In this document: in pieces, positions 1 to 64,000 of the stretch
Position numbering within the stretch: position 1 is the first letter of the stretch
How the letters are laid out: each line of letters opens with the position of its first letter
DNA from: Pontiellaceae bacterium B12219
GTDB taxonomy: Bacteria > Verrucomicrobiota > Kiritimatiellia > Kiritimatiellales > Pontiellaceae
DNA: 64,000 bases
NCBI GenBank assembly: GCA_029432795.1
Contig: JARNMJ010000002.1
Location: forward strand, 1-64,000
Direction of reading: 5' to 3'
Position numbers and translations under genes: made by a program
The notes under the pieces: model-generated
Database searches by the model: none
What the model was told of the DNA's origin: nothing
The model's input: the letters and a program-made list of their open reading frames with translations, nothing else

Positions 1-84
1 TTTTCACGCTTCGAGAAACTCGACGTCATGTTCTGCGCCTTTATTCACTTTGCGCTCACCGTGGACATGCTCCCGTTGTGTTAA
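1..84 (+). mobile_element. 3' end of a DDE transposase (IS remnant, cut by window edge)
   Basis: Frame 1 is open from the first base to a TAA at 82-84 and reads as 27 residues containing RFEKLDVMFCAFIHFALTVD. Short basic-then-hydrophobic tails of this kind (R-x-E-K-x-D-x-M-x-x-x-F-I) close many IS5-like DDE transposases. Only the tail lies inside the window, so neither the catalytic residues nor the family can be checked. The insertion end presumably lies within the next about 80 bases, but I could not define a terminal inverted repeat. The AT-rich lipoprotein gene that follows may have arrived with it. Confidence 0.5.
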
Positions 85-165
85 CACGCCCTAGGTCGTT
101 AACGCTTACAGATGGTTCACAATATACTGTAAACGAATCCAATACGTTCATTACTCTCCTCCTCT

Positions 166-957
166 CTATTTGTGTTCTTTTTGGCTGTGTTGGCAGAGTT
201 TTTTAGTTGGTACATTAATATTTATACATTTTTCAGGCTCTCCAGAATCACCTCTCCAGCTTTTACATCCACACTTATTGCAAGCACCCGAGCCTCGTAT
301 ATCCTTTTTATTACTCTCAGAGGAAATGTCTAATGGGGCACATCCCGTGATAAGAGCAACCGCACTCGAAGAGATGTCAACCACATTGCAATCGTTTGTA
401 GATGAATTAGCAATCTCCTCAAAAAATAGCTTTATCGTGTTTCCTGATGATGCCGCTCTGGAATGACCAGCCTTAATCGTGATTCCTTCATATTCTGTAT
501 CAATGCCGGCACCGCCTTCTTTGTCGATTACGATTCCGGCTTCAACTGTCAGTAACTTTAAGGTAAGCGCACTTTGATTATCTATAGCTGACATCGCCTC
601 TATCACCGAGGTTGCCATACGTTGCCCCATAGAAGGAACAAGGTTTGAGGTTGTTCTATCATTAGGAACTAGGACCATTTTCAATGCGGTTGACTCAGAA
701 TTAGTTTTTTTTCCACCAGCATAAATTACTAATTTTACAGTTCCATCGGTTACCCTCGTGAATTTTGCATCTATACTTACTTCTGCTTTCTGTAATGGTG
801 GTAAGGATCCTTTAATAACGCTTGCGTTTATCTCATTGACTGCAATCTGAATTTCATCAAGCAAAACTTCAACATTCATATTGGTGGGGTTGGCCTTCTT
901 GGAAGTACAACATCCCGATATAAGCAAACCTATAATAAAAACCGACAGTACTTTCAT
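166..957 (-). CDS. Lipoprotein with trypco2-like domain and Cys-rich tail
   Basis: The 263-residue product starts with a lipoprotein signal: hydrophobic residues 4-15, then lipobox ISGC with Cys16, so it should be membrane-anchored. Residues about 28-98 (VEVLLDEIQIAVNEI, then alternating beta-type sequence ending in a KMVLVPN strand) resemble the trypsin-co-occurring domain trypco2, named in comparative studies of bacterial conflict systems; this assignment is by eye. The last 40 residues are rich in Cys and His (GACNKCGCKSW, EKC, LCQH), which suggests metal binding or disulfides. The gene is clearly more AT-rich than its neighbours and sits beside an IS tail, so horizontal acquisition is likely. 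No trypsin-like partner lies within the window. Function unknown. Confidence 0.6.
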   Translation of the reverse strand: MKVLSVFIIGLLISGCCTSKKANPTNMNVEVLLDEIQIAVNEINASVIKGSLPPLQKAEVSIDAKFTRVTDGTVKLVIYAGGKKTNSESTALKMVLVPNDRTTSNLVPSMGQRMATSVIEAMSAIDNQSALTLKLLTVEAGIVIDKEGGAGIDTEYEGITIKAGHSRAASSGNTIKLFFEEIANSSTNDCNVVDISSSAVALITGCAPLDISSESNKKDIRGSGACNKCGCKSWRGDSGEPEKCININVPTKKLCQHSQKEHK

Positions 958-1047
958 GTTCTTCTCCTAATAAGCTATGAATGTTAAAATATGATAAAAG
1001 ATCTATTCTTAGTAAAGATTTAGGCAGGCGCACGTCTCCGTTACTTT

Positions 1048-1173
1048 TTATATTGGATGGAGCCGTAATTCGTAGGTGTAATTCATAGAGGTGAGAGCAA
1101 TGTTGGTACCTTCGGCGATGTCAGGACTTTGCGGACCCATGCCGTGAATGATCAGAACTGCTATTTTTGCCAT
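1048..1173 (-). pseudogene. Truncated alpha/beta-hydrolase N-terminus (41 codons)
   Basis: A minus-strand reading frame starts at ATG 1173 behind a strong GGGAGG ribosome-binding site. It begins MAKIAVLIIHGMG, which matches the first beta-strand and oxyanion region (HGMG) of alpha/beta-hydrolases. It stops after 41 residues, and the sequence beyond residue 14 no longer resembles that fold. I read it as a decayed 5' fragment next to the IS-associated region. A real 41-residue peptide cannot be excluded, because the start signals are intact. Confidence 0.45.
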
Positions 1174-1396
1174 GTTGAACCTCCCAATTCAAATGCCTGA
1201 AATGCGATCGGATATAGGGGGAATAAGTGCTGTGATGGCGAATGGCAAGGAACTTTAAAAAGTATTTCCAGTATTAAAAGATGAGATAAATATGCATGTA
1301 GTATTTTGTAATATTTATCTTACTTCAGAAATAATAAGCTAATATTGATAATCGATTCGTGGTTGATAAAGGGAAGGATTCAGGCACGTTAGAGAG

Positions 1397-3003
1397 ATGC
1401 GATACAGATGGTCAGCGGTGGTGATACTATTTCTGTCGAGTTGGTTTATCATCTCGATTGATGCATCATGGACTGCGCTTTGGCCGAGTGTCGTGGCGTT
1501 GGCTGCGGTGTTTTTGCTGAACCGGACCATTACAGGGCTGCTGTTGGGAGCGGCGGCGGGCTTGCTTCTGCTGAATGGCGGCAATCCTGTTTCGGCGTTT
1601 GTTTCTTTTTTTCCGGAACATCTTTTTCCAGTGCTTGGAAGTTCGTGGAATCTAAGTGTGCTGGCATTTACATTATTACTCGGCGGGTTTGCGGCATTGC
1701 TGGAAAAAGGGGGAGGAATTCAGGCGCTGATGCAGAAGGGGCTGAATTCCGGCGGTCATTCCGGGCGTAAGGTTCAATGGAGCGCTTATACACTGGGGTT
1801 GATTTGTTTTTTTGATGGACTGGCGAACAGCATGCTGGTCGGGAAATCGATGAGTCCGATGGCGGAGAACGCCGGGGTTTCAAAACAACGGATGGCCTAT
1901 ATTGTCGATTCCACCAGTTCGGCGGTGGCGTGTGTGGCCGTAATTTCAACCTGGATTGCGTATCAGCTTTCCATGATTAAAGAAGGACTTTTGCTGGCGG
2001 GTGTTGACGCGCAACCATTCGGTCTGTTTCTAAAATCGATTCCGTTTAATTTTTACTGTTGGTTCACGTTGATTCTTCTGGCCGTTGTGATTTCCAATGA
2101 TTGGAACATCGGGCCGATGCGGCAAACGGAATCTCAACAGGAAAATGAGAATGGCCAAAAAGAGGCGCATGATTGCGACGAAAAGAAGCAATCTGCACAA
2201 AGACACAATGCGCGATCCGCTTCATGTGCAGTTTTTCCTTTGGGGTTTCTGATTCTCGGTTTACTGATCGGGCTGTATTTAAACGGGCTCATGGCATTTA
2301 TTTTCCCATTTCTCTGAAAGCCGTTTCTGATGCGTTTGGAAATGCGAATGCCGCGATGGTGCTGGTTTGGGTGAGTGCGTCAGCCTGTGTTCTTGCACTT
2401 ACCATGAATTTCAGACCGATCAAACAGCTGGGAGGAAACGGGCTTGCCGTTTTTGGCATCGGAATTAAAAACCTGATTAAACCGGTGTTGATTTTAATAT
2501 CGGCATGGCTGCTGAGCAGTACGCTGAAATCATTGAATACCACCGAAGTTCTGGCAGCCATGCTGGAGGGCAATATTCCGCCGGCGCTTTATCCGCTGCT
2601 GGTATTCGTGACGGGGGCATTGATTTCTTTCAGTACAGGAACGTCCTGGGGGACGATGGGGATTCTGATGCCGCTGGCTCTGCCGGTGGCGCTTCGTTTT
2701 TCGGGGGGTGAACTTTCATCTTTAATTCATGGAACCATTGCTGCGGTGTTCAGTGGTGCGGTTTTCGGGGATCATTGCTCCCCGTTCAGCGACACCACGA
2801 TTGTTTCGTCTATTTCCTGCGGTATAGAACCGATGAATCATGTTAAAACTCAGATGCCGTATGCGCTGATTGCGGCGAGCACCGCCATCCTGGCCGGCTT
2901 TCTTCTTTCCGGACAGGGCTTGAACCCCTATTTATCGTTGCTGATTGGTGCTTCAGTATTGGTTGCATTGCCGCGGATTTTAAAAACCAGAAAAATACTA
3001 TGA
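1397..3003 (+). pseudogene. NhaC-type Na+/H+ antiporter, split by a -1 frameshift
   Basis: Two overlapping frames together give one polytopic antiporter of about 535 residues of the NhaC family (Pfam Na_H_antiporter). The first frame (1397-2317) holds the N-terminal helices and the conserved region around CFFDGLANSMLVGKSMSP. The second frame (real from about 2302 to 3003) holds GTSWGTMGILMP and GDHCSPFSDTTIVSS, both typical of the family C-terminal half. The frames join by a -1 shift exactly at TTTCCCA (2302-2308), just before the TGA at 2315. The cause could be a one-base loss, a sequencing error or recoding. A copy of the 15-bp palindrome lies at 1626. The next gene overlaps the stop by ATGA, so the pair was once translated as an operon. 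Confidence 0.75.
1626..1640. repeat. 15-bp palindrome TTCCA-GTGCT-TGGAA
   Basis: Exact copy of the dispersed TTCCA-R-NNN-Y-TGGAA palindrome, inside the antiporter gene, where it encodes P-V-L-G in the third reading frame used by this family of sites. Confidence 0.7.
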
Positions 3004-4340
3004 CGAAAGACATTTCGAGCATCGCAAAAAATAACGTCCGCCGATTTATCCTGTTCCGGTTGCTGTTCAACGCGCGGTTTTACTATCCGGTTTTTGCGGT
3101 AATCTTTCTCGATTTCGGGATGATGCTGGATCAGTTTTCCATGCTGAATGCCATCTGGGCGGCCACCATTATTCTGGCGGAAGTTCCGTCCGGTGCGTTG
3201 TCGGATCTGATCGGGCGTAAAAAACTGCTGGTGCTGACATCGGGATTGATGGTGTGCGAAATGGCGGTCTGGGCCTTTGCCCCGCGCGGCAATCCCACGC
3301 TACTGTTCTGGCTGCTGGCCGCGAACCGGATTTTAAGCGGGCTGGGGGAGGCGGCGGCCAGCGGATCCGACGAAGCCCTGGTCTATGAAAGTCTTGAAGC
3401 TGCCGGAATGCAGAGTCAGTGGTCGCGCGTACTGGAGCTGGTTTCCAAATGGCAGTCGGTGGCGTTTATGTTTGCCATGATTACCGGCGGGCTGGTTTAT
3501 GACCCGACGCTGCTTTCCAGACTTACCGGACTGAATATCACAAAAGAAATTACACTCCGATTGCCGCTTTATCTGACTTTTATCACTTCAATTATCTGCT
3601 GGTTCAATTGCCTGGGGTTTCATGAAACCAGGAGCGAGCAGGGAGAGAATGATGCGCTTTCTGTGAAAGATGCCTTCAAACAGACCTTTAATGCCGGGAA
3701 ATGGATCCTGAAAACGCCGTTTGCGCTGGTCGTTATTTTGGCCGGTGCTTTTGCCGACAGTATTATCCGCATGTTTGTGACCTTGAACTCGGAATATTAC
3801 CGACTCATTCATTACCCCGAATTTGCGCTCGGGCTGATTGGGGCCGGTGTTGCGCTCATGAATTTCGGAATTGCTCCGCTTTCCCGGCGTTTAGTGGATC
3901 GGCACACCCCCGGTTTTGTTTTCGGGGTCGTGACGGCGCTCGGGTTGGCGGGCTTTTTCGGTGCATCCTTTTTTATTCCGTATATCGGGCTGTTGTTCAG
4001 CATCCTTTTGTTTGCGGCCTTTTCCATTACCACGTTTTCTCTGTCGTTTTATCTGAACCGGATTTCCGACAACTCCATTCGGGCTACTGTGCTCAGTTTT
4101 AAAGGCATGGCGCTGAATCTGGGCTATGGATTCATCGGAATTGTATATGCCGGATTATTACGGTATCTGACCCGCACCCGTTCCATAGAAGTCGGCTCGG
4201 ATGAGCTGTTCATTACGGGCACGCAATATTTCTGGCCCTATTTTCTGATTGGCGGAATCGGCGTGGCTCTGTTTGTTCGGGTATATTTTCCAGGGATCAA
4301 TCACTTCCAATCCCAGGAAAATACATTAAAGGGAAAGTAA
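3000..4340 (+). CDS. MFS transporter
   Basis: The 446-residue protein has about 12 hydrophobic segments and the loop-2/3 signature GALSDLIGRKKLLVL of the major facilitator superfamily, so it is an inner-membrane secondary transporter. Its start overlaps the stop of the antiporter frame (ATGA), which indicates translational coupling. The substrate cannot be read from the sequence. The extra region around residues 120-180 (alternating charged and amphipathic) is like that of MFS members of the multidrug or unknown-substrate groups. The C-terminus INHFQSQE is encoded by a degenerate copy of the 15-bp palindrome (4305-4319). Family confident, substrate unknown. Confidence 0.85.
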   Translation: MTKDISSIAKNNVRRFILFRLLFNARFYYPVFAVIFLDFGMMLDQFSMLNAIWAATIILAEVPSGALSDLIGRKKLLVLTSGLMVCEMAVWAFAPRGNPTLLFWLLAANRILSGLGEAAASGSDEALVYESLEAAGMQSQWSRVLELVSKWQSVAFMFAMITGGLVYDPTLLSRLTGLNITKEITLRLPLYLTFITSIICWFNCLGFHETRSEQGENDALSVKDAFKQTFNAGKWILKTPFALVVILAGAFADSIIRMFVTLNSEYYRLIHYPEFALGLIGAGVALMNFGIAPLSRRLVDRHTPGFVFGVVTALGLAGFFGASFFIPYIGLLFSILLFAAFSITTFSLSFYLNRISDNSIRATVLSFKGMALNLGYGFIGIVYAGLLRYLTRTRSIEVGSDELFITGTQYFWPYFLIGGIGVALFVRVYFPGINHFQSQENTLKGK

Positions 4341-4529
4341 TGAAGAGCAGTATGATGAGATGAATCGTATCGAATGCTCATCACGGTCTTAAAATCCGGA
4401 ATCATTTTTCGGAGGGAAAGAAGCCGGCTTCGGCGATGATTTTATTAAGCGGACTCTTCCGTTTTTTCTCCTTTATTCACCGGTTTAATTCCTGCTTTAT
4501 AGGCACTCAACATAATAGGAGATATGACG

Positions 4530-4700
4530 ATGAAACTGATCGGACTGAGTTGTGCATTAATCGTAGTGCTTTCCATCGCATCCGGATGCGCAACGAAACA
4601 GGAGAAAGCAGCGAAACAGGCTAAAAAAGAAGCATATTTTAAAGATGGAAAAATGGATCAGCAGGTCGATTCCTGGAAAAAACCCGGCACCCGGTATTAA
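4530..4700 (+). CDS. Small lipoprotein, 56 residues
   Basis: The frame begins MKLIGLSCAL with a signal ending in the lipobox ASGC (Cys20), so the mature product is only 37 residues. It is rich in Lys, Ala and Gln (KQEKAAKQAKKEAYF) and likely forms a short amphipathic helix at a membrane. ATG 4530 is chosen over the in-frame ATG 4524 because AGGAGA at 4517-4522 is correctly spaced only for 4530. It stands alone between the MFS gene and the convergent flavoprotein gene. I do not recognise the family; small lysine-rich lipoproteins are common in diderms. Confidence 0.65.
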   Translation: MKLIGLSCALIVVLSIASGCATKQEKAAKQAKKEAYFKDGKMDQQVDSWKKPGTRY

Positions 4701-4858
4701 TGTTCAGACCTGATAGACCACATTTTTCATTTTACCCGCGTCGGCCTTTTTTATGAAATCGATCGGTTTGAATGGTGCAGCGGCAGAAGCATTCAATACA
4801 GCGTTGGTATGCCGGGCGGATGCTGAGCATCCTGATCAATCATCCAATGATTGGAAAA

Positions 4859-6286
4859 TCAGATGCCGTGTTCGACGTATTGATTCGTTACCGCAATAAC
4901 GGTTTCCCGACAGCTTCCGCAGGAGCTGGCGGCATAGGTTGCGCTCATAACTTCTTCGGGCGTTTTTAAATGATCCCGATCAATCGCCTTGCAAATATCA
5001 CCCTTTGTAACGTAGTTGCAAAAACAAACCACATCATCATCCGCCATATCGATTTCTGCATTAAACGGCTCGCCCACGGGGGCCAGTAAATCATGTGGAG
5101 TGGGCGGCAGATCGCCTCCGTTTTCCAGCGTTTTACGAATGAGCTCAAATTCGGAAATTTCGCCCACCAGCACAGCACCGATCAGTTTTTTCCAATCTTT
5201 GGAAATCAGCAGCTTTTTATACACGCCAATGGAACGATCCATTTCATACACAAAATCGACCTCATCCAAACTGTAGTGGGTTTCTCCAATGCTCGCCACC
5301 TGCAGATCCAGCAGCTTCAGCTTGGAGGCCGGAACCGATGTCTCGAAGGTTTTATTGATCTCTCCTAATTGGGCTGCGGCCACCTCGGCCATCGCATAGC
5401 CGGGCGCAATGAGACCAAATAAGACATTATTAAACGAAGCGCATTCACCAATCGCAAAAATGGCGGGGTCCGATGTCTGGACTGTATTTTGAACGGCAAT
5501 ACCGCCGCGGCTGCCCAGCTCAAGCCTGGCGTCGCGGCCCAGTTCATCATTCGGCAGAATTCCGGTGGCAATAATCACCAGGTCGGCCGGAATCGCTGTT
5601 CCGTCTTCGAGCCGCACACGGTCCACTTTGACGCGGCCTTCGATGCTCTTCACCTGTGTATTTAAACGCAGGTGAATGCCGAGCTCTTCGATTTTTTTAT
5701 CAAGAATTTCGCCGGCCATTTCATCCAGCTGGCAGGCCAGTAAAAAGGCCTCCCGTTCAATCACGGTTGTTTCAAGCCCGAGTTCCCGGCAGGCTTCAGC
5801 TGCTTCGAGCCCGAGCAGGCCGCCGCCGATAATCACCGCGCCGGTCGCAGTGCGGCTCGCCTGGAGAATACCCTTCACATCAGCAGGGGTGCGGTAAACC
5901 CGCACGCCGTCCAGTTCCGTTCCTTCAATGGCGGGAATATGGGGACGGGCGCCGGTGGCGATGACCAGGTAATCGTAGGCATAAACGGTGCCGTCGGTGG
6001 CTGTGACCGTTTTTTCGGCACGGTTAATCGATTGGGCACGTGTGCCGAGTTTGAGAGTAACTTTATAATAGGAATACCAGCGATCTTCCGCCAGAATTAG
6101 ATCCGTATCGCTTTTTCCTGAAAAGAGCGTTGAAAGGGAAACGCGGTCGTAGGCGGGAATCGGCTCCTCGCCCAGCACCGTGATGCGGTATTGATGATGC
6201 GCATCATATTCCAGCAACTTTTCGCAGAAACGGAAACCAGCCATCCCGTTTCCGATTACCAATACCTGTTTTTTCTGTTCCGACAT
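4859..6286 (-). CDS. NirB-like FAD-dependent NAD(P)H oxidoreductase with BFD-type [2Fe-2S] domain
   Basis: This 475-residue protein matches the N-terminal half of assimilatory nitrite reductase NirB. An FAD-binding Rossmann motif lies at the start (VIGNGMAGFRFCEKLL), a second dinucleotide motif near residue 150 (IGGGLLGLEAAEACRELG), and an FAD-contacting IFAIGECA near residue 285. The C-terminus is a BFD-like [2Fe-2S] domain with VCFCN and SSCGSC. The sirohaem/[4Fe-4S] reductase half is absent, so it probably passes electrons from NAD(P)H to another acceptor such as rubredoxin, not to nitrite. SKDWKK is encoded by an exact 15-bp palindrome at 5190. Single gene, convergent with the small lipoprotein. 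Confidence 0.85.
   Translation of the reverse strand: MSEQKKQVLVIGNGMAGFRFCEKLLEYDAHHQYRITVLGEEPIPAYDRVSLSTLFSGKSDTDLILAEDRWYSYYKVTLKLGTRAQSINRAEKTVTATDGTVYAYDYLVIATGARPHIPAIEGTELDGVRVYRTPADVKGILQASRTATGAVIIGGGLLGLEAAEACRELGLETTVIEREAFLLACQLDEMAGEILDKKIEELGIHLRLNTQVKSIEGRVKVDRVRLEDGTAIPADLVIIATGILPNDELGRDARLELGSRGGIAVQNTVQTSDPAIFAIGECASFNNVLFGLIAPGYAMAEVAAAQLGEINKTFETSVPASKLKLLDLQVASIGETHYSLDEVDFVYEMDRSIGVYKKLLISKDWKKLIGAVLVGEISEFELIRKTLENGGDLPPTPHDLLAPVGEPFNAEIDMADDDVVCFCNYVTKGDICKAIDRDHLKTPEEVMSATYAASSCGSCRETVIAVTNQYVEHGI
5190..5204. repeat. 15-bp palindrome TTCCA-ATCTT-TGGAA
   Basis: Exact copy inside the flavoprotein gene. On the coding (minus) strand it reads SKDWK, the second of three reading frames seen for this palindrome. 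Confidence 0.75.
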
Positions 6287-6407
6287 GCAAATTCCTAATT
6301 AATACGAAAACGGTGCGGGATACTTATCCGAGACCGGCTCCGGTGTCTATCAGTTGTTCACTTTTTATTGTTGGAGATCCTGAGAATTTGCCGCATCTTC
6401 ACCTCCC

Positions 6408-7529
6408 ATGACCGGTTTATACATCCACGTTCCCCTTTGCATTGCCAAATGCCGCTATTGCGATTTCTACAAGCTGACGCCCCGCGAGGTGGATGGCATG
6501 GACCTCTTTCTCCAATGTCTGGAAATTGAGCTGCGGCGACTTCCGAAAACGTTTGCACCGGATACCGTTTTTATTGGCGGCGGCACCCCCACGGCCTTGA
6601 GTCCGGTCGAATACCACCGCATGCTTGAATCGATTCATCGGCGAATTAATCTGTCGAACGTCGTTGAATTTACCAGCGAGGCCAATCCCGGCACGCTCAC
6701 ACCGGAAAAACTGGCCGTCATGCAAGAGGGCGGGGTTAACCGCGTCTCGATCGGTGTGCAATCCTTTAATCAGCAGGCACTCCAGCTGCTGGGCCGTATT
6801 CATGATGCAAAGACGGCCATTGATGGTTACCACATGCTGCGCGATGCCGGATTCGATAATGTAAACATTGACCTGATTCAGAGTATTCCCGGCATGTCGC
6901 CCGAAGATGTGATTGCGGATGCCCGCCAGGTGGCCGAATTGGGGCCCGATCATATTTCCTTTTATAACCTGATTTACGAGCCCGGAACACCGCTGACAAA
7001 ATCCCGCGATGAAGGCAAAGTGATTCCGCCCGGTGAAGATGAAGAAGCTGATAACTATTTTTCCGTAAAAGCTTTTCTCGAAAATGCCGGCTACGGGCAC
7101 TACGAAACGTCCAACTTTTCGAAACCCCGGAAAGAATGCCTGCACAATGTACTCTACTGGCAGGGCGGAGAATATTTCGGGTGCGGTCCTTCGGCGCACT
7201 CGCATTGGGACTCCAGGCGCTTTGGGAACATTCCGGATTTGAATGTGTATACAGACCGGCTCTTAAAGGATCAAAAACCGTTCGATGAAGTTGAAACACT
7301 CTCTAAAGAGGAAAAGGCGCGGGAAACATTGGTGATGTGGCTGCGCATGACCCAGGGCTTCGATCTTGACGCGTTTAAACGGGCCACCGGATTTTCCGCA
7401 TACGACCTTTGCGGTGATTCCATTGATTTTATGATTCGGGAAAAGCTGCTCCAATGTTCAGAGAACCGCCTGTCGCTCACCCCGAATGCGCTGTTTGTGA
7501 GCAACGCGGTTTTTGCTGAACTGCTGTAA
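6408..7529 (+). CDS. hemW: Radical SAM haem chaperone HemW
   Basis: The 373-residue protein begins with the radical-SAM cluster motif C-x3-C-x2-C in PLCIAKCRYCDFY, followed by IGGGTPT and ESNP-like EANPGT, as in HemW/HemN relatives. It lacks the longer N-terminus of true coproporphyrinogen dehydrogenase HemN and has the C-terminal HemW domain, so the role is haem trafficking in the cytoplasm. A good Shine-Dalgarno is not visible ahead of ATG 6408, but the motif spacing fits this start. Monocistronic, divergent from the flavoprotein gene. Older annotations of this family say oxygen-independent coproporphyrinogen III oxidase. Confidence 0.9.
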   Translation: MTGLYIHVPLCIAKCRYCDFYKLTPREVDGMDLFLQCLEIELRRLPKTFAPDTVFIGGGTPTALSPVEYHRMLESIHRRINLSNVVEFTSEANPGTLTPEKLAVMQEGGVNRVSIGVQSFNQQALQLLGRIHDAKTAIDGYHMLRDAGFDNVNIDLIQSIPGMSPEDVIADARQVAELGPDHISFYNLIYEPGTPLTKSRDEGKVIPPGEDEEADNYFSVKAFLENAGYGHYETSNFSKPRKECLHNVLYWQGGEYFGCGPSAHSHWDSRRFGNIPDLNVYTDRLLKDQKPFDEVETLSKEEKARETLVMWLRMTQGFDLDAFKRATGFSAYDLCGDSIDFMIREKLLQCSENRLSLTPNALFVSNAVFAELL

Positions 7530-7672
7530 TGACCGCAAGATGTTGTACTTTGCGCGATGAAGCAGGGGCAGAAAAACTGTATTTAGTCTTGTAAAGCCGA
7601 CAGAAATGCTTAGATTCCCAAGCTCTTGTTAAACAAAACAATTTTGAAAACACCATAGACGAGGTAATTGAG

Positions 7673-7903
7673 ATGGCTAGAGAATGTGCAGTTACAGGAA
7701 AGAAAACCATCGTGGGACGTCGTATCGTCCGTAAAGGTTTGTCCAAGAAAAAAGGCGGTATCGGTCTTCACGTGACCAGCGCCACCAAGCGTACGTTTAA
7801 ACCCAACCTGCAGCGCGTCCGTATTCGTACTGAAAACGGAACCGTTAAGCGTGTTTGGGTTTCTGCAAAGGCTCTGCGTTCCGGCGCGGTCAAAAAAGCC
7901 TAA
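7673..7903 (+). CDS. rpmB: 50S ribosomal protein L28
   Basis: The 76-residue product begins MARECAVTGKKTIVG and is strongly basic, with the typical L28 core (TKRTFKPNLQ, VRIRTENG, RVWVSAKALRS). It is a large-subunit protein near the E site. GAGG precedes the ATG at a suitable distance. It is followed within 3 bases by an exact 15-bp palindrome and then by a strong intrinsic terminator, so it is probably its own transcription unit. Length fits the family. Confidence 0.97.
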   Translation: MARECAVTGKKTIVGRRIVRKGLSKKKGGIGLHVTSATKRTFKPNLQRVRIRTENGTVKRVWVSAKALRSGAVKKA

Positions 7904-7905
7904 GT

Positions 7906-7920
7906 TTCCAATCATTGGAA
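7906..7920. repeat. 15-bp palindrome TTCCA-ATCAT-TGGAA
   Basis: Exact copy of the most frequent form, extended to 17 bp as TTTCCAATCATTGGAAA (7905-7921). It sits between the rpmB stop and its terminator hairpin. Confidence 0.85.
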
Positions 7921-7929
7921 ATTGCAAAG

Positions 7930-7956
7930 CCGTCCCGGGTTCGGGGCGGTTTTTTT
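7930..7956 (+). terminator. Intrinsic terminator after rpmB
   Basis: Stem CCGTCCC / GGGGCGG around a GGGTTC loop, followed by seven T residues. Confidence 0.85.
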
Positions 7957-8047
7957 GTGCCGGTACAGAATCGAATAAAATAGGATTCGGTTTAGCGCAA
8001 GAGCTCTGGGGGGATGAAAAATCCGGGACGTATTTTGCTGGAGACAC

Positions 8048-8075
8048 AAAAAAAAGCCCCGTCCGAAAACGAGGC
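8048..8075 (-). terminator. Intrinsic terminator after rpsN
   Basis: On the minus strand GCCTCG and CGGGGC pair around an eight-base loop and are followed by eight T residues, 29 bases past the rpsN stop. Confidence 0.85.
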
Positions 8076-8103
8076 GTATGGTCTTCAACAAAGTAAGGAA
8101 TGA

Positions 8104-8409
8104 TTACCAGCTGGCCTTTGTCATGCCAGGGATCTTGCCTTGGGAAGCCATTTCACGAAGCGTGATACGAGAGAGACCGAACTTCCGGTATACCGCGTGC
8201 GGGCGACCCGTTACAGAGCAACGATTCATGATGCGGTTGGGATTGGCGTCGAGCGGAAGCGAGCGAAGCTTGCGAACGGCAGCCATACGGTCAGCAGGTT
8301 CCGTTTCCGGGTTGCTGATGATTTTTTTCAGTTCCATGCGCTTTTCGTAATACTTCTTAGCTGTTGCGATGCGCTGTTGGTTTTTAACTACTTTGCTTTT
8401 TTTAGCCAT
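8104..8409 (-). CDS. rpsN: 30S ribosomal protein S14
   Basis: The 101-residue protein begins [15 protein letters not shown] and ends IPGMTKASW, the usual S14 end. It carries [19 protein letters not shown] but lacks the CxxC pairs of the short zinc form, so it is the longer C-minus type that binds no zinc. It stands apart from the ribosomal operon spc, next to rpmB, as happens where S14 and L28 genes are scattered. It is transcribed convergently with rpmB and divergently from citrate synthase. Confidence 0.96.
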
Positions 8410-8618
8410 AAATTCTTAGTTCCTATTGTTGAAAGACCCGTGGATAAAACATAAACGACGGCGGTCGCGCAATATAAATAGTAAGAAAATTAAATGCGGC
8501 CGGGTTCTGTCGCTCCGCGCGAATGCGTCTGGATTGCTTTTAAACTTGAAAGCTACACAGCAAAACGTATTTTCCAAAGCATCGCAAGTCGAACTGAAGC
8601 TATAAATAAGGGATATAT
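8410..8618. promoter_or_regulatory. Divergent intergenic region rpsN / citrate synthase
   Basis: About 209 bases between two divergent starts must hold promoters for both. I see AT-rich stretches (for example TATAAATAG near 8474) but no confident -35/-10 pair and no clear riboswitch or operator. Confidence 0.3.
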
Positions 8619-9911
8619 ATGTCAAAGATTAATGAGTTGGGAAAAGCAACACTCACCTTTAATGATAAGACAGTCGAATTGGGCGTATTTGAAGGATCAG
8701 AAAAAGAGGTGGCGATTGATATTCGTTCGCTTCGTAAAGATACGGGAATGATTACCTACGATCCGGGCTTCGTGAATACGGGATGCTGCCAGAGCGATAT
8801 CACCTATATTGACGGCGAAGCGGGAATTTTACGCTACCGCGGTTACGACATTAATGAGCTCGCCGAAAAGTGCGAGTTTGTCGATGTGGCCTATCTGTTG
8901 ATTCACGGCACATTGCCGACGGCACAGCAACATGCCGATTTTTCAGCAAACCTGAATCAGCATTCGCTGCTGCATGAAGATATGCGTCATTTCTTCAGCG
9001 CCTATCCTGATCACGCCCATCCGATGGCGACGCTATCGGCAATGGCGGTGTCGCTTTCGACGTTCTATCCGGAATTGGAAGACAACACCATTCAGGAAAA
9101 CATCGACTTCAAGGTTACGCGTCTGCTTTCCAAAATGCGCACAGCAGCGGCCTATGCCTATAAAAAGTCCATTGGCCATCCGGTTGTTTATCCGCGTCCG
9201 GATTTGAAATATTGTGAAAACTTTCTGAACATGATGTTCCACACGCCGGTAAATGGATTCGAGGTGGATCCGGTTGTTGCCAAAGCACTCAACAAACTAT
9301 TGATTCTCCATGCAGATCATGAACAGAACTGTTCGGCATCTGTGGTGAAAATGGTCGGCAGTGCAGGCGCGAACCTTTATGCCTCCATTTCTGCAGGTAT
9401 CTGCGCGCTATGGGGCCCGTTGCATGGCGGTGCAAACCAGCACGTAATTGAAATGCTGGAACGCATTATTGTGGAGGACAAGGGCGATGTGAAACGCGTA
9501 ATCGAACGCGCCAAAGATAAGAACGATCCGTTTCGTCTGATGGGCGTCGGTCATCGCGTTTACAAATCGTACGACCCGCGCGCTTTGGTGGCCAAACAGA
9601 TGTGCAAAGATGTACTCGCAAAATTGGGAGTGGATGATCCGCTGGTGAATCTTGCTCAGGAACTGGAAGAAGCTGTGCTGGCTGATGATTATTTCGTTTC
9701 ACGCAGCCTCTATCCGAATATCGATTTCTATACCGGTCTGACCTATCGTGCTATGGGCATTCCCACCGATATGTTTACGGTGATGTTTGCCATTGGCCGC
9801 ATTCCCGGATGGATTGCCCAGTGGTTGGAAATGCGTGACGATCCGGAGGGCCGCATCGGCCGTCCGCGTCAGATCTACACCGGCCATACACAACGGCCGA
9901 TTAAAAAATAG
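8619..9911 (+). CDS. gltA: Citrate synthase (type II, hexameric form)
   Basis: The 430-residue enzyme condenses acetyl-CoA with oxaloacetate. It has the N-terminal beta-domain found in long Gram-negative citrate synthases, then the catalytic segments LHADHEQN (His in the active site), GPLHGGANQ and MGVGHRVYK, and ends in GRPRQIYTG. Length and N-terminus fit the NADH-sensitive type II group. The downstream TPR gene starts 11 bases after the stop, so the two may be cotranscribed. Confidence 0.95.
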   Translation: MSKINELGKATLTFNDKTVELGVFEGSEKEVAIDIRSLRKDTGMITYDPGFVNTGCCQSDITYIDGEAGILRYRGYDINELAEKCEFVDVAYLLIHGTLPTAQQHADFSANLNQHSLLHEDMRHFFSAYPDHAHPMATLSAMAVSLSTFYPELEDNTIQENIDFKVTRLLSKMRTAAAYAYKKSIGHPVVYPRPDLKYCENFLNMMFHTPVNGFEVDPVVAKALNKLLILHADHEQNCSASVVKMVGSAGANLYASISAGICALWGPLHGGANQHVIEMLERIIVEDKGDVKRVIERAKDKNDPFRLMGVGHRVYKSYDPRALVAKQMCKDVLAKLGVDDPLVNLAQELEEAVLADDYFVSRSLYPNIDFYTGLTYRAMGIPTDMFTVMFAIGRIPGWIAQWLEMRDDPEGRIGRPRQIYTGHTQRPIKK

Positions 9912-9922
9912 CAGGAAGATTA

Positions 9923-10321
9923 ATGAGTAAGAACAGAGCGCCCGGCCGCGCCAGGGAAGATGCGGTCGAACTGAGTTTCCTTGAGAAAGTTTCCAAACGC
10001 CTGCCTGAGGATATTGAAATCCTGCAGGCCCTTGCCGACCTTTACACCAAGTCCGGGAAGTATGCTGAGGGGCTTAAGATTGACGAGAAACTCAGTCATC
10101 AACTGCCAAACGATGATCTGGTTTGGTATAATCTGGGTTGTTCTTACTCCTTAATGCATAAACCCGATGAAGCGTTCGAAGCGCTTACCAAAGCGGTTGA
10201 ACTCGGCTACGGGGATTATGACTGGATGAAGACCGACCCCGACCTGAATTTCATTCATTCCGATCCGCGCTTTGAGTCGTTGCTGAGCTGGATTTATACC
10301 GCCTGTAACGAAGAAGAATAG
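9923..10321 (+). CDS. Small TPR protein
   Basis: The 132-residue soluble protein has no signal peptide. It contains about two tetratricopeptide units: residues about 30-60 (EILQALADLYTKSGKYAEGL) and 66-98 (NDDLVWYNLGCSYSLMHKPD), then a TPR-like cap ending DPRFESLLSWIY. TPR-repeat proteins of this size act as protein-interaction adaptors. Shine-Dalgarno AGGAAGA precedes the ATG. It lies between citrate synthase and the glmM cluster with no specific clue to its partner. Found as 'TPR end-of-group' proteins in related genomes, by general recollection. Confidence 0.75.
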   Translation: MSKNRAPGRAREDAVELSFLEKVSKRLPEDIEILQALADLYTKSGKYAEGLKIDEKLSHQLPNDDLVWYNLGCSYSLMHKPDEAFEALTKAVELGYGDYDWMKTDPDLNFIHSDPRFESLLSWIYTACNEEE

Positions 10322-10325
10322 CCGT

Positions 10326-10340
10326 TTCCAATGATTGGAA
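10326..10340. repeat. 15-bp palindrome TTCCA-ATGAT-TGGAA
   Basis: Exact copy in the 38-base gap between the TPR and beta-helix genes. The symmetry extends to 21 bp (10323-10343, CGTTT and AAACG flanks), broken only at the centre base. Confidence 0.85.
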
Positions 10341-10359
10341 ACGGATTGGAGCGGTTTGA

Positions 10360-11514
10360 ATGAAGCAGCGAACTCGAGCGGATTGGAAACAGGCAGGTGT
10401 TGATATCGGGGAAGAGATTGATCTTTCCCGAATTGCTTCCGATGTCATCATTCATTCCGGCTCACGTATTCAGGGTTCGGAAACCTCGATCGCCCCCGGG
10501 TGCGAGCTCGGAGCGGAAGCTCCGCTGGTGCTGCAAAACTGCCAGCTCGGACGAAATGTTGCGCTTAAAGGCGGTTATGTTGCCGGATCCGTATTTTTCG
10601 ATGGTGCCAATATGGGCAGCGGCGCTCACATCCGTGCCGGAACCATTCTTGAAGAAGAAGCCAACGGTGCGCATACGGTCGGATTGAAGCAGACAATCTT
10701 TCTTCCGTTTGTCACGGCCGGAAGTCTGATTAATTTCTGCGATGCGCTCATGGCCGGAGGAACCAGCAGGAAAGATCATTCCGAAATCGGATCCTCATAC
10801 GTTCATTTTAATTTTACACCTCACCAGGACAAAGCCACGGCGTCTCTGATTGGTGATGTGCCCCGCGGCATTTTTCTGGATCAGAATCCGATTTTTCTGG
10901 GCGGGCAGGGCGGTTTGGTCGGTCCGGCGCGTATTGCCTTCGGTTCCGTTGTTGCGGCCGGAGGGATTTGCCGGAAGGATGTCCTGGAGGAAGATCAACT
11001 GCACATTCCAATCGTTCCGAAGGCGGGAACGGGGCCCTATAAAACGGGCGTGTACAGCCGAGCCGAACGCCTGATTCAAAATAATCTGATTTATATCGGC
11101 AATATCCTGGCCCTGCGTGAATGGTATCGCAATGTGCGTCCGGCGTTTGTTCGCGATGCATTCGATCAGGCTGTACTCGATGGCGGCCTCAAAAATCTGG
11201 ATCTGATTCTCAAAGAGCGCGTCAAACGCCTCGGCGATGTGGCGGAAAAGTTTAAAACCTCGTTTAAATTTCTGGAAAAAACAGGCGGGGCTCAGGTTGA
11301 GATAGAAACACAGAAACAATTTAACAACGACTGGCCGGAGCTTAAAACAACCCTGGAATCGCTTTGTTTCCAACCTCTGGAACACTTCCAATCCCTGGAA
11401 CCGGCCGGCTCCTATATCGAAACTGTCCAGTCGCTGGAGGCTTCTGTCAAAGAAGCGGGCCGCGCCTGGCTGCAATCGATCGTCGACACGGCATTAAACA
11501 GCTGGAACAACTGA
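10360..11514 (+). CDS. Left-handed beta-helix (GlmU-like) protein
   Basis: The 384-residue protein has imperfect hexapeptide repeats from about residue 20 to 230 (SGSRIQGSETSIAPG, NVALKGGYVAG, MGSGAHIRAGTI, FGSVVAAGGIC), the left-handed parallel beta-helix of acyltransferases and nucleotidyl-sugar enzymes. It lacks an N-terminal uridylyltransferase domain (no L-x-x-G-x-G-T-R). The glmM start follows after 2 bases, so a role near UDP-GlcNAc synthesis is plausible but inferred. Residues about 250-384 are helical. Near the C-terminus two palindrome copies encode FQPLE and FQSLE only 18 bases apart, which suggests a tolerant linker. Confidence 0.7.
   Translation: MKQRTRADWKQAGVDIGEEIDLSRIASDVIIHSGSRIQGSETSIAPGCELGAEAPLVLQNCQLGRNVALKGGYVAGSVFFDGANMGSGAHIRAGTILEEEANGAHTVGLKQTIFLPFVTAGSLINFCDALMAGGTSRKDHSEIGSSYVHFNFTPHQDKATASLIGDVPRGIFLDQNPIFLGGQGGLVGPARIAFGSVVAAGGICRKDVLEEDQLHIPIVPKAGTGPYKTGVYSRAERLIQNNLIYIGNILALREWYRNVRPAFVRDAFDQAVLDGGLKNLDLILKERVKRLGDVAEKFKTSFKFLEKTGGAQVEIETQKQFNNDWPELKTTLESLCFQPLEHFQSLEPAGSYIETVQSLEASVKEAGRAWLQSIVDTALNSWNN
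11368..11400. repeat. Pair of 15-bp palindromes inside a coding sequence
   Basis: Exact copies TTCCA-ACCTC-TGGAA (11368-11382) and TTCCA-ATCCC-TGGAA (11386-11400), start-to-start 18 bp, both read in the F-Q-x-L-E frame near the end of the beta-helix gene. Confidence 0.8.
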
Positions 11515-11516
11515 TT

Positions 11517-12869
11517 ATGGGCAAACTTTTCGGAACAGATGGAATTCGTGATCGGGCGAATCAGGGCAATATGACCACCGAGCTGGCGCTTAAGCTGGGC
11601 CGGGCGGTTGCCTTGTATTTTAAGAAACAACAGAATCCGGAAGAATGGCCGTCGATTGTAATCGGGCGGGATCCGCGGTTGAGCGGGACCATGATTGAGT
11701 CGGCGCTGGCGGCAGGCATTTGTTCCGCCGGCGTGGATGTCCATTTACTGGGCGTTGTGCCGACTCCGGCTGTGGCAACAATTGTTGCTCAATCCGGAGC
11801 GTTGGCCGGTTTAATGGTCTCGGCATCGCACAACCCGTTTTATGATAACGGCATTAAGGTTTTTAAAGGCGATGGATTTAAGCTGTCGGATGCAGAAGAA
11901 GCAGAAATCGAGGGACTCTATTTCCGCGAATCTGAAAGTCTGCCGCTCAACGAAAATGTCGGCACCGTGTATCAGCTGGGCAATGCCTCTGAAATTTATA
12001 CTGAATTCTGTCTGGATACCGTGGACGAAGAAACCCCGCTGGACGGACTTAAACTGGTACTGGATTGTTCCAATGGCGCAACAAGCGATTGCGCAGAATC
12101 GATTTTTAAAGCATTGGGTGCGGACGTTGTTGTGATTCATAACCAGCCGGATGGTATGAATATTAACGACAATTGCGGATCGCAGCATACGGGCGATTTA
12201 TGCCGTAGAGTTAAACAGATTCACGCCCATGCCGGATTGGCATTTGACGGCGATGGCGATCGACTGATTGCGGTGGATGAAACGGGCAGGGAACTCAGCG
12301 GCGACCAGATTATGGCCATTTGTGCGAAAGCCTATAAAAACCGGGATGAATTGAAAAACAACATCGTGGTTCCGACGGTGATGAGCAATGTCGGCTTTCA
12401 TGCCGCCATGAAAGAACTGGGCATCGATGTTGAAACGGCAGGTGTTGGAGACCGGCAGGTGCTGGAGCTTATGCTTGAAAAGGGTGCGGTTCTGGGCGGA
12501 GAAGATTCCGGGCATATGATTTTTCTCGATTGCCACACAACGGGTGACGGCGTGGTTTCAGGCATTAAACTGATGGAAATTTTGAAGCAATCGGGCGAAA
12601 CGCTTTCTTCGCTGAGCGGCGTGATGTCGCCGTTCCCGCAAAAGTTAATCAATGTGGATGTGAAGACCAAGCCGGCTATTGAAGAGGTTCCTGCCATTGC
12701 TGACGCGGTGAAAAAGGCAGAGGCTGAGCTGGGCGATTCCGGGCGCGTGCTGATCCGGTATTCCGGTACACAGCCGATGTGCCGCGTTATGGTTGAGGGC
12801 CCCACGGCCATCAAAACAGAAACAACGGCCAATCTGCTGGCGGCTGTTGTAAAGGATGTGATCGGTTAA
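11517..12869 (+). CDS. glmM: Phosphoglucosamine mutase
   Basis: The 450-residue enzyme converts glucosamine-6-phosphate to glucosamine-1-phosphate for peptidoglycan and LPS precursors. It starts MGKLFGTDGIRD, has the phosphoserine loop SASHNP near residue 102, the Mg2+ loop DGDGDRL near 244, a sugar-binding GGEDSGH and the C-terminal phosphate loop RYSGTQPM. ATG 11517 is chosen because it begins the family N-terminus and lies 2 bases after the upstream stop; longer in-frame extension upstream is non-homologous. lolD follows with no gap. Confidence 0.95.
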   Translation: MGKLFGTDGIRDRANQGNMTTELALKLGRAVALYFKKQQNPEEWPSIVIGRDPRLSGTMIESALAAGICSAGVDVHLLGVVPTPAVATIVAQSGALAGLMVSASHNPFYDNGIKVFKGDGFKLSDAEEAEIEGLYFRESESLPLNENVGTVYQLGNASEIYTEFCLDTVDEETPLDGLKLVLDCSNGATSDCAESIFKALGADVVVIHNQPDGMNINDNCGSQHTGDLCRRVKQIHAHAGLAFDGDGDRLIAVDETGRELSGDQIMAICAKAYKNRDELKNNIVVPTVMSNVGFHAAMKELGIDVETAGVGDRQVLELMLEKGAVLGGEDSGHMIFLDCHTTGDGVVSGIKLMEILKQSGETLSSLSGVMSPFPQKLINVDVKTKPAIEEVPAIADAVKKAEAELGDSGRVLIRYSGTQPMCRVMVEGPTAIKTETTANLLAAVVKDVIG

Positions 12870-13538
12870 ATGGAACAGATTCTTAAAGCGGAAAAGGTCG
12901 AACGGATTTACAGGGTCGGCAAGACGGAATTAAAGGTGCTTAAGGGCGTTTCTCTGTCTGTTAATATGGGCGAAACGCTGGCGATTATGGGGGAGAGCGG
13001 CTCCGGGAAAAGTACGCTCTTGCATGTATTAGGCGGGCTCGATAAACCAAAGTCCGGAAAAGTTGAGTTTAACGGAACAAGTATTTACGGCATGTCGGCG
13101 GCGCACCTTGCGCGGTTTCGGTCGGAAAATGTGGGTTATGTTTTTCAATCGTTTCATCTGCTTCCCGAACTCGATATTGTTGAAAATGTGGCGTTGCCGG
13201 CAATGGCAATCGGGTCTCGAAAGGCTGCAAAAGCCCGTGCCCGCGAGCTTTTAGTCGAAGTCGGACTCGCAGAGCGGGTGGGGCACCGGCCGCAGGAACT
13301 CTCCGGCGGGGAGCAGCAGCGCGTGGCCATTGCGCGCGCGCTCATGAACGAACCGGATATTATTTTTGCTGACGAACCGACCGGGAATCTGGACTCCGGA
13401 ACGGGTGAAAAAGTGTTGAATTATTTGTTTCAACTGGTCGAGGCGAGAAGGCATACTCTCGTGCTCGTTACCCATAGTCAGGATGTGGCATCGCGTTGTT
13501 CGCGGGAATTATTTCTGAAAGATGGGCTGTTAATCTAA
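12870..13538 (+). CDS. lolD: LolD-type ABC transporter ATPase
   Basis: The 222-residue ATPase has Walker [10 protein letters not shown] (residues 41-49), Q-loop [12 protein letters not shown] near 92, signature [10 protein letters not shown] near 143 and Walker [10 protein letters not shown] near 165. The Q-loop sequence and length fit the LolD/MacB group that drives extraction of lipoproteins or substrates from the inner membrane. The partner permease (LolC/E) is not adjacent; the gene starts directly after the glmM stop. Assignment to LolD proper is by similarity; another MacB-type ATPase is possible. Confidence 0.85.
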
Positions 13539-13551
13539 TAAGGTAGTATAA

Positions 13552-14421
13552 ATGAAGATTTTTTTAGGCGATAAACTGGTAGATGAAAAAGATGCAGTAG
13601 TTTCGGTTTTTGACCATGGCCTGCTGTATGGCGACGGAGTATTTGAAGGTATTCGTGCCTATAACGGACGCGTGTTCCTCCTGGAAGAGCACATTGATCG
13701 ATTGTACGACTCCGCAAAAGCAATCGTGCTGAACATTCCGATGACTAAAGCGGAAATGGCCGAAGCAGTGGTTGAAACCTGCAAAGCCAACGAAATTTCA
13801 GATGGATACATCCGTCTGGTGGTTACGCGTGGAAAAGGCACACTGGGCTTGAATCCCTACCTGTGCGAAAAGGCTGAGGTTATTATCATCGCGGCTAAAA
13901 TTCAGCTCTACCCGCAGGAACTTTACGATAATGGCTTGAAAATCGTAACCGTTGGAACCGTACGCAATCATTCGGAAGCCATCAATCCGCGTATCAAGAG
14001 CCTGAACTATCTCAACAACATTATGGCCAAAATTGAAGCCATTAATGCGGGATGCATGGAATGCCTGATGCTGAATCATAAAGGCGAGGTGGCCGAAGCT
14101 TCGGGCGATAATATTTTTGTAATCAAAAACGGAGTAATCACCACACCGCCAAGTTCCTGTGGAGCCCTCGAGGGACTGACCCGCAATAAAGTGATTGAGC
14201 TGGCGCGAGCAGAGGGATATGAAGTCCGCGAAGCCCCCATGGCCCGCTATGACATCTATGTTGCCGATGAGGTCTTTTTGACCGGAACCGCTGCGGAAAT
14301 CATTTCGGTGGTGGATGTGGACAAGCGTGAAATCGGCGACGGAAAACCGGGCGCAATCACGAACAAGCTGGCGGAGCTCTACCACAACGCTGCCAAGTCT
14401 GAAGGCACTCCGATCGTATAA
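13552..14421 (+). CDS. ilvE: Branched-chain amino acid aminotransferase (class IV)
   Basis: The 289-residue PLP enzyme transfers amino groups to branched-chain 2-oxo acids. It shows the class IV features: FDHGLLYGDGVFEGIR near residue 20, PLP lysine in RIKSLNYLNN (Lys149), EASGDNIF and GLTRNKVIELA, and FLTGTAAE near 245. A D-amino acid aminotransferase or aminodeoxychorismate lyase shares this fold, but the length and the RIKSLNYLNNI motif favour IlvE. Preceded by a short AGG-rich spacer after lolD; mcsA follows about 100 bases later. Confidence 0.88.
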   Translation: MKIFLGDKLVDEKDAVVSVFDHGLLYGDGVFEGIRAYNGRVFLLEEHIDRLYDSAKAIVLNIPMTKAEMAEAVVETCKANEISDGYIRLVVTRGKGTLGLNPYLCEKAEVIIIAAKIQLYPQELYDNGLKIVTVGTVRNHSEAINPRIKSLNYLNNIMAKIEAINAGCMECLMLNHKGEVAEASGDNIFVIKNGVITTPPSSCGALEGLTRNKVIELARAEGYEVREAPMARYDIYVADEVFLTGTAAEIISVVDVDKREIGDGKPGAITNKLAELYHNAAKSEGTPIV

Positions 14422-14517
14422 ACCAGAATTAGAGAGAGTCGTGACGTGAAAAGATTGCGTCACGATCATCCAACGTATTACCGTTCCTGTTGTCTTAAAG
14501 GAAAACAGGAAATTTCC

Positions 14518-15051
14518 ATGAAATGTGAATGCTGTAAAAAGACTGACGCAACAATACACCTGACGCAGGTGATTGATGGGGAAGTCAAAAAACTGAATCT
14601 GTGCCAGGTCTGTGCACAGCAAAACGGAATCGACCTCAATTCCCCGATCTCCATCACGGATGTCTTGCTGGGACTGGGCAATCCTTCTGCCGATGCCGAT
14701 AAAAAGTCGGAGGGGTCCGAATTTGATCTCAGCTGCAGTCGCTGCCAGATGACGCGCTCTGAATTCAAGAAAAGGGCCCGTCTTGGCTGTCCTGAGTGCT
14801 ACAAAGCCTTTATGGGCGAACTCAGTGCGATTACCCATGCGATGCACCATAGTCGTCAGCATGTTGGTAAAATCCCGGCCCGGCAGGGTAACGCAGCGCG
14901 GGTTACCGCCCTGATTGCCGCGTTGCAGAAGGATATCGAAACTGCGATTTCCAAAGAGGAATATGAAATTGCCGCAAATCTGCGCGATAAAATTCGCTCG
15001 ATAAAGGAAGCCGCGGAACTCGAAACTGCAGGAGGATCCGATGACGCTTGA
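14518..15051 (+). CDS. mcsA: McsA, zinc-binding activator of the McsB arginine kinase
   Basis: The 177-residue protein carries four Cys clusters: CECC (residues 3-6), CQVC (29-32), CSRC (73-76) and CPEC (91-94), and a C-terminal UVR motif (KEEYEIAANLRDKI, about 146-159). This is the McsA layout. In Bacillus McsA activates McsB and links it to ClpC. ATG 14518 is chosen for its upstream CAGGAA and because the first Cys pair follows at once; upstream sequence in frame lacks similarity. The stop overlaps the mcsB start by 11 bases. Confidence 0.92.
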   Translation: MKCECCKKTDATIHLTQVIDGEVKKLNLCQVCAQQNGIDLNSPISITDVLLGLGNPSADADKKSEGSEFDLSCSRCQMTRSEFKKRARLGCPECYKAFMGELSAITHAMHHSRQHVGKIPARQGNAARVTALIAALQKDIETAISKEEYEIAANLRDKIRSIKEAAELETAGGSDDA

Positions 15052-16105
15052 TGAGATGGTTAAACGTCACGGCAGCTGGCTGGAAGCCGGGATTGATGAA
15101 GGCCCGGTGATCAGCAGTCGGATTCGCCTTGCACGAAATGTGGACGAATTCAGCTTTCCGGGATGGGCAAGCGAGGAGCAAAATCACGCAGTCTGGAAGC
15201 AGACGCAGGATCTTTTCCAATCATTGGAAAGCCCGTTTATGGGATTCAGCATGCTTGATACGCCCACGCTCGACAAAGAGATCCTGTTCGAGCGGCATCT
15301 GATCAGCCAGGAACTTGCGCAGCAAAACGACAGTTGCGGTGTTTTTGTGACGCCGGATGAGCGCCTTTCAATCATGGTGAATGAAGAGGATCATATCCGG
15401 ATTCAATCCCTGCAGCCGGGGCTTAACCTGCGCGCCGCATGGGAAACCGCTGACAAAATCGACGATATAATCGAATCCAAACTGACCTATGCTTTTTCTT
15501 CAAGGCTGGGTTATCTCACGTCCTGTCCTTCGAATGTCGGAACCGGCATGCGGGCATCTGTGATGCTTCATCTGCCGGCACTGGTGTTGATGGAGGAAAT
15601 GGATCCGGTTATTAATGGAATTTCAAAAATCGGACTTGCTGTGCGGGGCATGTGGGGCGAGGGGACCGAAGCGGCCGGAAATATGTTCCAGGTCTCGAAT
15701 CAGATTACGCTGGGCCGCCGTGAAGATGAAATTATTGCGCATCTTGAGCAGATCGTTCTCGAGCTGATCGAACATGAAAACAATGCACGCATCCGGTTGA
15801 TGAATGAGCGCTCAATCATGATTGAAGATCATGTGGCTCGCGCCTTCGGCATTCTGTCGAATGCCAAGCTGATTTCCAGTGGCGAGGCGCTGAACCTGCT
15901 CTCAAGCCTGCGTTTGGGGCTGGACCTCAATATGGTTACGCAATTTTCACGGCGTGAGCTTGATATGCTGTTTATTTCCATTCAGCCGGCCCATCTCCAA
16001 CGGCTGGAAGATAAAGATTTAACTCCCGATGAACGCGATGTTGTTCGTGCCGACAAGTTGCGCGACTACATGAAAAGTGCTAGTAGAACTGACAGTTCAA
16101 ACTAA
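15041..16105 (+). CDS. mcsB: Protein-arginine kinase McsB
   Basis: The 354-residue phosphagen-kinase-fold enzyme phosphorylates arginine side chains, marking proteins for ClpC. Visible motifs: SSRIRLARN (residues 25-33), NEEDHIRI (114-121), and the catalytic TSCPSNVGTGMRAS (about 158-171). Its length fits bacterial McsB, not animal arginine kinase. AGGAGGA sits ahead of ATG 15041. An exact palindrome encodes FQSLE at residues 59-63. Context mcsA-mcsB-clpC makes the role secure; the activity itself is inferred from the family. Confidence 0.94.
   Translation: MTLDEMVKRHGSWLEAGIDEGPVISSRIRLARNVDEFSFPGWASEEQNHAVWKQTQDLFQSLESPFMGFSMLDTPTLDKEILFERHLISQELAQQNDSCGVFVTPDERLSIMVNEEDHIRIQSLQPGLNLRAAWETADKIDDIIESKLTYAFSSRLGYLTSCPSNVGTGMRASVMLHLPALVLMEEMDPVINGISKIGLAVRGMWGEGTEAAGNMFQVSNQITLGRREDEIIAHLEQIVLELIEHENNARIRLMNERSIMIEDHVARAFGILSNAKLISSGEALNLLSSLRLGLDLNMVTQFSRRELDMLFISIQPAHLQRLEDKDLTPDERDVVRADKLRDYMKSASRTDSSN
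15215..15229. repeat. 15-bp palindrome TTCCA-ATCAT-TGGAA
   Basis: Exact copy (17 bp with flanking T and A) inside mcsB, read as F-Q-S-L-E. The sequence is identical to the intergenic copies at 7906 and 23949. Confidence 0.85.
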
Positions 16106-16116
16106 AGGCAGACATT

Positions 16117-18621
16117 ATGGATAATTTTACACCTAGAGCACAGCAAGTGCTGCAACTGGCCCGCAAAGAGGCCGATCGATTTAATCATGGATATGTGGGC
16201 ACCGAACACATACTGCTGGGGCTGATTGCCCTTGGGCATGGCGTTGCTGTGAATGCACTGCAGGCGCTGGGCATTGACCTGGCCTCCGTCCGCCTGGAAG
16301 TGGAAAAGGCCGTTGGCACCGGTCCGGAAACAAAGACCATTGGAAATATTCCGTTCACGCCGCGCGCCAAAAAAGTGCTGGCCCTTTCCGCCAGCGAAGC
16401 GCGCGGACTGGGACATAGCTATGTCGGAACAGAGCATATTCTGCTCGGCCTCTTGCGCGAAGGCGAGGGCATTGCGGCGCGTGTTCTTGAAAATCTCGGT
16501 GTTGATCTCGATGAAACCCGCTATGAAATCATGAAAACACTCGATCCGGATTATGATCCTGCAACTGATGGCGAGTATGAAGACGATCAGGAGCCGGAAG
16601 TGCCGCCGTTAGGCAACCAGACGCGTGGAAAAGGAAAAACAAAAACACCTGCGTTAAATACCTTTGGTCGTGATTTGACGAAGATCGCAAAGGATGGCGG
16701 GCTGGATCCGGTCATTGGCAGAAAAGACGAGATTGAACGCGTTATTCAGATTCTTTGCCGGCGCACAAAAAACAATCCGGTACTGCTTGGCGAAGCCGGT
16801 GTCGGAAAAACAGCGATTGCCGAAGGTTTGGCGCAGGCTATTACGGACGGCAACGTTCCCGATCTGCTGGTTGATAAAAAGGTCATCACACTCGACCTTG
16901 CGCTGATGGTTGCCGGCACAAAATACCGGGGCCAGTTTGAAGAGCGCATCAAAGCGGTCATGGATGAAATTCGAAAGGAAAAAAATATCATTCTGTTCCT
17001 GGATGAATTGCACACAATTGTCGGTGCCGGCTCAGCCGAAGGCACCATGGATGCGGCCAACATTATCAAGCCCGCTTTGTCGCGCGGTGAACTCCAGTGT
17101 ATTGGTGCCACCACATTGAAGGAATACCGGAAATATATTGAAAAAGACGCAGCGCTTGAGCGTCGTTTCCAGACGGTGAATGTGAAAGAGCCAACGGTTG
17201 AAGACGCGGTTGAAATCATGAAAGGGCTGCGTGTTAAATATGAAGAGCATCATCATGCGCAGTTCACTGATGATGCGCTGAAAGCTGCGGTTGAATGCTC
17301 GGCGCGTTATCTGCCGGATCGTTTTCTTCCTGATAAAGCCATCGATCTGATCGACGAGGCGGGCGCGCGGGCGCGTATCGGAAGCATGAGCCGTCCTCCC
17401 GAATTGAAAATGCTCGAAGAAGATATTCACGACTTTGAGACGAAGAAAAATGATGCCATCCACGAACAGAAGTTTGAGGATGCCGCAAACTTCCGCGATC
17501 AGGAGCGGCAGGCAAAGGAAAAGCTCGAGCAGTTACTCGCCGACTGGCGTAAAACGCGCGATGAAAACCGCTCTGTAGTTACCGACGAAGACATCATGAT
17601 TGTGGTCTCAAAGTGGACGGGTATTCCGGTCATGAAGATGGGCGAAAAAGAAATGGCGCGTCTGCTTCGAATCGAGGAGGTTGTCGGTGAGCAGGTGGTT
17701 GGCCAGCAGGAAGCTGTGAGTGCCATGGCCCGCGCCCTGCGCCGCTCCAGTGCTGATTTGAAAGATCCCAAGCGCCCGATCGGTTCCTTTATTTTCCTTG
17801 GGCCGACCGGGGTTGGTAAAACCATGCTGGCAAAAACGCTGGCCGAATTTATGTTCGACGATCCTGAATCTTTTATTCAGATCGATATGTCGGAATACAT
17901 GGAAAAATTCAATGCTTCGCGACTGGTTGGTTCGCCTCCCGGATATGTCGGGCATGAAGAAGGCGGTCAGCTGACTGAACGCGTTCGGCGGCGCCCATAT
18001 TCCGTGGTGCTTTTCGATGAAGTGGAAAAAGCGCATCCGGATGTGATGCATATGCTGCTCCAGATTATGGAAGAAGGACGTCTGACGGACAGTCTTGGCC
18101 GCAGTGTTGATTTCCGGAATACCGTTGTCATCATGACCTCAAATCTGGGCGCGCAGGAAGTCAAAAAATCCGGGGCACTCGGTTTTGCTCCCTCGAATGA
18201 ATCGGCTGATTTCGCCAAGCTGAAAGAAATGATGATCGGGGTGGCCAAGAAAACCTTTAAACCTGAACTGCTCAACCGTCTGGATGATATGATCGTCTTC
18301 CGGGAGCTGACGCGGAAAGATCTTGAAACCATCATTAATCTGGAATTGGCCAATATTCAGAACCGGGTGCTGGGCCGCAATATCGAACTGAAGATTATGA
18401 AGCCCGCTCGCGACTTCCTGCTCGAAAAGGGGTACGACAAGGCGTATGGCGCTCGTCAGCTCCGGCGAACAGTTGAGCGTTATCTGGAGGATCCGCTGGC
18501 CGAGGCGATTTTGCGCGGCACCATTGAAAATGATTCCGTGGTTGCGGTTAAGGCTAATAAAGAAGGGCTGACGTTCAAGAGCGCTCCCAACAGCATTGAA
18601 GAATCAGCGACGGAAGAATAA
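16117..18621 (+). CDS. clpC: AAA+ unfoldase ClpC
   Basis: The 834-residue unfoldase has two Clp_N repeats (residues about 1-145), Walker A1 GEAGVGKTA near 224, Walker B1 IILFLDELH, a UVR-containing middle segment (about 440-465, [17 protein letters not shown]), Walker A2 GPTGVGKTM near 562 and Walker B2 [11 protein letters not shown]. The UVR/M-domain separates ClpC from ClpA and from ClpB. It recognises substrates directly or via arginine phosphorylation by McsB, and feeds ClpP, which is not in the window. Starts 11 bases after mcsB. Confidence 0.96.
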
Positions 18622-18646
18622 CTTCCAATCATAGGAATCAATACCG

Positions 18647-18680
18647 ATCCCTGCGTTTCCAACCCTTGGAAATCAGGGAT
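18647..18680 (+). terminator. Possible hairpin built around a 15-bp palindrome after clpC
   Basis: ATCCCTG (18647-18653) pairs with CAGGGAT (18674-18680) outside an exact TTCCA-ACCCT-TGGAA (18657-18671), giving a long stem-loop 25 bases past the clpC stop. No T-tract follows, so it is a transcript-end or stability structure, not a classical terminator. A degenerate copy (TTCCA-ATCAT-AGGAA) lies at 18623. Confidence 0.5.
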
Positions 18681-18730
18681 TAATCGTTACAGAGGCTGGA
18701 AAAATCCGGCCCTTTGGGGAGATAAGAATT

Positions 18731-20458
18731 ATGCGGGAATTTGCCACATTTGAAGAACGCCTGTCCGCCTGGACTACTGAAGCCATGAAGTCGGTATTTG
18801 ACCTTGGAGGCTGTGATGTGAACCTCGGGGTGTCTCCGACCAATAACGATAAATTCGGCGATTATCAATGCAATGCCGCCATGGTCCTTACCAAGCAGCT
18901 TGGTAAAGCGCCCCGGCAGATTGCGCAGGAGTTTGTTGATGCGGCACCGCTGCCTGACTTTGTCAGTAAAATTGATATTGCCGGTCCGGGCTTTATAAAT
19001 TTCCACCTGTCAAATGATGCGCTTGCGGCGCACATCCAGGCCCTGGAAAACGACCGGTATCTGGGTACGGAGCAGGTGGGAGAGGGGAAGAAGGTCATTA
19101 TCGACTATTCCAGCCCGAATGTTGCCAAATCGATGCATATTGGCCATATCCGCTCTACCGTCATTGGAAATGCCATTGACCGGCTGTACCGCTTTCTGGG
19201 TTATGATGTCATTGCAGACAATCATCTGGGCGACTGGGGAACACAGTTCGGTCTTATGCTGGTGGGATACCGGGAATTTGTGAATGAAGAAGCTCTGGCG
19301 GCTTCTCCGGTTGAAGAACTGGAACGTATTTACGTGGCCAGTTACAACAAATCGAAGGAAGACCCCACGTGGCGCGACCTCGCCAAAGCGGAGCTGGTTA
19401 AACTCCAGCAGGGTGATGCTGAAAATCGCGCGCTCTGGGAAAAATTCATCGAACTCTCCATCGGTGAGTTTAATAAAATTTATGATCGCCTGGATGTGAA
19501 GTTCGATCTCTATCGCGGCGAAAGTTTCTACAACGACCGGCTTCCTAAAATGATCCGGACCCTGGAAGAAAAAGGTTTGGCAAAGGAGAGCGACGGTGCG
19601 TTGATTGTGGATCTGGAAGAAGACGGCATGCCGATCTGCATTGTTCGGAAAAGCGATGGCGGCTTCAACTATGCCACGACCGATCTCGCAACGGTGGAAT
19701 CGCGAATTGAGGAGTTCGATCCCGACCGGATTATCTATGTAACCGACGAGCGCCAGCAGCTGCATTTCAGACAGTTTTTCACCATTGCAGAAAAGATCGG
19801 GTTAACCGCTAATCTGGTCCATGTCTGGTTTGGGCTGATGCGTCTGCCTGAGGCTACTTTTTCCACCCGTGAAGGGAATGTAATTAAGCTGGCAGCGTTG
19901 CTGGATGAAGCGGAATCCCGCGCTTTGGAAATGGTCAAATCCAGCAGTCCGGACATGCCTGAAGAGCAGCAGAAAGATCTGGCTAAGGCCATTGGAATTG
20001 GTGCGATTAAATATACTGATCTGAGTCAGAATCCGCAGAGTCTGGTGACGTTTACCTGGGAAAAAGCGCTCAATATGGAGGGGAATTCAGCCCCGTATCT
20101 ACAGTATGCATATGCCCGGATTTCTTCTGTTTATGATAAGTATCATGCTCAGTTTCCGGACTCCGACTTGAGTAAATGTTCATTAAAAATTGAACATGAA
20201 ATCGAGCGTCGGCTGGCCATAAAACTGTCCCGTTTCCCGGCAGCCGTTCAGGCTGCAGCCGATAATTACCGCCCGAATATCATGACCGATTACTTGTACG
20301 ATCTCGCACAGATCTACAGCAGTTTCTATCAGAATGTTCCGTTCCTGAAGGCCGAGGAAGGTGTTCGGGAGAGTCGGATTCGTCTCTGCAGATCAACTGC
20401 CAGAACGCTGAAGCAAGGTCTGAACCTGCTCGGAATTGAAACGCGCGAACGAATTTAA
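18731..20458 (+). CDS. argS: Arginyl-tRNA synthetase
   Basis: The 575-residue class I enzyme charges tRNA-Arg. It has an N-terminal Arg-tRNA-synt additional domain (residues 1-95), the HIGH signature in SPNVAKSMHIGHIRST (about 128-143), the family motif near FSTREGNVIKL, and the C-terminal DALR anticodon-binding domain ending in LRTL-like TARTLKQGLNLLGI. Length is typical. Followed by a strong terminator at the edge of a gene-free region. Confidence 0.96.
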   Translation: MREFATFEERLSAWTTEAMKSVFDLGGCDVNLGVSPTNNDKFGDYQCNAAMVLTKQLGKAPRQIAQEFVDAAPLPDFVSKIDIAGPGFINFHLSNDALAAHIQALENDRYLGTEQVGEGKKVIIDYSSPNVAKSMHIGHIRSTVIGNAIDRLYRFLGYDVIADNHLGDWGTQFGLMLVGYREFVNEEALAASPVEELERIYVASYNKSKEDPTWRDLAKAELVKLQQGDAENRALWEKFIELSIGEFNKIYDRLDVKFDLYRGESFYNDRLPKMIRTLEEKGLAKESDGALIVDLEEDGMPICIVRKSDGGFNYATTDLATVESRIEEFDPDRIIYVTDERQQLHFRQFFTIAEKIGLTANLVHVWFGLMRLPEATFSTREGNVIKLAALLDEAESRALEMVKSSSPDMPEEQQKDLAKAIGIGAIKYTDLSQNPQSLVTFTWEKALNMEGNSAPYLQYAYARISSVYDKYHAQFPDSDLSKCSLKIEHEIERRLAIKLSRFPAAVQAAADNYRPNIMTDYLYDLAQIYSSFYQNVPFLKAEEGVRESRIRLCRSTARTLKQGLNLLGIETRERI

Positions 20459-20484
20459 ATCAGCCCGGACGTTAAATATTTTAA

Positions 20485-20514
20485 CCGGTTGGACGAATGT
20501 CCAGCCGGTTTTTT
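20485..20514 (+). terminator. Intrinsic terminator after argS
   Basis: CCGGTTGGA and TCCAGCCGG form a nine-pair stem around a six-base loop, followed by six T residues. Confidence 0.88.
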
Positions 20515-20837
20515 ATGGGCCTGGAGTTTTGGCTGCATTTAACTGCCGGAGAATCGAAAAAATAAAAATACATACGGGAAACGGTCAGCAGTCTGATTTT
20601 CGGCCATTCAGTTGGGGAGTCATTTTCTTGCGAGTTCAAAACGCGGCGAATAAAACGGCATGAGCTGAGCAGGTATCTTTGATGAGGATGAGTGTGTCCT
20701 GTCGATTTTATCTCGTTGACCGAAGGTGAGATTGAGGCCGGGAAAGTTCGGAAATCACGGTTGAATGGTGCAAGAGGCGCATGATCTGAAACGCGAAAAA
20801 ATGCGGTGCGGAAATGATAAATTCTCCCGGAATCCAC

Positions 20838-20868
20838 TTATTCACAGTTATCCACATTTTTATCAACA
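20838..20868 (+). promoter_or_regulatory. Three DnaA-box-like 9-mers
   Basis: TTATTCACA (20838), TTATCCACA (20848) and TTATCAACA (20860) lie in the same orientation, spaced 10 and 12 bases. The second is the perfect E. coli consensus; the first fits TTATNCACA; the third differs at one position. The cluster ends 6 bases before the dif-like site. Such a cluster usually marks an origin, but position and strand bias here argue for the terminus. Confidence 0.6.
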
Positions 20869-20874
20869 TTCACT

Positions 20875-20902
20875 ACGTCGCATAATATATCTTATGTCTA
20901 TA
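20875..20902 (+). other. dif: dif-like XerC/XerD recombination site
   Basis: Left arm ACGTCGCATAA, 6-bp centre TATATC, right arm TTATGTCTATA. The left arm shares CGCATAA and the right arm TTATGT with E. coli dif, the best-known 28-bp chromosome dimer resolution site, and the 11-6-11 layout is the same. It lies in a 1.17-kb gene-free stretch where the G/C bias of the plus strand changes. No xer gene is in the window. Confidence 0.65.
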
Positions 20903-21685
20903 TATGGTTTGTAAATTACTCTATATGCGGTGGTTAAAGTTGGCTTCTCTGAAAATTGAATACCTGTTAAAGACGGTGTGTTTATCGGGATTCCGAATGA
21001 TCCGGCGGTCTGGTTTATTCATTATTTCAACGTTTTTTTTCGTCCTGATTATCAGCCACGGAGATTTCATCTTGTTGAGACTGCAGAATCTCATTTGAGT
21101 CCCGCTGTTAATCTGCCCGAGGCCGCAGTCGGGATTACGCGGGAGCTGAGCAGTTTCCGACATAGATTCCGGGATCCCGGCCGGCATCGAAAATCCGCCC
21201 CCGGTTCTTTTCAATTTCGTTCGTTGAGGCCGCAGTTCCGATGGCTGGACTTTTGTCGGCATTCTCTGGGTGATTGGACTGAATCTTCCCCCGCCCTGCA
21301 CCCTTATCAAATAGAGCGCTTTGATTTTGTCTGCGTTCGCCGGAGGCTTGCTTATGCGCGCGGGCACGATCTGGTTTGCATATAATGCATTTTCGGTATT
21401 TAGCGTAAGAAGCTGTTATTTATTTAACTTTCGAAGATTCCGACTTTAATACGAGTGCAGTTCTTTTTCAGCATGTCGTTGCTGGTGGTGAGCATTGAAT
21501 GTATGAGTTCCTGTAATTGTATAAATTCCGCATCGTATAAATCTATCCGTATGGCGGTTTTGCCCGAAAACGGAGGCGCGGAATTGAGAGGCGGTTTGTC
21601 TGGCAAAGCAACTCGTCTTTCGCTTTAGTCTTTTTCAGGTCTTAGTACAGGAAATGAATTCCACGCGGAGAATGACCGGAACTAC
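20903..21685. other. Gene-free region with stable hairpins
   Basis: No convincing gene: open frames on both strands overlap and look like unselected sequence, and a 60-codon minus frame (21424-21606) would start at TTG without a clear ribosome-binding site. Two neighbouring foldbacks are visible: GAGATT/AATCTC around 21061-21092, and CCCGA/TCGGG inside a longer CCCGC...GCGGG stem around 21101-21152. These could belong to a structured RNA, but I do not recognise a known family. Confidence 0.4.
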
Positions 21686-22942
21686 ATGAACACCATAGAT
21701 ACTGAATATTTTTTATATAGCTTACTTACGCTTTTTCTTGCCGGACTTTTGGCCACCGTTTTCACATCGCTTCGTCACACCGGAGACTCCGGGGTTTCAC
21801 GTCTTACCGACCGGGCCGGTCGCAAACTTAAACTGCTCAATTTCTGGGCACCGCGCTGGGATCTGTTGTGCAAGGCATCCCGGGTTGTCCTGACCAATTT
21901 AGCCATCGGAACTTTCATTCTTTTTTACTTCGCACTGCGGGGCGGAAATCTCGTTTTTACGGGATTGCTGCTCTTTGCCTTTTCGCTGCTTTATATGGTT
22001 GTTGCCCGGGTAATTCCTCATGTGCTTTCCGAGAGTTATGCCGATCGGATTTCACTGGCCGTACTTCCAATGGTTGGTGGTCTGACGCTGGTGCTTTATG
22101 TTTTTGTCTGGCCGCTCCAGTTTATTGAAGATCGTCTGCTTCGGCACGCCATGTCGACTTCCGACCAGGAAGACCGCCCATCCACCGAAGATGAAATTAA
22201 AAGCCTGATTGAGGGCACGGATGAAGAAGAACTGGAAAAGGAAGAACGCGAGATCATTCGCAGCGTGTTTGAGTTCGGCGAAACGGTTGCCCGCGAAATC
22301 ATGACTCCGAGAATTGATATCAGCGGTATCAAGGATACGCTGACGATTGAAGAATGCATTGAGCTGGTCAAAGAGTCGCGCCACTCCCGCTTTCCGGTTT
22401 ATCACGAAAACATCGATGATGTGGTCGGGTTGGTGCATGTGAAGGAGTTGCTGAAATTGATGGCCTCGAATGAGGGTAAAAATCCGATCAGTCAACTCGC
22501 CAAGAAAATTGAATATGTCCCGGAAACCATGCCTTTGAACGATCTGCTTCAGTTGATGAAAAAAAGCCGTTCGCAGATGGTTCTGGTGGTGGATGAATAC
22601 GGAGGAACGGAAGGCCTCGTGACAATGGAAGACGTCATCGAAGAGCTGGTGGGCGAAATTGAAGATGAATATGATCCCGCTGAAAATGAATTGAAGCGCC
22701 GTTCCGACGGATCACTGATGATTGAAGCGCGTATGCCGATGTATGAGCTCAATGAAATTATTGACCCCAAACTTCCCGAGAGCGATGAATACGATTCGCT
22801 GGGTGGTTATATCTTTTACATCCTGGGCCGGATTCCTGCGCCCGGCGAAAAGATTAACGTTCCTGGATATACGCTCAAAATCCACTCAGCGACTCAGCGT
22901 CAGATTCAGGTTGTCCATATGTCGCCCCTTAGCGACGTTTAA
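21686..22942 (+). CDS. CorC/HlyC-family membrane protein with CBS pair
   Basis: The 418-residue protein has an N-terminal CNNM/DUF21-type membrane domain with about three to four helices (segments near residues 10-30, 68-90, 95-115 and 130-150), then a CBS pair (about 205-320, MTPRIDISGI, VDEYGGTEGLVTMED) and a C-terminal CorC_HlyC domain ending near residue 415. Members of this group take part in Mg2+/Co2+ efflux or envelope homeostasis; many are annotated as hemolysin without evidence of haemolysis. The secreted-protein gene follows 24 bases later. Confidence 0.9.
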   Translation: MNTIDTEYFLYSLLTLFLAGLLATVFTSLRHTGDSGVSRLTDRAGRKLKLLNFWAPRWDLLCKASRVVLTNLAIGTFILFYFALRGGNLVFTGLLLFAFSLLYMVVARVIPHVLSESYADRISLAVLPMVGGLTLVLYVFVWPLQFIEDRLLRHAMSTSDQEDRPSTEDEIKSLIEGTDEEELEKEEREIIRSVFEFGETVAREIMTPRIDISGIKDTLTIEECIELVKESRHSRFPVYHENIDDVVGLVHVKELLKLMASNEGKNPISQLAKKIEYVPETMPLNDLLQLMKKSRSQMVLVVDEYGGTEGLVTMEDVIEELVGEIEDEYDPAENELKRRSDGSLMIEARMPMYELNEIIDPKLPESDEYDSLGGYIFYILGRIPAPGEKINVPGYTLKIHSATQRQIQVVHMSPLSDV

Positions 22943-22966
22943 TCCGTGAATTCAAAAAAGGGTTAA

Positions 22967-23884
22967 ATGAAAAAAACACTGACAACTGCAATCGCACTGG
23001 CACTCTGCACGGCCGCATTGGCTGCGGAAGATCTGAAGGGGTATTACGAAGCACAGAAAACAGCGCTACGTTCGCAGTTTTCGCCGCCGCAACTGGGCTC
23101 TCAGGTAACGTTCAGGCTGGCATCGGGACAATCGCGTACCGGCATTCTGATGAAGCTTTCCCCCGATTCGCTTTCGCTGATGAGCGAAACCGGCAACGCC
23201 ACATTCCAGCGCATGGCTCTTCATGAAAGTTCGCGCACTGTTTTTTTTGCCGAGGATTTTGCGCATGTATCGGCCCTTGAAAAAACGCGTGAATACCGAA
23301 ATAAACAACGCGCGGCAAGTCTGGCCGAAGAGCAGGCCAACATTCATGATGGCCGGATCTCGGTTTCTGCAAAAACGACGAAAACAAATGAAAAGGATGA
23401 AAAAGTCGAGGAAAAGGAAAATCAGCGGACCGGAGAAAAAAGAAAACATTCAACCATCACGCGCACCTACAGCGAAACGCAGCACCTGAAAATTGCGGTA
23501 TTCAACAGCACCGCCCATCCGGACAGTTTTACCCTTGAATGGTATTTTTTCAGTAAAAATGTCAGTAAGGGCGGAACCGAAAAGGAGCGTGAAAATGACA
23601 AAAAAGATGATACCCCGAAACTCCAGAACAGCGCAAAAAAGCAGGTAACACTTGAAGGGCTGACTCAACTTGAAATTGAAATGAATTCCAGCCCGTTTGT
23701 GATGACCAGAATTGAAAAGTACACAGGGGGAAATACCGGCAGAAATGAGCCCCGAACAACCGGCGAAGAAAATGCAGGCTGGCTGGTGCTGCTGAAATAC
23801 AATGGGGAAATTCTGGATAAAAAGGCCAGTGCCAAGAGTTATCTCGGCGATGATTGGATTCAGCAGCTCCCCTCCCCGCGCTGA
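22967..23884 (+). CDS. Secreted protein of unknown function
   Basis: The 305-residue product begins with a Sec signal peptide (MKKTLTTAIALALCTAALAAED, cleavage after ALA), so it is periplasmic or exported. After residue 30 there is an SH3/Sm-like stretch GSQVTFRLASGQSRTGILMKLSPDSLSLMS, then a highly charged Glu/Lys segment (about 105-165), then a beta-rich C-terminal half with TLEWYFFSK and QVTLEGLTQLEIEM. I do not recognise the family. It is likely cotranscribed with the CorC-like gene and ended by a palindrome-containing terminator. Confidence 0.7.
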   Translation: MKKTLTTAIALALCTAALAAEDLKGYYEAQKTALRSQFSPPQLGSQVTFRLASGQSRTGILMKLSPDSLSLMSETGNATFQRMALHESSRTVFFAEDFAHVSALEKTREYRNKQRAASLAEEQANIHDGRISVSAKTTKTNEKDEKVEEKENQRTGEKRKHSTITRTYSETQHLKIAVFNSTAHPDSFTLEWYFFSKNVSKGGTEKERENDKKDDTPKLQNSAKKQVTLEGLTQLEIEMNSSPFVMTRIEKYTGGNTGRNEPRTTGEENAGWLVLLKYNGEILDKKASAKSYLGDDWIQQLPSPR

Positions 23885-23921
23885 TTGCATAAATTAAAGA
23901 CACGAATACACTCGACCCGGC

Positions 23922-23963
23922 TTCCAGTCTCTGGAAAATACGCCCCGGTTCCAATCATTGGAA
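23922..23963. repeat. Pair of 15-bp palindromes
   Basis: Exact copies TTCCA-GTCTC-TGGAA (23922-23936) and TTCCA-ATCAT-TGGAA (23949-23963), 27 bp apart. The second forms the upper stem of the following terminator. Confidence 0.85.
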
Positions 23964-23975
23964 ACGGGGCTTTTT
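23942..23975 (+). terminator. Intrinsic terminator whose stem contains the palindrome
   Basis: GCCCCG and CGGGGC flank the palindrome TTCCA-ATCAT-TGGAA and are followed by TTTTT. The T-tract runs to within 4 bases of the mutY start, so mutY must be transcribed from read-through or a promoter inside this structure. Confidence 0.75.
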
Positions 23976-23979
23976 GTAT

Positions 23980-25062
23980 ATGGATCAGACGAAAAAAATT
24001 AAACGGGCGGTTAAAAGCCATTTGCTGCCTTGGTTCTCCGCCAATCAGCGGAGCATGCCCTGGCGGAGCAACCGAACGCCGTACCGCGTCTGGATTTCCG
24101 AGCTGATGCTGCAGCAGACCCGGGTTGATCAGGCCACCCCCTACTTCCACCGCTTTATGAAGCGGTTCCCTTCCCTTAAATCGCTGGCTGCTGCCTCGCA
24201 GGAAGATGTGCTGAAACAATGGGAAGGACTGGGATACTATTCCCGCGCCCGCAACCTGCACAAAGCCGCTCAGATTGTGCAGACGGATTTAAAGGGGCGT
24301 TTCCCCTCCACGGCTGAAGAAATTATTAAACTTCCAGGCATTGGAAGTTATACCGCCGCGGCGATCGGCTCGCTGGCATTCAATCTGGATTTGGCTGTAC
24401 TCGACGGAAATGTGATCCGCGTTCTTACCCGGCTTTTTGCCTACGGAACCGACAGCCGTTCGAGCCTCGCCAAAAAAGAACTCCAGCAGCTTGCTGACGA
24501 TTTACTGGTTAAGGGCGATGCCGGCAACTTTAATGAGGCCATGATGGAATTGGGGGCCACCATCTGCCTGCCCAAAAATCCGGATTGCGCAGTGTGCCCG
24601 TTCGTTCGCTGCTGCCTCGGCAAACAATTCGGCGAGCCCACCCGTTTTCCCGTTAAAGCACCGAAGAAAAAGGTCCCGCATATCATCGTCGGCGCAGCCG
24701 TGGTAACCGATGACGAGGGCAAGGTGCTGATTGCCCAGCGCAGAGATCAGGATATGCTGGGCGGACTATGGGAATTTCCCGGCGGGAAACAGGAGAATAA
24801 CGAAACCATTCAGGAATGCATTGCCAGAGAACTGGAGGAGGAACTGGGCATAAAAACCGATATCGGCGATTTTCTGGTTACGGTAAAACATGCCTACAGT
24901 CACTTCACGATGGAACTGCATACCTATTTTGCCACCATTTCGTCCGGCACGCCCCGGGCGATCGAGTGCAAGGATTTCCAATGGCTGGACGTTTCCAGCC
25001 TTCGGAAGGTTCCGTATTCAAAAGCCGATTTAAAGATTATCGACGAACTGGAAAAGCAATGA
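23980..25062 (+). CDS. mutY: Adenine DNA glycosylase MutY
   Basis: The 360-residue enzyme removes adenine opposite 8-oxoguanine. It has the helix-hairpin-helix with LPGIGSYTAAAIGS near residue 119, the catalytic Asp in LDGNVIRVL, the [4Fe-4S] ligands C-x6-C-x2-C-x5-C (CLPKNPDCAVCPFVRCC), and a C-terminal NUDT1-like domain (VLIAQRRDQDMLGGLWEFPGGK). ATG 23980 follows the terminator by 4 bases, with no clear Shine-Dalgarno; an in-frame TTG lies 2 codons before. LPGIGS is spelled by a palindrome copy, but the peptide is universal in the family. Confidence 0.94.
   Translation: MDQTKKIKRAVKSHLLPWFSANQRSMPWRSNRTPYRVWISELMLQQTRVDQATPYFHRFMKRFPSLKSLAAASQEDVLKQWEGLGYYSRARNLHKAAQIVQTDLKGRFPSTAEEIIKLPGIGSYTAAAIGSLAFNLDLAVLDGNVIRVLTRLFAYGTDSRSSLAKKELQQLADDLLVKGDAGNFNEAMMELGATICLPKNPDCAVCPFVRCCLGKQFGEPTRFPVKAPKKKVPHIIVGAAVVTDDEGKVLIAQRRDQDMLGGLWEFPGGKQENNETIQECIARELEEELGIKTDIGDFLVTVKHAYSHFTMELHTYFATISSGTPRAIECKDFQWLDVSSLRKVPYSKADLKIIDELEKQ
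24332..24346. repeat. 15-bp palindrome match inside the mutY HhH motif
   Basis: TTCCA-GGCAT-TGGAA encodes part of LPGIGS. Because this peptide is conserved in all MutY, this match may be coincidence; two degenerate copies lie further on at 24976 and 24993. Confidence 0.4.
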
Positions 25063-26246
25063 AACTTGCAAGCATACTCATCCTGTTGTTCTGCGCGTCT
25101 GTTCATGCGGACTTCGACGCCATGGTGGCCGTGACCCGGCAGGATCCTTCAATGGACTGGTGGTATGCCGTTCCCGGCGAATTTACGCCCAAAATCAGCA
25201 CCGTCAGCAGCGTAACTAAAGATGAGTATTTCAGGATTATCCCGTTCTTTAACAAGTACGGCATCGACTCCAACCGCGCGGCTCATATTTCGTTTGATGT
25301 TGAAGTCATCCGGCCCGATGGAAGCATCGACATCTCCATGTCCGACTGCGAGGGGTATTCCGGACCGGTGAAATCGAAAACCCTGCTGCCGGCGCAAGCC
25401 ATTCTGAATATGTGTTTTGATCCCGAAGATCCCTATGGCGACTATCGCATTCGGGTGACCTCCGTTGATCACGTCAGCAACGAAACCCTGATTCAGGAGG
25501 AAAGCATAACCCTGAAAGAAATGACGCTTGAAAAGCTGACGGCTTCCGAACGTGATCAGCTCTTTTTCAACTACGCCACTGCGCCCGACCCTTCCCGGGC
25601 CTTTGCGGCTTTTCTGGAAACGGAACATTCTTTTTTCAATGAAGAAAGCGAGCCGATATGGTCGGCCATCTGGTTCTTTAAAACGATCTTTGAAAACAAC
25701 CCCTATCTTTTGCCGCATTTGCAGGAGATCTATCCGGCGGGAACACGAAAACAGAAGCGCGATATCATTCTCTTGCTATCCCTGCTGGGGCAATCGGAAC
25801 TGCTGCCCAGAATTTCCAGCGATTTAAAGACCTATCAACGCGGTGTGGAAGCCGGGCGGATTCCGAACCCCTACGATGAAATCACAACCGGTAAACAGCT
25901 GGATATGCTCTGGGCTGAATTTTTTGCAACCGGAACGGTTAAGCCGATTGAGCAAATCATCAGCGCGCTGCAATTGGTGGAGCATCTGGGTACGCTCGAT
26001 AAAATAAAAGCCGGTGAGCTGGATATCGATGAACTGGAAGTTTATCGTGCCGGAATGCTGGAAGCCGTATTTCAATCCGCTTTGTGGTCGCTGAAAAGCA
26101 ATTGCAGGGAATGCCCATTGGTCTTTCAATATGCCGTTGGAATTCTGAATTCAGGAAAACTGGAAAAACCGGTTCAATCCTGTCTGGGCATGTTGCTGAA
26201 ATCCATCGCCAACGAATCTGAAAGTCAACCGAAGGAAAACTTATGA
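25059..26246 (+). CDS. Secreted protein of unknown function, coupled to mutY
   Basis: The frame starts at ATG 25059, overlapping the mutY TGA, and gives 395 residues. It begins MKLASILILLFCASVHADF, a Sec signal peptide cut after VHA. The N-terminal third (about 25-150) looks like an immunoglobulin-type beta domain: VTRQDPSMDWWY, ISFDVEVIRPDGS, DPYGDYRIRVT. The remainder is mostly helical and may form HEAT-like repeats (LQEIYPAG, RDIILLLSLLGQSELL). I do not recognise the family. ridA follows with ATGA overlap, so the run mutY to apbE is one operon. Confidence 0.75.
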   Translation: MKLASILILLFCASVHADFDAMVAVTRQDPSMDWWYAVPGEFTPKISTVSSVTKDEYFRIIPFFNKYGIDSNRAAHISFDVEVIRPDGSIDISMSDCEGYSGPVKSKTLLPAQAILNMCFDPEDPYGDYRIRVTSVDHVSNETLIQEESITLKEMTLEKLTASERDQLFFNYATAPDPSRAFAAFLETEHSFFNEESEPIWSAIWFFKTIFENNPYLLPHLQEIYPAGTRKQKRDIILLLSLLGQSELLPRISSDLKTYQRGVEAGRIPNPYDEITTGKQLDMLWAEFFATGTVKPIEQIISALQLVEHLGTLDKIKAGELDIDELEVYRAGMLEAVFQSALWSLKSNCRECPLVFQYAVGILNSGKLEKPVQSCLGMLLKSIANESESQPKENL

Positions 26247-26623
26247 AAAAAATCATAAACACAACGCAGGCACCGGCGCCGATCGGCCCGTATAATCAGG
26301 CGGTTCAAATGGGAAATCTTCTGTATACCTCCGGACAGATTCCAATCGATCCCGCCACCGGAACAAAAGTGGATGGTGGAATCCGCGAGCAGACTATCCA
26401 GATATTGGAAAATCTGAAAGCTGTTGTTGAAGCAGCCGGAACAACGCTGGAAAAGGTCATCAAAACCACAGTCTTTCTGCAGGATATGAACGACTTTACG
26501 GAATTCAACGGAATTTATGCCGAGTACTTTGATGAGAAGCATGCCCCGGCCCGCTCAACCGTTCAGGTTGCCGCTCTTCCGATCGGAGCGCGTGTTGAAA
26601 TCGAATGTGTGGCCGCCATCTAA
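26243..26623 (+). CDS. ridA: RidA-family 2-iminobutanoate/2-iminopropanoate deaminase
   Basis: The 126-residue protein is a typical Rid/YjgF subunit: APAPIGPYNQAV near residue 8, LYTSGQIPIDPATG, VFLQDMNDF, and the conserved Arg in HAPARSTVQVAALP near residue 105. It hydrolyses reactive enamine/imine intermediates made by PLP enzymes. It overlaps the preceding stop (ATGA) and the following apbE start (TAATG). Confidence 0.93.
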   Translation: MKKIINTTQAPAPIGPYNQAVQMGNLLYTSGQIPIDPATGTKVDGGIREQTIQILENLKAVVEAAGTTLEKVIKTTVFLQDMNDFTEFNGIYAEYFDEKHAPARSTVQVAALPIGARVEIECVAAI

Positions 26624-27681
26624 TGACTCGTAAAAAAATTATACAGATGGTGCTGGGGCTGGCGATTGTGCTGGTGCTCGGCATCGGCGGCATTCTCCGT
26701 GCGCGCTCAATCACCAACCCGGCCACGGGTGGCGAAACCATGGGCACGGGATACAGCATTAAGATTACCGGAAAAATACGGAAGGCGCTGCTTTCCGAAA
26801 TCACGCTTCAGGTTGAACAAACCCTGCGGGAAGTTAACCGGCAGATGTCGACCTGGGATCCGGAAAGCGAAATCTCCCGTTTCAATCATTTCCAATCGCT
26901 GGAACCGTTCCCATGTTCGGGAGAATTTGCGATGGTTGTTCGCAGCGCGCTGGACATCAGCCGCAAAACCGGTGGCGCATTTGATCCAACCCTGCAGCCG
27001 TTGCTCAATCTTTGGGGCTTCGGCAGCGAGGCGGAAGAAAGCCACGTGCCCTCCCCGGAAGCCATTGCGGCGATCAAAGAAACCACCGGCTGGGAAAAAC
27101 TCCGGGTGGACAACGCTGATACCCTCAGGAAAACCGTACCCGACCTTTCGCTCGCGCTCGGAGCCATTGCCAAAGGCTACGGCGTCGATGCCGTGGGTCA
27201 GGTGCTCGACGATGCCGGACTTGAAAACTGGTTTGTTGAAATCGGGGGCGAAGTGACAACCCGCGGCGTGAATGCCGATGGTGTTCCCTGGAAAGTCGGC
27301 ATTCAGTTTCCCACCACCAATCCTATGGATATGAACCTGCAGGGCATTGTGCAGATCAGCGATGGTGCCATTGCCACTTCCGGCGATTACAGAAATTATA
27401 TACAGGAAGACGGAGTGGTCTATTCACACATTCTCGACCCGAGAACCGGACAAACTGCCCGCTCTTCAACCGCCAGCGTCACAGTGCGTGCCCCGACCTG
27501 TATGCAGGCCGATGCCATGGCAACCGCCCTGTTTGTGATGGGGCCCGATGAAGGGCTCGAGTTGATTGAAGAAATGGACGGGCTGGAAGCGCTGTTTCTG
27601 ATCCGGACCGAGGCGGGTGAAATAATCGAAAAATTTAGTTCGGGATTCAAAGCGGCTACAGCCTATACTGCGGCACTTTAA
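26623..27681 (+). CDS. apbE: FAD:protein FMN transferase ApbE
   Basis: The 352-residue enzyme attaches FMN covalently to flavoproteins such as Rnf/Nqr subunits. An N-terminal membrane anchor (VLGLAIVLVLGIGGI, residues about 8-22) puts it on the periplasmic side. Family segments: ETMGTGYSIKI near 42, GGAFDPTLQPLLNLWGFG near 110, LSLALGAIAKGYGVDAVG near 180, SGDYRNY near 250, HILDPRTGQ near 272. ATG 26623 overlaps the ridA stop. FQSLE near residue 90 is spelled by an exact palindrome. Confidence 0.93.
   Translation: MTRKKIIQMVLGLAIVLVLGIGGILRARSITNPATGGETMGTGYSIKITGKIRKALLSEITLQVEQTLREVNRQMSTWDPESEISRFNHFQSLEPFPCSGEFAMVVRSALDISRKTGGAFDPTLQPLLNLWGFGSEAEESHVPSPEAIAAIKETTGWEKLRVDNADTLRKTVPDLSLALGAIAKGYGVDAVGQVLDDAGLENWFVEIGGEVTTRGVNADGVPWKVGIQFPTTNPMDMNLQGIVQISDGAIATSGDYRNYIQEDGVVYSHILDPRTGQTARSSTASVTVRAPTCMQADAMATALFVMGPDEGLELIEEMDGLEALFLIRTEAGEIIEKFSSGFKAATAYTAAL
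26890..26904. repeat. 15-bp palindrome TTCCA-ATCGC-TGGAA
   Basis: Exact copy in apbE, read as F-Q-S-L-E in a surface-type position after SRFNH. Confidence 0.8.
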
Positions 27682-27702
27682 TTTTTGAAAGGCGGAAAAT
27701 AC

Positions 27703-28443
27703 ATGCGTAAGATTTATCCTATTTTGTTTGCAGCACTGGTCACCCTCACGGGATGCGGTAAAGATGCCGGTTCCGTTGAGGCGCGTGAAGAGAGCGACCC
27801 CAATATTATTTCCGGACAGGAGTTCATGGAACAAGGCGACTATGATGCCGCGATTGCGGAATTCCGACTGGCGCTCGATCAGGATCCGATGATGGCTCGT
27901 CCGCATCTGGATCTGGCCATTATCTACCAGCAGCACAAGATTAACTATATCCACTCAATCTATCACTACGATCGCTATCTTGAGCTTCGCCCCGATGCCG
28001 AGAAAGCGGCGTTCATTAATGAACAGAAACTGAAAGTCGCTCAGGCGTTGGCCAATACGTTGATCAATAATTCTCCGGAAGTGAAAAAGGTTGTCCAGGA
28101 GCGGAATACCCTGATCCAGCAGAATAACGATCTTAAACGCCAGCTGGCGGATGCGCTGAAGAAGTCAGCTCCGGTAACTGCATCAACGGTTAAACCGAAG
28201 CCGGCGGCATCGTCCAGCCAGACGGTTACGGAAACTGTGCCGAAAACTGCGACGTCCGGAGCCGCGCAGAAACATCAGATTTATCATGTCGTCGGCGGCG
28301 ATACGCTGTCTAAAATTTCAACCAAGTTCTATGGCGATTCCAGCAGGTGGGATGTGATTTATGATGCCAATAAAGACAGGATGCGTAATGCAAGCGACCT
28401 GAAAGTTGGGCAGACCATCGTTATTCCGGCAATCGGACAATAA
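27703..28443 (+). CDS. TPR-LysM lipoprotein
   Basis: The 246-residue product has a lipoprotein signal ending LTGC (Cys18), a TPR pair (about 45-110: EQGDYDAAIAEFRLALDQD, RPHLDLAIIYQQ), a coiled-coil/linker rich in Ala, Lys and Thr, and a C-terminal LysM domain (about 198-244: YHVVGGDTLSKISTKFYGD). LysM binds peptidoglycan, so this should connect a membrane anchor to the wall. ATG 27703 is chosen over an in-frame TTG at 27685 for its spacing to AAAGGCGG. A strong terminator follows. Confidence 0.85.
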   Translation: MRKIYPILFAALVTLTGCGKDAGSVEAREESDPNIISGQEFMEQGDYDAAIAEFRLALDQDPMMARPHLDLAIIYQQHKINYIHSIYHYDRYLELRPDAEKAAFINEQKLKVAQALANTLINNSPEVKKVVQERNTLIQQNNDLKRQLADALKKSAPVTASTVKPKPAASSSQTVTETVPKTATSGAAQKHQIYHVVGGDTLSKISTKFYGDSSRWDVIYDANKDRMRNASDLKVGQTIVIPAIGQ

Positions 28444-28465
28444 CTGTAAGGCCCTGACAATATAA

Positions 28466-28494
28466 GCGACGCTGCTTTCAGCGTCGCTTTTTTT
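28466..28494 (+). terminator. Intrinsic terminator after the LysM lipoprotein gene
   Basis: Perfect nine-pair stem GCGACGCTG / CAGCGTCGC with loop CTTT and seven T residues. Confidence 0.92.
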
Positions 28495-28628
28495 GTTTGT
28501 GAACCAAGGCTTTTCGTCAAGTCCGAAACGAAGAGTCTTTTCAGGTCAACGGGCTTGCATCCCCCCAACCGCTGAGCTATCAAAAAGACAGTTGAGGACA
28601 AATCAAACACGAAGGGGTCATAAAAATT

Positions 28629-31100
28629 ATGTCACACTTTAAAGATAATATCACTGCAGAGTTACTCACAGAACGCGCCTTGTTCCACCTGAAATATAAT
28701 CGTGGAAAAGATATCAACGCCGCAACGACTTTTGACAAAATGGTTTGTTTCTCTCATGCGGTCCGCGACATGGCAGTAGATGGTTTCATTGCCACGCAGC
28801 GGCAGTACCTCCAGGAAGATGTCCGACGGGTCAACTACCTTTCAATGGAATATCTCATCGGGAAAATGCTCGCGAACAATATCTATGCATTGGGTATTGA
28901 AAAAATTGCGGCAGATGCGTTGAAGCCAATGAATATCAGCATCGAAGAAATTCTGGCCCTCGATGTTGAAGCCGGGTTGGGCAACGGCGGGCTGGGCCGT
29001 CTCGCCGCCTGTTATCTCGATTCACTCGCCACCATGGAACTGCCCGCCTATGGATACGGCATTCGCTATGAACATGGTATCTTCCGTCAGGAATTTGAAA
29101 ACGGATGGCAGAAGGAACGCCCCGATGAATGGCTGGCACTGGGCTATCCATGGGAACTGGTTCGCCCGGAATATACATTGCCGGTCTGCGTCTACGGACG
29201 GGTGAAGAAAAACTTCCGACCGGGAAAAGGTTCCGACGATGTCTGGGAAGATTTCCAGGTCTTTGAAGCGGTACCGTATGATGTTCCGATCATTGGATAT
29301 CACGTGAACACCGTGAACATGCTTCGCCTCTGGAAATCCCAGCCGGCGGAAGGGTTCCGGTTGGATGTATTCAATCAGGGCGACTATGTTCGCGCGGTTG
29401 AAGAAAAGAACTGGGCGGAAAATGTATCGAAGGTGCTGTATCCGTCAGACTACACCTACGCCGGTAAAGAACTTCGTCTGATCCAGGAATACTTCCTGGC
29501 GTCCTGCTCCGTGCGCGACATCATCCGCCGTTATAAGAAAACCCACAACGACTTTACCAAGTTTGCTGAAAAGAACGTGGTTCAGCTGAACGACACGCAC
29601 CCCACCCTCGCGATTGTTGAGCTGATGCGCGTGCTGCACGATGAAGAACGTATTCCGTGGGATAAAGCCTGGGATATTACCGTCAAAACCTTCTGCTACA
29701 CCAACCACACGCTGTTGGCTGAAGCCCTTGAAAAATGGACGGTTGACCTGTTGCAGCGCGTATTGCCGCGTCATATGCAGATTATCTATGAAATAAATCA
29801 CCGCTTCCTGGAGCAGGTGGAGCTGAACAATCCCGGCGCAGGCGATCTGATGCGTAAAGTTTCGCTGATTGAGGAAGGTCCGCATAAGCAGGTTCGTATG
29901 GCCAACCTTTGTGTGGTTGGAAGCAACAAGGTGAACGGTGTATCCGCACTGCACTCTGAACTGCTCAAAACGAATACCATGCCGGAACTCGACAAAATCT
30001 ATCCGGGCAAATTTACCAACGTAACAAACGGCATCACACACCGCCGCTGGCTGCTGAAAGCCAACCCGGAACTTGCCGCATTGATCAGCGATAAAATCGG
30101 TGAAGACTGGAAGTCGGATCTTGCCCTGCTGAGCGAATTTGAAGGCGCGGCAAAAGACCCGGCGATCCAGAAAAAATTCATGGAAATCAAACGCCAGAAG
30201 AAAATTGAGCTCTGCGCAACGATTAAAGAACTGACCGGTTATCTGACCAGTCCGGATTCGGTATTCGATGTGCAGATCAAGCGCCTGCATATGTACAAGC
30301 GCCAGTTGCTGAAAGCAATGCACATCATCCATCTCTACAATAAGATCAAAGCCGATCCAAAGGTTAAGGTGCAGCCGAAAACCTTCATCTTTGCGGCCAA
30401 GGCGGCACCGGCTTATCTGATTGCAAAATCGGTTATCAAGCTGATCAACACCATGTCGGAAGTCATTAATAACGATGTGGATGTTGCCGGTCGTTTGAAG
30501 GTGGTATTCCTGCCGGATTACAATGTATCGCTCGCTGAAAAGATTATTCCTGCAGCGGATGTTTCAGAACAGATTTCCACGGCCGGGCTGGAAGCTTCCG
30601 GCACGGGTAATATGAAGCTGTCGCTGAACGGCGCACTGACCGTTGGAACCTGGGATGGGGCCAACATCGAAATTGCGCAGAATGTTGGTGAAGACAATAT
30701 CTTCATCTTCGGCCACCGTACGGAAGAAATCGCCGAGCTCGCGAGCAACGGATATAACCCGTGGGATTACGTGGAAAAATCGGAAGATCTGCAGGGCGTG
30801 CTGGATGCGCTTCGGGACAACATCTTCGATCCGTCACAGCCGGACCTGTTCAGAGATCTCTATAACGAGGTTACCGAACATGGCGACTATTATTACTATC
30901 TCGCCGACTACGAAGATTATATCGCGTGCAACGAGAAGGTCGACGAACTCTATGCAACGCCAAGCAAGTGGGCCGAGAAAGCCATTCTGAACGTGGCGCG
31001 TATGGGCTGGTTCTCTTCCGACCGTTCCATCCAGGATTACTGCGACGGCATTTGGCACCTGGAACGCACACCGGTTGATATGAATAACGATGATGCCTAA
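28629..31100 (+). CDS. glgP: Glycogen/alpha-glucan phosphorylase
   Basis: The 823-residue PLP enzyme releases glucose-1-phosphate from alpha-1,4-glucans. Motifs: YLSMEYLIGKML near residue 76, GLGNGGLGRLAACYLDS near 118, QLNDTHPT near 322, and EASGTGNMKLSLNG with the PLP lysine near 663. Length is normal for the bacterial glgP type. Monocistronic, between two strong terminators. The partner phosphofructokinase lies 30 kb away; together they support glycogen use. Confidence 0.95.
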   Translation: MSHFKDNITAELLTERALFHLKYNRGKDINAATTFDKMVCFSHAVRDMAVDGFIATQRQYLQEDVRRVNYLSMEYLIGKMLANNIYALGIEKIAADALKPMNISIEEILALDVEAGLGNGGLGRLAACYLDSLATMELPAYGYGIRYEHGIFRQEFENGWQKERPDEWLALGYPWELVRPEYTLPVCVYGRVKKNFRPGKGSDDVWEDFQVFEAVPYDVPIIGYHVNTVNMLRLWKSQPAEGFRLDVFNQGDYVRAVEEKNWAENVSKVLYPSDYTYAGKELRLIQEYFLASCSVRDIIRRYKKTHNDFTKFAEKNVVQLNDTHPTLAIVELMRVLHDEERIPWDKAWDITVKTFCYTNHTLLAEALEKWTVDLLQRVLPRHMQIIYEINHRFLEQVELNNPGAGDLMRKVSLIEEGPHKQVRMANLCVVGSNKVNGVSALHSELLKTNTMPELDKIYPGKFTNVTNGITHRRWLLKANPELAALISDKIGEDWKSDLALLSEFEGAAKDPAIQKKFMEIKRQKKIELCATIKELTGYLTSPDSVFDVQIKRLHMYKRQLLKAMHIIHLYNKIKADPKVKVQPKTFIFAAKAAPAYLIAKSVIKLINTMSEVINNDVDVAGRLKVVFLPDYNVSLAEKIIPAADVSEQISTAGLEASGTGNMKLSLNGALTVGTWDGANIEIAQNVGEDNIFIFGHRTEEIAELASNGYNPWDYVEKSEDLQGVLDALRDNIFDPSQPDLFRDLYNEVTEHGDYYYYLADYEDYIACNEKVDELYATPSKWAEKAILNVARMGWFSSDRSIQDYCDGIWHLERTPVDMNNDDA

Positions 31101-31122
31101 GGCGTCTTGACTGAGAAAACAA

Positions 31123-31151
31123 ACGCGTCCCGTCCGGGGCGCGTTTTTTTT
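31123..31151 (+). terminator. Intrinsic terminator between convergent glgP and recD2
   Basis: ACGCGTCCC / GGGGCGCGT stem with loop GTCC, followed by eight T. Its T-tract touches the recD2 stop. Confidence 0.9.
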
Positions 31152-33306
31152 ATGCGTACTCCTTCAAGCGCTCGGATAGCGTGGTAATCCGTTCGCGGGC
31201 ATCGGCGCGGGTGATGGCCAAATTAAGTGCCTTCTTGGTGCCCAGAATAATCACCAGTTTTTTAGCGCGGGTGAGGGCCGTATAAATCAGGCTGCGCTGC
31301 AGCAGCACAAAGTGCTGCGTATGCATTGGAATCACGACGCACGGATACTCACTGCCCTGACTTTTATGAATGGTAATTGCATAGGATAAAACCAATTCAT
31401 CCAATTCCCGAAAGTCATAAACGACCTTGCGACCGTCAAAATCCACCACCAGTTCCGACACTTCGGGGTTGATGGATAGAATGCGGCCGATGTCGCCGTT
31501 GTAGACATCCTTATCGTAGTCGTTCTCCGTCTGCATCACCTTATCGCCCGTGCGGTAGGTAATGCCGAAACGCTCCACTTCATCACCGCGAGGATTCAGG
31601 AGTCCCTGCATGGTCAGATTAAGGTTGCGCGCTCCGAGCTCCCCTTTCTGCATCGGGGTTAAAATCTGAATATCCTCCATCGGGTTAAAATGGAACTTTT
31701 TCGGCACCGATTCTTTAACCATTTTCCCGATCAGTTTCAGGGCCTTTTCCGGGTCGTCAGCTTCCACAAAATAACAATCGCTGTTTTCGCCTTCTTCCGG
31801 AAATTCCGGAGCTTTTCCCTGATTGATCAGATGGGCATTGGTGATAATCCGGCTGGAAGCCGCCTGACGAAATACCTCGTTCAAATGACCGACCGGCAGG
31901 GTTTTCGACTGAATGATATCCTGCAGCACGCGTCCCGGCCCCACCGAAGGAAGCTGATCCGAATCGCCGACAATCACAACCGCGGCATGCAGCGGAACTG
32001 CATCCATCAGCTGAGATGCCAGTACGACATCAATCATGCTCGATTCATCCACAATCAGCACATCGCACTGCAGCGGATTTTCAGCACCGTGAATAAAGCC
32101 GCCGGTTCCCGGATTAAACTGAAGCAGGCGATGGATGGTTTTGGCCTCCATACCGGTGGTTTCCGCCATTCGTTTGGCGGCACGCCCCGTCGGCGCACAA
32201 AGCTGAACCCGCATTTTCTTGGCTTTCAGCACCATCAGAACAGAATTAACCAGCGTCGTTTTTCCAACCCCTGGACCTCCGGTGATCACCATCACCTTCG
32301 ATTTTATGGCGGTCTTCAACGCATTACGCTGTGCCTGCGCCAGCTCAATGCCGGTTTTCTGCTGCACCCACTGAAGGGCTTTTTCAAAATCAATCGCCGG
32401 ACACGGATGCCGTCCTTTTTCCAGAGCCTGGAGTTTTTTGGCCAGTTCAATTTCGGCGAAGTATAACTTCGGCAGATAAATCAATTCCCGGCCTCTGAAG
32501 TCGGTCCGTTGAATCAGGCGTTTGTTTTCCAATCCGTAGTTTAAGGCTTCGTCGATAATATCCAGATCGATCTGCAGCAGCTCGGCGGTACGGGATAAAA
32601 GGTCGTTCCGAACATAGGCGCAATGGCCTCCGGCGGTGATTTCCCCCAGGCAGAATTCAAGTCCGGCCCGGGCACGCAGATCCGAGTCTTTGGCAATGCC
32701 GAGCTTCATCGCAATCTGATCAGCAATCAGAAAGCCGATGCCGCGAATATCGCGCGCCAGGCAATAGGGATCGCGCTGTACCATTTCAATGGCTTTGTCG
32801 CCATAGATTTTATGAATCCGGAAAGCACGGGTGGTACTGATGCCGTGGCTGAAGAGAAAGGACATAATCTTCCGGACATTTTTCTGTTCGTCCCAGGCTT
32901 TTTTAATGTTGTCTTTCCGGCCCTTGCCGATGCCTTCCACTTTCAACAGCTTGCCGGACGAATTTTCAATGACATCAAACACATCGCGGCCGAACGTCTG
33001 CACAAGGCGTTTTGCATATTCTTTGCCGATGCCTTTTACCATGCCGGACGCCAGATATTTTTCGATGCCTGCCAGCGTATCCGGTTGCGACATTCGCATG
33101 CCGCTGGCCTTAAACTGCTGGCCATGCCGCGGGTCGGTGAGCCATTCGCCGTCCGCCGCCAGCCATTCACCGGCATTCACGGTGGGCACGGTTCCGGTAA
33201 CCGTCACGAGCTCTTTATGCCCCCTGACTTTTACGCGTAAAACACAAAAGCCGTTTTCCTCGTTACGGAAAACGACCCGCTCAATCTGTCCGTCCAGCTT
33301 TTCCAT
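31150..33306 (-). CDS. recD2: RecD2-type 5'-3' DNA helicase
   Basis: The 718-residue SF1B helicase has an N-terminal OB/HhH-like region (residues 1-about 180, with VEGIGKGRKDNIKKAW), Walker A GGPGVGKTTLVNSV near 345, motif II VLIVDESSMID near 425, QLPSVGPG and the C-terminal motif ITIHKSQGSEYP. No RecB/RecC genes are nearby, and the N-terminal extension marks the RecD2 group, which acts alone in repair and replication. It ends at the shared terminator with glgP. Confidence 0.92.
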   Translation of the reverse strand: MEKLDGQIERVVFRNEENGFCVLRVKVRGHKELVTVTGTVPTVNAGEWLAADGEWLTDPRHGQQFKASGMRMSQPDTLAGIEKYLASGMVKGIGKEYAKRLVQTFGRDVFDVIENSSGKLLKVEGIGKGRKDNIKKAWDEQKNVRKIMSFLFSHGISTTRAFRIHKIYGDKAIEMVQRDPYCLARDIRGIGFLIADQIAMKLGIAKDSDLRARAGLEFCLGEITAGGHCAYVRNDLLSRTAELLQIDLDIIDEALNYGLENKRLIQRTDFRGRELIYLPKLYFAEIELAKKLQALEKGRHPCPAIDFEKALQWVQQKTGIELAQAQRNALKTAIKSKVMVITGGPGVGKTTLVNSVLMVLKAKKMRVQLCAPTGRAAKRMAETTGMEAKTIHRLLQFNPGTGGFIHGAENPLQCDVLIVDESSMIDVVLASQLMDAVPLHAAVVIVGDSDQLPSVGPGRVLQDIIQSKTLPVGHLNEVFRQAASSRIITNAHLINQGKAPEFPEEGENSDCYFVEADDPEKALKLIGKMVKESVPKKFHFNPMEDIQILTPMQKGELGARNLNLTMQGLLNPRGDEVERFGITYRTGDKVMQTENDYDKDVYNGDIGRILSINPEVSELVVDFDGRKVVYDFRELDELVLSYAITIHKSQGSEYPCVVIPMHTQHFVLLQRSLIYTALTRAKKLVIILGTKKALNLAITRADARERITTLSERLKEYA

Positions 33307-33312
33307 CGATTA

Positions 33313-33460
33313 ATGAAGAATGCAGAAGTAAGAATGCAGAATAAGAGCAGCGTCCACCCTCGATAGGGTTTGGGCGGCGAAGCAATCGCCGGTGGTCCGT
33401 TAAAAAGGAAGCGGTTGCAGACCAATAATTCTTCATTCTCAACTCTTCATTCTGAATTCC
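33313..33460. repeat. Low-complexity repeat with inverted GAATGCAGAA-type arms
   Basis: GAAGAATGCAGAAGTAAGAATG (split by variants) near 33313-33340 and TTCATTCTCAACTCTTCATTC-like text near 33430-33455 face each other. On the minus strand the second part reads NEELRMKN, a peptide-like string seen in non-genic repeats of many genomes. It fills the gap between recD2 and the FmdB-like gene. Confidence 0.5.
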
Positions 33461-33461
33461 C

Positions 33462-33713
33462 CTAATACTTTTTTTCGTACTCGCCCTGGCCCAGTTTTTC
33501 ATAGGTGGTGAAACCGGCATTTTTTGCGCGGTCGTGCAAACTGCTCTGCGACCCGCCCACACTGGGGGCCGAAAGTTGGCGTTCCACTTTTCCGCCGCAA
33601 CGCGGGCAGGTTTCCTTAGGGGGCGCATTCAACGATTCCACCTCTTCAAACCCGTCTTTACAATGCCGGCAGCAGTTCGCCGGATCAACAGCAGCATATT
33701 CACGAATGGGCAT
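33462..33713 (-). CDS. FmdB-like zinc-ribbon protein
   Basis: The 83-residue protein starts MPIREYAAVDPANCCRHC and has a second pair in KETCPRCGGK, giving the four-Cys zinc ribbon of the FmdB/CxxC_CxxC_SSSS family. The tail is Ser/Gly-rich and disordered. The name comes from a putative regulator of formamidase; the true role is generally unknown. Two palindromes lie just upstream of its start (33725, 33755). Confidence 0.8.
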   Translation of the reverse strand: MPIREYAAVDPANCCRHCKDGFEEVESLNAPPKETCPRCGGKVERQLSAPSVGGSQSSLHDRAKNAGFTTYEKLGQGEYEKKY

Positions 33714-33724
33714 AAATGATTTCC

Positions 33725-33769
33725 TTCCAATAATTGGAAAAGTTCTACCACGGTTTCCAGAGTTTGGAA
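33725..33769. repeat. Pair of 15-bp palindromes
   Basis: Exact copies TTCCA-ATAAT-TGGAA (33725-33739) and TTCCA-GAGTT-TGGAA (33755-33769), 30 bp apart, between the FmdB-like gene and the stop of the transglutaminase-like gene. Confidence 0.85.
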
Positions 33770-33800
33770 AGCGTACCGAACGCTAAATGGATGCGTTGGG

Positions 33801-34901
33801 CTATTTCGCGGAAGGCAGCGAAAACTTTACCATCGCCTTCGTGCGCACATCAAAAATGCGTTCGATCTGCTGAGGAGCGGCTGCGCCATATCCGATTTTT
33901 GCATTCGGGTCGGCTGCATCGAGCATATAGCCCCGCTGCCCGTTAATCAGAACATACGGAACGCCGTCCAGTTCCTTATATCTCCCTCTGAACGTGGCCA
34001 TCGAAAAAACATGATCGGAGGTAAATCCCATAAAGGTGTTCACGCCCACCGATTCAAGCAGCGAGCAAAGCAGCACCGACTGGTCTTCACAATCTCCGCC
34101 GCCGGAAATCAGCGTATTCAAGGGATCTTTGGCATATTCTTTTCCATCATCCGGATCAGAGACATAGAAGATGTCATTACTGACAAAATTCAACAGGATA
34201 AGGGCTTTTTGCAGGTCATCATCTCCGGCACCTCGGACCTTCCGAACCGCGAGCATATTCAATTGTTCATCGCGATAATCAACCTTGTTCAGGTACCCCA
34301 TATAATTCCCGGCAATCAGCGTGTTCGCAACATCCTCAATCGGCTGGATTTGAAAGATTGTCCGGCCGCATTTCCCGAGCGTATCCAGAAAGCTCATTTG
34401 TCCCGATACCGCCGCATTCCAATTCGCAACGGTCACGGAAATAAAGGTCAGTGCCAGAAAAGCCATTAAAATCTGAATAATGGTTTTGCGGAAAACGACC
34501 AGCAAAAGGGAAAGACTTCCGAAAATAATCATCGTCGCAATTTTATAGTCTTCGACGTTACGGGCCACGACGCGCAGTCCCATCAGAACAACAAGGCCCG
34601 TGAAAAATGAAATCAGATACCACTTAACGGTATATTTCGAATGCTTGCGCGGTAAGGTGCCTTTATTTAAAAGCGCGGTTGTGAACAGCATGATTCCCAG
34701 CAGTGCCGCAGTGCCGCCGATAATTTTCAAGGACAGCGACGGCCAGAACAGATACGTACAGGCGCAGAAAATAAACAGGTAGAGCGTCAGAACCGTAAAA
34801 GAAATGCGTTCATCACCATTCAGCGAACGCATTTCTCCCGGTTTCCAGTGTTTGGAAACCGGCTCCTCCATAACGTCTGCCTCTTGATTGTGTCCGGCCA
34901 T
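33801..34901 (-). CDS. Membrane-bound transglutaminase-like protein
   Basis: The 366-residue protein has about four to five membrane helices in its first 155 residues and a transglutaminase/protease-like domain after residue 200. The catalytic triad is visible: Cys in GGGDCEDQSVLL, His in TSDHVFSMA, Asp in YMLDAADPN. The active domain likely faces the periplasm; substrate unknown. ATG 34901 is chosen because it forms TAATG with the stop of the upstream DUF523 gene and gives the sensible N-terminus. SKHWKP is encoded by a palindrome copy. Confidence 0.82.
   Translation of the reverse strand: MAGHNQEADVMEEPVSKHWKPGEMRSLNGDERISFTVLTLYLFIFCACTYLFWPSLSLKIIGGTAALLGIMLFTTALLNKGTLPRKHSKYTVKWYLISFFTGLVVLMGLRVVARNVEDYKIATMIIFGSLSLLLVVFRKTIIQILMAFLALTFISVTVANWNAAVSGQMSFLDTLGKCGRTIFQIQPIEDVANTLIAGNYMGYLNKVDYRDEQLNMLAVRKVRGAGDDDLQKALILLNFVSNDIFYVSDPDDGKEYAKDPLNTLISGGGDCEDQSVLLCSLLESVGVNTFMGFTSDHVFSMATFRGRYKELDGVPYVLINGQRGYMLDAADPNAKIGYGAAAPQQIERIFDVRTKAMVKFSLPSAK
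34843..34857. repeat. 15-bp palindrome TTCCA-GTGTT-TGGAA
   Basis: Exact copy, symmetric over 21 bp (34840-34860, GGT and ACC flanks), read as SKHWK at the N-terminus of the transglutaminase-like protein, before its first helix. Confidence 0.8.
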
Positions 34902-35851
34902 TAAAAAACCTGATTCCGCAAACACAGCTCAACGGGATGCGGCTGCAGATAATATTGCTGTCCCAGATAAGGTTCCTGATATTTCCGGATATAGTGGTTG
35001 ATCAGGGTGACCGGAACGATCAAAGGAAAGTTTTCCTGTTTATACGTTTCGATGGTTTCAACCAGCTCCTGTTTTTCATCCGCATCCAGCTGTTTTTTAA
35101 AATAGCCCGCCAGATGCTGCAGTACGTTGACGTGTTTCTTCACCGTCGCCCGCAACCGCAGTGCATCCATCAGTTTTTTCAAATAGTCCGTCTGAAGCGC
35201 TGGCAGTTTTTTACCCTTCATATCCGAAACAATACGCCCAAGTTCCCGGTAATGAGGAATGCTGTGAGACATAATCAGATATTTATGACGCTCATGAAAT
35301 TTAACCAATCCACTGCGGGTATTGTCTTCCTCCAGCATTTCGCGCCAGCGTTTAAGGGTGAAAACCCGCTCAATAAAACTTTCCCGCAGTGCCGGATCGT
35401 GGAGCCGCCCCTCTTCCTCCACCGGCAGCAACGGAAATTTGTTCATAAAGGCATTTGCAAAAAGACCGCGTCCGTTGTTCGAGGGCATCCCGTTTTCAGC
35501 ATAAACCTTAACGCGTTCCATGCCGCTGCTCGGCGATTTACTCTTAAAAATGAAGCCGCCCAGATTTTCCTGTTCCAACCCGTTCAGCCGTTTTTCGCAC
35601 CAGGCCAGCATCGGCTCCGTTAAATCCCGGCGCGTTTTATTCGTCATCAGGCGCGGATGCTCCGGGTCGCCCTCCAGCCGCATCGATTCGCGGGGAACGC
35701 CAAGCCCCAGCTCAAACTCCGGACAGACCGGCACAAACTCGAACCAGCGCCCCAATGTTCCGGTAACATAGCTGTCGTGTTTATGCTGTCCGTCATAACG
35801 GACTTTCTCGCCCATCAGACAGGAACTCACACCGATTCTGATTTTATCCAT
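34901..35851 (-). CDS. DUF523 (TudS-like) - DUF1722 fusion protein
   Basis: The 316-residue protein has an N-terminal DUF523 domain (residues about 3-150: GVSSCLMGEKVRYDG, VPVCPEFELGLG, SKSPSSG) with the three cysteines expected to bind an Fe-S cluster, as in the thiouracil desulfidase TudS. The C-terminal DUF1722 domain (about 190-310) contains FHERHKYLIMSHS and NHYIRKY, as in E. coli YbgA. Fusion of the two is common. Desulfuration of thiolated bases is inferred from TudS only. Overlaps its neighbours at both ends. Confidence 0.88.
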   Translation of the reverse strand: MDKIRIGVSSCLMGEKVRYDGQHKHDSYVTGTLGRWFEFVPVCPEFELGLGVPRESMRLEGDPEHPRLMTNKTRRDLTEPMLAWCEKRLNGLEQENLGGFIFKSKSPSSGMERVKVYAENGMPSNNGRGLFANAFMNKFPLLPVEEEGRLHDPALRESFIERVFTLKRWREMLEEDNTRSGLVKFHERHKYLIMSHSIPHYRELGRIVSDMKGKKLPALQTDYLKKLMDALRLRATVKKHVNVLQHLAGYFKKQLDADEKQELVETIETYKQENFPLIVPVTLINHYIRKYQEPYLGQQYYLQPHPVELCLRNQVF

Positions 35852-36786
35852 TAAAAATCTCCCAGCAGTTTGATTTCACGTTCCAGCTTAAATCCGAATT
35901 TTTCCTCAACCGCATTCACCATTTTTTCCGTCAGCAGATAAACGTCCGTGGCCCTGGCGTCCGGTTCGGCAATAATGATATTGGCGTGCTTTTCAAAAAG
36001 GCGCGCCCCGCCCACCTTGAAATCTTTAGCCCCGGCCTCTTCCAGAAACCACCCCGCCGCCTGCCGCCGCTCGGCCGCCGATGTCGGTTCCACATTCCGG
36101 AAAACGCTGCCCGCACAGGGGTTGATTTTCCAGTCCGGGTGTTTAGTACGGCGCAGTTCCAGAATACGCTCCCGCTCCTGCCGCATCATTGAAACATCGC
36201 AACGTTTCAAAACCAGATCAGCCTCCAGCACAATTGCCCCATTTGTCTTCAATGCCGACGAACGATACGCAAATGCCAGCTCATCCGCCTGCACGCGGGT
36301 CACAACGCCCTTGGCATCCATCAGCCGCACCGATGTCACCACATCGCCGATCTGCTGTCCAAAGGCCCCTGCATTGCCGGCAATCGCACCGCCAACCGTG
36401 CCGGGTATCCCACTGCAAAAAGAAAGATCTCCGATGCCCTGCTCAATCGCGAGTCGCGCCAGCTCATCGAGCAGCGTATTCCCGGAAACCCGAACGCGCG
36501 GCCCATCAAATTCCACCACCGGATGTTCTTCGGCACAATAGCGCAGAATAACGCATTCCAGCCCCCGGTCCGATACCAGCAGATTGGACCCCTGCCCGAT
36601 CACCATATACGGCACCGAATGCTGCACGAGCAATGCAGCCGAAGCCGCCAGGGTTTCAGCATCGGGACAATGAATCAGCGCCGGGCACGGTCCGCCCAGC
36701 TGAAAGGTGGTATAGCTCCGCATTTCGGGCGACCGAATCACTTCGGCCGCGGCGGGCAGTTCTTCAAAAAGGCGATCATCAAGCAT
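35851..36786 (-). CDS. murB: UDP-N-acetylenolpyruvoylglucosamine reductase
   Basis: The 311-residue flavoenzyme reduces the enolpyruvyl group in UDP-MurNAc synthesis. FAD-binding PCMH features are visible: TTFQLGGPCPALI near residue 26, VIGQGSNLLVSDRG near 63, CSGIPGTVGGAIAGNAGAFGQ near 123, YRSSALK near 170 and GSVFRN with the catalytic serine near 225. C-terminal EREIKLLG is typical. Its stop overlaps the downstream start, so murB leads a three-gene operon. Confidence 0.95.
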   Translation of the reverse strand: MLDDRLFEELPAAAEVIRSPEMRSYTTFQLGGPCPALIHCPDAETLAASAALLVQHSVPYMVIGQGSNLLVSDRGLECVILRYCAEEHPVVEFDGPRVRVSGNTLLDELARLAIEQGIGDLSFCSGIPGTVGGAIAGNAGAFGQQIGDVVTSVRLMDAKGVVTRVQADELAFAYRSSALKTNGAIVLEADLVLKRCDVSMMRQERERILELRRTKHPDWKINPCAGSVFRNVEPTSAAERRQAAGWFLEEAGAKDFKVGGARLFEKHANIIIAEPDARATDVYLLTEKMVNAVEEKFGFKLEREIKLLGDF

Positions 36787-36849
36787 GGTTTCTTCCGCAA
36801 AATTCTCGCCAATCTAATCGCCCCTCAGCTAATTTCCAAGCATTGGACG

Positions 36850-37482
36850 ATGAAGATATTGATTTACAGTTTAATTCTGCTTGCAGGCAGCCCGGCATTT
36901 GCCGTGCTCTCCAATATCACCTTTGTGGCGTTTGATGTTGAAACCACGGGGTTTAGCCCCGCCTACGAGCGCATTATCGAAATCGGAGCTGTGAAATATC
37001 GGAACGGAAAAATCATCGATTCCACCCACTGGCTGGTGAATCCCGGCCGCCCGATCTTCAACAGCGAAATTCACGGCATCACCGATGAACAGGTTATCGG
37101 CCACCCCGGCTTTGCGGATACCTACAGAGCGTTCAGCGCCTTTGCCGGCGATTCCGTCCTGATTGCCCACAATGCCTCGTTTGATGTCCGCTTTATGGCC
37201 GCTGAAATTGAGCGAAACGGGCTCATCCCCCTGCCCAACCCGACAATCAATTCACTCACCCTCTTTCGGCGTTGGTTTCCCGATGCCGAATCGCACCGGC
37301 TCGGGCCGTTGGCCGAACAGCTCCGCATTCCGGTCAATGTCGAACACCGGGCCGAAGACGACTCCAAAACCCTTTTACTGATACTGGACCGGGGCCTCAA
37401 AGCCCGTCCGGATCTTACGCTGGCCCAGATGGCCGAAACCGCCAACGGCACCTACTGTTTTGATGGAACCCGAAAACCATGA
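36850..37482 (+). CDS. DEDDh 3'-5' exonuclease with a signal peptide
   Basis: The 210-residue protein has an ordinary DnaQ-like core: FDVETTG near residue 30 (Asp, Glu), HNASFDVRFM (Asp) and the closing His/Asp in VEHRAEDDSKTLL. Unusually it begins MKILIYSLILLAGSPAFAVLS, which looks like a Sec signal cut after AFA, so the nuclease may be exported. ATG 36850 is the only start that keeps the core without a long unrelated extension; no Shine-Dalgarno is seen, and a degenerate palindrome (36834-36848) touches it. The next gene overlaps by ATGA. Confidence 0.82.
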   Translation: MKILIYSLILLAGSPAFAVLSNITFVAFDVETTGFSPAYERIIEIGAVKYRNGKIIDSTHWLVNPGRPIFNSEIHGITDEQVIGHPGFADTYRAFSAFAGDSVLIAHNASFDVRFMAAEIERNGLIPLPNPTINSLTLFRRWFPDAESHRLGPLAEQLRIPVNVEHRAEDDSKTLLLILDRGLKARPDLTLAQMAETANGTYCFDGTRKP

Positions 37483-38246
37483 TGCGCGAAATCACCTCCA
37501 CCACCAATCCGCAGATCAAACACCTGCGCGCCCTCTCCTCCTCCAAAAAAGCCCGGCAGGAATCCGGCACCTTCATCATCGAAGGCTGGCGCGGCATTCA
37601 AACCCTGCTCGAACACAGCAGCCCCTACTGCAAAATCGAACAGCTCGTCATTTCCAGGGATTGGAAGAAACCCCTGCCGAAAAGCATCGATACCCTCGTT
37701 CTGCCCGAACACGTCTTTGAAAAAATTTCCGATGTCCGGAACGCACAGGGCATCCTCGCCGTCGTTTCGCCCATCGAAATGAAACACGCGCTGCCGGCCA
37801 CCGGAAAATTTCTGTTGCTCGACAACCTGCGCGATCCCGGCAACCTCGGCACGCTCATCCGCTCCGCCGTCGGTTCCGGTTTCGACGGCGTCCTGCTCTA
37901 CGGCGACTGCGTCGAGCCCCACAACCCCAAAGTCATCCGCTCCACCATGGGCACCTTCGCCTTTTCCAAAGTCTGGAACATCACGCCGCCCGAACTTTTC
38001 CAGGCCCTGGAAAACGGATTCGAACTCTGCGTCACCACCGGACTCGACGGAGAAAACCTCTACAAAACCACCTTCAGCGAAAAAACCATCCTCGTCATCG
38101 GCTCCGAAGCCCACGGTGTTTCCGAGGAATTATTCGAACGCGCCGCAAAAAAAATAACCATTCCCCTGCAGCCCGAATGCGAATCCCTCAACGCCGCCGT
38201 CGCTGGCAGCATCTGCATGTTTCACATGCAGAACGGACATCACTAA
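37479..38246 (+). CDS. TrmH/SpoU-family RNA 2'-O-methyltransferase
   Basis: The 255-residue protein begins with a substrate-binding domain (residues 1-90: NPQIKHLRALSSSKKARQESG, FIIEGWRGI) followed by the SPOUT knot: LLLDNLRDPGNLGTLIRSA near 112, VIGSEAHGVSEEL near 206, and IPLQPECESLNAAVAGSI near 228. It should methylate rRNA or tRNA; target not predictable. Two exact palindromes encode SRDWKK (37652) and FQALE (37998). It ends tail-to-tail with hsdR, overlapping 4 bases. Confidence 0.92.
   Translation: MMREITSTTNPQIKHLRALSSSKKARQESGTFIIEGWRGIQTLLEHSSPYCKIEQLVISRDWKKPLPKSIDTLVLPEHVFEKISDVRNAQGILAVVSPIEMKHALPATGKFLLLDNLRDPGNLGTLIRSAVGSGFDGVLLYGDCVEPHNPKVIRSTMGTFAFSKVWNITPPELFQALENGFELCVTTGLDGENLYKTTFSEKTILVIGSEAHGVSEELFERAAKKITIPLQPECESLNAAVAGSICMFHMQNGHH
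37652..37666. repeat. 15-bp palindrome TTCCA-GGGAT-TGGAA
   Basis: Exact copy in the SpoU gene, read as SRDWK between the substrate-binding and catalytic domains. Confidence 0.75.
37998..38012. repeat. 15-bp palindrome TTCCA-GGCCC-TGGAA
   Basis: Exact copy, palindromic over 19 bp (37996-38014), read as F-Q-A-L-E. Confidence 0.75.
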
Positions 38247-41200
38247 ATCGCCACGCGGCCGTTGAGCTGGTCGATCCGCTTCACAATTTCCTGCGCCACA
38301 TCAATCCGACCCTCAAATAGATCAATCAGCGAGCCGTGCCGCGTGAACGGGTGTTCGTTCAGCGTGCTCTTCTCCAGATAACCGTTCGCCACAATATGCC
38401 GCACAATGCGCTGCACAAACTCCAGCTGATGGCTGTCGAGCGACTGATCGTTAATGAATTCCGAAAAGAGCGCATTCGCCGCCGTCTGATCCAGTCCCAC
38501 CAATCCCGCCACCAGTTTCAGCAGCGGTTCGTCGCCGAACGCCTTGCGATAATCGTCCTCACTGCCCAGCTCATCCCAAAGCACATGCTCCAGATGTTTG
38601 CAGTCGTGCGGCGTTAGTTCCTTATTAAACCGCAGCTTATGCACCACCAGATCATTTTCATAATCCTGCAGATAGGCATCCACCTTTTTGCGATAACTGT
38701 GAAATTCGCCCGATCCATATTCGCCTTCATGCTCCGCCCAACCCAGTACCTCATCTTCAAACGAAGTGTAATAAATCGCGCAGCGCCAGCCGTACGCGTT
38801 CATAATCGAAGGTGTCCGCCGCCTTCCAGAAGGCATCCGTCTGCACCTCCGCAATCAGTTCCGCCTGCTGTTTCACCTGCGGCAGATTGCCGATCTTCTG
38901 CAGGTTTTCAGCCGTCGTCTGCACCTTCATGCGCGGTCTGGAAACCGGCTCGCCGCGCAACGCGGCATATTCAATCGTATACATCAGATAATCGAACCGC
39001 TTCGCCAGTTCTTCATCCTCAATCGCCGGCACCAGCGGCGCAATCTGCCGTTCCAGTTCGCGCAGCATTTCATCCGAAATCGTCTGCCAGCGTTTTTTCT
39101 GATTATACCGATGGATAAACTCAATCCGCATCCGGCTGTAAAACCGCGATTCATCAATCTCGCAAACCGCCGCGTGCAATGCATCCACCAGGCTGGTGCG
39201 ATACGCGGCCAAGGCGTCCGTCTGATGGTCGGCATGCTGCAGCTCCTGCGCAATACGCGCCCGGATGTTAAACAGATTTTCCGAAAGCGACTTCACCGCC
39301 TTCGCCTCTTTCCCGTTTTTATTTGCGCGGAAATACTCGAAGTTGCCGCAATAGTCGAAAATCACAAATGCTTCTTTATCCTGCCCGCCGCCGAACAGGT
39401 TTTCACATAAACGCGTGCCCCGCCCGATCATCTGCCAGAACTTCGCCTTCGACCGCACCCGCTTGAAAAAGACCAGATTCACCAGCTCCGGAATATCAAT
39501 CCCCGTATCCAGCATATCCACCGAAATCGCAATCCGCGGATTTTTCTCCTTCTCGCCCAGATCTTCGATCACCCCGTCGACATACTTAATGCCGTTATAA
39601 ATGCAGGCGGCCTGACCGGGATATTCCGGAAAGAGCGTGTTGAACCGCCGCAGAATAAATTCCGCATGTTTCGTGTTCGCCGCGAAAATGATCGTCTTGC
39701 CAATCCGATCGCCGCCGCGCACCTTGATGCCCTTTTCCATTAAATCCTGCAGCACCCGGTCGACCGTATTATCGTTAAACAGGAATTTATTCAGCTCCTC
39801 GCTCGAAACCTCCGTCACCTCTTCGTCAAAGGTCTCCTCCCAATGCTCCTGCTCCTCCGGCGAAAGCTCATCGTAATGAATGCCCTGCTCCAAAAACTTC
39901 AACGACGTCTCCACGCTCCGGTACGGCACCAGATGCCCTTCATCAATCGCCTCGCCCAGCTCATAGGCAAACGTCGGCACATCGTCTTCAATATCGAAAA
40001 TGGAATACGTGTTTTTGTCGATGTCGCTTTTCGGCGTCGCCGTCAGCCCCAGCAGATAGCTGTCGAAATACGTAAAAATGTCCTGATATTTTTTATAGAT
40101 CGACCGATGCGACTCATCCACGATCACCAAGTCAAAATGGCCGCAGGTAAACAGCGGCGATCCATCCTTGCGCTTCGTCGAATCAATCGCATTCATCATC
40201 GTCGGATAGGTGCTGAAAATCATCCGCGACAACGGGTTGTTGTCCTTGTCGTCCGTCTTTTCCAGCAGATTGCACATGCTCAGATTCGGCAGCAGCGCCG
40301 CAAAATTCTTCTTCGCCTGCTTCACCAGTTCCCGTCGGTCGGCCAGAAACAGAATATTTTTAATCCAGCCGTGGCGCTGCAGCACCTCCACCAGCGAAAT
40401 CGCCGTGCGCGTTTTGCCCGATCCCGTCGCCATCACCAGCAACGACTTGCGCTGCCCCTTCTGCAGATTATCGCACACCGCCTGAATCGCCTTTTTCTGA
40501 TAGACCCGCCCCGCAATTTCATCCCGCGGACTCACGCCCTTCAGCGACGTGCGATGCTGCTTCTGGAAATTATAGGCATCCAGTTCATCCTTCGTAAAAA
40601 AGCCGAATACCGTGCGCTCATTGGCCTGCTCGTCATCGTGGAAATACGTTGTAAACCCGTTCGTTGTATACATCAGCGGGCGCACGCCATGCTTGCGTTC
40701 CAGACCATCCGCATACAGCTTTGCCTGCACCTTGCCCACCTGCGGATCCACCGACGTACGCTTCGCCTCCACCACCGCCAGCGGATCGCCGTTGTCGGCA
40801 TAAAGCACATAATCCGCAAACCCCTTGCCCGACGGATTCGGCATGCCCGCCACCTCCACCTCTTCCAGGCAGTTGGTGCCGATTTCCCAGCCCGCCATTT
40901 TCAGCGCGTGGTCGATGTAAATCTTGCGCGTCTTAAACTCGCTGATGTCGTCGCAATCAAACGCCTCATGCGGGGTTTCCCGCACCGTCGCAAAAGCCGC
41001 ACGCTCCTGCGCACTCCGTAATTCATTTTTCAGTGCGTCCCGCTCCGCCGCCCAGGCCGCCTCCTTTTGCTCTAGCGCCTTCTGCATCGCCAGCGTCCGC
41101 TTTTCCAACGCCGCCCCGTCCGGCAGCAGCGCCGCGTCAAACACCACCCGATGGCTCGCCTTCGCGTAAGTGAACGCCAGCCAGCGCACAAAATCATACA

Positions 41201-41540
41201 GATTTTTCAGCGACAGCTCCGTCTCATCGCGCCGCATGCTTTTCGCCGTATGCGCCGCCATATTTCCCAGCGAAACCACAAACTTAATGCGCGGAAAAAG
41301 CCGCGAATCGATCAGCCGCTTAAATTGAACATCGTGGATCAGCGACGACAGATTATCCTGATACGGCACCGTCAGCCCCTTGTCGTAGCGATACATCCAC
41401 TTCACCGCCACCTCCAGCGCCCGGCGCGACTGCAGCGCGCACGTCGCGTTCGACACCGCAATCGACGCCTCCGCCTCCGCGCACACCGCCCGCACCGCAT
41501 CGAAATAGGGATAGGCCTTCAGAAAATCAAATTGGCTCAT
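38243..41540 (-). pseudogene. hsdR: Type I restriction endonuclease HsdR (EcoEI type), frameshifted near the C-terminus
   Basis: The main frame (38757-41540) gives 927 residues: N-terminal HsdR domain, helicase motor with VMATGSGKTRTAISL near 370, DESHRSIYKKY near 480 and IGRGTRLCE near 708. It stops at LRDLLHFV, then the rest (YYTSFEDEVLGW to QLNGRVAI) continues in another frame to 38243. The junction is near 38775-38790, where a small out-of-frame deletion is likely since linker residues seem missing. The last about 180 residues support subunit assembly, so cutting activity may be lost. Last gene of the hsd operon. Confidence 0.85.
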
Positions 41541-41546
41541 TGCGCT

Positions 41547-42467
41547 TCACCCTTCCTGTTCTCTCTCGTCATGGCGAGAGTCTGCTTCACAAAACCGTTC
41601 CACCCAACTATTTGCCTGTTCGCAACTGGCACGCGTGGCCTCGGGCTCTTCAAAGGCCGAAAGCCACAATGCGCGCCCTTCCAAAAACGCATCCGTCCAA
41701 TCCCTGGAAATCGTTTTCGGCAGCGCCATCGGCATCACCCAGATGAGCCGCGCCGACCCCGCCCGCAGCGTATCCCGGCACGCCCGCTCGCCCGGCGAAA
41801 AAAACGTACTGCACACCACGCCCGGAAAATCCGATATCTCCCGCTGCAGTGCCCGGACTTCCGCTTCCGAACTTTTCCGCGAAACCCGCAATGCCCGCCG
41901 GGGTCTCACCTTCAGCAACTCCGTATTTCCCACAAACCGGCTCTGCTTGATCCGCCCGCGCGACACGCCCTTCAGCGCCCACCGCCGCGGATTCGCCCGG
42001 ACATACGCCTCCCGAATCTCCAGCACCTCCGGCTCAAAACAAATCACATCCCAATAATTCGGGGCCCACACCTGCTCTTTCCCGCCATGGCTCTGCCCTT
42101 GCTCGCCATGGCGAGCTCCTGCAACAAGCCCGCCTTTTCTCGCCAACCGCGTCACACTGCCTTTGAACATGTTCAACACCTCGCCCAGCCCGGCGCCGCC
42201 CGCCGAACAGATGCGCACAATACCGTGAAAATGGTTCGGCATCAGCTGCCACGCGCCCAGTTCAATGTGCGCATAGTGCGCCGGAATCTCCGTCCAGCAC
42301 TGTTCCACCAGCGACCCCAGCGCATTCGGAACCATTTTCACGCCATCTATTCGACCGAACAGCATCCTGTGATAATCCGCGCACATCGTCACGAAGTACC
42401 AGCCCGGCTGCGAATAATCCCGCCCGTCCATCCGAAGCTTCTGCGACATGCTTTTCTTAAATTCCAT
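41547..42467 (-). CDS. REP-associated tyrosine transposase (RAYT) with C-terminal extension
   Basis: The first half of this 306-residue protein is a Y1_Tnp HUH domain: QPGWYFVTMCADYHRMLFG near residue 25, then WQLMPNHFHGIV near 75, the His-hydrophobic-His metal site, and a helix after GEVLNMFKGSV that should bear the nicking Tyr. RAYTs of this type process REP hairpins and are normally single copy. The second half (from about 190; FSPGERACRDTLRAG, IWVMP) looks like a separate Rossmann/SLOG-like domain, tentatively. ATG 42467 has GGAG 4 bases upstream. It sits inside the hsd operon with tight spacing, and its own DNA has small CTCGCCATGGCGAG-type hairpins. Confidence 0.8.
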   Translation of the reverse strand: MEFKKSMSQKLRMDGRDYSQPGWYFVTMCADYHRMLFGRIDGVKMVPNALGSLVEQCWTEIPAHYAHIELGAWQLMPNHFHGIVRICSAGGAGLGEVLNMFKGSVTRLARKGGLVAGARHGEQGQSHGGKEQVWAPNYWDVICFEPEVLEIREAYVRANPRRWALKGVSRGRIKQSRFVGNTELLKVRPRRALRVSRKSSEAEVRALQREISDFPGVVCSTFFSPGERACRDTLRAGSARLIWVMPMALPKTISRDWTDAFLEGRALWLSAFEEPEATRASCEQANSWVERFCEADSRHDEREQEG

Positions 42468-42494
42468 CGGTCTCCACAAACTTGCTCTTCTTCG

Positions 42495-42767
42495 CTAAAG
42501 CGAGATATCTCCTCGAAACGCGGCCTGCATCAGCGCCGCAAACAAACCCTCCTTTTGAACTGTCAAGGAATCCTTGACAGTTGCCCCTTCCGGCAATTCC
42601 CCCTCTTTCAGGATGTTATTGATATGCAGGCTGATATTTTGTTTGGTCGACGCAAAAAGTTCGGCCATTTCCAGCTGCGTCAGCCAAACCGAGCCCTCCT
42701 CCGCACGAAGTCGAAGTTCGGTATGCCCATCGGCACTGTGATAAAGAATCAACTCATTGCTCATCAT
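42495..42767 (-). pseudogene. RhuM N-terminus fused to an HsdS tail
   Basis: The 90-residue frame begins like RhuM/virulence-type proteins often placed in type I R-M loci: SVWLTQLEMAELFASTKQNISLHI, with ATVKDSLTVQKEG to residue 74. It then switches to LFAALMQAAFRGDISL, which matches the end of the neighbouring HsdS (LFAALNQRAFRGEL). The match is also clear in DNA (about 40 bases at 42503-42545 against 42935-42980). I infer a recombination that deleted most of rhuM and of a second hsdS. GAGGAA precedes the ATG, so the fusion may still be translated. Confidence 0.75.
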
Positions 42768-42794
42768 GTTTCCTCGCTATGCGGACGCGCGGAC

Positions 42795-42920
42795 GGCTGG
42801 GACAGCCAGCCCTACCTTTTGCCATTCAAGATTCAGGTTTGCCGCTTCGCTGCCGTCGCCTTGCGCCAACCTCACTTCGTGTCCTATTTCAAGTTTCACA
42901 TTTCCGGTTTCAGGTTTCAT
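42795..42920. repeat. Hairpin repeat and TTTCA-rich repeat between rhuM fragment and hsdS
   Basis: GGCTGGGACAGCCAGCC (42795-42811) folds on itself. Further on, TTTCAAGTTTCACATTTCC and GGTTTCAGGTTTCATCC (about 42885-42920) repeat a short TTTCA unit. Both types are common non-genic fillers in PVC-type genomes by general recollection. Confidence 0.5.
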
Positions 42921-42922
42921 CC

Positions 42923-44092
42923 CTAAAGTTCCCCTCGAAACGCGCGTTGGTTCAGCGCCGCAAATAAATCCTCCTGCTCCGACAACGAGGCCGACATCGC
43001 CGTTTTCTGCGCTTCAATCGCCGTAACCCGCTCCGCAAATTCCTGTTGGAGGGTGATGGGGGGAATATTAATTTCGATCTTCTTGAGTTCTTCTGCATTA
43101 ATATTCGCCATCCCAACAATGCTTTTTGCCTTATTCAGCAATACAGATTTTCCATGTTTGGAATTCAAATAAGCAGAAATATATTCAGGATCAGCCCTTT
43201 CATTAACAATTAACTTCACCAAATAACCTGCATAAGCCATCGGAGTTTCTTCTCGATAAACTGCGGTTTTTCCAACGAGTTCTTTACTGTTTGTCCTGTT
43301 GAAAAGTATTTCGCCTTTATGTACCAAATACTTCTCTTTTTCTTTTGCATCAAAATCTACGAATTTCAGACTTCGGAAATCCCATCCTCCTATATAGGTA
43401 ATGTTATTCATTCTTAAAATTGGATACTCGCCATCTGTTTCATGCGCTTTCTTGCTTGTTCCATATTGAGTTTTAACAGCCAAATCTTTGATCATTCCTT
43501 CCTCCCACCCCATGGGGTTGGTGACGGGGTCGCCGAACATGTCGTAGAAGAGGCTTTGGACGAGCTGGTCCATCAGGGCGATTTGCTGCTTGCGCTGATC
43601 GATTAACGCCTGCGCCGCATCCAGGATCGCCACAATCCGCCGCTGCTCCTCCATCGGCGGCAGGGGGATTTCATGCTTCCAAAATTCTTTCATTGTTAAA
43701 CGTGGCATTTTCGCGCCAGCAACAGCATTAGAAGCCCAAGAGACGAATTGTTTTGAGCGCAAATAGTGAACCAGAAACCATTTATTCAACTTTTCTGGAT
43801 TAGGTTTTAATGGAACCAATTCACTGGTTGCACATGCAAACTCATCAGGAACAACCACCTTGTTTAAATAAGGTCGTAATTTCGAATAAAGCACATTTTC
43901 TTCATCCACAAAATTAGTAGATGAAGATGCATCGGAAATTTGAATATATTGACGTTTCGAAATTTTTCCAGTGTCTGCTTCCACCTGATCCAAGGTTAAA
44001 TTCCAAATATGGGAAGAATCGGGACACTCTCGTTTTGACGGGCTCGCAGGACACACTTCCCCCAACGTCACCATTTTCCAACCCGGTTTCAT
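42923..44092 (-). CDS. hsdS: Type I restriction-modification specificity subunit HsdS
   Basis: The 389-residue subunit chooses the DNA target for the HsdMS complex. It shows two half-sites: TRD1 (residues about 1-165) followed by the conserved helix HEIPLPPMEEQRRIVAILDAAQALIDQRKQQ (cut into two pieces here: HEIPLPPMEEQRRIV and AILDAAQ), and TRD2 (about 195-345) followed by INIPPITLQQEFAERV and the coiled tail. ATG 44092 is preferred to 44107 because GGAG lies 7 bases upstream. The last codons are repeated in the rhuM fusion downstream. Confidence 0.92.
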   Translation of the reverse strand: MKPGWKMVTLGEVCPASPSKRECPDSSHIWNLTLDQVEADTGKISKRQYIQISDASSSTNFVDEENVLYSKLRPYLNKVVVPDEFACATSELVPLKPNPEKLNKWFLVHYLRSKQFVSWASNAVAGAKMPRLTMKEFWKHEIPLPPMEEQRRIVAILDAAQALIDQRKQQIALMDQLVQSLFYDMFGDPVTNPMGWEEGMIKDLAVKTQYGTSKKAHETDGEYPILRMNNITYIGGWDFRSLKFVDFDAKEKEKYLVHKGEILFNRTNSKELVGKTAVYREETPMAYAGYLVKLIVNERADPEYISAYLNSKHGKSVLLNKAKSIVGMANINAEELKKIEINIPPITLQQEFAERVTAIEAQKTAMSASLSEQEDLFAALNQRAFRGEL

Positions 44093-44112
44093 GATGGGCT
44101 CCCGCAAAGAAA

Positions 44113-44186
44113 GTAGAACAAGCGTCCCGCTTGTTTACGGTGGCGCGGCTCCGTTCGACGGGAAACAAGCGGGACGCTTGTTCTAC
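44113..44186. repeat. Perfect 24-bp inverted repeat between hsdM and hsdS
   Basis: Arms 44113-44136 and 44163-44186 are exact reverse complements, around a 26-base loop. The arm centre AAGCGTCCCGCTT is itself palindrome-like and shares GCGTCCCGC with the hairpin inside hsdM. Such REP/BIME-like units are the classic substrates of RAYT enzymes; one is encoded in the same operon. Confidence 0.85.
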
Positions 44187-44198
44187 GTTGTTGCGCGC

Positions 44199-45740
44199 TC
44201 ACTTCAACATCCCCTTCAATTCCTGAATCCCGGCGGTGATGCCGGTTTCGAGTTCGGCGATACGGTCGAGCAGGACGGCGGGCGGATCGTAGGTGACTTC
44301 TTCGTAGACGATCTCCTTATAGCGGTTGATGGAGAGGTCATAGTCGTTTTCGGCAATCTCGGCTTTGGGCACGAGGAACGATTTTTCGGTGCGGGCACGG
44401 TCCTGCTCGGATTGTACCGCAGGCGTCCCGCCTGCTCCCCGCAGCGCCGGCTGATCCGCCGTGGCAGGCGGGACGCCCGCGGTACGCCCATCCAAACTCA
44501 GATACCGCGCCACAATATCGGGAATATCGTTGGCGTCGACCGGCTGGCGTTTGTCGTCGAGGCTGAGTCCGTCGGCCTGCATATCGTAGAACCAGACGTT
44601 TTCCGTGCCGCCGATGCCGGTTTTTTCAAAAATGATGACGGCGGTGCTGACGCCGGCGTAGGGTTTGAACACGCCGGAGGGCATGGAAATGATGCCTTTG
44701 AGGTTGTGGTTTTCCACCAGCTCTTTGCGCAGTTGTTTATGCGCGTTGCTGCTGCCGAAGAGCACGCCGTCGGGCACGATGGCGGCGCAGCGTCCGCCCT
44801 TTTTGAGCATGCCGAGCATGAGGGCCACAAACAGCAGTTCGGTCTTTTTGGTTTTGGTGATTTTGAGCAGGTCGGCGGAGACGGTGTCGTAGTCGAGCGA
44901 TCCTTTAAACGGCGGGTTGGCGAGAATCAGCGAATAGGCATCGCGCTCGGGATTCTGGTCGGAAAGCGAATCGCGGTAGGCAATGTTCGGATGCTCGACG
45001 CCGTGCAGCATCATATTCATGGCGCCGATGCGCAGCATGGTGGAGTCCATTTCGAAGCCGTGAAACATGGTGTTGTTGTAGTGCGCCCGTTTCGCCGGGT
45101 CGGCAAACAGGTCGTCGTGGTGCTTTTGCAGATATTCGCCCGCCGCCACCAGAAAGCCGGAGGTTCCGGCGGCGGGGTCGACGATGGTGTCGTCCGGCGA
45201 CGGTTTCATCAGCTCAACCATCATTTGAATAATATGGCGCGGCGTGCGGAACTGGCCGTTGGTGCCGGAGGTGGCGACTTTGGAAAGCAGATATTCGTAA
45301 AGATCGCCTTTTTGGTCGGTCCCCTTTTTGAGCTGAAGCGCATCAATGGCGGTGACGATTTTTTCGAGCATGGCGGGTGTGGGAATCTGGAAGAGCGCGT
45401 CGGCCATGTATCTGGAAAAGGCGGAATTTTTGTCGTCGTGCATGTTTTTGATAAAATCAAAAACCCCGTCCGCCTGGGTGAACCGCTGAAACATGGCTTC
45501 GGCGGGCAGTTGCTTGAAATGGCTCCAGCGCAGTTCCTGCTGCTCCGGCCCGAAGATGGATTCGGCCTCAATACCCAGCAGTTGCGCATTGGCTTCAAGA
45601 TCGTTCTGCCGGTCGTCGAGCCCTTTGATAAACAGCAGATAGGTGAACTGCTCAATCACGGTCAGCGGATTGGTGACCCCGCCCGTCCAGAATATTTCCC
45701 AAACCCGATCCACCTTGTTTTTAATTTCGCCTGTAATCAT
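44199..45740 (-). CDS. hsdM: Type I N6-adenine DNA methyltransferase HsdM
   Basis: The 513-residue subunit methylates adenine using SAM. It has the N-terminal helical domain (MITGEIKNKVDRVWEIFW), the SAM motif DPAAGTSGFLVAAGE near residue 195, and the catalytic NPPF in ANPPFKGSLDY near 290. Near residues 415-445 it contains AGVPPATADQPALRGAGGTP, encoded by a 72-bp hairpin insert (44414-44485) that keeps the frame. ATG 45740 is chosen for its upstream AGGGATA; 45761 lacks one. First gene of the hsd operon. Confidence 0.93.
   Translation of the reverse strand: MITGEIKNKVDRVWEIFWTGGVTNPLTVIEQFTYLLFIKGLDDRQNDLEANAQLLGIEAESIFGPEQQELRWSHFKQLPAEAMFQRFTQADGVFDFIKNMHDDKNSAFSRYMADALFQIPTPAMLEKIVTAIDALQLKKGTDQKGDLYEYLLSKVATSGTNGQFRTPRHIIQMMVELMKPSPDDTIVDPAAGTSGFLVAAGEYLQKHHDDLFADPAKRAHYNNTMFHGFEMDSTMLRIGAMNMMLHGVEHPNIAYRDSLSDQNPERDAYSLILANPPFKGSLDYDTVSADLLKITKTKKTELLFVALMLGMLKKGGRCAAIVPDGVLFGSSNAHKQLRKELVENHNLKGIISMPSGVFKPYAGVSTAVIIFEKTGIGGTENVWFYDMQADGLSLDDKRQPVDANDIPDIVARYLSLDGRTAGVPPATADQPALRGAGGTPAVQSEQDRARTEKSFLVPKAEIAENDYDLSINRYKEIVYEEVTYDPPAVLLDRIAELETGITAGIQELKGMLK
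44414..44485. repeat. Hairpin repeat inserted in frame in hsdM
   Basis: Arms 44414-44435 and 44464-44485 (22 bases each, one mismatch) around a 28-base loop. The arm has AGGCGTCCCGCCT at its centre, the same design as the hsdM-hsdS intergenic repeat. On the coding strand it reads Ala/Gly/Pro-rich sequence that has no place in HsdM. Confidence 0.85.
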
Positions 45741-45832
45741 AAAATATCCCTTAAACATCAAATCCGACCGCCCCGAAACAGGGCCGAAGATAAACGGTTT
45801 AAAAGATAGATTCAGGCAAGCTTTTCAGCAAG

Positions 45833-46070
45833 TTCCAACCCTTGGAAAGATCCGTTGCTACTCCCCTGGTACTTTTAAGCAACGGATTGATAGGAGCAAC
45901 GGAGGAGGCGCCGGGAAGGAACCGGTACTTCAGGTTTTGGAGGGACGCTGTCCTCAGCGTCCGCAGACAACGGAGACTTTGTCCTCCGCCCATTTCCCAG
46001 CCTCGGAAAGATCCGTTGCTCTTATCCATCCGTTGCCGCTCTTCAGAAACTTTTAAGCAGCGGATTGTTT
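45833..46070. repeat. Two diverged copies of a palindrome-plus-hairpin unit
   Basis: Unit 1 (45833-about 45893): exact TTCCA-ACCCT-TGGAA, then ATCCGTTGCT (45850-45859) pairing with AGCAACGGAT (45878-45887). Unit 2 (45994-46070): degenerate TTCCC-AGCCT-CGGAA, then ATCCGTTGCT and, further on, AGCAGCGGATT. Shared text GGAAAGATCCGTTGCT shows common origin. Between them GGACGCTG-TCCT-CAGCGTCC forms another hairpin. Unit 2 supplies the last codons of the next gene. The stretch 45741-46052 holds no other gene. Confidence 0.7.
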
Positions 46071-46724
46071 GGCGTCCATCGCGGTGAGCAGGAGCGACCA
46101 GAAGCAGAGCACGATGTTGAAGAGCGGAAACTGCAGCGCCAGCGGCAGACAGTAGACAATGGCCATCGTCGGCATCCAGACCGCCCAGAGCGCAATCAGT
46201 ACGGATGGAATCTCGACGGTGAACATTTCCCGTGAAAAATGAGCGCGCGATTCCTTAAAGGAAAACCAGTGACTTTTCCAGTACATGGCGATGGCGGAAA
46301 ACGGAGCGGAATAGAACGGACTGAAAACAAACTGATCGAAACAGACTTTTTTAACGACGGTGGCCGCATTGGGCTGATCGCCGAACATCAGGGCCTGCCC
46401 GGTATAGAACAAGTCAACGGAAAGCCCCATCAGCGCCCAGAAACCGAGCATGAAGAGCAGGTTTTTCACGTACATCCCCGACGGAATCTCACGACGCACA
46501 ACCTGGAACAGATACGGAATGAGCCCGCCGAAAAATGCAGTGACCACAATCGGAAACCCGATGCCCATGCGTTCCTGAATAGCGGGAATTCTGAGCAGCA
46601 TATCGTGGAACGGCGGATAAAAATAGTAGAGCAGCACCAGCGTCAGCGCCAGTCCCTGCAACAGCAGGCCCGGCCCGAAATTTTTCCGTGCGGCCTCCCA
46701 TCCATTTTGAATTACGATGTGCAT
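46053..46724 (-). CDS. Mpv17/PMP22-like integral membrane protein
   Basis: The 223-residue protein has about four to five hydrophobic segments (near residues 18-36, 55-75, 90-110, 165-185, 190-212). The pattern W-x-x-W-x-P-x-x-x-x-x-Y-x-L-P near the C-terminus (WAVWMPTMAIVYCLPLALQF) and DQFVFSPF mid-protein recall the Mpv17/PMP22 family, known mostly from eukaryotic organelles, where some form channels. I assign it tentatively. Its final codons (AKQSAA) are drawn from a repeat unit shared with the intergenic region, so the C-terminus may have been replaced. Confidence 0.5.
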   Translation of the reverse strand: MHIVIQNGWEAARKNFGPGLLLQGLALTLVLLYYFYPPFHDMLLRIPAIQERMGIGFPIVVTAFFGGLIPYLFQVVRREIPSGMYVKNLLFMLGFWALMGLSVDLFYTGQALMFGDQPNAATVVKKVCFDQFVFSPFYSAPFSAIAMYWKSHWFSFKESRAHFSREMFTVEIPSVLIALWAVWMPTMAIVYCLPLALQFPLFNIVLCFWSLLLTAMDAKQSAA

Positions 46725-46751
46725 TTTTTCTGATGAACCGTCTTTGGGTAC

Positions 46752-46780
46752 AAAAAAAGCTGAAACCGAAGTTTCAGCTT
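46752..46780 (-). terminator. Intrinsic terminator after the tRNA-Val pair
   Basis: On the minus strand GCTGAAAC / GTTTCAGC with loop TTCG is followed by seven T residues, 6 bases past the last tRNA. Confidence 0.9.
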
Positions 46781-46785
46781 AAAGA

Positions 46786-46862
46786 TGGTGGGCGTTGACG
46801 GGCTCGAACCGCCGACCCTCTCGGTGTAAACGAGATGCTCTAGCCAACTGAGCTAAACGCCC
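46786..46862 (-). tRNA. tRNA-Val (anticodon UAC)
   Basis: 77 bases including CCA. Acceptor GGGCGTT / AACGCCC, D-arm TAGCTCAGTTGGCTAGAGC, anticodon stem TCTCG / CGAGA around loop TTTACAC (anticodon TAC), T-arm GGTTCGAACC. The discriminator is A, and CCA is encoded. Confidence 0.97.
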
Positions 46863-46884
46863 TTAGGGGTTTCCTTGAAAAAAA

Positions 46885-46961
46885 TGGTGGGCGTTGACGG
46901 GCTCGAACCGCCGACCCTCTCGGTGTAAACGAGATGCTCTAGCCAACTGAGCTAAACGCCC
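46885..46961 (-). tRNA. tRNA-Val (anticodon UAC), second identical copy
   Basis: Same 77-base sequence as the copy 22 bases downstream; both lie on the minus strand behind hisC and before one terminator, so they are probably one transcript. Confidence 0.97.
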
Positions 46962-47036
46962 TTTCGTTCAAAGGAGCGCACATCCTACTTATTCCGCTTT
47001 TTGAGTCAAGCGGTGATGCTGAAAAAGTTTTAAATT

Positions 47037-48128
47037 CTAACCCAGCACTTCTTTCAGGGCGTCCAGCATGATGCGGTTCTGCTTTGGCGTTCCGATAGTT
47101 ATGCGAATATACTCCGGCAATCCGTAGGGATCCATCGGACGCACAATGACCTTTCTTTTTTGCAGTTCCTGAAATACTTCACGGCCGTTTCCGGTTTTGA
47201 TCAGGATAAAATTGGCGCCGGATGGAACCGTTTCAATTCCAAGCTTTGGAAATTCGGCTTCAAAAAATTCCAATCCCTGGAAAACCATGTTGCGGGTTTT
47301 CTCTAAATGATCGGCGTCGTCGAGCGCAGCCATCGCGGCGGCCTGGGCCATCAGATTCACGTTAAAGGGCTGACGCACCTTATTGAGCAGATTGATCAGA
47401 TCGGGGTGAGCGACGGCATAGCCGATGCGCAGTCCGGCGAGGCCGTAGGCTTTGGAAAAGGTCCGCAGCACGATAATGTTCTTTTTGCCGGCGCGGATGT
47501 GTTTGAGCACGTCGGGCTTCATGGCATCGGGCATGACTTCGAAATAGGCTTCGTCGAAAACGGCCACCACATGCTCCGGCAGCTTTTCAATGAAGGCGTC
47601 GATGGCTTCCGGAGGCAGCATGGTTCCGGTTGGGTTGTTCGGATTGCAGATGCAGACCAGCCGGGTTTCGGGGGTGATGGCCTCAAGCATGGCATCGAGG
47701 TCGTGCACGTGCCCGGGCATGGCAACACGAATGGTTTCGCCGCCGTATAAGGCGTTGGCCAGAAAATAGACGGCAAAGGCTTCAGCGCCCATAATCAGAT
47801 TTTTCCCCTGCTCCATGAAGACATGACAAAGGAAAACAATCAGTTCATTGCTGCCGCAGCCGAACAGGAGATTTTCGGTATCAACATTCAGTTTTTCAGC
47901 GAGTTTCTGTTTCAGATAAAAAGCGCCGCCGTCGGGATAGCGATGCATCTCGGTCAGGACGTTCTGCATGGCTTCCATGGCCATGGGCGACGGGCCCAGT
48001 TCGTTTTCGTTGGAGGCGACTTTGATGATGTCGGCAATATCGTCGAACCCCAGCTCACGTGCCACTTCTTCCATGGGTTTTCCGGGTTCGTAGACCCGCA
48101 GATCGGAAATATATTTTTTGGGTTTCAT
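47037..48128 (-). CDS. hisC: Histidinol-phosphate aminotransferase
   Basis: The 363-residue class I/II PLP enzyme catalyses the transamination step of histidine synthesis. It starts with the family pattern ISDLRVYEPGKPMEEV, and has ASNENELGPSP near residue 40, FGCGSNELI near 90, CNPNNPTGTMLP near 162 and the PLP lysine in RTFSKAYGLAGLRIGY near 223. HisC also accepts aromatic amino acids in some species. Two exact palindromes lie in the gene (47237, 47268). No other his gene is adjacent. Confidence 0.9.
   Translation of the reverse strand: MKPKKYISDLRVYEPGKPMEEVARELGFDDIADIIKVASNENELGPSPMAMEAMQNVLTEMHRYPDGGAFYLKQKLAEKLNVDTENLLFGCGSNELIVFLCHVFMEQGKNLIMGAEAFAVYFLANALYGGETIRVAMPGHVHDLDAMLEAITPETRLVCICNPNNPTGTMLPPEAIDAFIEKLPEHVVAVFDEAYFEVMPDAMKPDVLKHIRAGKKNIIVLRTFSKAYGLAGLRIGYAVAHPDLINLLNKVRQPFNVNLMAQAAAMAALDDADHLEKTRNMVFQGLEFFEAEFPKLGIETVPSGANFILIKTGNGREVFQELQKRKVIVRPMDPYGLPEYIRITIGTPKQNRIMLDALKEVLG
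47237..47282. repeat. Pair of 15-bp palindromes inside hisC
   Basis: Exact copies TTCCA-AGCTT-TGGAA (47237-47251, read as P-K-L-G) and TTCCA-ATCCC-TGGAA (47268-47282, read as F-Q-G-L-E), 31 bp apart and in different reading frames of the same gene. Confidence 0.8.
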
Positions 48129-48195
48129 CCCCTGCTCCTTGCGTTGAATTTAAAGCGCACATGTTATCATCCGCCCCCCGCGGAGCAATGCCCAA

Positions 48196-48214
48196 CCGCG
48201 ATAATTCATCGCGG
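48196..48214. promoter_or_regulatory. Hairpin in the divergent hisC / symporter region
   Basis: CCGCGAT and ATCGCGG separated by five bases. It could be an operator or an RNA hairpin; nothing else supports a specific role. Confidence 0.3.
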
Positions 48215-48346
48215 CAATACCCAACAAAGCCGATCATATTTTGCGGGAGAGAAAGTCCGCTTTATTCGAATATGCGTATTGTTTGTATGTATATTTTTTG
48301 GCTAACCTGTTTATTACGTCGAATTGTAAAAATACAGGGGAATGAG

Positions 48347-48523
48347 ATGTTGGGGATTGAAGATCCGGGGGTCGTTTTGGCTTATTTTCTGTGCATATTC
48401 TGCACGCTGATTTGCCTCATTTGGGGCGCTGTCAAATGGAATGTCGATGACTCGGTTCAGGAGCCGGCGGAAGAAATTTCGCATTGGGCTGAAGAGGAAG
48501 ACCGTGTTGAGGAAGAGCTGTAA
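48347..48523 (+). CDS. Symporter small accessory protein
   Basis: The 58-residue protein begins MLGIEDPGVVLAYFLCIFCT, with one membrane helix (about 8-28) followed by WGAVKWN and an acidic tail. This matches the small proteins encoded directly before sodium:solute symporters, the 'symporter small accessory protein' group. AGGGG precedes ATG 48347, and the symporter starts 9 bases after the stop. It probably stabilises or modulates the transporter; its exact function is not established. Confidence 0.82.
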   Translation: MLGIEDPGVVLAYFLCIFCTLICLIWGAVKWNVDDSVQEPAEEISHWAEEEDRVEEEL

Positions 48524-48532
48524 GGGGGATCG

Positions 48533-50176
48533 ATGTCTATTTGGATGATTATCATTGTTGTGGCGTATCTCTGCGTTATCGGCTACCTCGGATTTCGAGG
48601 TTTTAAAACCACAAAATCGGCGACGGATTATATGCTCGGCGGGCGCTCGGTTCATCCGTATGTGATGGCAATGTCGTATGGCGCCACCTTCATCAGCACC
48701 TCGGCCATCGTCGGGTTTGGTGGTGCGGCCGGCGTATTTGGCATGGGGTTGCTATGGCTCACGGTTATGAATATCTTCGTCGGCATTTTTATCGCCTTCT
48801 GGGTGTTCGGCGGCCGGACCCGAAAGATGGGACTGCGGCTCGATGCCCATACCTTCCCGGAATTGCTGGGCCGCCGATTTCAGTCCCGTTTTATTCAGGG
48901 AGCGTCGGCCGTTATCATTTTTCTCTTCATCCCGCTCTATGCGTCGGCCGTTCTGACCGGTGCGGCAAAATATATTTCCTCGCAGTTTTCGGTCGACTAC
49001 AACGTGGCGCTGTTTGTTTTTTCCGTCATCATTGCCCTGTATGTGGTCATGGGCGGAATCAAGGGCGTGATGTATACGGATGCGCTGCAGGGAACGATCA
49101 TGCTGTTTGGTATGACGGCCCTGCTCATCATAACCTACGTTAAAATGGGCGGTGTTACAGCGGCTCACCAAAGCCTCACCGATATGGCGGCACTGGTCCC
49201 GGAAAAGTTACAGGCGGGCGGTCATCAGGGGTGGACGAGTATGCCGAAGTTCGGCGCGCCGAGTTGGTGGGTGCTGGTGAGCACCATCATTATGGGTGTG
49301 GGCATCGGTGTGTTGGCGCAGCCTCAGTTGGCTGTGCGGTATATGACGGTGAAGAGCGGCAAGGAACTGAACCGTGCGATTCCGATCGGCGGCGTGTTTA
49401 TTATGATGGTGACCGGCGTGGCCTATGTGGTCGGCGCGCTCTCCAACGTCCACTTTCAGCAGACGCTGGGCAAAGTATCCATTGTGGCGGCCAAAGGAGA
49501 TGTTGAAGCCATCATCCCGATGTATCTTCAAAGCGCCATGCCCGAATGGTTCAGCGTCCTGTTTATGCTCACCCTGATTTCCGCGGCCATGAGCACGCTC
49601 AGCAGTCAGTTTCATGTGATGGGCACCTCGCTCGGTCGGGACCTGGCTGAAGAGTCCATGGGACGGAAGAATAAGGGCGGCGGCGTGCTGGCCACCCGTG
49701 GCGCGGTGTTCGTGGGCATTCTGATTTCCGTCTACCTCAGCTACATTATTGAACTTAAGTTCGGTAAAACGGGAACCTCCATTGTAGCCCGCGGGACAGC
49801 TATTTTCTTCGGACTCTGCGCCTGCGCTTTTCTGCCCATGTATGTGGGCGCCCTGTGGAGCCGCGGCATTACCAAAGCGGGTGCCATTGCCGGTATGCTG
49901 AGCGGCTCCTTCTTCAGTCTTTTCTGGATGGTCTTCATTCAGGAGAAAGCCTCCTCCGCCCTGCTTCTCTGCAATAAACTGTTCGGTACCCGATCGCTGG
50001 CGATTCATATGGTCGACGGAAAAGAAGTGTTTTCGTCCATAGGCCCCATTGTCTGGGCCTACGTCGATCCGCTGATGATCGGTCTTCCGCTGGCGGTCGG
50101 TGTGACGGTGCTGGTTTCGCTGTTCACAAAAAAAACAGCGCCCGATCATCTGAATCGGTGCATGGGAACAAAATAA
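48533..50176 (+). CDS. Sodium:solute symporter (SSS family)
   Basis: The 547-residue polytopic protein has about 13 membrane helices and SSS-family sequence: GFRGFKTTKSATDYMLGGR in the first loop, GATFISTSAIVGFGGAAGVFG near residue 47, and GVLAQPQLAVRYMTVKS near 260. It should import an organic solute with Na+. With a porin next door and no enzyme for sugar or carboxylate use, the substrate is open. Second gene after its accessory protein. Confidence 0.92.
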   Translation: MSIWMIIIVVAYLCVIGYLGFRGFKTTKSATDYMLGGRSVHPYVMAMSYGATFISTSAIVGFGGAAGVFGMGLLWLTVMNIFVGIFIAFWVFGGRTRKMGLRLDAHTFPELLGRRFQSRFIQGASAVIIFLFIPLYASAVLTGAAKYISSQFSVDYNVALFVFSVIIALYVVMGGIKGVMYTDALQGTIMLFGMTALLIITYVKMGGVTAAHQSLTDMAALVPEKLQAGGHQGWTSMPKFGAPSWWVLVSTIIMGVGIGVLAQPQLAVRYMTVKSGKELNRAIPIGGVFIMMVTGVAYVVGALSNVHFQQTLGKVSIVAAKGDVEAIIPMYLQSAMPEWFSVLFMLTLISAAMSTLSSQFHVMGTSLGRDLAEESMGRKNKGGGVLATRGAVFVGILISVYLSYIIELKFGKTGTSIVARGTAIFFGLCACAFLPMYVGALWSRGITKAGAIAGMLSGSFFSLFWMVFIQEKASSALLLCNKLFGTRSLAIHMVDGKEVFSSIGPIVWAYVDPLMIGLPLAVGVTVLVSLFTKKTAPDHLNRCMGTK

Positions 50177-50193
50177 TGAGAAATGAAAGAATT

Positions 50194-51399
50194 ATGAATA
50201 CGAATCAAAAGATGATCTTTGTTTTGGCAACTGCCCTGGCCGCCTCGTTCGCCAATGCGGAAAGCGTTGTAAAACCGTTCAACGAAAAGGGCTATGGCAC
50301 ACTCTCCGGCCGTCTACAGACCGTCAGCATGTACCGCGACTATGAGGGCGCACCGCTGGGGGATTCAGCTTACTCCACCACACTCGGTCTATTGCTGAAA
50401 TATGTTTCCCCGGATTGGTCCGGCTGGTCCCTCGGCGCGGCCTATAACGGCGCGGGAGTACTTGATTCCATGGACTACGGCGACGTGACAAATCCCGGCG
50501 ACTATCTCGTGTCCAACGGTCGCATCAGTGTGCTCAACGAAGCGTACGTGAATTACAGCTTTCTTGAGTCCTCCAGTATCACCGCCGGACGCAGAATCAA
50601 CAACGGCGAGATTTTCCGCGCGGACGACATCCGCCAGAAATCCCGTTCCATCGCGGCCCTGCAGGCCCAATCCTCAGATGTCGAAAACTGGCAATTCGCG
50701 GCGGGTTATGCGCTGGAGCAAAGCGGTATTTTAGATACGGGCGATCGCTGGAAATTCAGAAACTATGGTCAGGTTTTTGGAAAAAGCTACGACACGGACG
50801 GCATCGCCTGGGGAGAAACCTCCTATACCGGAATTGAAAAGCTCGATATTGCGCTCTTCGATGCGGCCGCATGGGATGTGGCCAATCTGTCCGGGGTTCG
50901 CGCGGGATATCAGATCTCGGAAAAGACCTCGTTGCTGGGCTACTACCGCAATGAGTTCAACCTCGGACGCGCACCGGCTCACCACGCCGATGCTTTGGGA
51001 CTTTCTGTGGTGCAGAAGATCGGAAAGGTTCGTCTGGAAGGCGGTTATTTCGGCGTGTATGGCGATAACCTTCAGTTCAATCCATTTACAACAGGCTTCA
51101 ATCATGCGCTGGGCACCTCCCTGATGTTTTATACCGACACCTTTGCCGGCGGTGCAAACTCCCTCTATCTGAAAGCCACGACCAAACTGGACGGTTTGAA
51201 CACCATTCTCTATACCCTGCTGCAATACACCAAACAGAATGATCTCGCCGTCTTGAAAAATGCGGGCGAGCTGGATCTGATTGCAAAACAGCCCGTCGGT
51301 GAAAACCTGACCGTGTGCGGAAAAGTCGGTCTCGGATATCAGGATGGACCGAACACCTTTGCCAGCGATCTACGCCTGTTTCTGACCTGCGCGTTCTAA
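50194..51399 (+). CDS. Outer-membrane porin (OprD-like)
   Basis: The 401-residue protein has a signal peptide (MNTNQKMIFVLATALAASFANAES, of which the core is MIFVLATALAASFANA) and then regular beta-strands alternating with short turns, ending in a terminal Phe (LRLFLTCAF), the usual beta-barrel assembly signal. Strand and turn text (GYGTLSGRLQTV, NEAYVNYSF, TAGRRI) resembles OprD-type porins. Three in-frame starts exist (50158, 50176, 50194); 50194 gives the cleanest signal. Coupled to the symporter, so both likely serve one solute. Confidence 0.75.
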   Translation: MNTNQKMIFVLATALAASFANAESVVKPFNEKGYGTLSGRLQTVSMYRDYEGAPLGDSAYSTTLGLLLKYVSPDWSGWSLGAAYNGAGVLDSMDYGDVTNPGDYLVSNGRISVLNEAYVNYSFLESSSITAGRRINNGEIFRADDIRQKSRSIAALQAQSSDVENWQFAAGYALEQSGILDTGDRWKFRNYGQVFGKSYDTDGIAWGETSYTGIEKLDIALFDAAAWDVANLSGVRAGYQISEKTSLLGYYRNEFNLGRAPAHHADALGLSVVQKIGKVRLEGGYFGVYGDNLQFNPFTTGFNHALGTSLMFYTDTFAGGANSLYLKATTKLDGLNTILYTLLQYTKQNDLAVLKNAGELDLIAKQPVGENLTVCGKVGLGYQDGPNTFASDLRLFLTCAF

Positions 51400-51417
51400 A
51401 CGAACCGGATCACAAAC

Positions 51418-51451
51418 GAAAAAAGCGCCCTCCGTACGGAGCGCGCTTTTT
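51418..51451. terminator. Bidirectional terminator between porin and thioesterase genes
   Basis: AAAAAGCGC and GCGCTTTTT flank a CTCCG/CGGAG stem with one C-C mismatch; A and T tracts lie on both sides. Confidence 0.85.
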
Positions 51452-51455
51452 CGTT

Positions 51456-51487
51456 TTCCAGACCTTGGAAATTTCCAGAGATTGGAA
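51456..51487. repeat. Pair of 15-bp palindromes
   Basis: Exact copies TTCCA-GACCT-TGGAA (51456-51470) and TTCCA-GAGAT-TGGAA (51473-51487), 17 bp apart, ending at the stop of the convergent thioesterase gene. Confidence 0.85.
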
Positions 51488-51904
51488 TTATTCGCTGTCG
51501 GGCAACGGCGTGCTGGTTTTGTAAACCGTCGCATTGTAGACCGCAATCTGTTCGCCGGCTTGATTGGTTACCTTGATCCGATAGTGCGCCAGTTTGCGGC
51601 TGGCGGAAACCTCTTTGGCTTTCGCCGTCAAGGTGTCGCCCAACGGCGTGGCGTGAAACACCTGGATATTGCCGTTGGTCAGCAAGGCCACGTTTCCATA
51701 GGAGTTCGACGCCGCTGCCAGCGCAATATCCGCCAGCGCAAAGATGGAGGCTCCGTGGGTGACGCCGGCCGCGTTCAGATGACACTTTTCAATCTTCAGT
51801 TCAGCGTATGCCCGCCCTTCACTGACTTCGGTTAATTTGACACCCAGATAATTTCCCAGGTTGTCGTTCTTCCGAATCAGCTCTTTAATTTTATCCGCAC
51901 TCAT
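51488..51904 (-). CDS. PaaI-family hotdog thioesterase
   Basis: The 138-residue protein is a single hotdog domain: LGVKLTEVSEGRAYAELKI, HLNAAGVTHGASIFALADIA (the active-site loop N-x-x-G-x-x-H-G), and KEVSASRKLAHYRIKV. PaaI enzymes hydrolyse phenylacetyl- or hydroxyphenylacetyl-CoA, which fits the neighbouring aryl-CoA genes. It may rescue CoA from dead-end acyl-CoA. Position at the end of the iorAB gene run supports a shared role. Confidence 0.88.
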   Translation of the reverse strand: MSADKIKELIRKNDNLGNYLGVKLTEVSEGRAYAELKIEKCHLNAAGVTHGASIFALADIALAAASNSYGNVALLTNGNIQVFHATPLGDTLTAKAKEVSASRKLAHYRIKVTNQAGEQIAVYNATVYKTSTPLPDSE

Positions 51905-51942
51905 ATAAATCTCCGGTTTCCATTTCAGTCAAAGGTCCCAAT

Positions 51943-51984
51943 GTCAAAGGTCGAAAGTCAAGCAGACCTTTGACGTTCGACCTT
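51943..51984. repeat. Inverted repeat GTCAAAGGTC / GACCTTTGAC
   Basis: Arms 51943-51952 and 51965-51974, plus AAGGTCGAA / TTCGACCTT just outside them, in the 107-base gap between thioesterase and iorB. Same low-complexity type as the repeats at 33313 and 52513. Confidence 0.6.
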
Positions 51985-52011
51985 CAGACTTTCTGACAAG
52001 AACGCCGGTTC

Positions 52012-52482
52012 TTATTCACCGCGGCCGAGCATAAACGCGGCTTCGTTCACTTCGTGCAGCCGTTCCGGCAACTGCGCCCGGACCGCATCCATCCACTGCT
52101 CCACCGGAAACGGCATGTGTTTGCTCAGCGCGCCGAGCAGCGCCACATTCAGCGTCCGTTTATTGGTGAGTTTGTCCGCATCAAAATCGGACGGCTTTAC
52201 GAGCGTGCCGCCCTCTTTCAGAAAATGCTGATTTTCTTCAACCTGATCCTCGCCCAGCACCACCAGAAAATCGGCCTGTCCCGCGGAAATCATCGGGCTC
52301 AGCACTTTGTCGCCGAAACGCAGATCGGAGGTGATTGAGCCGCCGCGCTGACTCATGCCGTGCACTTCCGCTTTTTTAACATCGTTGCCCATATCAAACA
52401 CAACGCGACCGAGAATGTCGGTGCAGGTCAGGATCCCCTGCCCGCCGAGTCCGGCAAATTTTACATTCGTAACTTTATTCAT
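52012..52482 (-). CDS. iorB: Indolepyruvate:ferredoxin oxidoreductase, beta subunit
   Basis: The 156-residue protein carries the pyruvate:ferredoxin oxidoreductase gamma-type fold: VKFAGLGGQGILTCTDILG, then KKAEVHGMSQRGGSITSDLRFG. It pairs with IorA to oxidise aryl-2-oxo acids to acyl-CoA and CO2, reducing ferredoxin. ATG 52482 is chosen: AAAGGAG precedes it, and the 20 in-frame codons upstream (THYKLRIT type) come from a repeat. Starts 82 bases after iorA ends. Confidence 0.93.
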   Translation of the reverse strand: MNKVTNVKFAGLGGQGILTCTDILGRVVFDMGNDVKKAEVHGMSQRGGSITSDLRFGDKVLSPMISAGQADFLVVLGEDQVEENQHFLKEGGTLVKPSDFDADKLTNKRTLNVALLGALSKHMPFPVEQWMDAVRAQLPERLHEVNEAAFMLGRGE

Positions 52483-52512
52483 TTCAAAATCTCCTTTGGT
52501 AATCCGTAACTT

Positions 52513-52545
52513 GTAATGCGTAACTTTTCTGAAATTACGCATTAC
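52513..52545. repeat. Inverted repeat GTAATGCGTAA / TTACGCATTAC
   Basis: Arms 52513-52523 and 52535-52545 between iorA and iorB, within a tract of GTAA-type units. It extends the apparent iorB frame upstream without coding value. Confidence 0.6.
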
Positions 52546-52564
52546 ATATTTACTCGTTACGTTT

Positions 52565-54160
52565 CTATCTCACCTTTTCTCCGCGGTTGATTTTTGCATC
52601 GCGCACAACGGCGAGAATGCAGGGACGACGAGCAATGATCACGGTCAGATCGTTGGATGCCATGGCATCGCGTACGGCCTTTTCGAAGGCTTCCATTTCG
52701 CGGGACGGATCAAGAATAATCACCTTATCCACCCCCATTGCTTCGCAGGTTGCTTCGATGGAAACCGTTTTCCCGGCCGGGTGGTGATCCAGCGTTTTTC
52801 CGGTGCCCGGATGCTCCTGCAAACCGGTCATGGCGGTGGTGCCGTTATCGAGGATCACAATCACGTGACCATATTTCGGGCGGTTGCAGATCATTTCGGC
52901 CACACCGGTCAGACCGCTGTGCATAAAGGTTCCATCGCCAATCACACTGACCACTTTGCGCGCCTGCTCTTCGGGCAGTACGTGCCGCATGCCCAACCCG
53001 ATGCCAATGGAGCCGCCCATGCAAATGCAGGTGTCCATGGTTTCGAAGGGCGGCAGTACACTCAGGGTATAGCAACCGATGTCGCCGGTGATGGTGCAGC
53101 CGATATTTTTCAGCAGCTGGAAGCTGGCGCGGTGCGGACAGCCGTCGCACAGCTGCGGGGGTTTGCCGCGCGGCGGAGCCGCTTCTTCCGAGTCGTCGCC
53201 ATCAATGATGCGCTTCACACGAATGACATCCAGTTCTCCGTAGCGATAGCGTTCCAGACGCGGACGAACCCTGCCGCCGGCGGCCTGCACTTCGGTCTGA
53301 ATGAACGGATCAGACTCTTCGATAATGATGCAGTCGTCCACGGAATCGATAAATTCGAGAATCGTTTTCATCGGCAAAGGATAAACCATGCCCAGCTTCA
53401 GAACTTTCGCATCCGGTGCGGCTTCCTGCGCATGCAGTGCGCTAACCCCGTTTGCAATGATGCCGAGTTTCGTGCCGGTTCCAACGATTGGATTCGGCCC
53501 TTCGGCGCAGTTCCAGGCTTCAATTTCCGTCAGTTTTGCGCGCATTCTTTTGTGCGCCGGCCGAGCGTAGGCCGGAATCATGACGCGGCCCTTGATGTCG
53601 CGCACATAATCGGCCGCCGGAACGTCTTTTGAATCGGAAGGGACCACGATGGTTTTGGAATGGCAAACCCGCGTGCTGAGACGCAGAATGACGGGCTGGT
53701 TCCAGCGTTCGGAAATTTCGAATGCCAGTTTGGTCATGTCGTACGCTTCCTGCGAGTCGGCCGGTTCGAGCAGCGGAACACCGGCCGCCCGGGCATAGTT
53801 GCGCGAATCCTGTTCATTCTGAGAGGAAGCCATGCCCGGATCGTCGGCAACCGCCAGCACCATTCCGCCGGTAACCCCGGTATAGGCCACGGTGAAAAGC
53901 GGATCCGCAGCCACATTAAGACCAACGTGTTTCATGGTGATAATGGTGCGCGTTCCGGCAAAGGCCACGCCGATGCCTACTTCGAGTGCCACTTTTTCGT
54001 TTGGTGCCCACTGCGCTTTGCAGCCTTCCAGTTTGGCATAGTTTTCGAGAATCTCGGTAGATGGTGTACCGGGATACCCAACGCCCAGCGCACAGCCGGC
54101 GTGTTTGGTTCCCAGCGCTACGGCTTCGTTGCCGCTCATCAGTTTACGTTCACTGCTCAT
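52565..54160 (-). CDS. iorA: Indolepyruvate:ferredoxin oxidoreductase, alpha subunit (no ferredoxin domain)
   Basis: The 531-residue TPP enzyme begins LMSGNEAVALGTKHAGC with GYPGTPSTEI, as in IorA, and has the TPP-binding region from LCDGCPHRASF near residue 336 through GDIGCYTLS and GDGTFMHSGLTG. Most IorA proteins end in a two-cluster ferredoxin domain; this one stops after ILAVVRDAKINRGEKVR without it. A separate one-cluster ferredoxin gene lies 650 bases away on the other strand and may substitute. GGAGAG precedes ATG 54160; the thioesterase gene overlaps it by 11 bases. Confidence 0.92.
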   Translation of the reverse strand: MSSERKLMSGNEAVALGTKHAGCALGVGYPGTPSTEILENYAKLEGCKAQWAPNEKVALEVGIGVAFAGTRTIITMKHVGLNVAADPLFTVAYTGVTGGMVLAVADDPGMASSQNEQDSRNYARAAGVPLLEPADSQEAYDMTKLAFEISERWNQPVILRLSTRVCHSKTIVVPSDSKDVPAADYVRDIKGRVMIPAYARPAHKRMRAKLTEIEAWNCAEGPNPIVGTGTKLGIIANGVSALHAQEAAPDAKVLKLGMVYPLPMKTILEFIDSVDDCIIIEESDPFIQTEVQAAGGRVRPRLERYRYGELDVIRVKRIIDGDDSEEAAPPRGKPPQLCDGCPHRASFQLLKNIGCTITGDIGCYTLSVLPPFETMDTCICMGGSIGIGLGMRHVLPEEQARKVVSVIGDGTFMHSGLTGVAEMICNRPKYGHVIVILDNGTTAMTGLQEHPGTGKTLDHHPAGKTVSIEATCEAMGVDKVIILDPSREMEAFEKAVRDAMASNDLTVIIARRPCILAVVRDAKINRGEKVR

Positions 54161-54563
54161 GTTTCTCTCCGTTTAATAAATCATGAACCCAATCCGGAAT
54201 GCGGATCGGACGTCCTTCGGGGCTGGTCAGCGCATGAATGGTGAATCCTTCAGCCACGGGCTTCCCGGTTTCGGCCATCGTGATAACCGTATTAAATTTA
54301 AGCCGGGCCCGACCGGCCTGCTCGCACGTCGTCTCCAGATTCAGCAGATCGTCATATTCCGCGCGCCCTTTAAACTTCAGACCGGCTTCGATAATCGGAG
54401 CCATCACACCTTCAGCCTCCCATTCCGCATAGGCTTTTCCGGCGGCGCGGGTCAGCTCCGACCGGCCCACTTCCATCCATTCCAGCAGGCGCGAATTATA
54501 GAACGTCCCCATACGGTCCGATTCGCTATAGCGTACTCTGAGTTGACAGGTATGATTGAACAT
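54150..54563 (-). CDS. YbgC/4HBT-type acyl-CoA thioesterase
   Basis: The 137-residue hotdog protein has RVRYSESDRMGTFYNSRLLEWMEVGR, the 4-hydroxybenzoyl-CoA thioesterase signature with Asp in SDRMG. It hydrolyses short or aryl acyl-CoA. It heads the iorA-iorB run and overlaps iorA by 11 bases, so a second thioesterase type (besides the PaaI one) belongs to this pathway. Confidence 0.88.
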   Translation of the reverse strand: MFNHTCQLRVRYSESDRMGTFYNSRLLEWMEVGRSELTRAAGKAYAEWEAEGVMAPIIEAGLKFKGRAEYDDLLNLETTCEQAGRARLKFNTVITMAETGKPVAEGFTIHALTSPEGRPIRIPDWVHDLLNGEKHEQ

Positions 54564-54804
54564 GAATCCCCTAAAGAAAATAAACGTATTTTTTAACCGT
54601 ATTTTAAGTGCATTTCAACGAAAAGGGCGAAGGATCTTCCCGCCGTACATGGTGTACTCGATGATCAGCTTATGAATATTGAAATCGGACCGTTAAATTC
54701 CTGAAAAGGAATACGCCTATGGATTGACCTTTTTATTTGGTCTGTTCTATCTTCAGCGCCTCAATCACGAAAAGATCTGAAACCTTACAAACCCGGGAGC
54801 TGTT

Positions 54805-54993
54805 ATGAAATTTACCGTTGATCCAAATCGTTGTGTGGGCTGTGAGGCCTGTAATGGAATCGCCCCTGAGGTTTTTGAATTCCCCGCTGGGATCTCGCAG
54901 GTCAAGCTTGATCCTGTGCCGGAAACACTTCAGAAAAGTGCGTTGGCCGCCGAAGAAAACTGCCCGGCTTCGGCCATTTCGCATCAGGCATAA
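54805..54993 (+). CDS. Single [4Fe-4S] ferredoxin
   Basis: The 62-residue protein has RCVGCEAC near residue 9 (C-x2-C-x2-C) and a fourth ligand in ENCPASAI near residue 53. This is the one-cluster ferredoxin type (as in Desulfovibrio or Thermotoga ferredoxins), with APEVFEF following the first ligands. GGGAG precedes the ATG. Close to iorAB, so it probably accepts electrons from arylpyruvate oxidation. Confidence 0.9.
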   Translation: MKFTVDPNRCVGCEACNGIAPEVFEFPAGISQVKLDPVPETLQKSALAAEENCPASAISHQA

Positions 54994-55165
54994 ACCAGCG
55001 TGCCCGATCTGTTTTACCGGATGTGCATTATCGCGAAGACCTGAGGCTTTTTGATATTTAATTTAAATACGTAGAGAATTACAGTATTTCGGGGAGCACC
55101 CTTGCTTTAATGGCTTACATTCAGTAGATCTTTCAGCTTCATATAATTTTACTGAAAGGCACGCC

Positions 55166-56491
55166 ATGCACACACAATGGAATGATCGGGAAAGTTTGAT
55201 TCATCCCGCTTCAGCGCCGGATTATCTGCGCGAAGAGCAACTTCATAAACTTCAGCTTCAGCGTCTTCGGGCGATCACTAAACACGCCTACGATAATCAG
55301 GCGCTCTTCCGGGAACGCATGGATGCCAGCGGGGTAACGCCCGATGATATCCGGACGCTGGACGATATCCGCAAACTGCCGTTCACACAGAAAACGGATC
55401 TGCGGGACACCTACCCGTACGGTCTTTTTGCGGTTCCGATGAATGAAGTGGTTCGCTTGCATGCTTCGTCCGGAACGACCGGAAAACCCATTGTCGTTGC
55501 CTATACCAATGAAGATATCGAGGTATGGAAAGAGGTCATGGTTCGGGCATACGCCTGTGCCGGACTGGACAGTGGCGACATTATCCAGAATGCCTATGGC
55601 TATGGCCTGTTCACCGGAGGGCTCGGTGCCCATTACGGCGCGGAAGCACTTGGCGCAACGGTTATTCCCATTTCCGGCGGAAATTCCGAGCGCCAGATTA
55701 TGGTCATGCGCGATTTCGGCACCACGGCGATCTGTTCCACCCCGAGCTATTTCCTGCATCTGATTGAGTTTGCAGAAAAGATGGGTATTAACTGGGAGGA
55801 CTTCCCTTTGCGCGCCGGTATTTTCGGAGCCGAGCCCTGGACCGATGAAATGCGCGACTACATTGAGGGAAAAACCGGAATCAAAGCGTTCGATATCTAC
55901 GGGCTCTCGGAAATCATCGGCCCCGGCGTCGGCATGGCCTGCTCCGAACAGAATGGACTGCATATTTTTGAAGATCATTTCATGATCGAAATTGTCGATC
56001 CCGTCACCGACGAACCGATGCCGGACGGCCAAGAAGGCGAACTGATCATTACAACACTCAGTAAAAAAGCGATGCCCGTGATGCGCTATCGTACGCACGA
56101 TATCACCAGTATCATTGCAGAAAAGTGTGCCTGCGGTCGCACCATTCGCCGAATCAACCGCATTGCCCGTCGCTCCGACGATATGTTCATCATTCGCGGC
56201 GTCAACATCTTCCCCTCCCAGATCGAGGCGGCCCTGCTTAAAGTTGAAGAAACGCTGCCGCATTATCAGATTGTTCTTTACCGATCCGGCGGAATGGACC
56301 AGATGGAAGTGCAGGTGGAGGTCACGGCCGAAACCTTCAGCGATACCGTCCGAGGAGTGGAAGCCGTGCACAAGCAGCTTTCCGAGGCGATTGCCCACAT
56401 TCTCGGTATTCGCGTCAAACTTACGCTGGTCGAACCGAACACGATCGAACGATCCATGGGGAAAGCAAAACGAGTCATCGACAATAGGTAG
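55166..56491 (+). CDS. paaK: Phenylacetate-CoA ligase, copy 1
   Basis: The 441-residue AMP-binding ligase joins aryl acetates to CoA with ATP. Motifs: HASSGTTGKPIVVAYT near residue 95, YGYGLFTGGLGAHYGAE near 150, FDIYGLSEIIGPGVGMAC near 250, and the C-terminal hinge CACGRTIRRINRIARRSDDM. In the reverse direction such enzymes make ATP from aryl-acyl-CoA, which would complete aromatic amino acid fermentation together with IorAB. Lies divergent from the iorAB run. Confidence 0.93.
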   Translation: MHTQWNDRESLIHPASAPDYLREEQLHKLQLQRLRAITKHAYDNQALFRERMDASGVTPDDIRTLDDIRKLPFTQKTDLRDTYPYGLFAVPMNEVVRLHASSGTTGKPIVVAYTNEDIEVWKEVMVRAYACAGLDSGDIIQNAYGYGLFTGGLGAHYGAEALGATVIPISGGNSERQIMVMRDFGTTAICSTPSYFLHLIEFAEKMGINWEDFPLRAGIFGAEPWTDEMRDYIEGKTGIKAFDIYGLSEIIGPGVGMACSEQNGLHIFEDHFMIEIVDPVTDEPMPDGQEGELIITTLSKKAMPVMRYRTHDITSIIAEKCACGRTIRRINRIARRSDDMFIIRGVNIFPSQIEAALLKVEETLPHYQIVLYRSGGMDQMEVQVEVTAETFSDTVRGVEAVHKQLSEAIAHILGIRVKLTLVEPNTIERSMGKAKRVIDNR

Positions 56492-56499
56492 AATTAATG

Positions 56500-56558
56500 A
56501 ACCACGGAATACACAGAAGACACAGAACCGCTCCGTGTATTCCGTGTATTCCGTGGTT
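56500..56558. repeat. Inverted repeat AACCACGGAATACAC / GTGTATTCCGTGGTT
   Basis: Perfect 15-base arms at 56500-56514 and 56544-56558 between paaK copy 1 and the ACT gene, with internal ACACAGA / TCCGTGT units. On the minus strand it reads EYTEYTERF. A widely seen type of non-genic hairpin. Confidence 0.8.
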
Positions 56559-56578
56559 AACAACCTGGAGAGAGAAAC

Positions 56579-57019
56579 GTGAAACTAAAACAACTATCCG
56601 TATTCTTAGAAAATAAACCCGGTCGTCTGCGCGAGCTCTGCGCCCTGCTGGCTGATAACGGAATCAACATGATTACGATCTCGTTGGCCGATACCGAGCA
56701 GTTCGGCATTCTCCGCCTGATCGTCAGCGACTGCGAAGCCGCAAAAACCATTCTGGAGGCCAAAGGTTTTGTGGCTAAAATCACGGAAGTGATTGCGGTT
56801 GAAGTGAATGATGAACCCGGTGGATTGCGCGATGTGCTTCAGGTGGAAGATGCCGCAGGAATCAGCGTTGAATATATGTATGCCTTCACAATTAAGAGTG
56901 GTGAGAATGCGGTTCTGCTGTTCCGTTTCGACGACATGGATAAAGCTGTAGTGGCGCTGAAAAGCGCTGGGTTCAAGGTGCTGGACCGTGTGACCCTTTT
57001 CCAGCATTCGGAAAATTAA
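56579..57019 (+). CDS. Tandem ACT-domain protein
   Basis: The 146-residue protein holds two ACT units: residues 1-70 (KQLSVFLENKPGRLRELCALLADNGINMI) and 71-146 (VIAVEVNDEPGGLRDVLQVEDAAGISVEYM). ACT domains bind amino acids, so it may sense aromatic amino acids and control the ligases. Start is GTG 56579 behind a GGAGAGAG ribosome-binding site. The paaK copy 2 ATG follows its stop directly. Confidence 0.9.
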   Translation: MKLKQLSVFLENKPGRLRELCALLADNGINMITISLADTEQFGILRLIVSDCEAAKTILEAKGFVAKITEVIAVEVNDEPGGLRDVLQVEDAAGISVEYMYAFTIKSGENAVLLFRFDDMDKAVVALKSAGFKVLDRVTLFQHSEN

Positions 57020-58339
57020 ATGAGCGGGTTTGTTGTTGAAAACCGCATCCGGGATAAAGAGGAATCGTTGTCCCGCCCGGAACTGACTGCACTTCAGACG
57101 TCCAGACTTCGGAAAACGGTAGAACAGGTTCAGCAGATCCCGTTCTATAAAAATAAGTTTGCCGAAGCCGGAATTGCGCCCGAAATGATCCAATCTCTGG
57201 AAGATCTGCAGCGCCTCCCCTTCACCACTAAAGCGGATTTACGGGAAGAATATCCGCTGGGCATGCTGGCGGTAGATCGGAAAGACATTGCCCGATACCA
57301 TGGTTCGTCCGGCACCACCGGTCAGCCGACCATGGTGGCATATACAAAAAATGATTTAAAAACATGGGCCAATTTATGTGCCCGTTTTCTGACTGCCGGC
57401 GGACTTCGACCCGAACACAGCGTTCAGATTGCGTTTGGCTATGGTCTTTTTACGGGCGGATTCGGGTTGCACTATGGCGTGGAACATGTGGGCGCCTCGG
57501 TCATTCCGGCCGCAGCCGGCAACACCTCGAAACAACTGATGCTGATGAAGGATATGCAGGTTGACGCCTTGGTCTGTACGCCGAGTTATGCCCTGACGAT
57601 TTCAGAATTTATCATTAAAAATAAGATTCCGCGAAATGCGTTGAACCTGAAGTATGCCCACTTTGGCGGCGAGCCCTGGACAGAAGATATGCGCGCTCGG
57701 ATCGAAGATGAAATGGGGATTCTCTGCTTTAACAATTACGGACTGAGCGAAGTCATCGGTCCCGGCGTCAGCGGCGAATGCGCCATGCGGGACGGTATGC
57801 ATATTGCGGAAGATGCCTTCATTGTTGAATGCATCAATCCGAAAACGCTCGAACCCGTGGCCCCCGGTGAAGAGGGCGAACTCGTTTTCACCTCATTGAG
57901 CAAAGAAGCCATGCCGATTATTCGCTATCGCACGCGCGATATCGCATCGCTGAATCCGGAACCCTGCGCCTGCGGACGAACTACAGTTCGGATGAGCCGC
58001 ATCACGGGACGCAGTGACGATATGCTGATTATCAAAGGCGTGAACATTTATCCTTCACAGATCGAACAGGCACTATTGCGCGTTGAAGGAACCGCCCCCC
58101 ACTATCAGATTGAAGTGGACCGCCCGGACCGGAAAGATATTGTCTCGGTGAAAGTGGAGATGACCGAAACATCCTTCAGTTCCAGTATGAAAGAGATGCA
58201 GGAATTGAGGGAACGGATCGACCGCGCCATTCAGACGGTCACCGGACTGCGGATGAATATTGAACTGGTTTCACCCAGCTCACTCGAACGCTTTGTCGGC
58301 AAAGCCCGGCATGTGATCGACCACCGCAGGAAAGTCTGA
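57020..58339 (+). CDS. paaK: Phenylacetate-CoA ligase, copy 2
   Basis: The 439-residue paralogue has the same motifs as copy 1: GSSGTTGQPTMVAYT, FGYGLFTGGFGLHYG, NNYGLSEVIGPGVSGEC, CACGRTTVRMSRITGRSDDM. Identity to copy 1 is only moderate by eye, so the two probably differ in acyl preference (for example phenylacetate, indoleacetate or hydroxyphenylacetate). A degenerate palindrome spells IQSLE at 57188. Ends tail-to-tail with nifS. Confidence 0.92.
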   Translation: MSGFVVENRIRDKEESLSRPELTALQTSRLRKTVEQVQQIPFYKNKFAEAGIAPEMIQSLEDLQRLPFTTKADLREEYPLGMLAVDRKDIARYHGSSGTTGQPTMVAYTKNDLKTWANLCARFLTAGGLRPEHSVQIAFGYGLFTGGFGLHYGVEHVGASVIPAAAGNTSKQLMLMKDMQVDALVCTPSYALTISEFIIKNKIPRNALNLKYAHFGGEPWTEDMRARIEDEMGILCFNNYGLSEVIGPGVSGECAMRDGMHIAEDAFIVECINPKTLEPVAPGEEGELVFTSLSKEAMPIIRYRTRDIASLNPEPCACGRTTVRMSRITGRSDDMLIIKGVNIYPSQIEQALLRVEGTAPHYQIEVDRPDRKDIVSVKVEMTETSFSSSMKEMQELRERIDRAIQTVTGLRMNIELVSPSSLERFVGKARHVIDHRRKV

Positions 58340-58367
58340 GCCCCAGCTGCGCCGCGTGCGATGCAGC

Positions 58368-59534
58368 TCAATCCGCAGCCAAAGGCGAGAGCTCGCGAAG
58401 CCGCTTGATAATGAGGGGCAGCTTTTCGAGCACGGCATCCACATCCGCTTCCGTGTTATACCGCCCGAGGCTGAATCGGATGGAGCCCTGCAGAAAGGCG
58501 CGCGGCACATCCATGGCGCGCAATACATGCGACGGCTCCAGCGAACCCGATTCACAGGCAGAGCCGGTGGATGTACAGATTCCCGCATCGTCCAGCATCA
58601 GCATAATCGCTTCCCCCTCCAGGTATTCAAAGCTGATATTGCTGGTATTGGGTAAACGGTGCAGGGTGTCGCCGTTTATACGTGCACCTTTGCAGGTGGC
58701 CAGAATGCCGGCTTCCAGCCGATCGCGCAGTTTGCGTTCATGGTTCGTATCCTTTTCCATCTGCTGCATGGCCAGTTCACAGGCTTTGCCGAGACCGACG
58801 ATGTAGGGCACGTTTTCCGTACCGGCGCGCCGGCCGCGTTCCTGATGGCCGCCTTTCTGCAGCGCACCCAGCCGGGTTCCGCGGCGGGAATACAGCGCAC
58901 CAATACCTTTGGGCGCATACAGCTTATGGCCGGAAATAGAGAGCAGGTCAACCGGTACCGTTTTGACATCGATCGCAATTTTTCCGGCGGCCTGCACGGC
59001 ATCGGTATGCATGATGCCTCCGGCTTCTTTTACTTTTTCCGCAATTTCAGCCATGGGAAAAACGACCCCGGTTTCATTGTTGGCCCACATGATACTGGCC
59101 AAGGCGGTGTCGGTATTTTTCAACTGTTCGGCCAGCACATCCTGTTGCAGAGTTCCGTATGGATCGACCGGAATTTTATGCAGTTCAATCCCTTCGCTGT
59201 TCAACGCCATGAGCGGTTCCAGCACGGCGGAATGTTCGACCGCCGAGGTGATGAACGAGACCGGGCGGGATTGTGCGGAAAGATTTCCTTTCAGCGCAAG
59301 ATTGTTACTCTCGGTACCGCAGGAGGTGAAAATGATTTCGTTCGGATCTTCCGCGCCGATCAGCGCAGCCACCGACCGGCGGGCCTGATCCACCGCTCGT
59401 TTGGCCTTGCTGCCCAGGCGGTGCATGCTCGAAGGATTTCCCCAGTGTTCGGAAAAGTACGGGGCCATGGCCTCGATGACTTCCGGCGCAACGGGTGTGG
59501 TGGCATTGTTGTCGAAATAGATCGGTTCACCCAT
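58368..59534 (-). CDS. nifS: Cysteine desulfurase, NifS type
   Basis: The 388-residue PLP enzyme takes sulfur from cysteine for Fe-S clusters. Seen: YFDNNATTPVAPEV near residue 5, the PLP lysine in SGHKLYAPKGIGALY near 200, and the mobile loop with the catalytic Cys in STGSACESGSLEPSH near 325. Next to a BFD-like protein and nadA, so it likely supplies the NadA cluster. This nifS-BFD-nadA grouping is often seen in anaerobes for NAD synthesis. Confidence 0.94.
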   Translation of the reverse strand: MGEPIYFDNNATTPVAPEVIEAMAPYFSEHWGNPSSMHRLGSKAKRAVDQARRSVAALIGAEDPNEIIFTSCGTESNNLALKGNLSAQSRPVSFITSAVEHSAVLEPLMALNSEGIELHKIPVDPYGTLQQDVLAEQLKNTDTALASIMWANNETGVVFPMAEIAEKVKEAGGIMHTDAVQAAGKIAIDVKTVPVDLLSISGHKLYAPKGIGALYSRRGTRLGALQKGGHQERGRRAGTENVPYIVGLGKACELAMQQMEKDTNHERKLRDRLEAGILATCKGARINGDTLHRLPNTSNISFEYLEGEAIMLMLDDAGICTSTGSACESGSLEPSHVLRAMDVPRAFLQGSIRFSLGRYNTEADVDAVLEKLPLIIKRLRELSPLAAD

Positions 59535-59549
59535 TGTTTATTCCTTTGG

Positions 59550-59741
59550 TTATTCGTCCGTAAGTTCTTCTTCTATCAGTTCAGCTATTTTTTTGCGGCA
59601 GCCTCCGCATCGGCTGCCCGCATTGCAGTGGTAACTCACCTGATCCACCGTGGTCAGTTCATTTTCCTGAATGACTTCCCGCACCGTGTCTTCAAATACA
59701 AAACAACAACGGCAGAGAATTTCGCGGCGTACTTCAGACAT
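59550..59741 (-). CDS. BFD-like [2Fe-2S]-binding protein
   Basis: The 63-residue protein has CRCCF near residue 10 and RCGGCRKKI near residue 44, giving the C-x-C...C-x2-C ligand set of BFD-like/NifU-middle domains. The fold is a small helical [2Fe-2S] carrier. Between nifS and nadA it may act as cluster relay or scaffold. Start and size fit. Confidence 0.87.
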   Translation of the reverse strand: MSEVRREILCRCCFVFEDTVREVIQENELTTVDQVSYHCNAGSRCGGCRKKIAELIEEELTDE

Positions 59742-59757
59742 GCAGAGAACCTGACTT

Positions 59758-60663
59758 TTAGCTGAGCTCGAGCATCCGTTCGATCGAAAGGCGCGCTTTG
59801 TCGGCCGTTTCTTTCGGAACGGTGATGCGGTGCTGCATATCTTCCAACGACCAGAGAACTTTTTCGAGGTCGATCTTTTTCATGTTCGGGCAGAGGGCCC
59901 GATCGCTGACCGAATAGAATTTTTTCGTGGGGTTCTCATTCCGCAGGCGGTAGAGCATGCCCATTTCGGTGGCCACAATATATTCCTTGTGGTCGGATTC
60001 CGCCGCAAAAGTAATCATTTGACCGGTGGAGAGCAATTGGTCGGCCATTTCGCGAATGCCGAGCGGACATTCCGGATGGGCCATGATGACCGCTTCGGGA
60101 TGTTCTTCCTTTTCGCGGCGCACATCGACCTCGCGGATGCGGGAGTGGGTCGGGCAATAGCCGTCCCAGATGATCATTTCGCGTCCGAGTTCTTCCTGAA
60201 TGTAATGGCCCAGATGCGTATCCGGCACAAAGATAATTTCCTGGTCGGCCGGAACCGAAGAGACGATTTTCATCGCATTCGAAGAGGTAACACACAGGTC
60301 ACATTCGGCTTTGACCGCAGCGGAGGTATTTACATAGGCAATAACAACCGCGCCGGGATGTTCCGCCTTTTTGGCCTGAAGCGCTTCCGCCGTAATCATA
60401 TCAGCCATCGGACACCCGGCAAATTGATCGGGAAGCAGAATGGTCTTTTCCGGACTGAGAATGGCCGCCGTTTCAGCCATAAAGTGCACACCGCAGAACA
60501 CAATCACCTCTTCATCGAGTTCGGCCGCTTTCCGACTGAGTTCCAGTGAATCGCCGGTAAAGTCGGCAATGGCCTGTACTTCGTCGGGTTGATAGTTGTG
60601 CGCGATGATGATGGCACCGCGTTCGCGCTTGAGTTCCTGTATTCTCTCTTCAATAGATTGCAT
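59758..60663 (-). CDS. nadA: Quinolinate synthase NadA
   Basis: The 301-residue enzyme condenses iminoaspartate with dihydroxyacetone phosphate. Starts MQSIEERIQELKRERGAII. The three [4Fe-4S] cysteines lie in VFCGVHFMAE, AHPECPLG and RALCPNM; PDTHLGHYI and the IAHNYQPDEVQ opening are typical. ATG 60663 is chosen for its GAGGTGA ribosome-binding site; the longer reading frame upstream is non-homologous. nadB and nadC are not in the window. Confidence 0.95.
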   Translation of the reverse strand: MQSIEERIQELKRERGAIIIAHNYQPDEVQAIADFTGDSLELSRKAAELDEEVIVFCGVHFMAETAAILSPEKTILLPDQFAGCPMADMITAEALQAKKAEHPGAVVIAYVNTSAAVKAECDLCVTSSNAMKIVSSVPADQEIIFVPDTHLGHYIQEELGREMIIWDGYCPTHSRIREVDVRREKEEHPEAVIMAHPECPLGIREMADQLLSTGQMITFAAESDHKEYIVATEMGMLYRLRNENPTKKFYSVSDRALCPNMKKIDLEKVLWSLEDMQHRITVPKETADKARLSIERMLELS

Positions 60664-60803
60664 GATTTCACCTCGAAAAGCGGCGTATATAAAAGGAACA
60701 TCGGCGGAAAAACAAAACAAAAAGGATAGCAGTTCAGTTACTTTCAGCAGAAAGCAGACGATTCGGCGGATCAATTCACCCCGGCGGCCCCTCGAAAGGA
60801 CGT

Positions 60804-60926
60804 CTATTCTTTAATCTTCTTCGGCTTGCAGACTTTGTCTTTTTTCTTCACGACCGCCCCGCATTTGGCACATTCGAACTTTCCGGGTTCGCGCGGTTTT
60901 TTAGGCTTATCTTTTCTGCATCCCAT
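60804..60926 (-). CDS. Small Lys-rich zinc-ribbon-like protein, 40 residues
   Basis: The frame MGCRKDKPKK...FECAKCGAVV...KVCKPKKIKE has Cys at positions 3, 19, 22 and 33 and is very basic. GGAGGG lies 10 bases before ATG 60926. The F-x-C-x2-C-G knuckle suggests one zinc site; the fourth ligand would have to be Cys3 or Cys33. I recall similar tiny proteins in related genomes but know no function. Sits alone between nadA and pfkA. Confidence 0.65.
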   Translation of the reverse strand: MGCRKDKPKKPREPGKFECAKCGAVVKKKDKVCKPKKIKE

Positions 60927-60945
60927 AATGAGAGCCCTCCGGTCA

Positions 60946-62043
60946 TCAGAACTTTAATTTGTCGCCAAGGCAGGTATCCACCAGCACAGCGGTTTTCAGC
61001 CAGCGGTGGTCCAGCGGAACCCGTTTTGTTTTTCCGGCGACCTCCTCCAACGGCACAGCTTCGCAGGTATCCCCTTTCAGGCCGACCATGACATTATAGC
61101 GGCCTTCAACCATTAACTCGCCGGCTTTGGTTCCCATGCGTGTGCAAAGCAGACGGTCGGTGGCGGTTGGAGAGCCGCCGCGCTGAACATGCCCGAGCGA
61201 CGTATAGCGGACTTCAATTCCGGCGGCCTGCTGAATTTCGCGGGCAACACGACTGGCGGTCGGCTCCTGGATCAGACCTTCCACAATTTCATCTTCAAGG
61301 TCGTCGGACTTTTTGCCGGACTTGGCCTCTTCTTTGGAGATGGCGCCTTCTGCCACGGCGATAATTGAAAACCGTTTGTTGTGATGACGACGGGCGAGCA
61401 GATGATCCACCACATAGTTCATATTGTATGGGATTTCCGGCAGAAGGATCACATCGGCTCCGCCGGCAATACCGGCCCCCAGAGCAAGCCATCCGGCTTT
61501 ATGTCCCATAATTTCGCAAACAATCGCGCGGTGATGACTGCTGGCGGTCGTATGCAGGCGGTCGATCGCTTCGGTGCCGATGGCCATGGCGGAATCGAAC
61601 CCGAAAGTGATGTCTGTTTCAGCGACATCGTTATCAATTGTTTTCGGCAAGGTGATGACGTCAAGCCCCGCTTCATGCAGGCGCATTGCATTTTTCTGGG
61701 TTCCGTTTCCGCCGAGACAGATTAAACAGTCGAGGTGATTTTTCCGGGCATTGGAAACGGCCACTTCGGTCATATCCATTTGAACACCGCCCATTTTCAT
61801 TTTGTGCGGCTTGTCGCGGCTGGACCCCAGAAAGGTCCCGCCATGCGTCAGAATTCCACTCACATCCTTGTCCTCGAGATTCATGATCCGGTTTTCCACC
61901 AGTCCTCTGAATCCATCCTGAATACCAACAACTTTGGTACCTTGCTGCATGGCCGCCTTGGCAATGCCGCGAATGGCGGCATTCAGGCCGGGACAGTCTC
62001 CGCCGGAAGTAAGAATACCGACTGTTTTAGTTTTGTTTTTCAT
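60946..62043 (-). CDS. pfkA: 6-Phosphofructokinase
   Basis: The 365-residue glycolytic enzyme starts GILTSGGDCPGLNAAIRG. The nucleotide-selecting site reads LGGNGTQKN (Gly where ATP enzymes have Gly104) while the second diagnostic position is PKTIDND (Lys, as in PPi enzymes and some ATP ones). This Gly/Lys pair occurs in ATP-dependent group III enzymes such as those of actinomycetes, so ATP is likelier than PPi, but not proven. IMGHKAGWLA and the QRGGSPTATDRLL sugar-binding arm are present. Confidence 0.92.
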   Translation of the reverse strand: MKNKTKTVGILTSGGDCPGLNAAIRGIAKAAMQQGTKVVGIQDGFRGLVENRIMNLEDKDVSGILTHGGTFLGSSRDKPHKMKMGGVQMDMTEVAVSNARKNHLDCLICLGGNGTQKNAMRLHEAGLDVITLPKTIDNDVAETDITFGFDSAMAIGTEAIDRLHTTASSHHRAIVCEIMGHKAGWLALGAGIAGGADVILLPEIPYNMNYVVDHLLARRHHNKRFSIIAVAEGAISKEEAKSGKKSDDLEDEIVEGLIQEPTASRVAREIQQAAGIEVRYTSLGHVQRGGSPTATDRLLCTRMGTKAGELMVEGRYNVMVGLKGDTCEAVPLEEVAGKTKRVPLDHRWLKTAVLVDTCLGDKLKF

Positions 62044-62151
62044 AAAAAATTAATCTCCAGAAGCTTTTTGTAGACCCAAGCCTCCTGCATCGCCAGTTAA
62101 AACAAGACAAAACAAAATCCCCTTAAAGCAGGTTTTGTATCCGTTTAATCC

Positions 62152-64000
62152 TTACTGCTCCCGGGGCTCGGGACGATGCGGTTCAAAACGTGTGCGACGG
62201 TTTTTTGATGCGGCCGCAACGGCCTCGCAGGCCTGTTCATATAAAACCTGTTGGCTCCGAACCGCCGGGTTCTGCTGCTCGACAACCCGTTCGTAGGAAC
62301 CGGAGGGCAGCAATTTCCACATCTTTTGATTGTCGTTTAAATGCAGTTCCAGAATCTGGATCAGCCGATCCCGGCAAGCCGGATCTTCAATCGGAACCAT
62401 CAGTTCCAGCCGCTTATCCAGGTTCCGGGGCATCCAGTCCGCACTGGCAATAAATACGCGGGGTTTCCCGCCATGATGGAAATGGATGATACGGGCATGT
62501 TCGAGGTAGCGATCGATAATACTCGTGACCGTAATATTTTTGGCGGGTACCAGACAGCAGATGCCTCGGACATTCAAATGAACTTTTACACCGGCGGCCG
62601 CTGCTTCGTAGAGTTTTTCCGACAATGCCACATCGACCAACGAATTGACTTTTACATTGATGACGGCTTTTTTTCCGTTCAGTGCCCGCTCGGTTTCGTA
62701 GCCGATCAGTTCCAGCAGTTTGCTCCGCATGCCGATCGGAGCCATACTGATGAGTTTAAATCCGCTGGGCTGGGCATAACCGCACAGGGCATTGAAAAAA
62801 GCGGAGGCATCCGCGCCGAGCTCGGCGTTATTCGTCATATAACTGACATCCCCGTACAGCTTTGCGGTGGATTCGTTATAGTTGCCGGTCCCGAAATGGC
62901 AATAGCGCACCACCCCGGTCGATTCCCGGCGCACCACGAGGCAGATTTTAGCATGGGTTTTGTAGCCCTTGACGCCGTAGATCACCTGAACACCGCAGGT
63001 CTCCAGATTACGCGCCCAGTGGATATTCCGTTCCTCATCGAAACGGGCCTTGAGTTCCATCAGCACCGTAACATTCACCCCGTTTTCCGCAGCCCGTTTC
63101 AGCGCGGCAATAATGGCACTGTCGGAACTGGTTCGATAGAGCACCATCTTGATGGCCATGGTTTCCGGATCGGCGGCCGCTTCTTCGATAAAACGCACTA
63201 CGGGATCGAAGGTTTCATAGGGGTGATAAAGCAGTACATCGTGTTTGGCAATCTGCCCGAACATCGGTTCATTTGCGATAAGGTCCGGAGAGCGCTGCGC
63301 AGGCCACGGCTCGACCTTTAATTCATCAAACCCTTCCAGACAGGCGACGGACATGAAATCTTTCATGTTCAATACCCCTTTAATCGGATAAACGCCCCCC
63401 TTCGCGATCGCAAGTCGTTCCGTGAGAAAACGCAACAGACTCGGGCTGATTTCCTCCGCCACCTCCAGGCGAATACATTCGCCGGTTTTACGTTCTTCGA
63501 GTACATCCTCCATGCCGGACAGCAGATCCGGAGCCTCCTCTTCGTGAACGGCAAAATCGGCATTTCGTGTAAAACGGAAAACGGCACATTCTTTCACCTC
63601 ATATCCGGGAAACCAGTTGGCCATGTATTTGATCACAACCTCTTCTTTCAGCACATACGCATAGCCGGAATCGGCCGGAAGCTGTACAATGCGCGAGCCC
63701 GTGCGGGCAAGCGACATGACGGCATAACGATCGGTCTGATCTTTTCCGCTGACGGCCTGAAGACGGATCAGAATATGCAGCGTCAGATTATGCAGATGCG
63801 GGAAGTGCATTTTCGGATCCACCGCAATCGGCGTAATTACCGGAAAGAGCTCGTCCGCAAAAAGATCATGCAGCGCGGCATCCTGTTCCGCGGTGAGTGC
63901 ATTGATATCCGCATGGCAGATCCCGGCCGATGCCAGGGCCGGCGAAACAACATCGGTGAAGCAAGCGTGAAGATCGCGCATCATCGCCTTTGCCCGTTGC
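62152..64000 (-). CDS. ppk1: Polyphosphate kinase 1 (5' part beyond the window)
   Basis: 616 residues are inside the window and the frame stays open to base 64000, so the N-terminus is missing by about 70-80 residues compared with the family's usual about 690. Present: FPVITPIAVDPKMHFP, the phosphotransfer region LYRTSSDSAIIAALKRAAENG, the active-site His in CHFGTGNYNESTAKL, and the second half-site IHFHHGGKPRVFIASADWMPRNLDKR. It makes polyphosphate from ATP. The last about 50 residues are basic and vary between species. Confidence 0.94.
   Translation of the reverse strand, partial: QRAKAMMRDLHACFTDVVSPALASAGICHADINALTAEQDAALHDLFADELFPVITPIAVDPKMHFPHLHNLTLHILIRLQAVSGKDQTDRYAVMSLARTGSRIVQLPADSGYAYVLKEEVVIKYMANWFPGYEVKECAVFRFTRNADFAVHEEEAPDLLSGMEDVLEERKTGECIRLEVAEEISPSLLRFLTERLAIAKGGVYPIKGVLNMKDFMSVACLEGFDELKVEPWPAQRSPDLIANEPMFGQIAKHDVLLYHPYETFDPVVRFIEEAAADPETMAIKMVLYRTSSDSAIIAALKRAAENGVNVTVLMELKARFDEERNIHWARNLETCGVQVIYGVKGYKTHAKICLVVRRESTGVVRYCHFGTGNYNESTAKLYGDVSYMTNNAELGADASAFFNALCGYAQPSGFKLISMAPIGMRSKLLELIGYETERALNGKKAVINVKVNSLVDVALSEKLYEAAAAGVKVHLNVRGICCLVPAKNITVTSIIDRYLEHARIIHFHHGGKPRVFIASADWMPRNLDKRLELMVPIEDPACRDRLIQILELHLNDNQKMWKLLPSGSYERVVEQQNPAVRSQQVLYEQACEAVAAASKNRRTRFEPHRPEPREQ

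Follow-up and report, generated by a model that had tools for sequence, protein, structure and literature searches.

The window, the whole stretch of DNA analysed here, comprises 64,000 nucleotides from Pontiellaceae bacterium B12219, which is related to Pontiella. It lies at the beginning of a 199-kb contig in a fragmented assembly (4.75 Mb, 273 contigs). The region of interest lies between an arginyl-tRNA synthetase gene, which we take to be argS from its sequence, and a gene encoding a CorC/GldE-like CBS-domain membrane protein (Table). The gap from the argS stop codon to the next start codon spans 1.2 kb and is the longest in the list of open reading frames, in agreement with the first-pass annotation. 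The gene argS is the upstream neighbour of the site described below in most members of the genus, as seen from tblastn matches in the corresponding loci of relatives. The gap had also been described as flanked by a strong terminator. A hairpin is indeed present downstream of argS, but such structures are equally frequent in shuffled sequences (one found, 2.0 expected). A conserved small open reading frame over the site was considered and rejected, as the tblastn matches follow the conserved boxes, the site itself or the beginning of the next gene, and do so in several frames. A structured RNA was rejected as well, the only Rfam matches in the window being two tRNAs.

Table. Features of the argS-downstream region (positions in the window)
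Feature	Position	Strand	Remarks
argS, arginyl-tRNA synthetase	18731..20458	+	upstream neighbour of dif
terminator-like hairpin	20483..20510	+	3' of argS
DnaA-box-like 9-mer 1 TTATTCACA	20838..20846	+	position -37, conserved in genus
DnaA-box-like 9-mer 2 TTATCCACA	20848..20856	+	position -27; identical to E. coli consensus box
DnaA-box-like 9-mer 3 TTATCAACA	20860..20868	+	position -15; 3-bp gap to box 2
dif core	20875..20902	+	arms (near-)invariant in relatives, centre variable; one copy per genome; at skew maximum
XerC arm ACGTCGCATAA	20875-20885		part of dif
dif central 6 bp TATATC	20886-20891		
XerD arm TTATGTCTATA	20892-20902		part of dif
NrdR-box-like dyad ACTCTATATGCGGTGG	20918..20933	.	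centre 50.5 bases after first dif base; XerD side
CorC/GldE-like CBS-domain membrane protein	21686..22942	+	downstream neighbour; scores below curated cut-offs

The 28-bp sequence ACGTCGCATAATATATCTTATGTCTATA at 20875-20902 is almost certainly the chromosomal dif site. The letters ACGTCGCATAA-TATATC-TTATGTCTATA are found exactly where the first-pass annotation had placed them. They form two Xer arms of 11 bp each, separated by a 6-bp centre, and contain the CGCATAA and TTATGT cores. The site has no second match in the 4.75-Mb assembly and thus is single-copy.

The intergenic DNA around dif was compared by BLAST with 40 relatives, and matched all 21 good-quality genomes among them. Outside the genus the shared part narrows to positions 20875-20900 of the window. 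In another family many members carry these 26 bases at 100% identity, as does one genome of a further family of the class, and they normally occur once per genome. A scan of the phylum, allowing at most three mismatches, found the dif pattern in 218 of 388 genomes (116 of 199 genera), while a reversed control pattern had almost no matches. Chance is thus far from sufficient to account for the sequence. The same site is present in relatives, one of the checks that the first-pass annotation had proposed. Most of the mismatches are in the 6-bp centre, which reads TATATC, TATATA, TATATG, TACATA or TGTATA. A variable centre between conserved arms is expected if the recombinases read the arms. There is one copy in most relatives, and one per genome within the genus, whose members are Pontiellaceae isolates and Kiritimatiellales MAGs. 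The consensus for Kiritimatiellia is ACGTCGCATAA-nnnnnn-TTATGTCTAnT, which is useful for locating termini in uncultured genomes.

Some members of the phylum have more sites. The 2.9-Mb genome G279 carries 30 dif-like sites, among them those at position 3736 of L313 and positions 3514 and 3649 of L314. The latter two are inverted, about 135 bp apart, and resemble a small dif-ended module. Several dif-like sites also occur in G330 (7), G355 (6) and G085 (4). The genomes G225, G242 and G345 of family f55 (L315, L316, L317) have dif on two contigs each; both contigs exceed 2 Mb in G225 and G242. This suggests two chromosomes in these genomes.

The claim that the site marks the replication terminus is supported by the relatives, by the position of dnaA, by GC skew and by the Xer and FtsK genes. 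Two relatives are assembled in one contig. In G024 (4,107,983 bp) dif is at about 1,233,070 and dnaA at 3,338,689; in G028 (3,882,676 bp) the positions are 3,359,412 and 1,386,935, respectively. The separation is 51% of the circle in both. In both genomes GC skew is positive before dif and negative after it, the skew being computed from sampled stretches. The cumulative skew has its maximum at 1,239,833 in G024, 6.8 kb from dif, and at 3,360,303 in G028, 0.9 kb from dif. In the first 124 kb of the contig that contains the window there is a local maximum at 31,329, 10.4 kb from dif. Thus the predicted skew peak does lie near the site. From 34000 to 44000 of the window the GC skew is strongly negative, at about -0.2, in a block that partly has higher GC content and is unlike its surroundings.

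The recombination machinery that had been proposed as a check is present. XerD scores above the curated cut-off in all nine genomes considered. The second recombinase has XerC as its best model, with 307 bits, under the XerC cut-off of 335, and is best described as XerC-like. FtsK-gamma is encoded in seven of seven genomes. The XerD gene (G000:C196:103296-104165) is located on the same contig as dif, 82 kb away.

The first-pass annotation missed a conserved element flanking the site, consisting of three DnaA-box-like repeats and a dyad. When 20 genus members are anchored at dif, conservation extends over positions -37 to -6 and +44 to +60, against a background of 0.02 bits. The three 9-mers are arranged head-to-tail on the XerC side, starting 37, 27 and 15 bp before dif. 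The second is the most conserved, TTATNNACA being matched in 15 of the 20 genomes. E. coli DnaA binds mainly pairs of boxes with gaps of 2 or 3 bp (PMC11317965). Boxes 2 and 3, on the same strand and 3 bp apart, have this spacing, whereas the 1-bp gap between boxes 1 and 2 is outside it. A weaker conserved patch at +86 to +96 has the word CACTAnGATAA in many members of the genus and class, and is weak in the window itself.

Of 113 genomes from 42 families, 61 have TTATNNACA at most 100 bp from dif (here and below, family counts of flank elements are raw, without adjustment for tree shape), as compared to 2 of 113 for control stretches of equal size 200-300 bp away. The word ranks first among 139 letter permutations, with 92 hits; the next has 20, and the mean is 4.4. 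As the 9-mer was first noticed at dif, the permutation control and the co-occurrence at dnaA outweigh the raw enrichment. The position and strand of the boxes are family-specific. They are on the left in the genus, abut the XerC arm in f18 and f19, and are on the right of dif in f2, f4, f5, f6, f11, f50 and f51. In 20 of the 42 families no box was found within 100 bp of dif, and E. coli MG1655 has none within 120 bp of the site; thus the boxes are dispensable for dif function in general.

Five genomes were searched for two 9-mers spaced by 1-4 bp. Tandem TTATNNACA pairs were found only at dif (G000, G005, G024) or just upstream of dnaA (G005, G021, G024); G028 had none. The dnaA promoters of most genus members contain CTGTTAATAACTTGTCAATAAG or a close variant, which is the same double box reversed. 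In a sublineage (G004, G011, G012, G014) the repeats at dif are TTACTAACA-like. Despite this, the three of these genomes with a readable dnaA promoter (G011, G012, G014) have kept TTAT boxes before dnaA. G028 has TTGT in the boxes before dnaA and TTAT in those at dif. The DNA-binding domain of DnaA in the genus reads RNHATI (L022 and other dnaA loci) where that of E. coli has GRDHTT.

The dyad on the XerD side was scored with a matrix that derives from 30 boxes in front of ribonucleotide reductase genes and dnaA, and from none at dif. This matrix recovers the NrdR consensus ACACAATATATTGTGT. The dyad in the window is a 16-bp palindromic box of 6.9 bits, the 99.9th background percentile being 5.4, and it is present in 15 of 20 genus members. 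The position +50.5 from dif is the best one for the matrix in 46 of 113 genomes; the score there exceeds the 99.9th background percentile in 48% and the 99.99th in 34.5%. The dyad occurs at this fixed position in 21 of 42 families. NrdR is encoded in ten of ten genomes. However, NrdR is reported to require two boxes and not to bind a single one (PMC12051234). No convincing second box was found beside the dif dyad with either of the spacers of NrdR operators, 14-17 bp or 24-27 bp. The best partner position, 41 bp away centre to centre (+91.5), is marginal and rarely above background. The dif core itself was rejected as the second box, as it has a weak score and its centre is 36 bp from that of the dyad, where NrdR accepts 30-33 bp or 40-43 bp. 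The dnaA promoters of the genus (L022 and others) contain a pair of NrdR boxes 31 bp apart, which suggests that dnaA in the genus is controlled by the dNTP level.

Similar arrangements exist outside the phylum. When 84,980 species were searched for CGCATAAn6TTATGT with TTATNCACA a short way to its left, 57 stretches were obtained, a sample selected for the left box, so that only the right side is unbiased. In a Halieaceae block TTATCCACA lies directly against the XerC arm; to the right, where no selection was made, (A/T)(T/C)CCACA is found at +49 in 11 of 17 cases. When all loci from outside Kiritimatiellota are taken together, boxes on the right number 2.2 per kb close to dif and 0.28 per kb further out. 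The stretches also include cases from SAR86, Alteromonadales and Erysipelotrichaceae. The dif-adjacent box array is found in many families and apparently has arisen more than once.

Among known systems the closest is dif of E. coli, with the same 11-6-11 layout, cores and position at the terminus, and the same set of XerD, XerC-like protein and FtsK-gamma. It differs in the end of the XerD arm, which is TAAAT in E. coli and CTAAT or CTATA here, and in the conserved flanks here, which contain DnaA-box repeats and a dyad. The dif sites of Verrucomicrobia have been predicted in Opitutus, Akkermansia and Methylacidiphilum; no Kiritimatiellia are among the Verrucomicrobia named in that study, and DnaA is not mentioned (Kono et al. 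2011, PMC3025954). In the plasmid sites cer and psi, too, metabolic regulators (ArgR, ArcA, PepA) bind beside an Xer core and shape the reaction (PMC5357621). These sites are plasmid-borne, have about 180 bp of accessory DNA and use other proteins, and an accessory role of the flanks here is only a proposal. As the cer and psi repressors act as architectural partners of Xer, such a role is plausible. The DnaA double boxes of E. coli, including those of datA and DARS, are likewise head-to-tail 9-mers with a 3-bp gap, but none adjoining dif are described in the literature searched. The dyad shares the 16-bp palindrome ACACnATATnTnGTGT with NrdR operators, as in the promoters of ribonucleotide reductase genes and dnaA of the same genomes; it differs in being single. 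A search for DnaA boxes beside dif, NrdR together with dif, and dif in Kiritimatiellota returned nothing pertinent among open-access papers, most subscription journals being outside its scope.

The data are probably best explained by an ordinary XerCD/FtsK dif inside a conserved element to which DnaA would bind. XerC and XerD would bind the two 11-bp arms, and FtsK-gamma would activate them at division, so that chromosome dimers are resolved; homology and position support this function. The site lies within a conserved element of approximately 100 bp, with candidate DnaA boxes on the XerC side and the NrdR-box-like dyad on the XerD side. DnaA most likely binds the boxes, given their identity to the consensus, the double-box spacing, and the restriction of other tandem copies to dnaA in the genomes searched. 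What DnaA might do at the terminus is speculative. It could be an accessory or timing factor that shapes the Xer complex, or the boxes could be a late-replicating DnaA-binding locus. A role in titration or recycling of DnaA is about as plausible as the accessory one.

One alternative is a plain dif whose repeats are bound by some factor other than DnaA, either as extra sites of the Xer-arm type or as sites of a terminus protein with DnaA-box-like specificity. The repeats at dif diverge from the boxes at dnaA in the sublineage and in G028, share the TTAT core with both Xer arms, and have fixed positions relative to dif within a family. However, the same tandem 9-mers occur only at dnaA and dif in the five genomes searched, and their distance and orientation vary between families, which does not fit a part of an Xer synapse. 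On balance we consider this alternative unlikely. Somewhat doubtful is the possibility that the boxes are a DnaA-control locus for titration, inactivation or reactivation, similar to datA or DARS, that merely happens to be at the terminus and is separate from dimer resolution. The double-box layout is that of DARS2 and other DnaA-bound sites of E. coli (PMC11317965), and a dyad resembling the site of a dNTP repressor is located alongside, as in the dnaA promoter. On the other hand, the boxes are tied to dif at base-pair resolution, with fixed offsets in the genus and abutment on the XerC arm in Halieaceae, and are closer to dif than location at the terminus would require.

Xer-using mobile elements are known, and some members of the phylum carry many dif-like sites. 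Hence the flanks could be remnants of an element that had inserted at dif through Xer recombination. This is very improbable, as there is one site per genome in the genus and no second attachment site, and as the flank, next to the same gene argS, is conserved between species. Finally, with its three DnaA boxes and the AT-rich DNA that comes after them in the usual orientation, the stretch resembles a replication origin with its unwinding region. This reading was rejected as practically negligible, since the cumulative GC skew has its maximum here, not its minimum, and dnaA is at the opposite pole, with its own double box just upstream in most genus members.

Returning to the dif site with putative DnaA binding at its flank, it is conceivable, though we hold it only tentatively, that Kiritimatiellia, and independently of them Halieaceae and other groups, have composite dif sites where DnaA is placed beside XerCD, in Kiritimatiellia together with an NrdR-type dNTP-sensing repressor. 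If so, both kinds of boxes found upstream of dnaA would also mark the terminus, and the state of the initiator and the supply of dNTPs would be linked to dimer resolution or to the end of the cell cycle. In the usual view dif consists of its 28 bp alone and is activated by FtsK. DnaA starts replication at the end of the chromosome opposite to the terminus. An array of DnaA boxes at a base-pair distance from dif would suggest that initiator and terminus are connected in a way not suspected so far.
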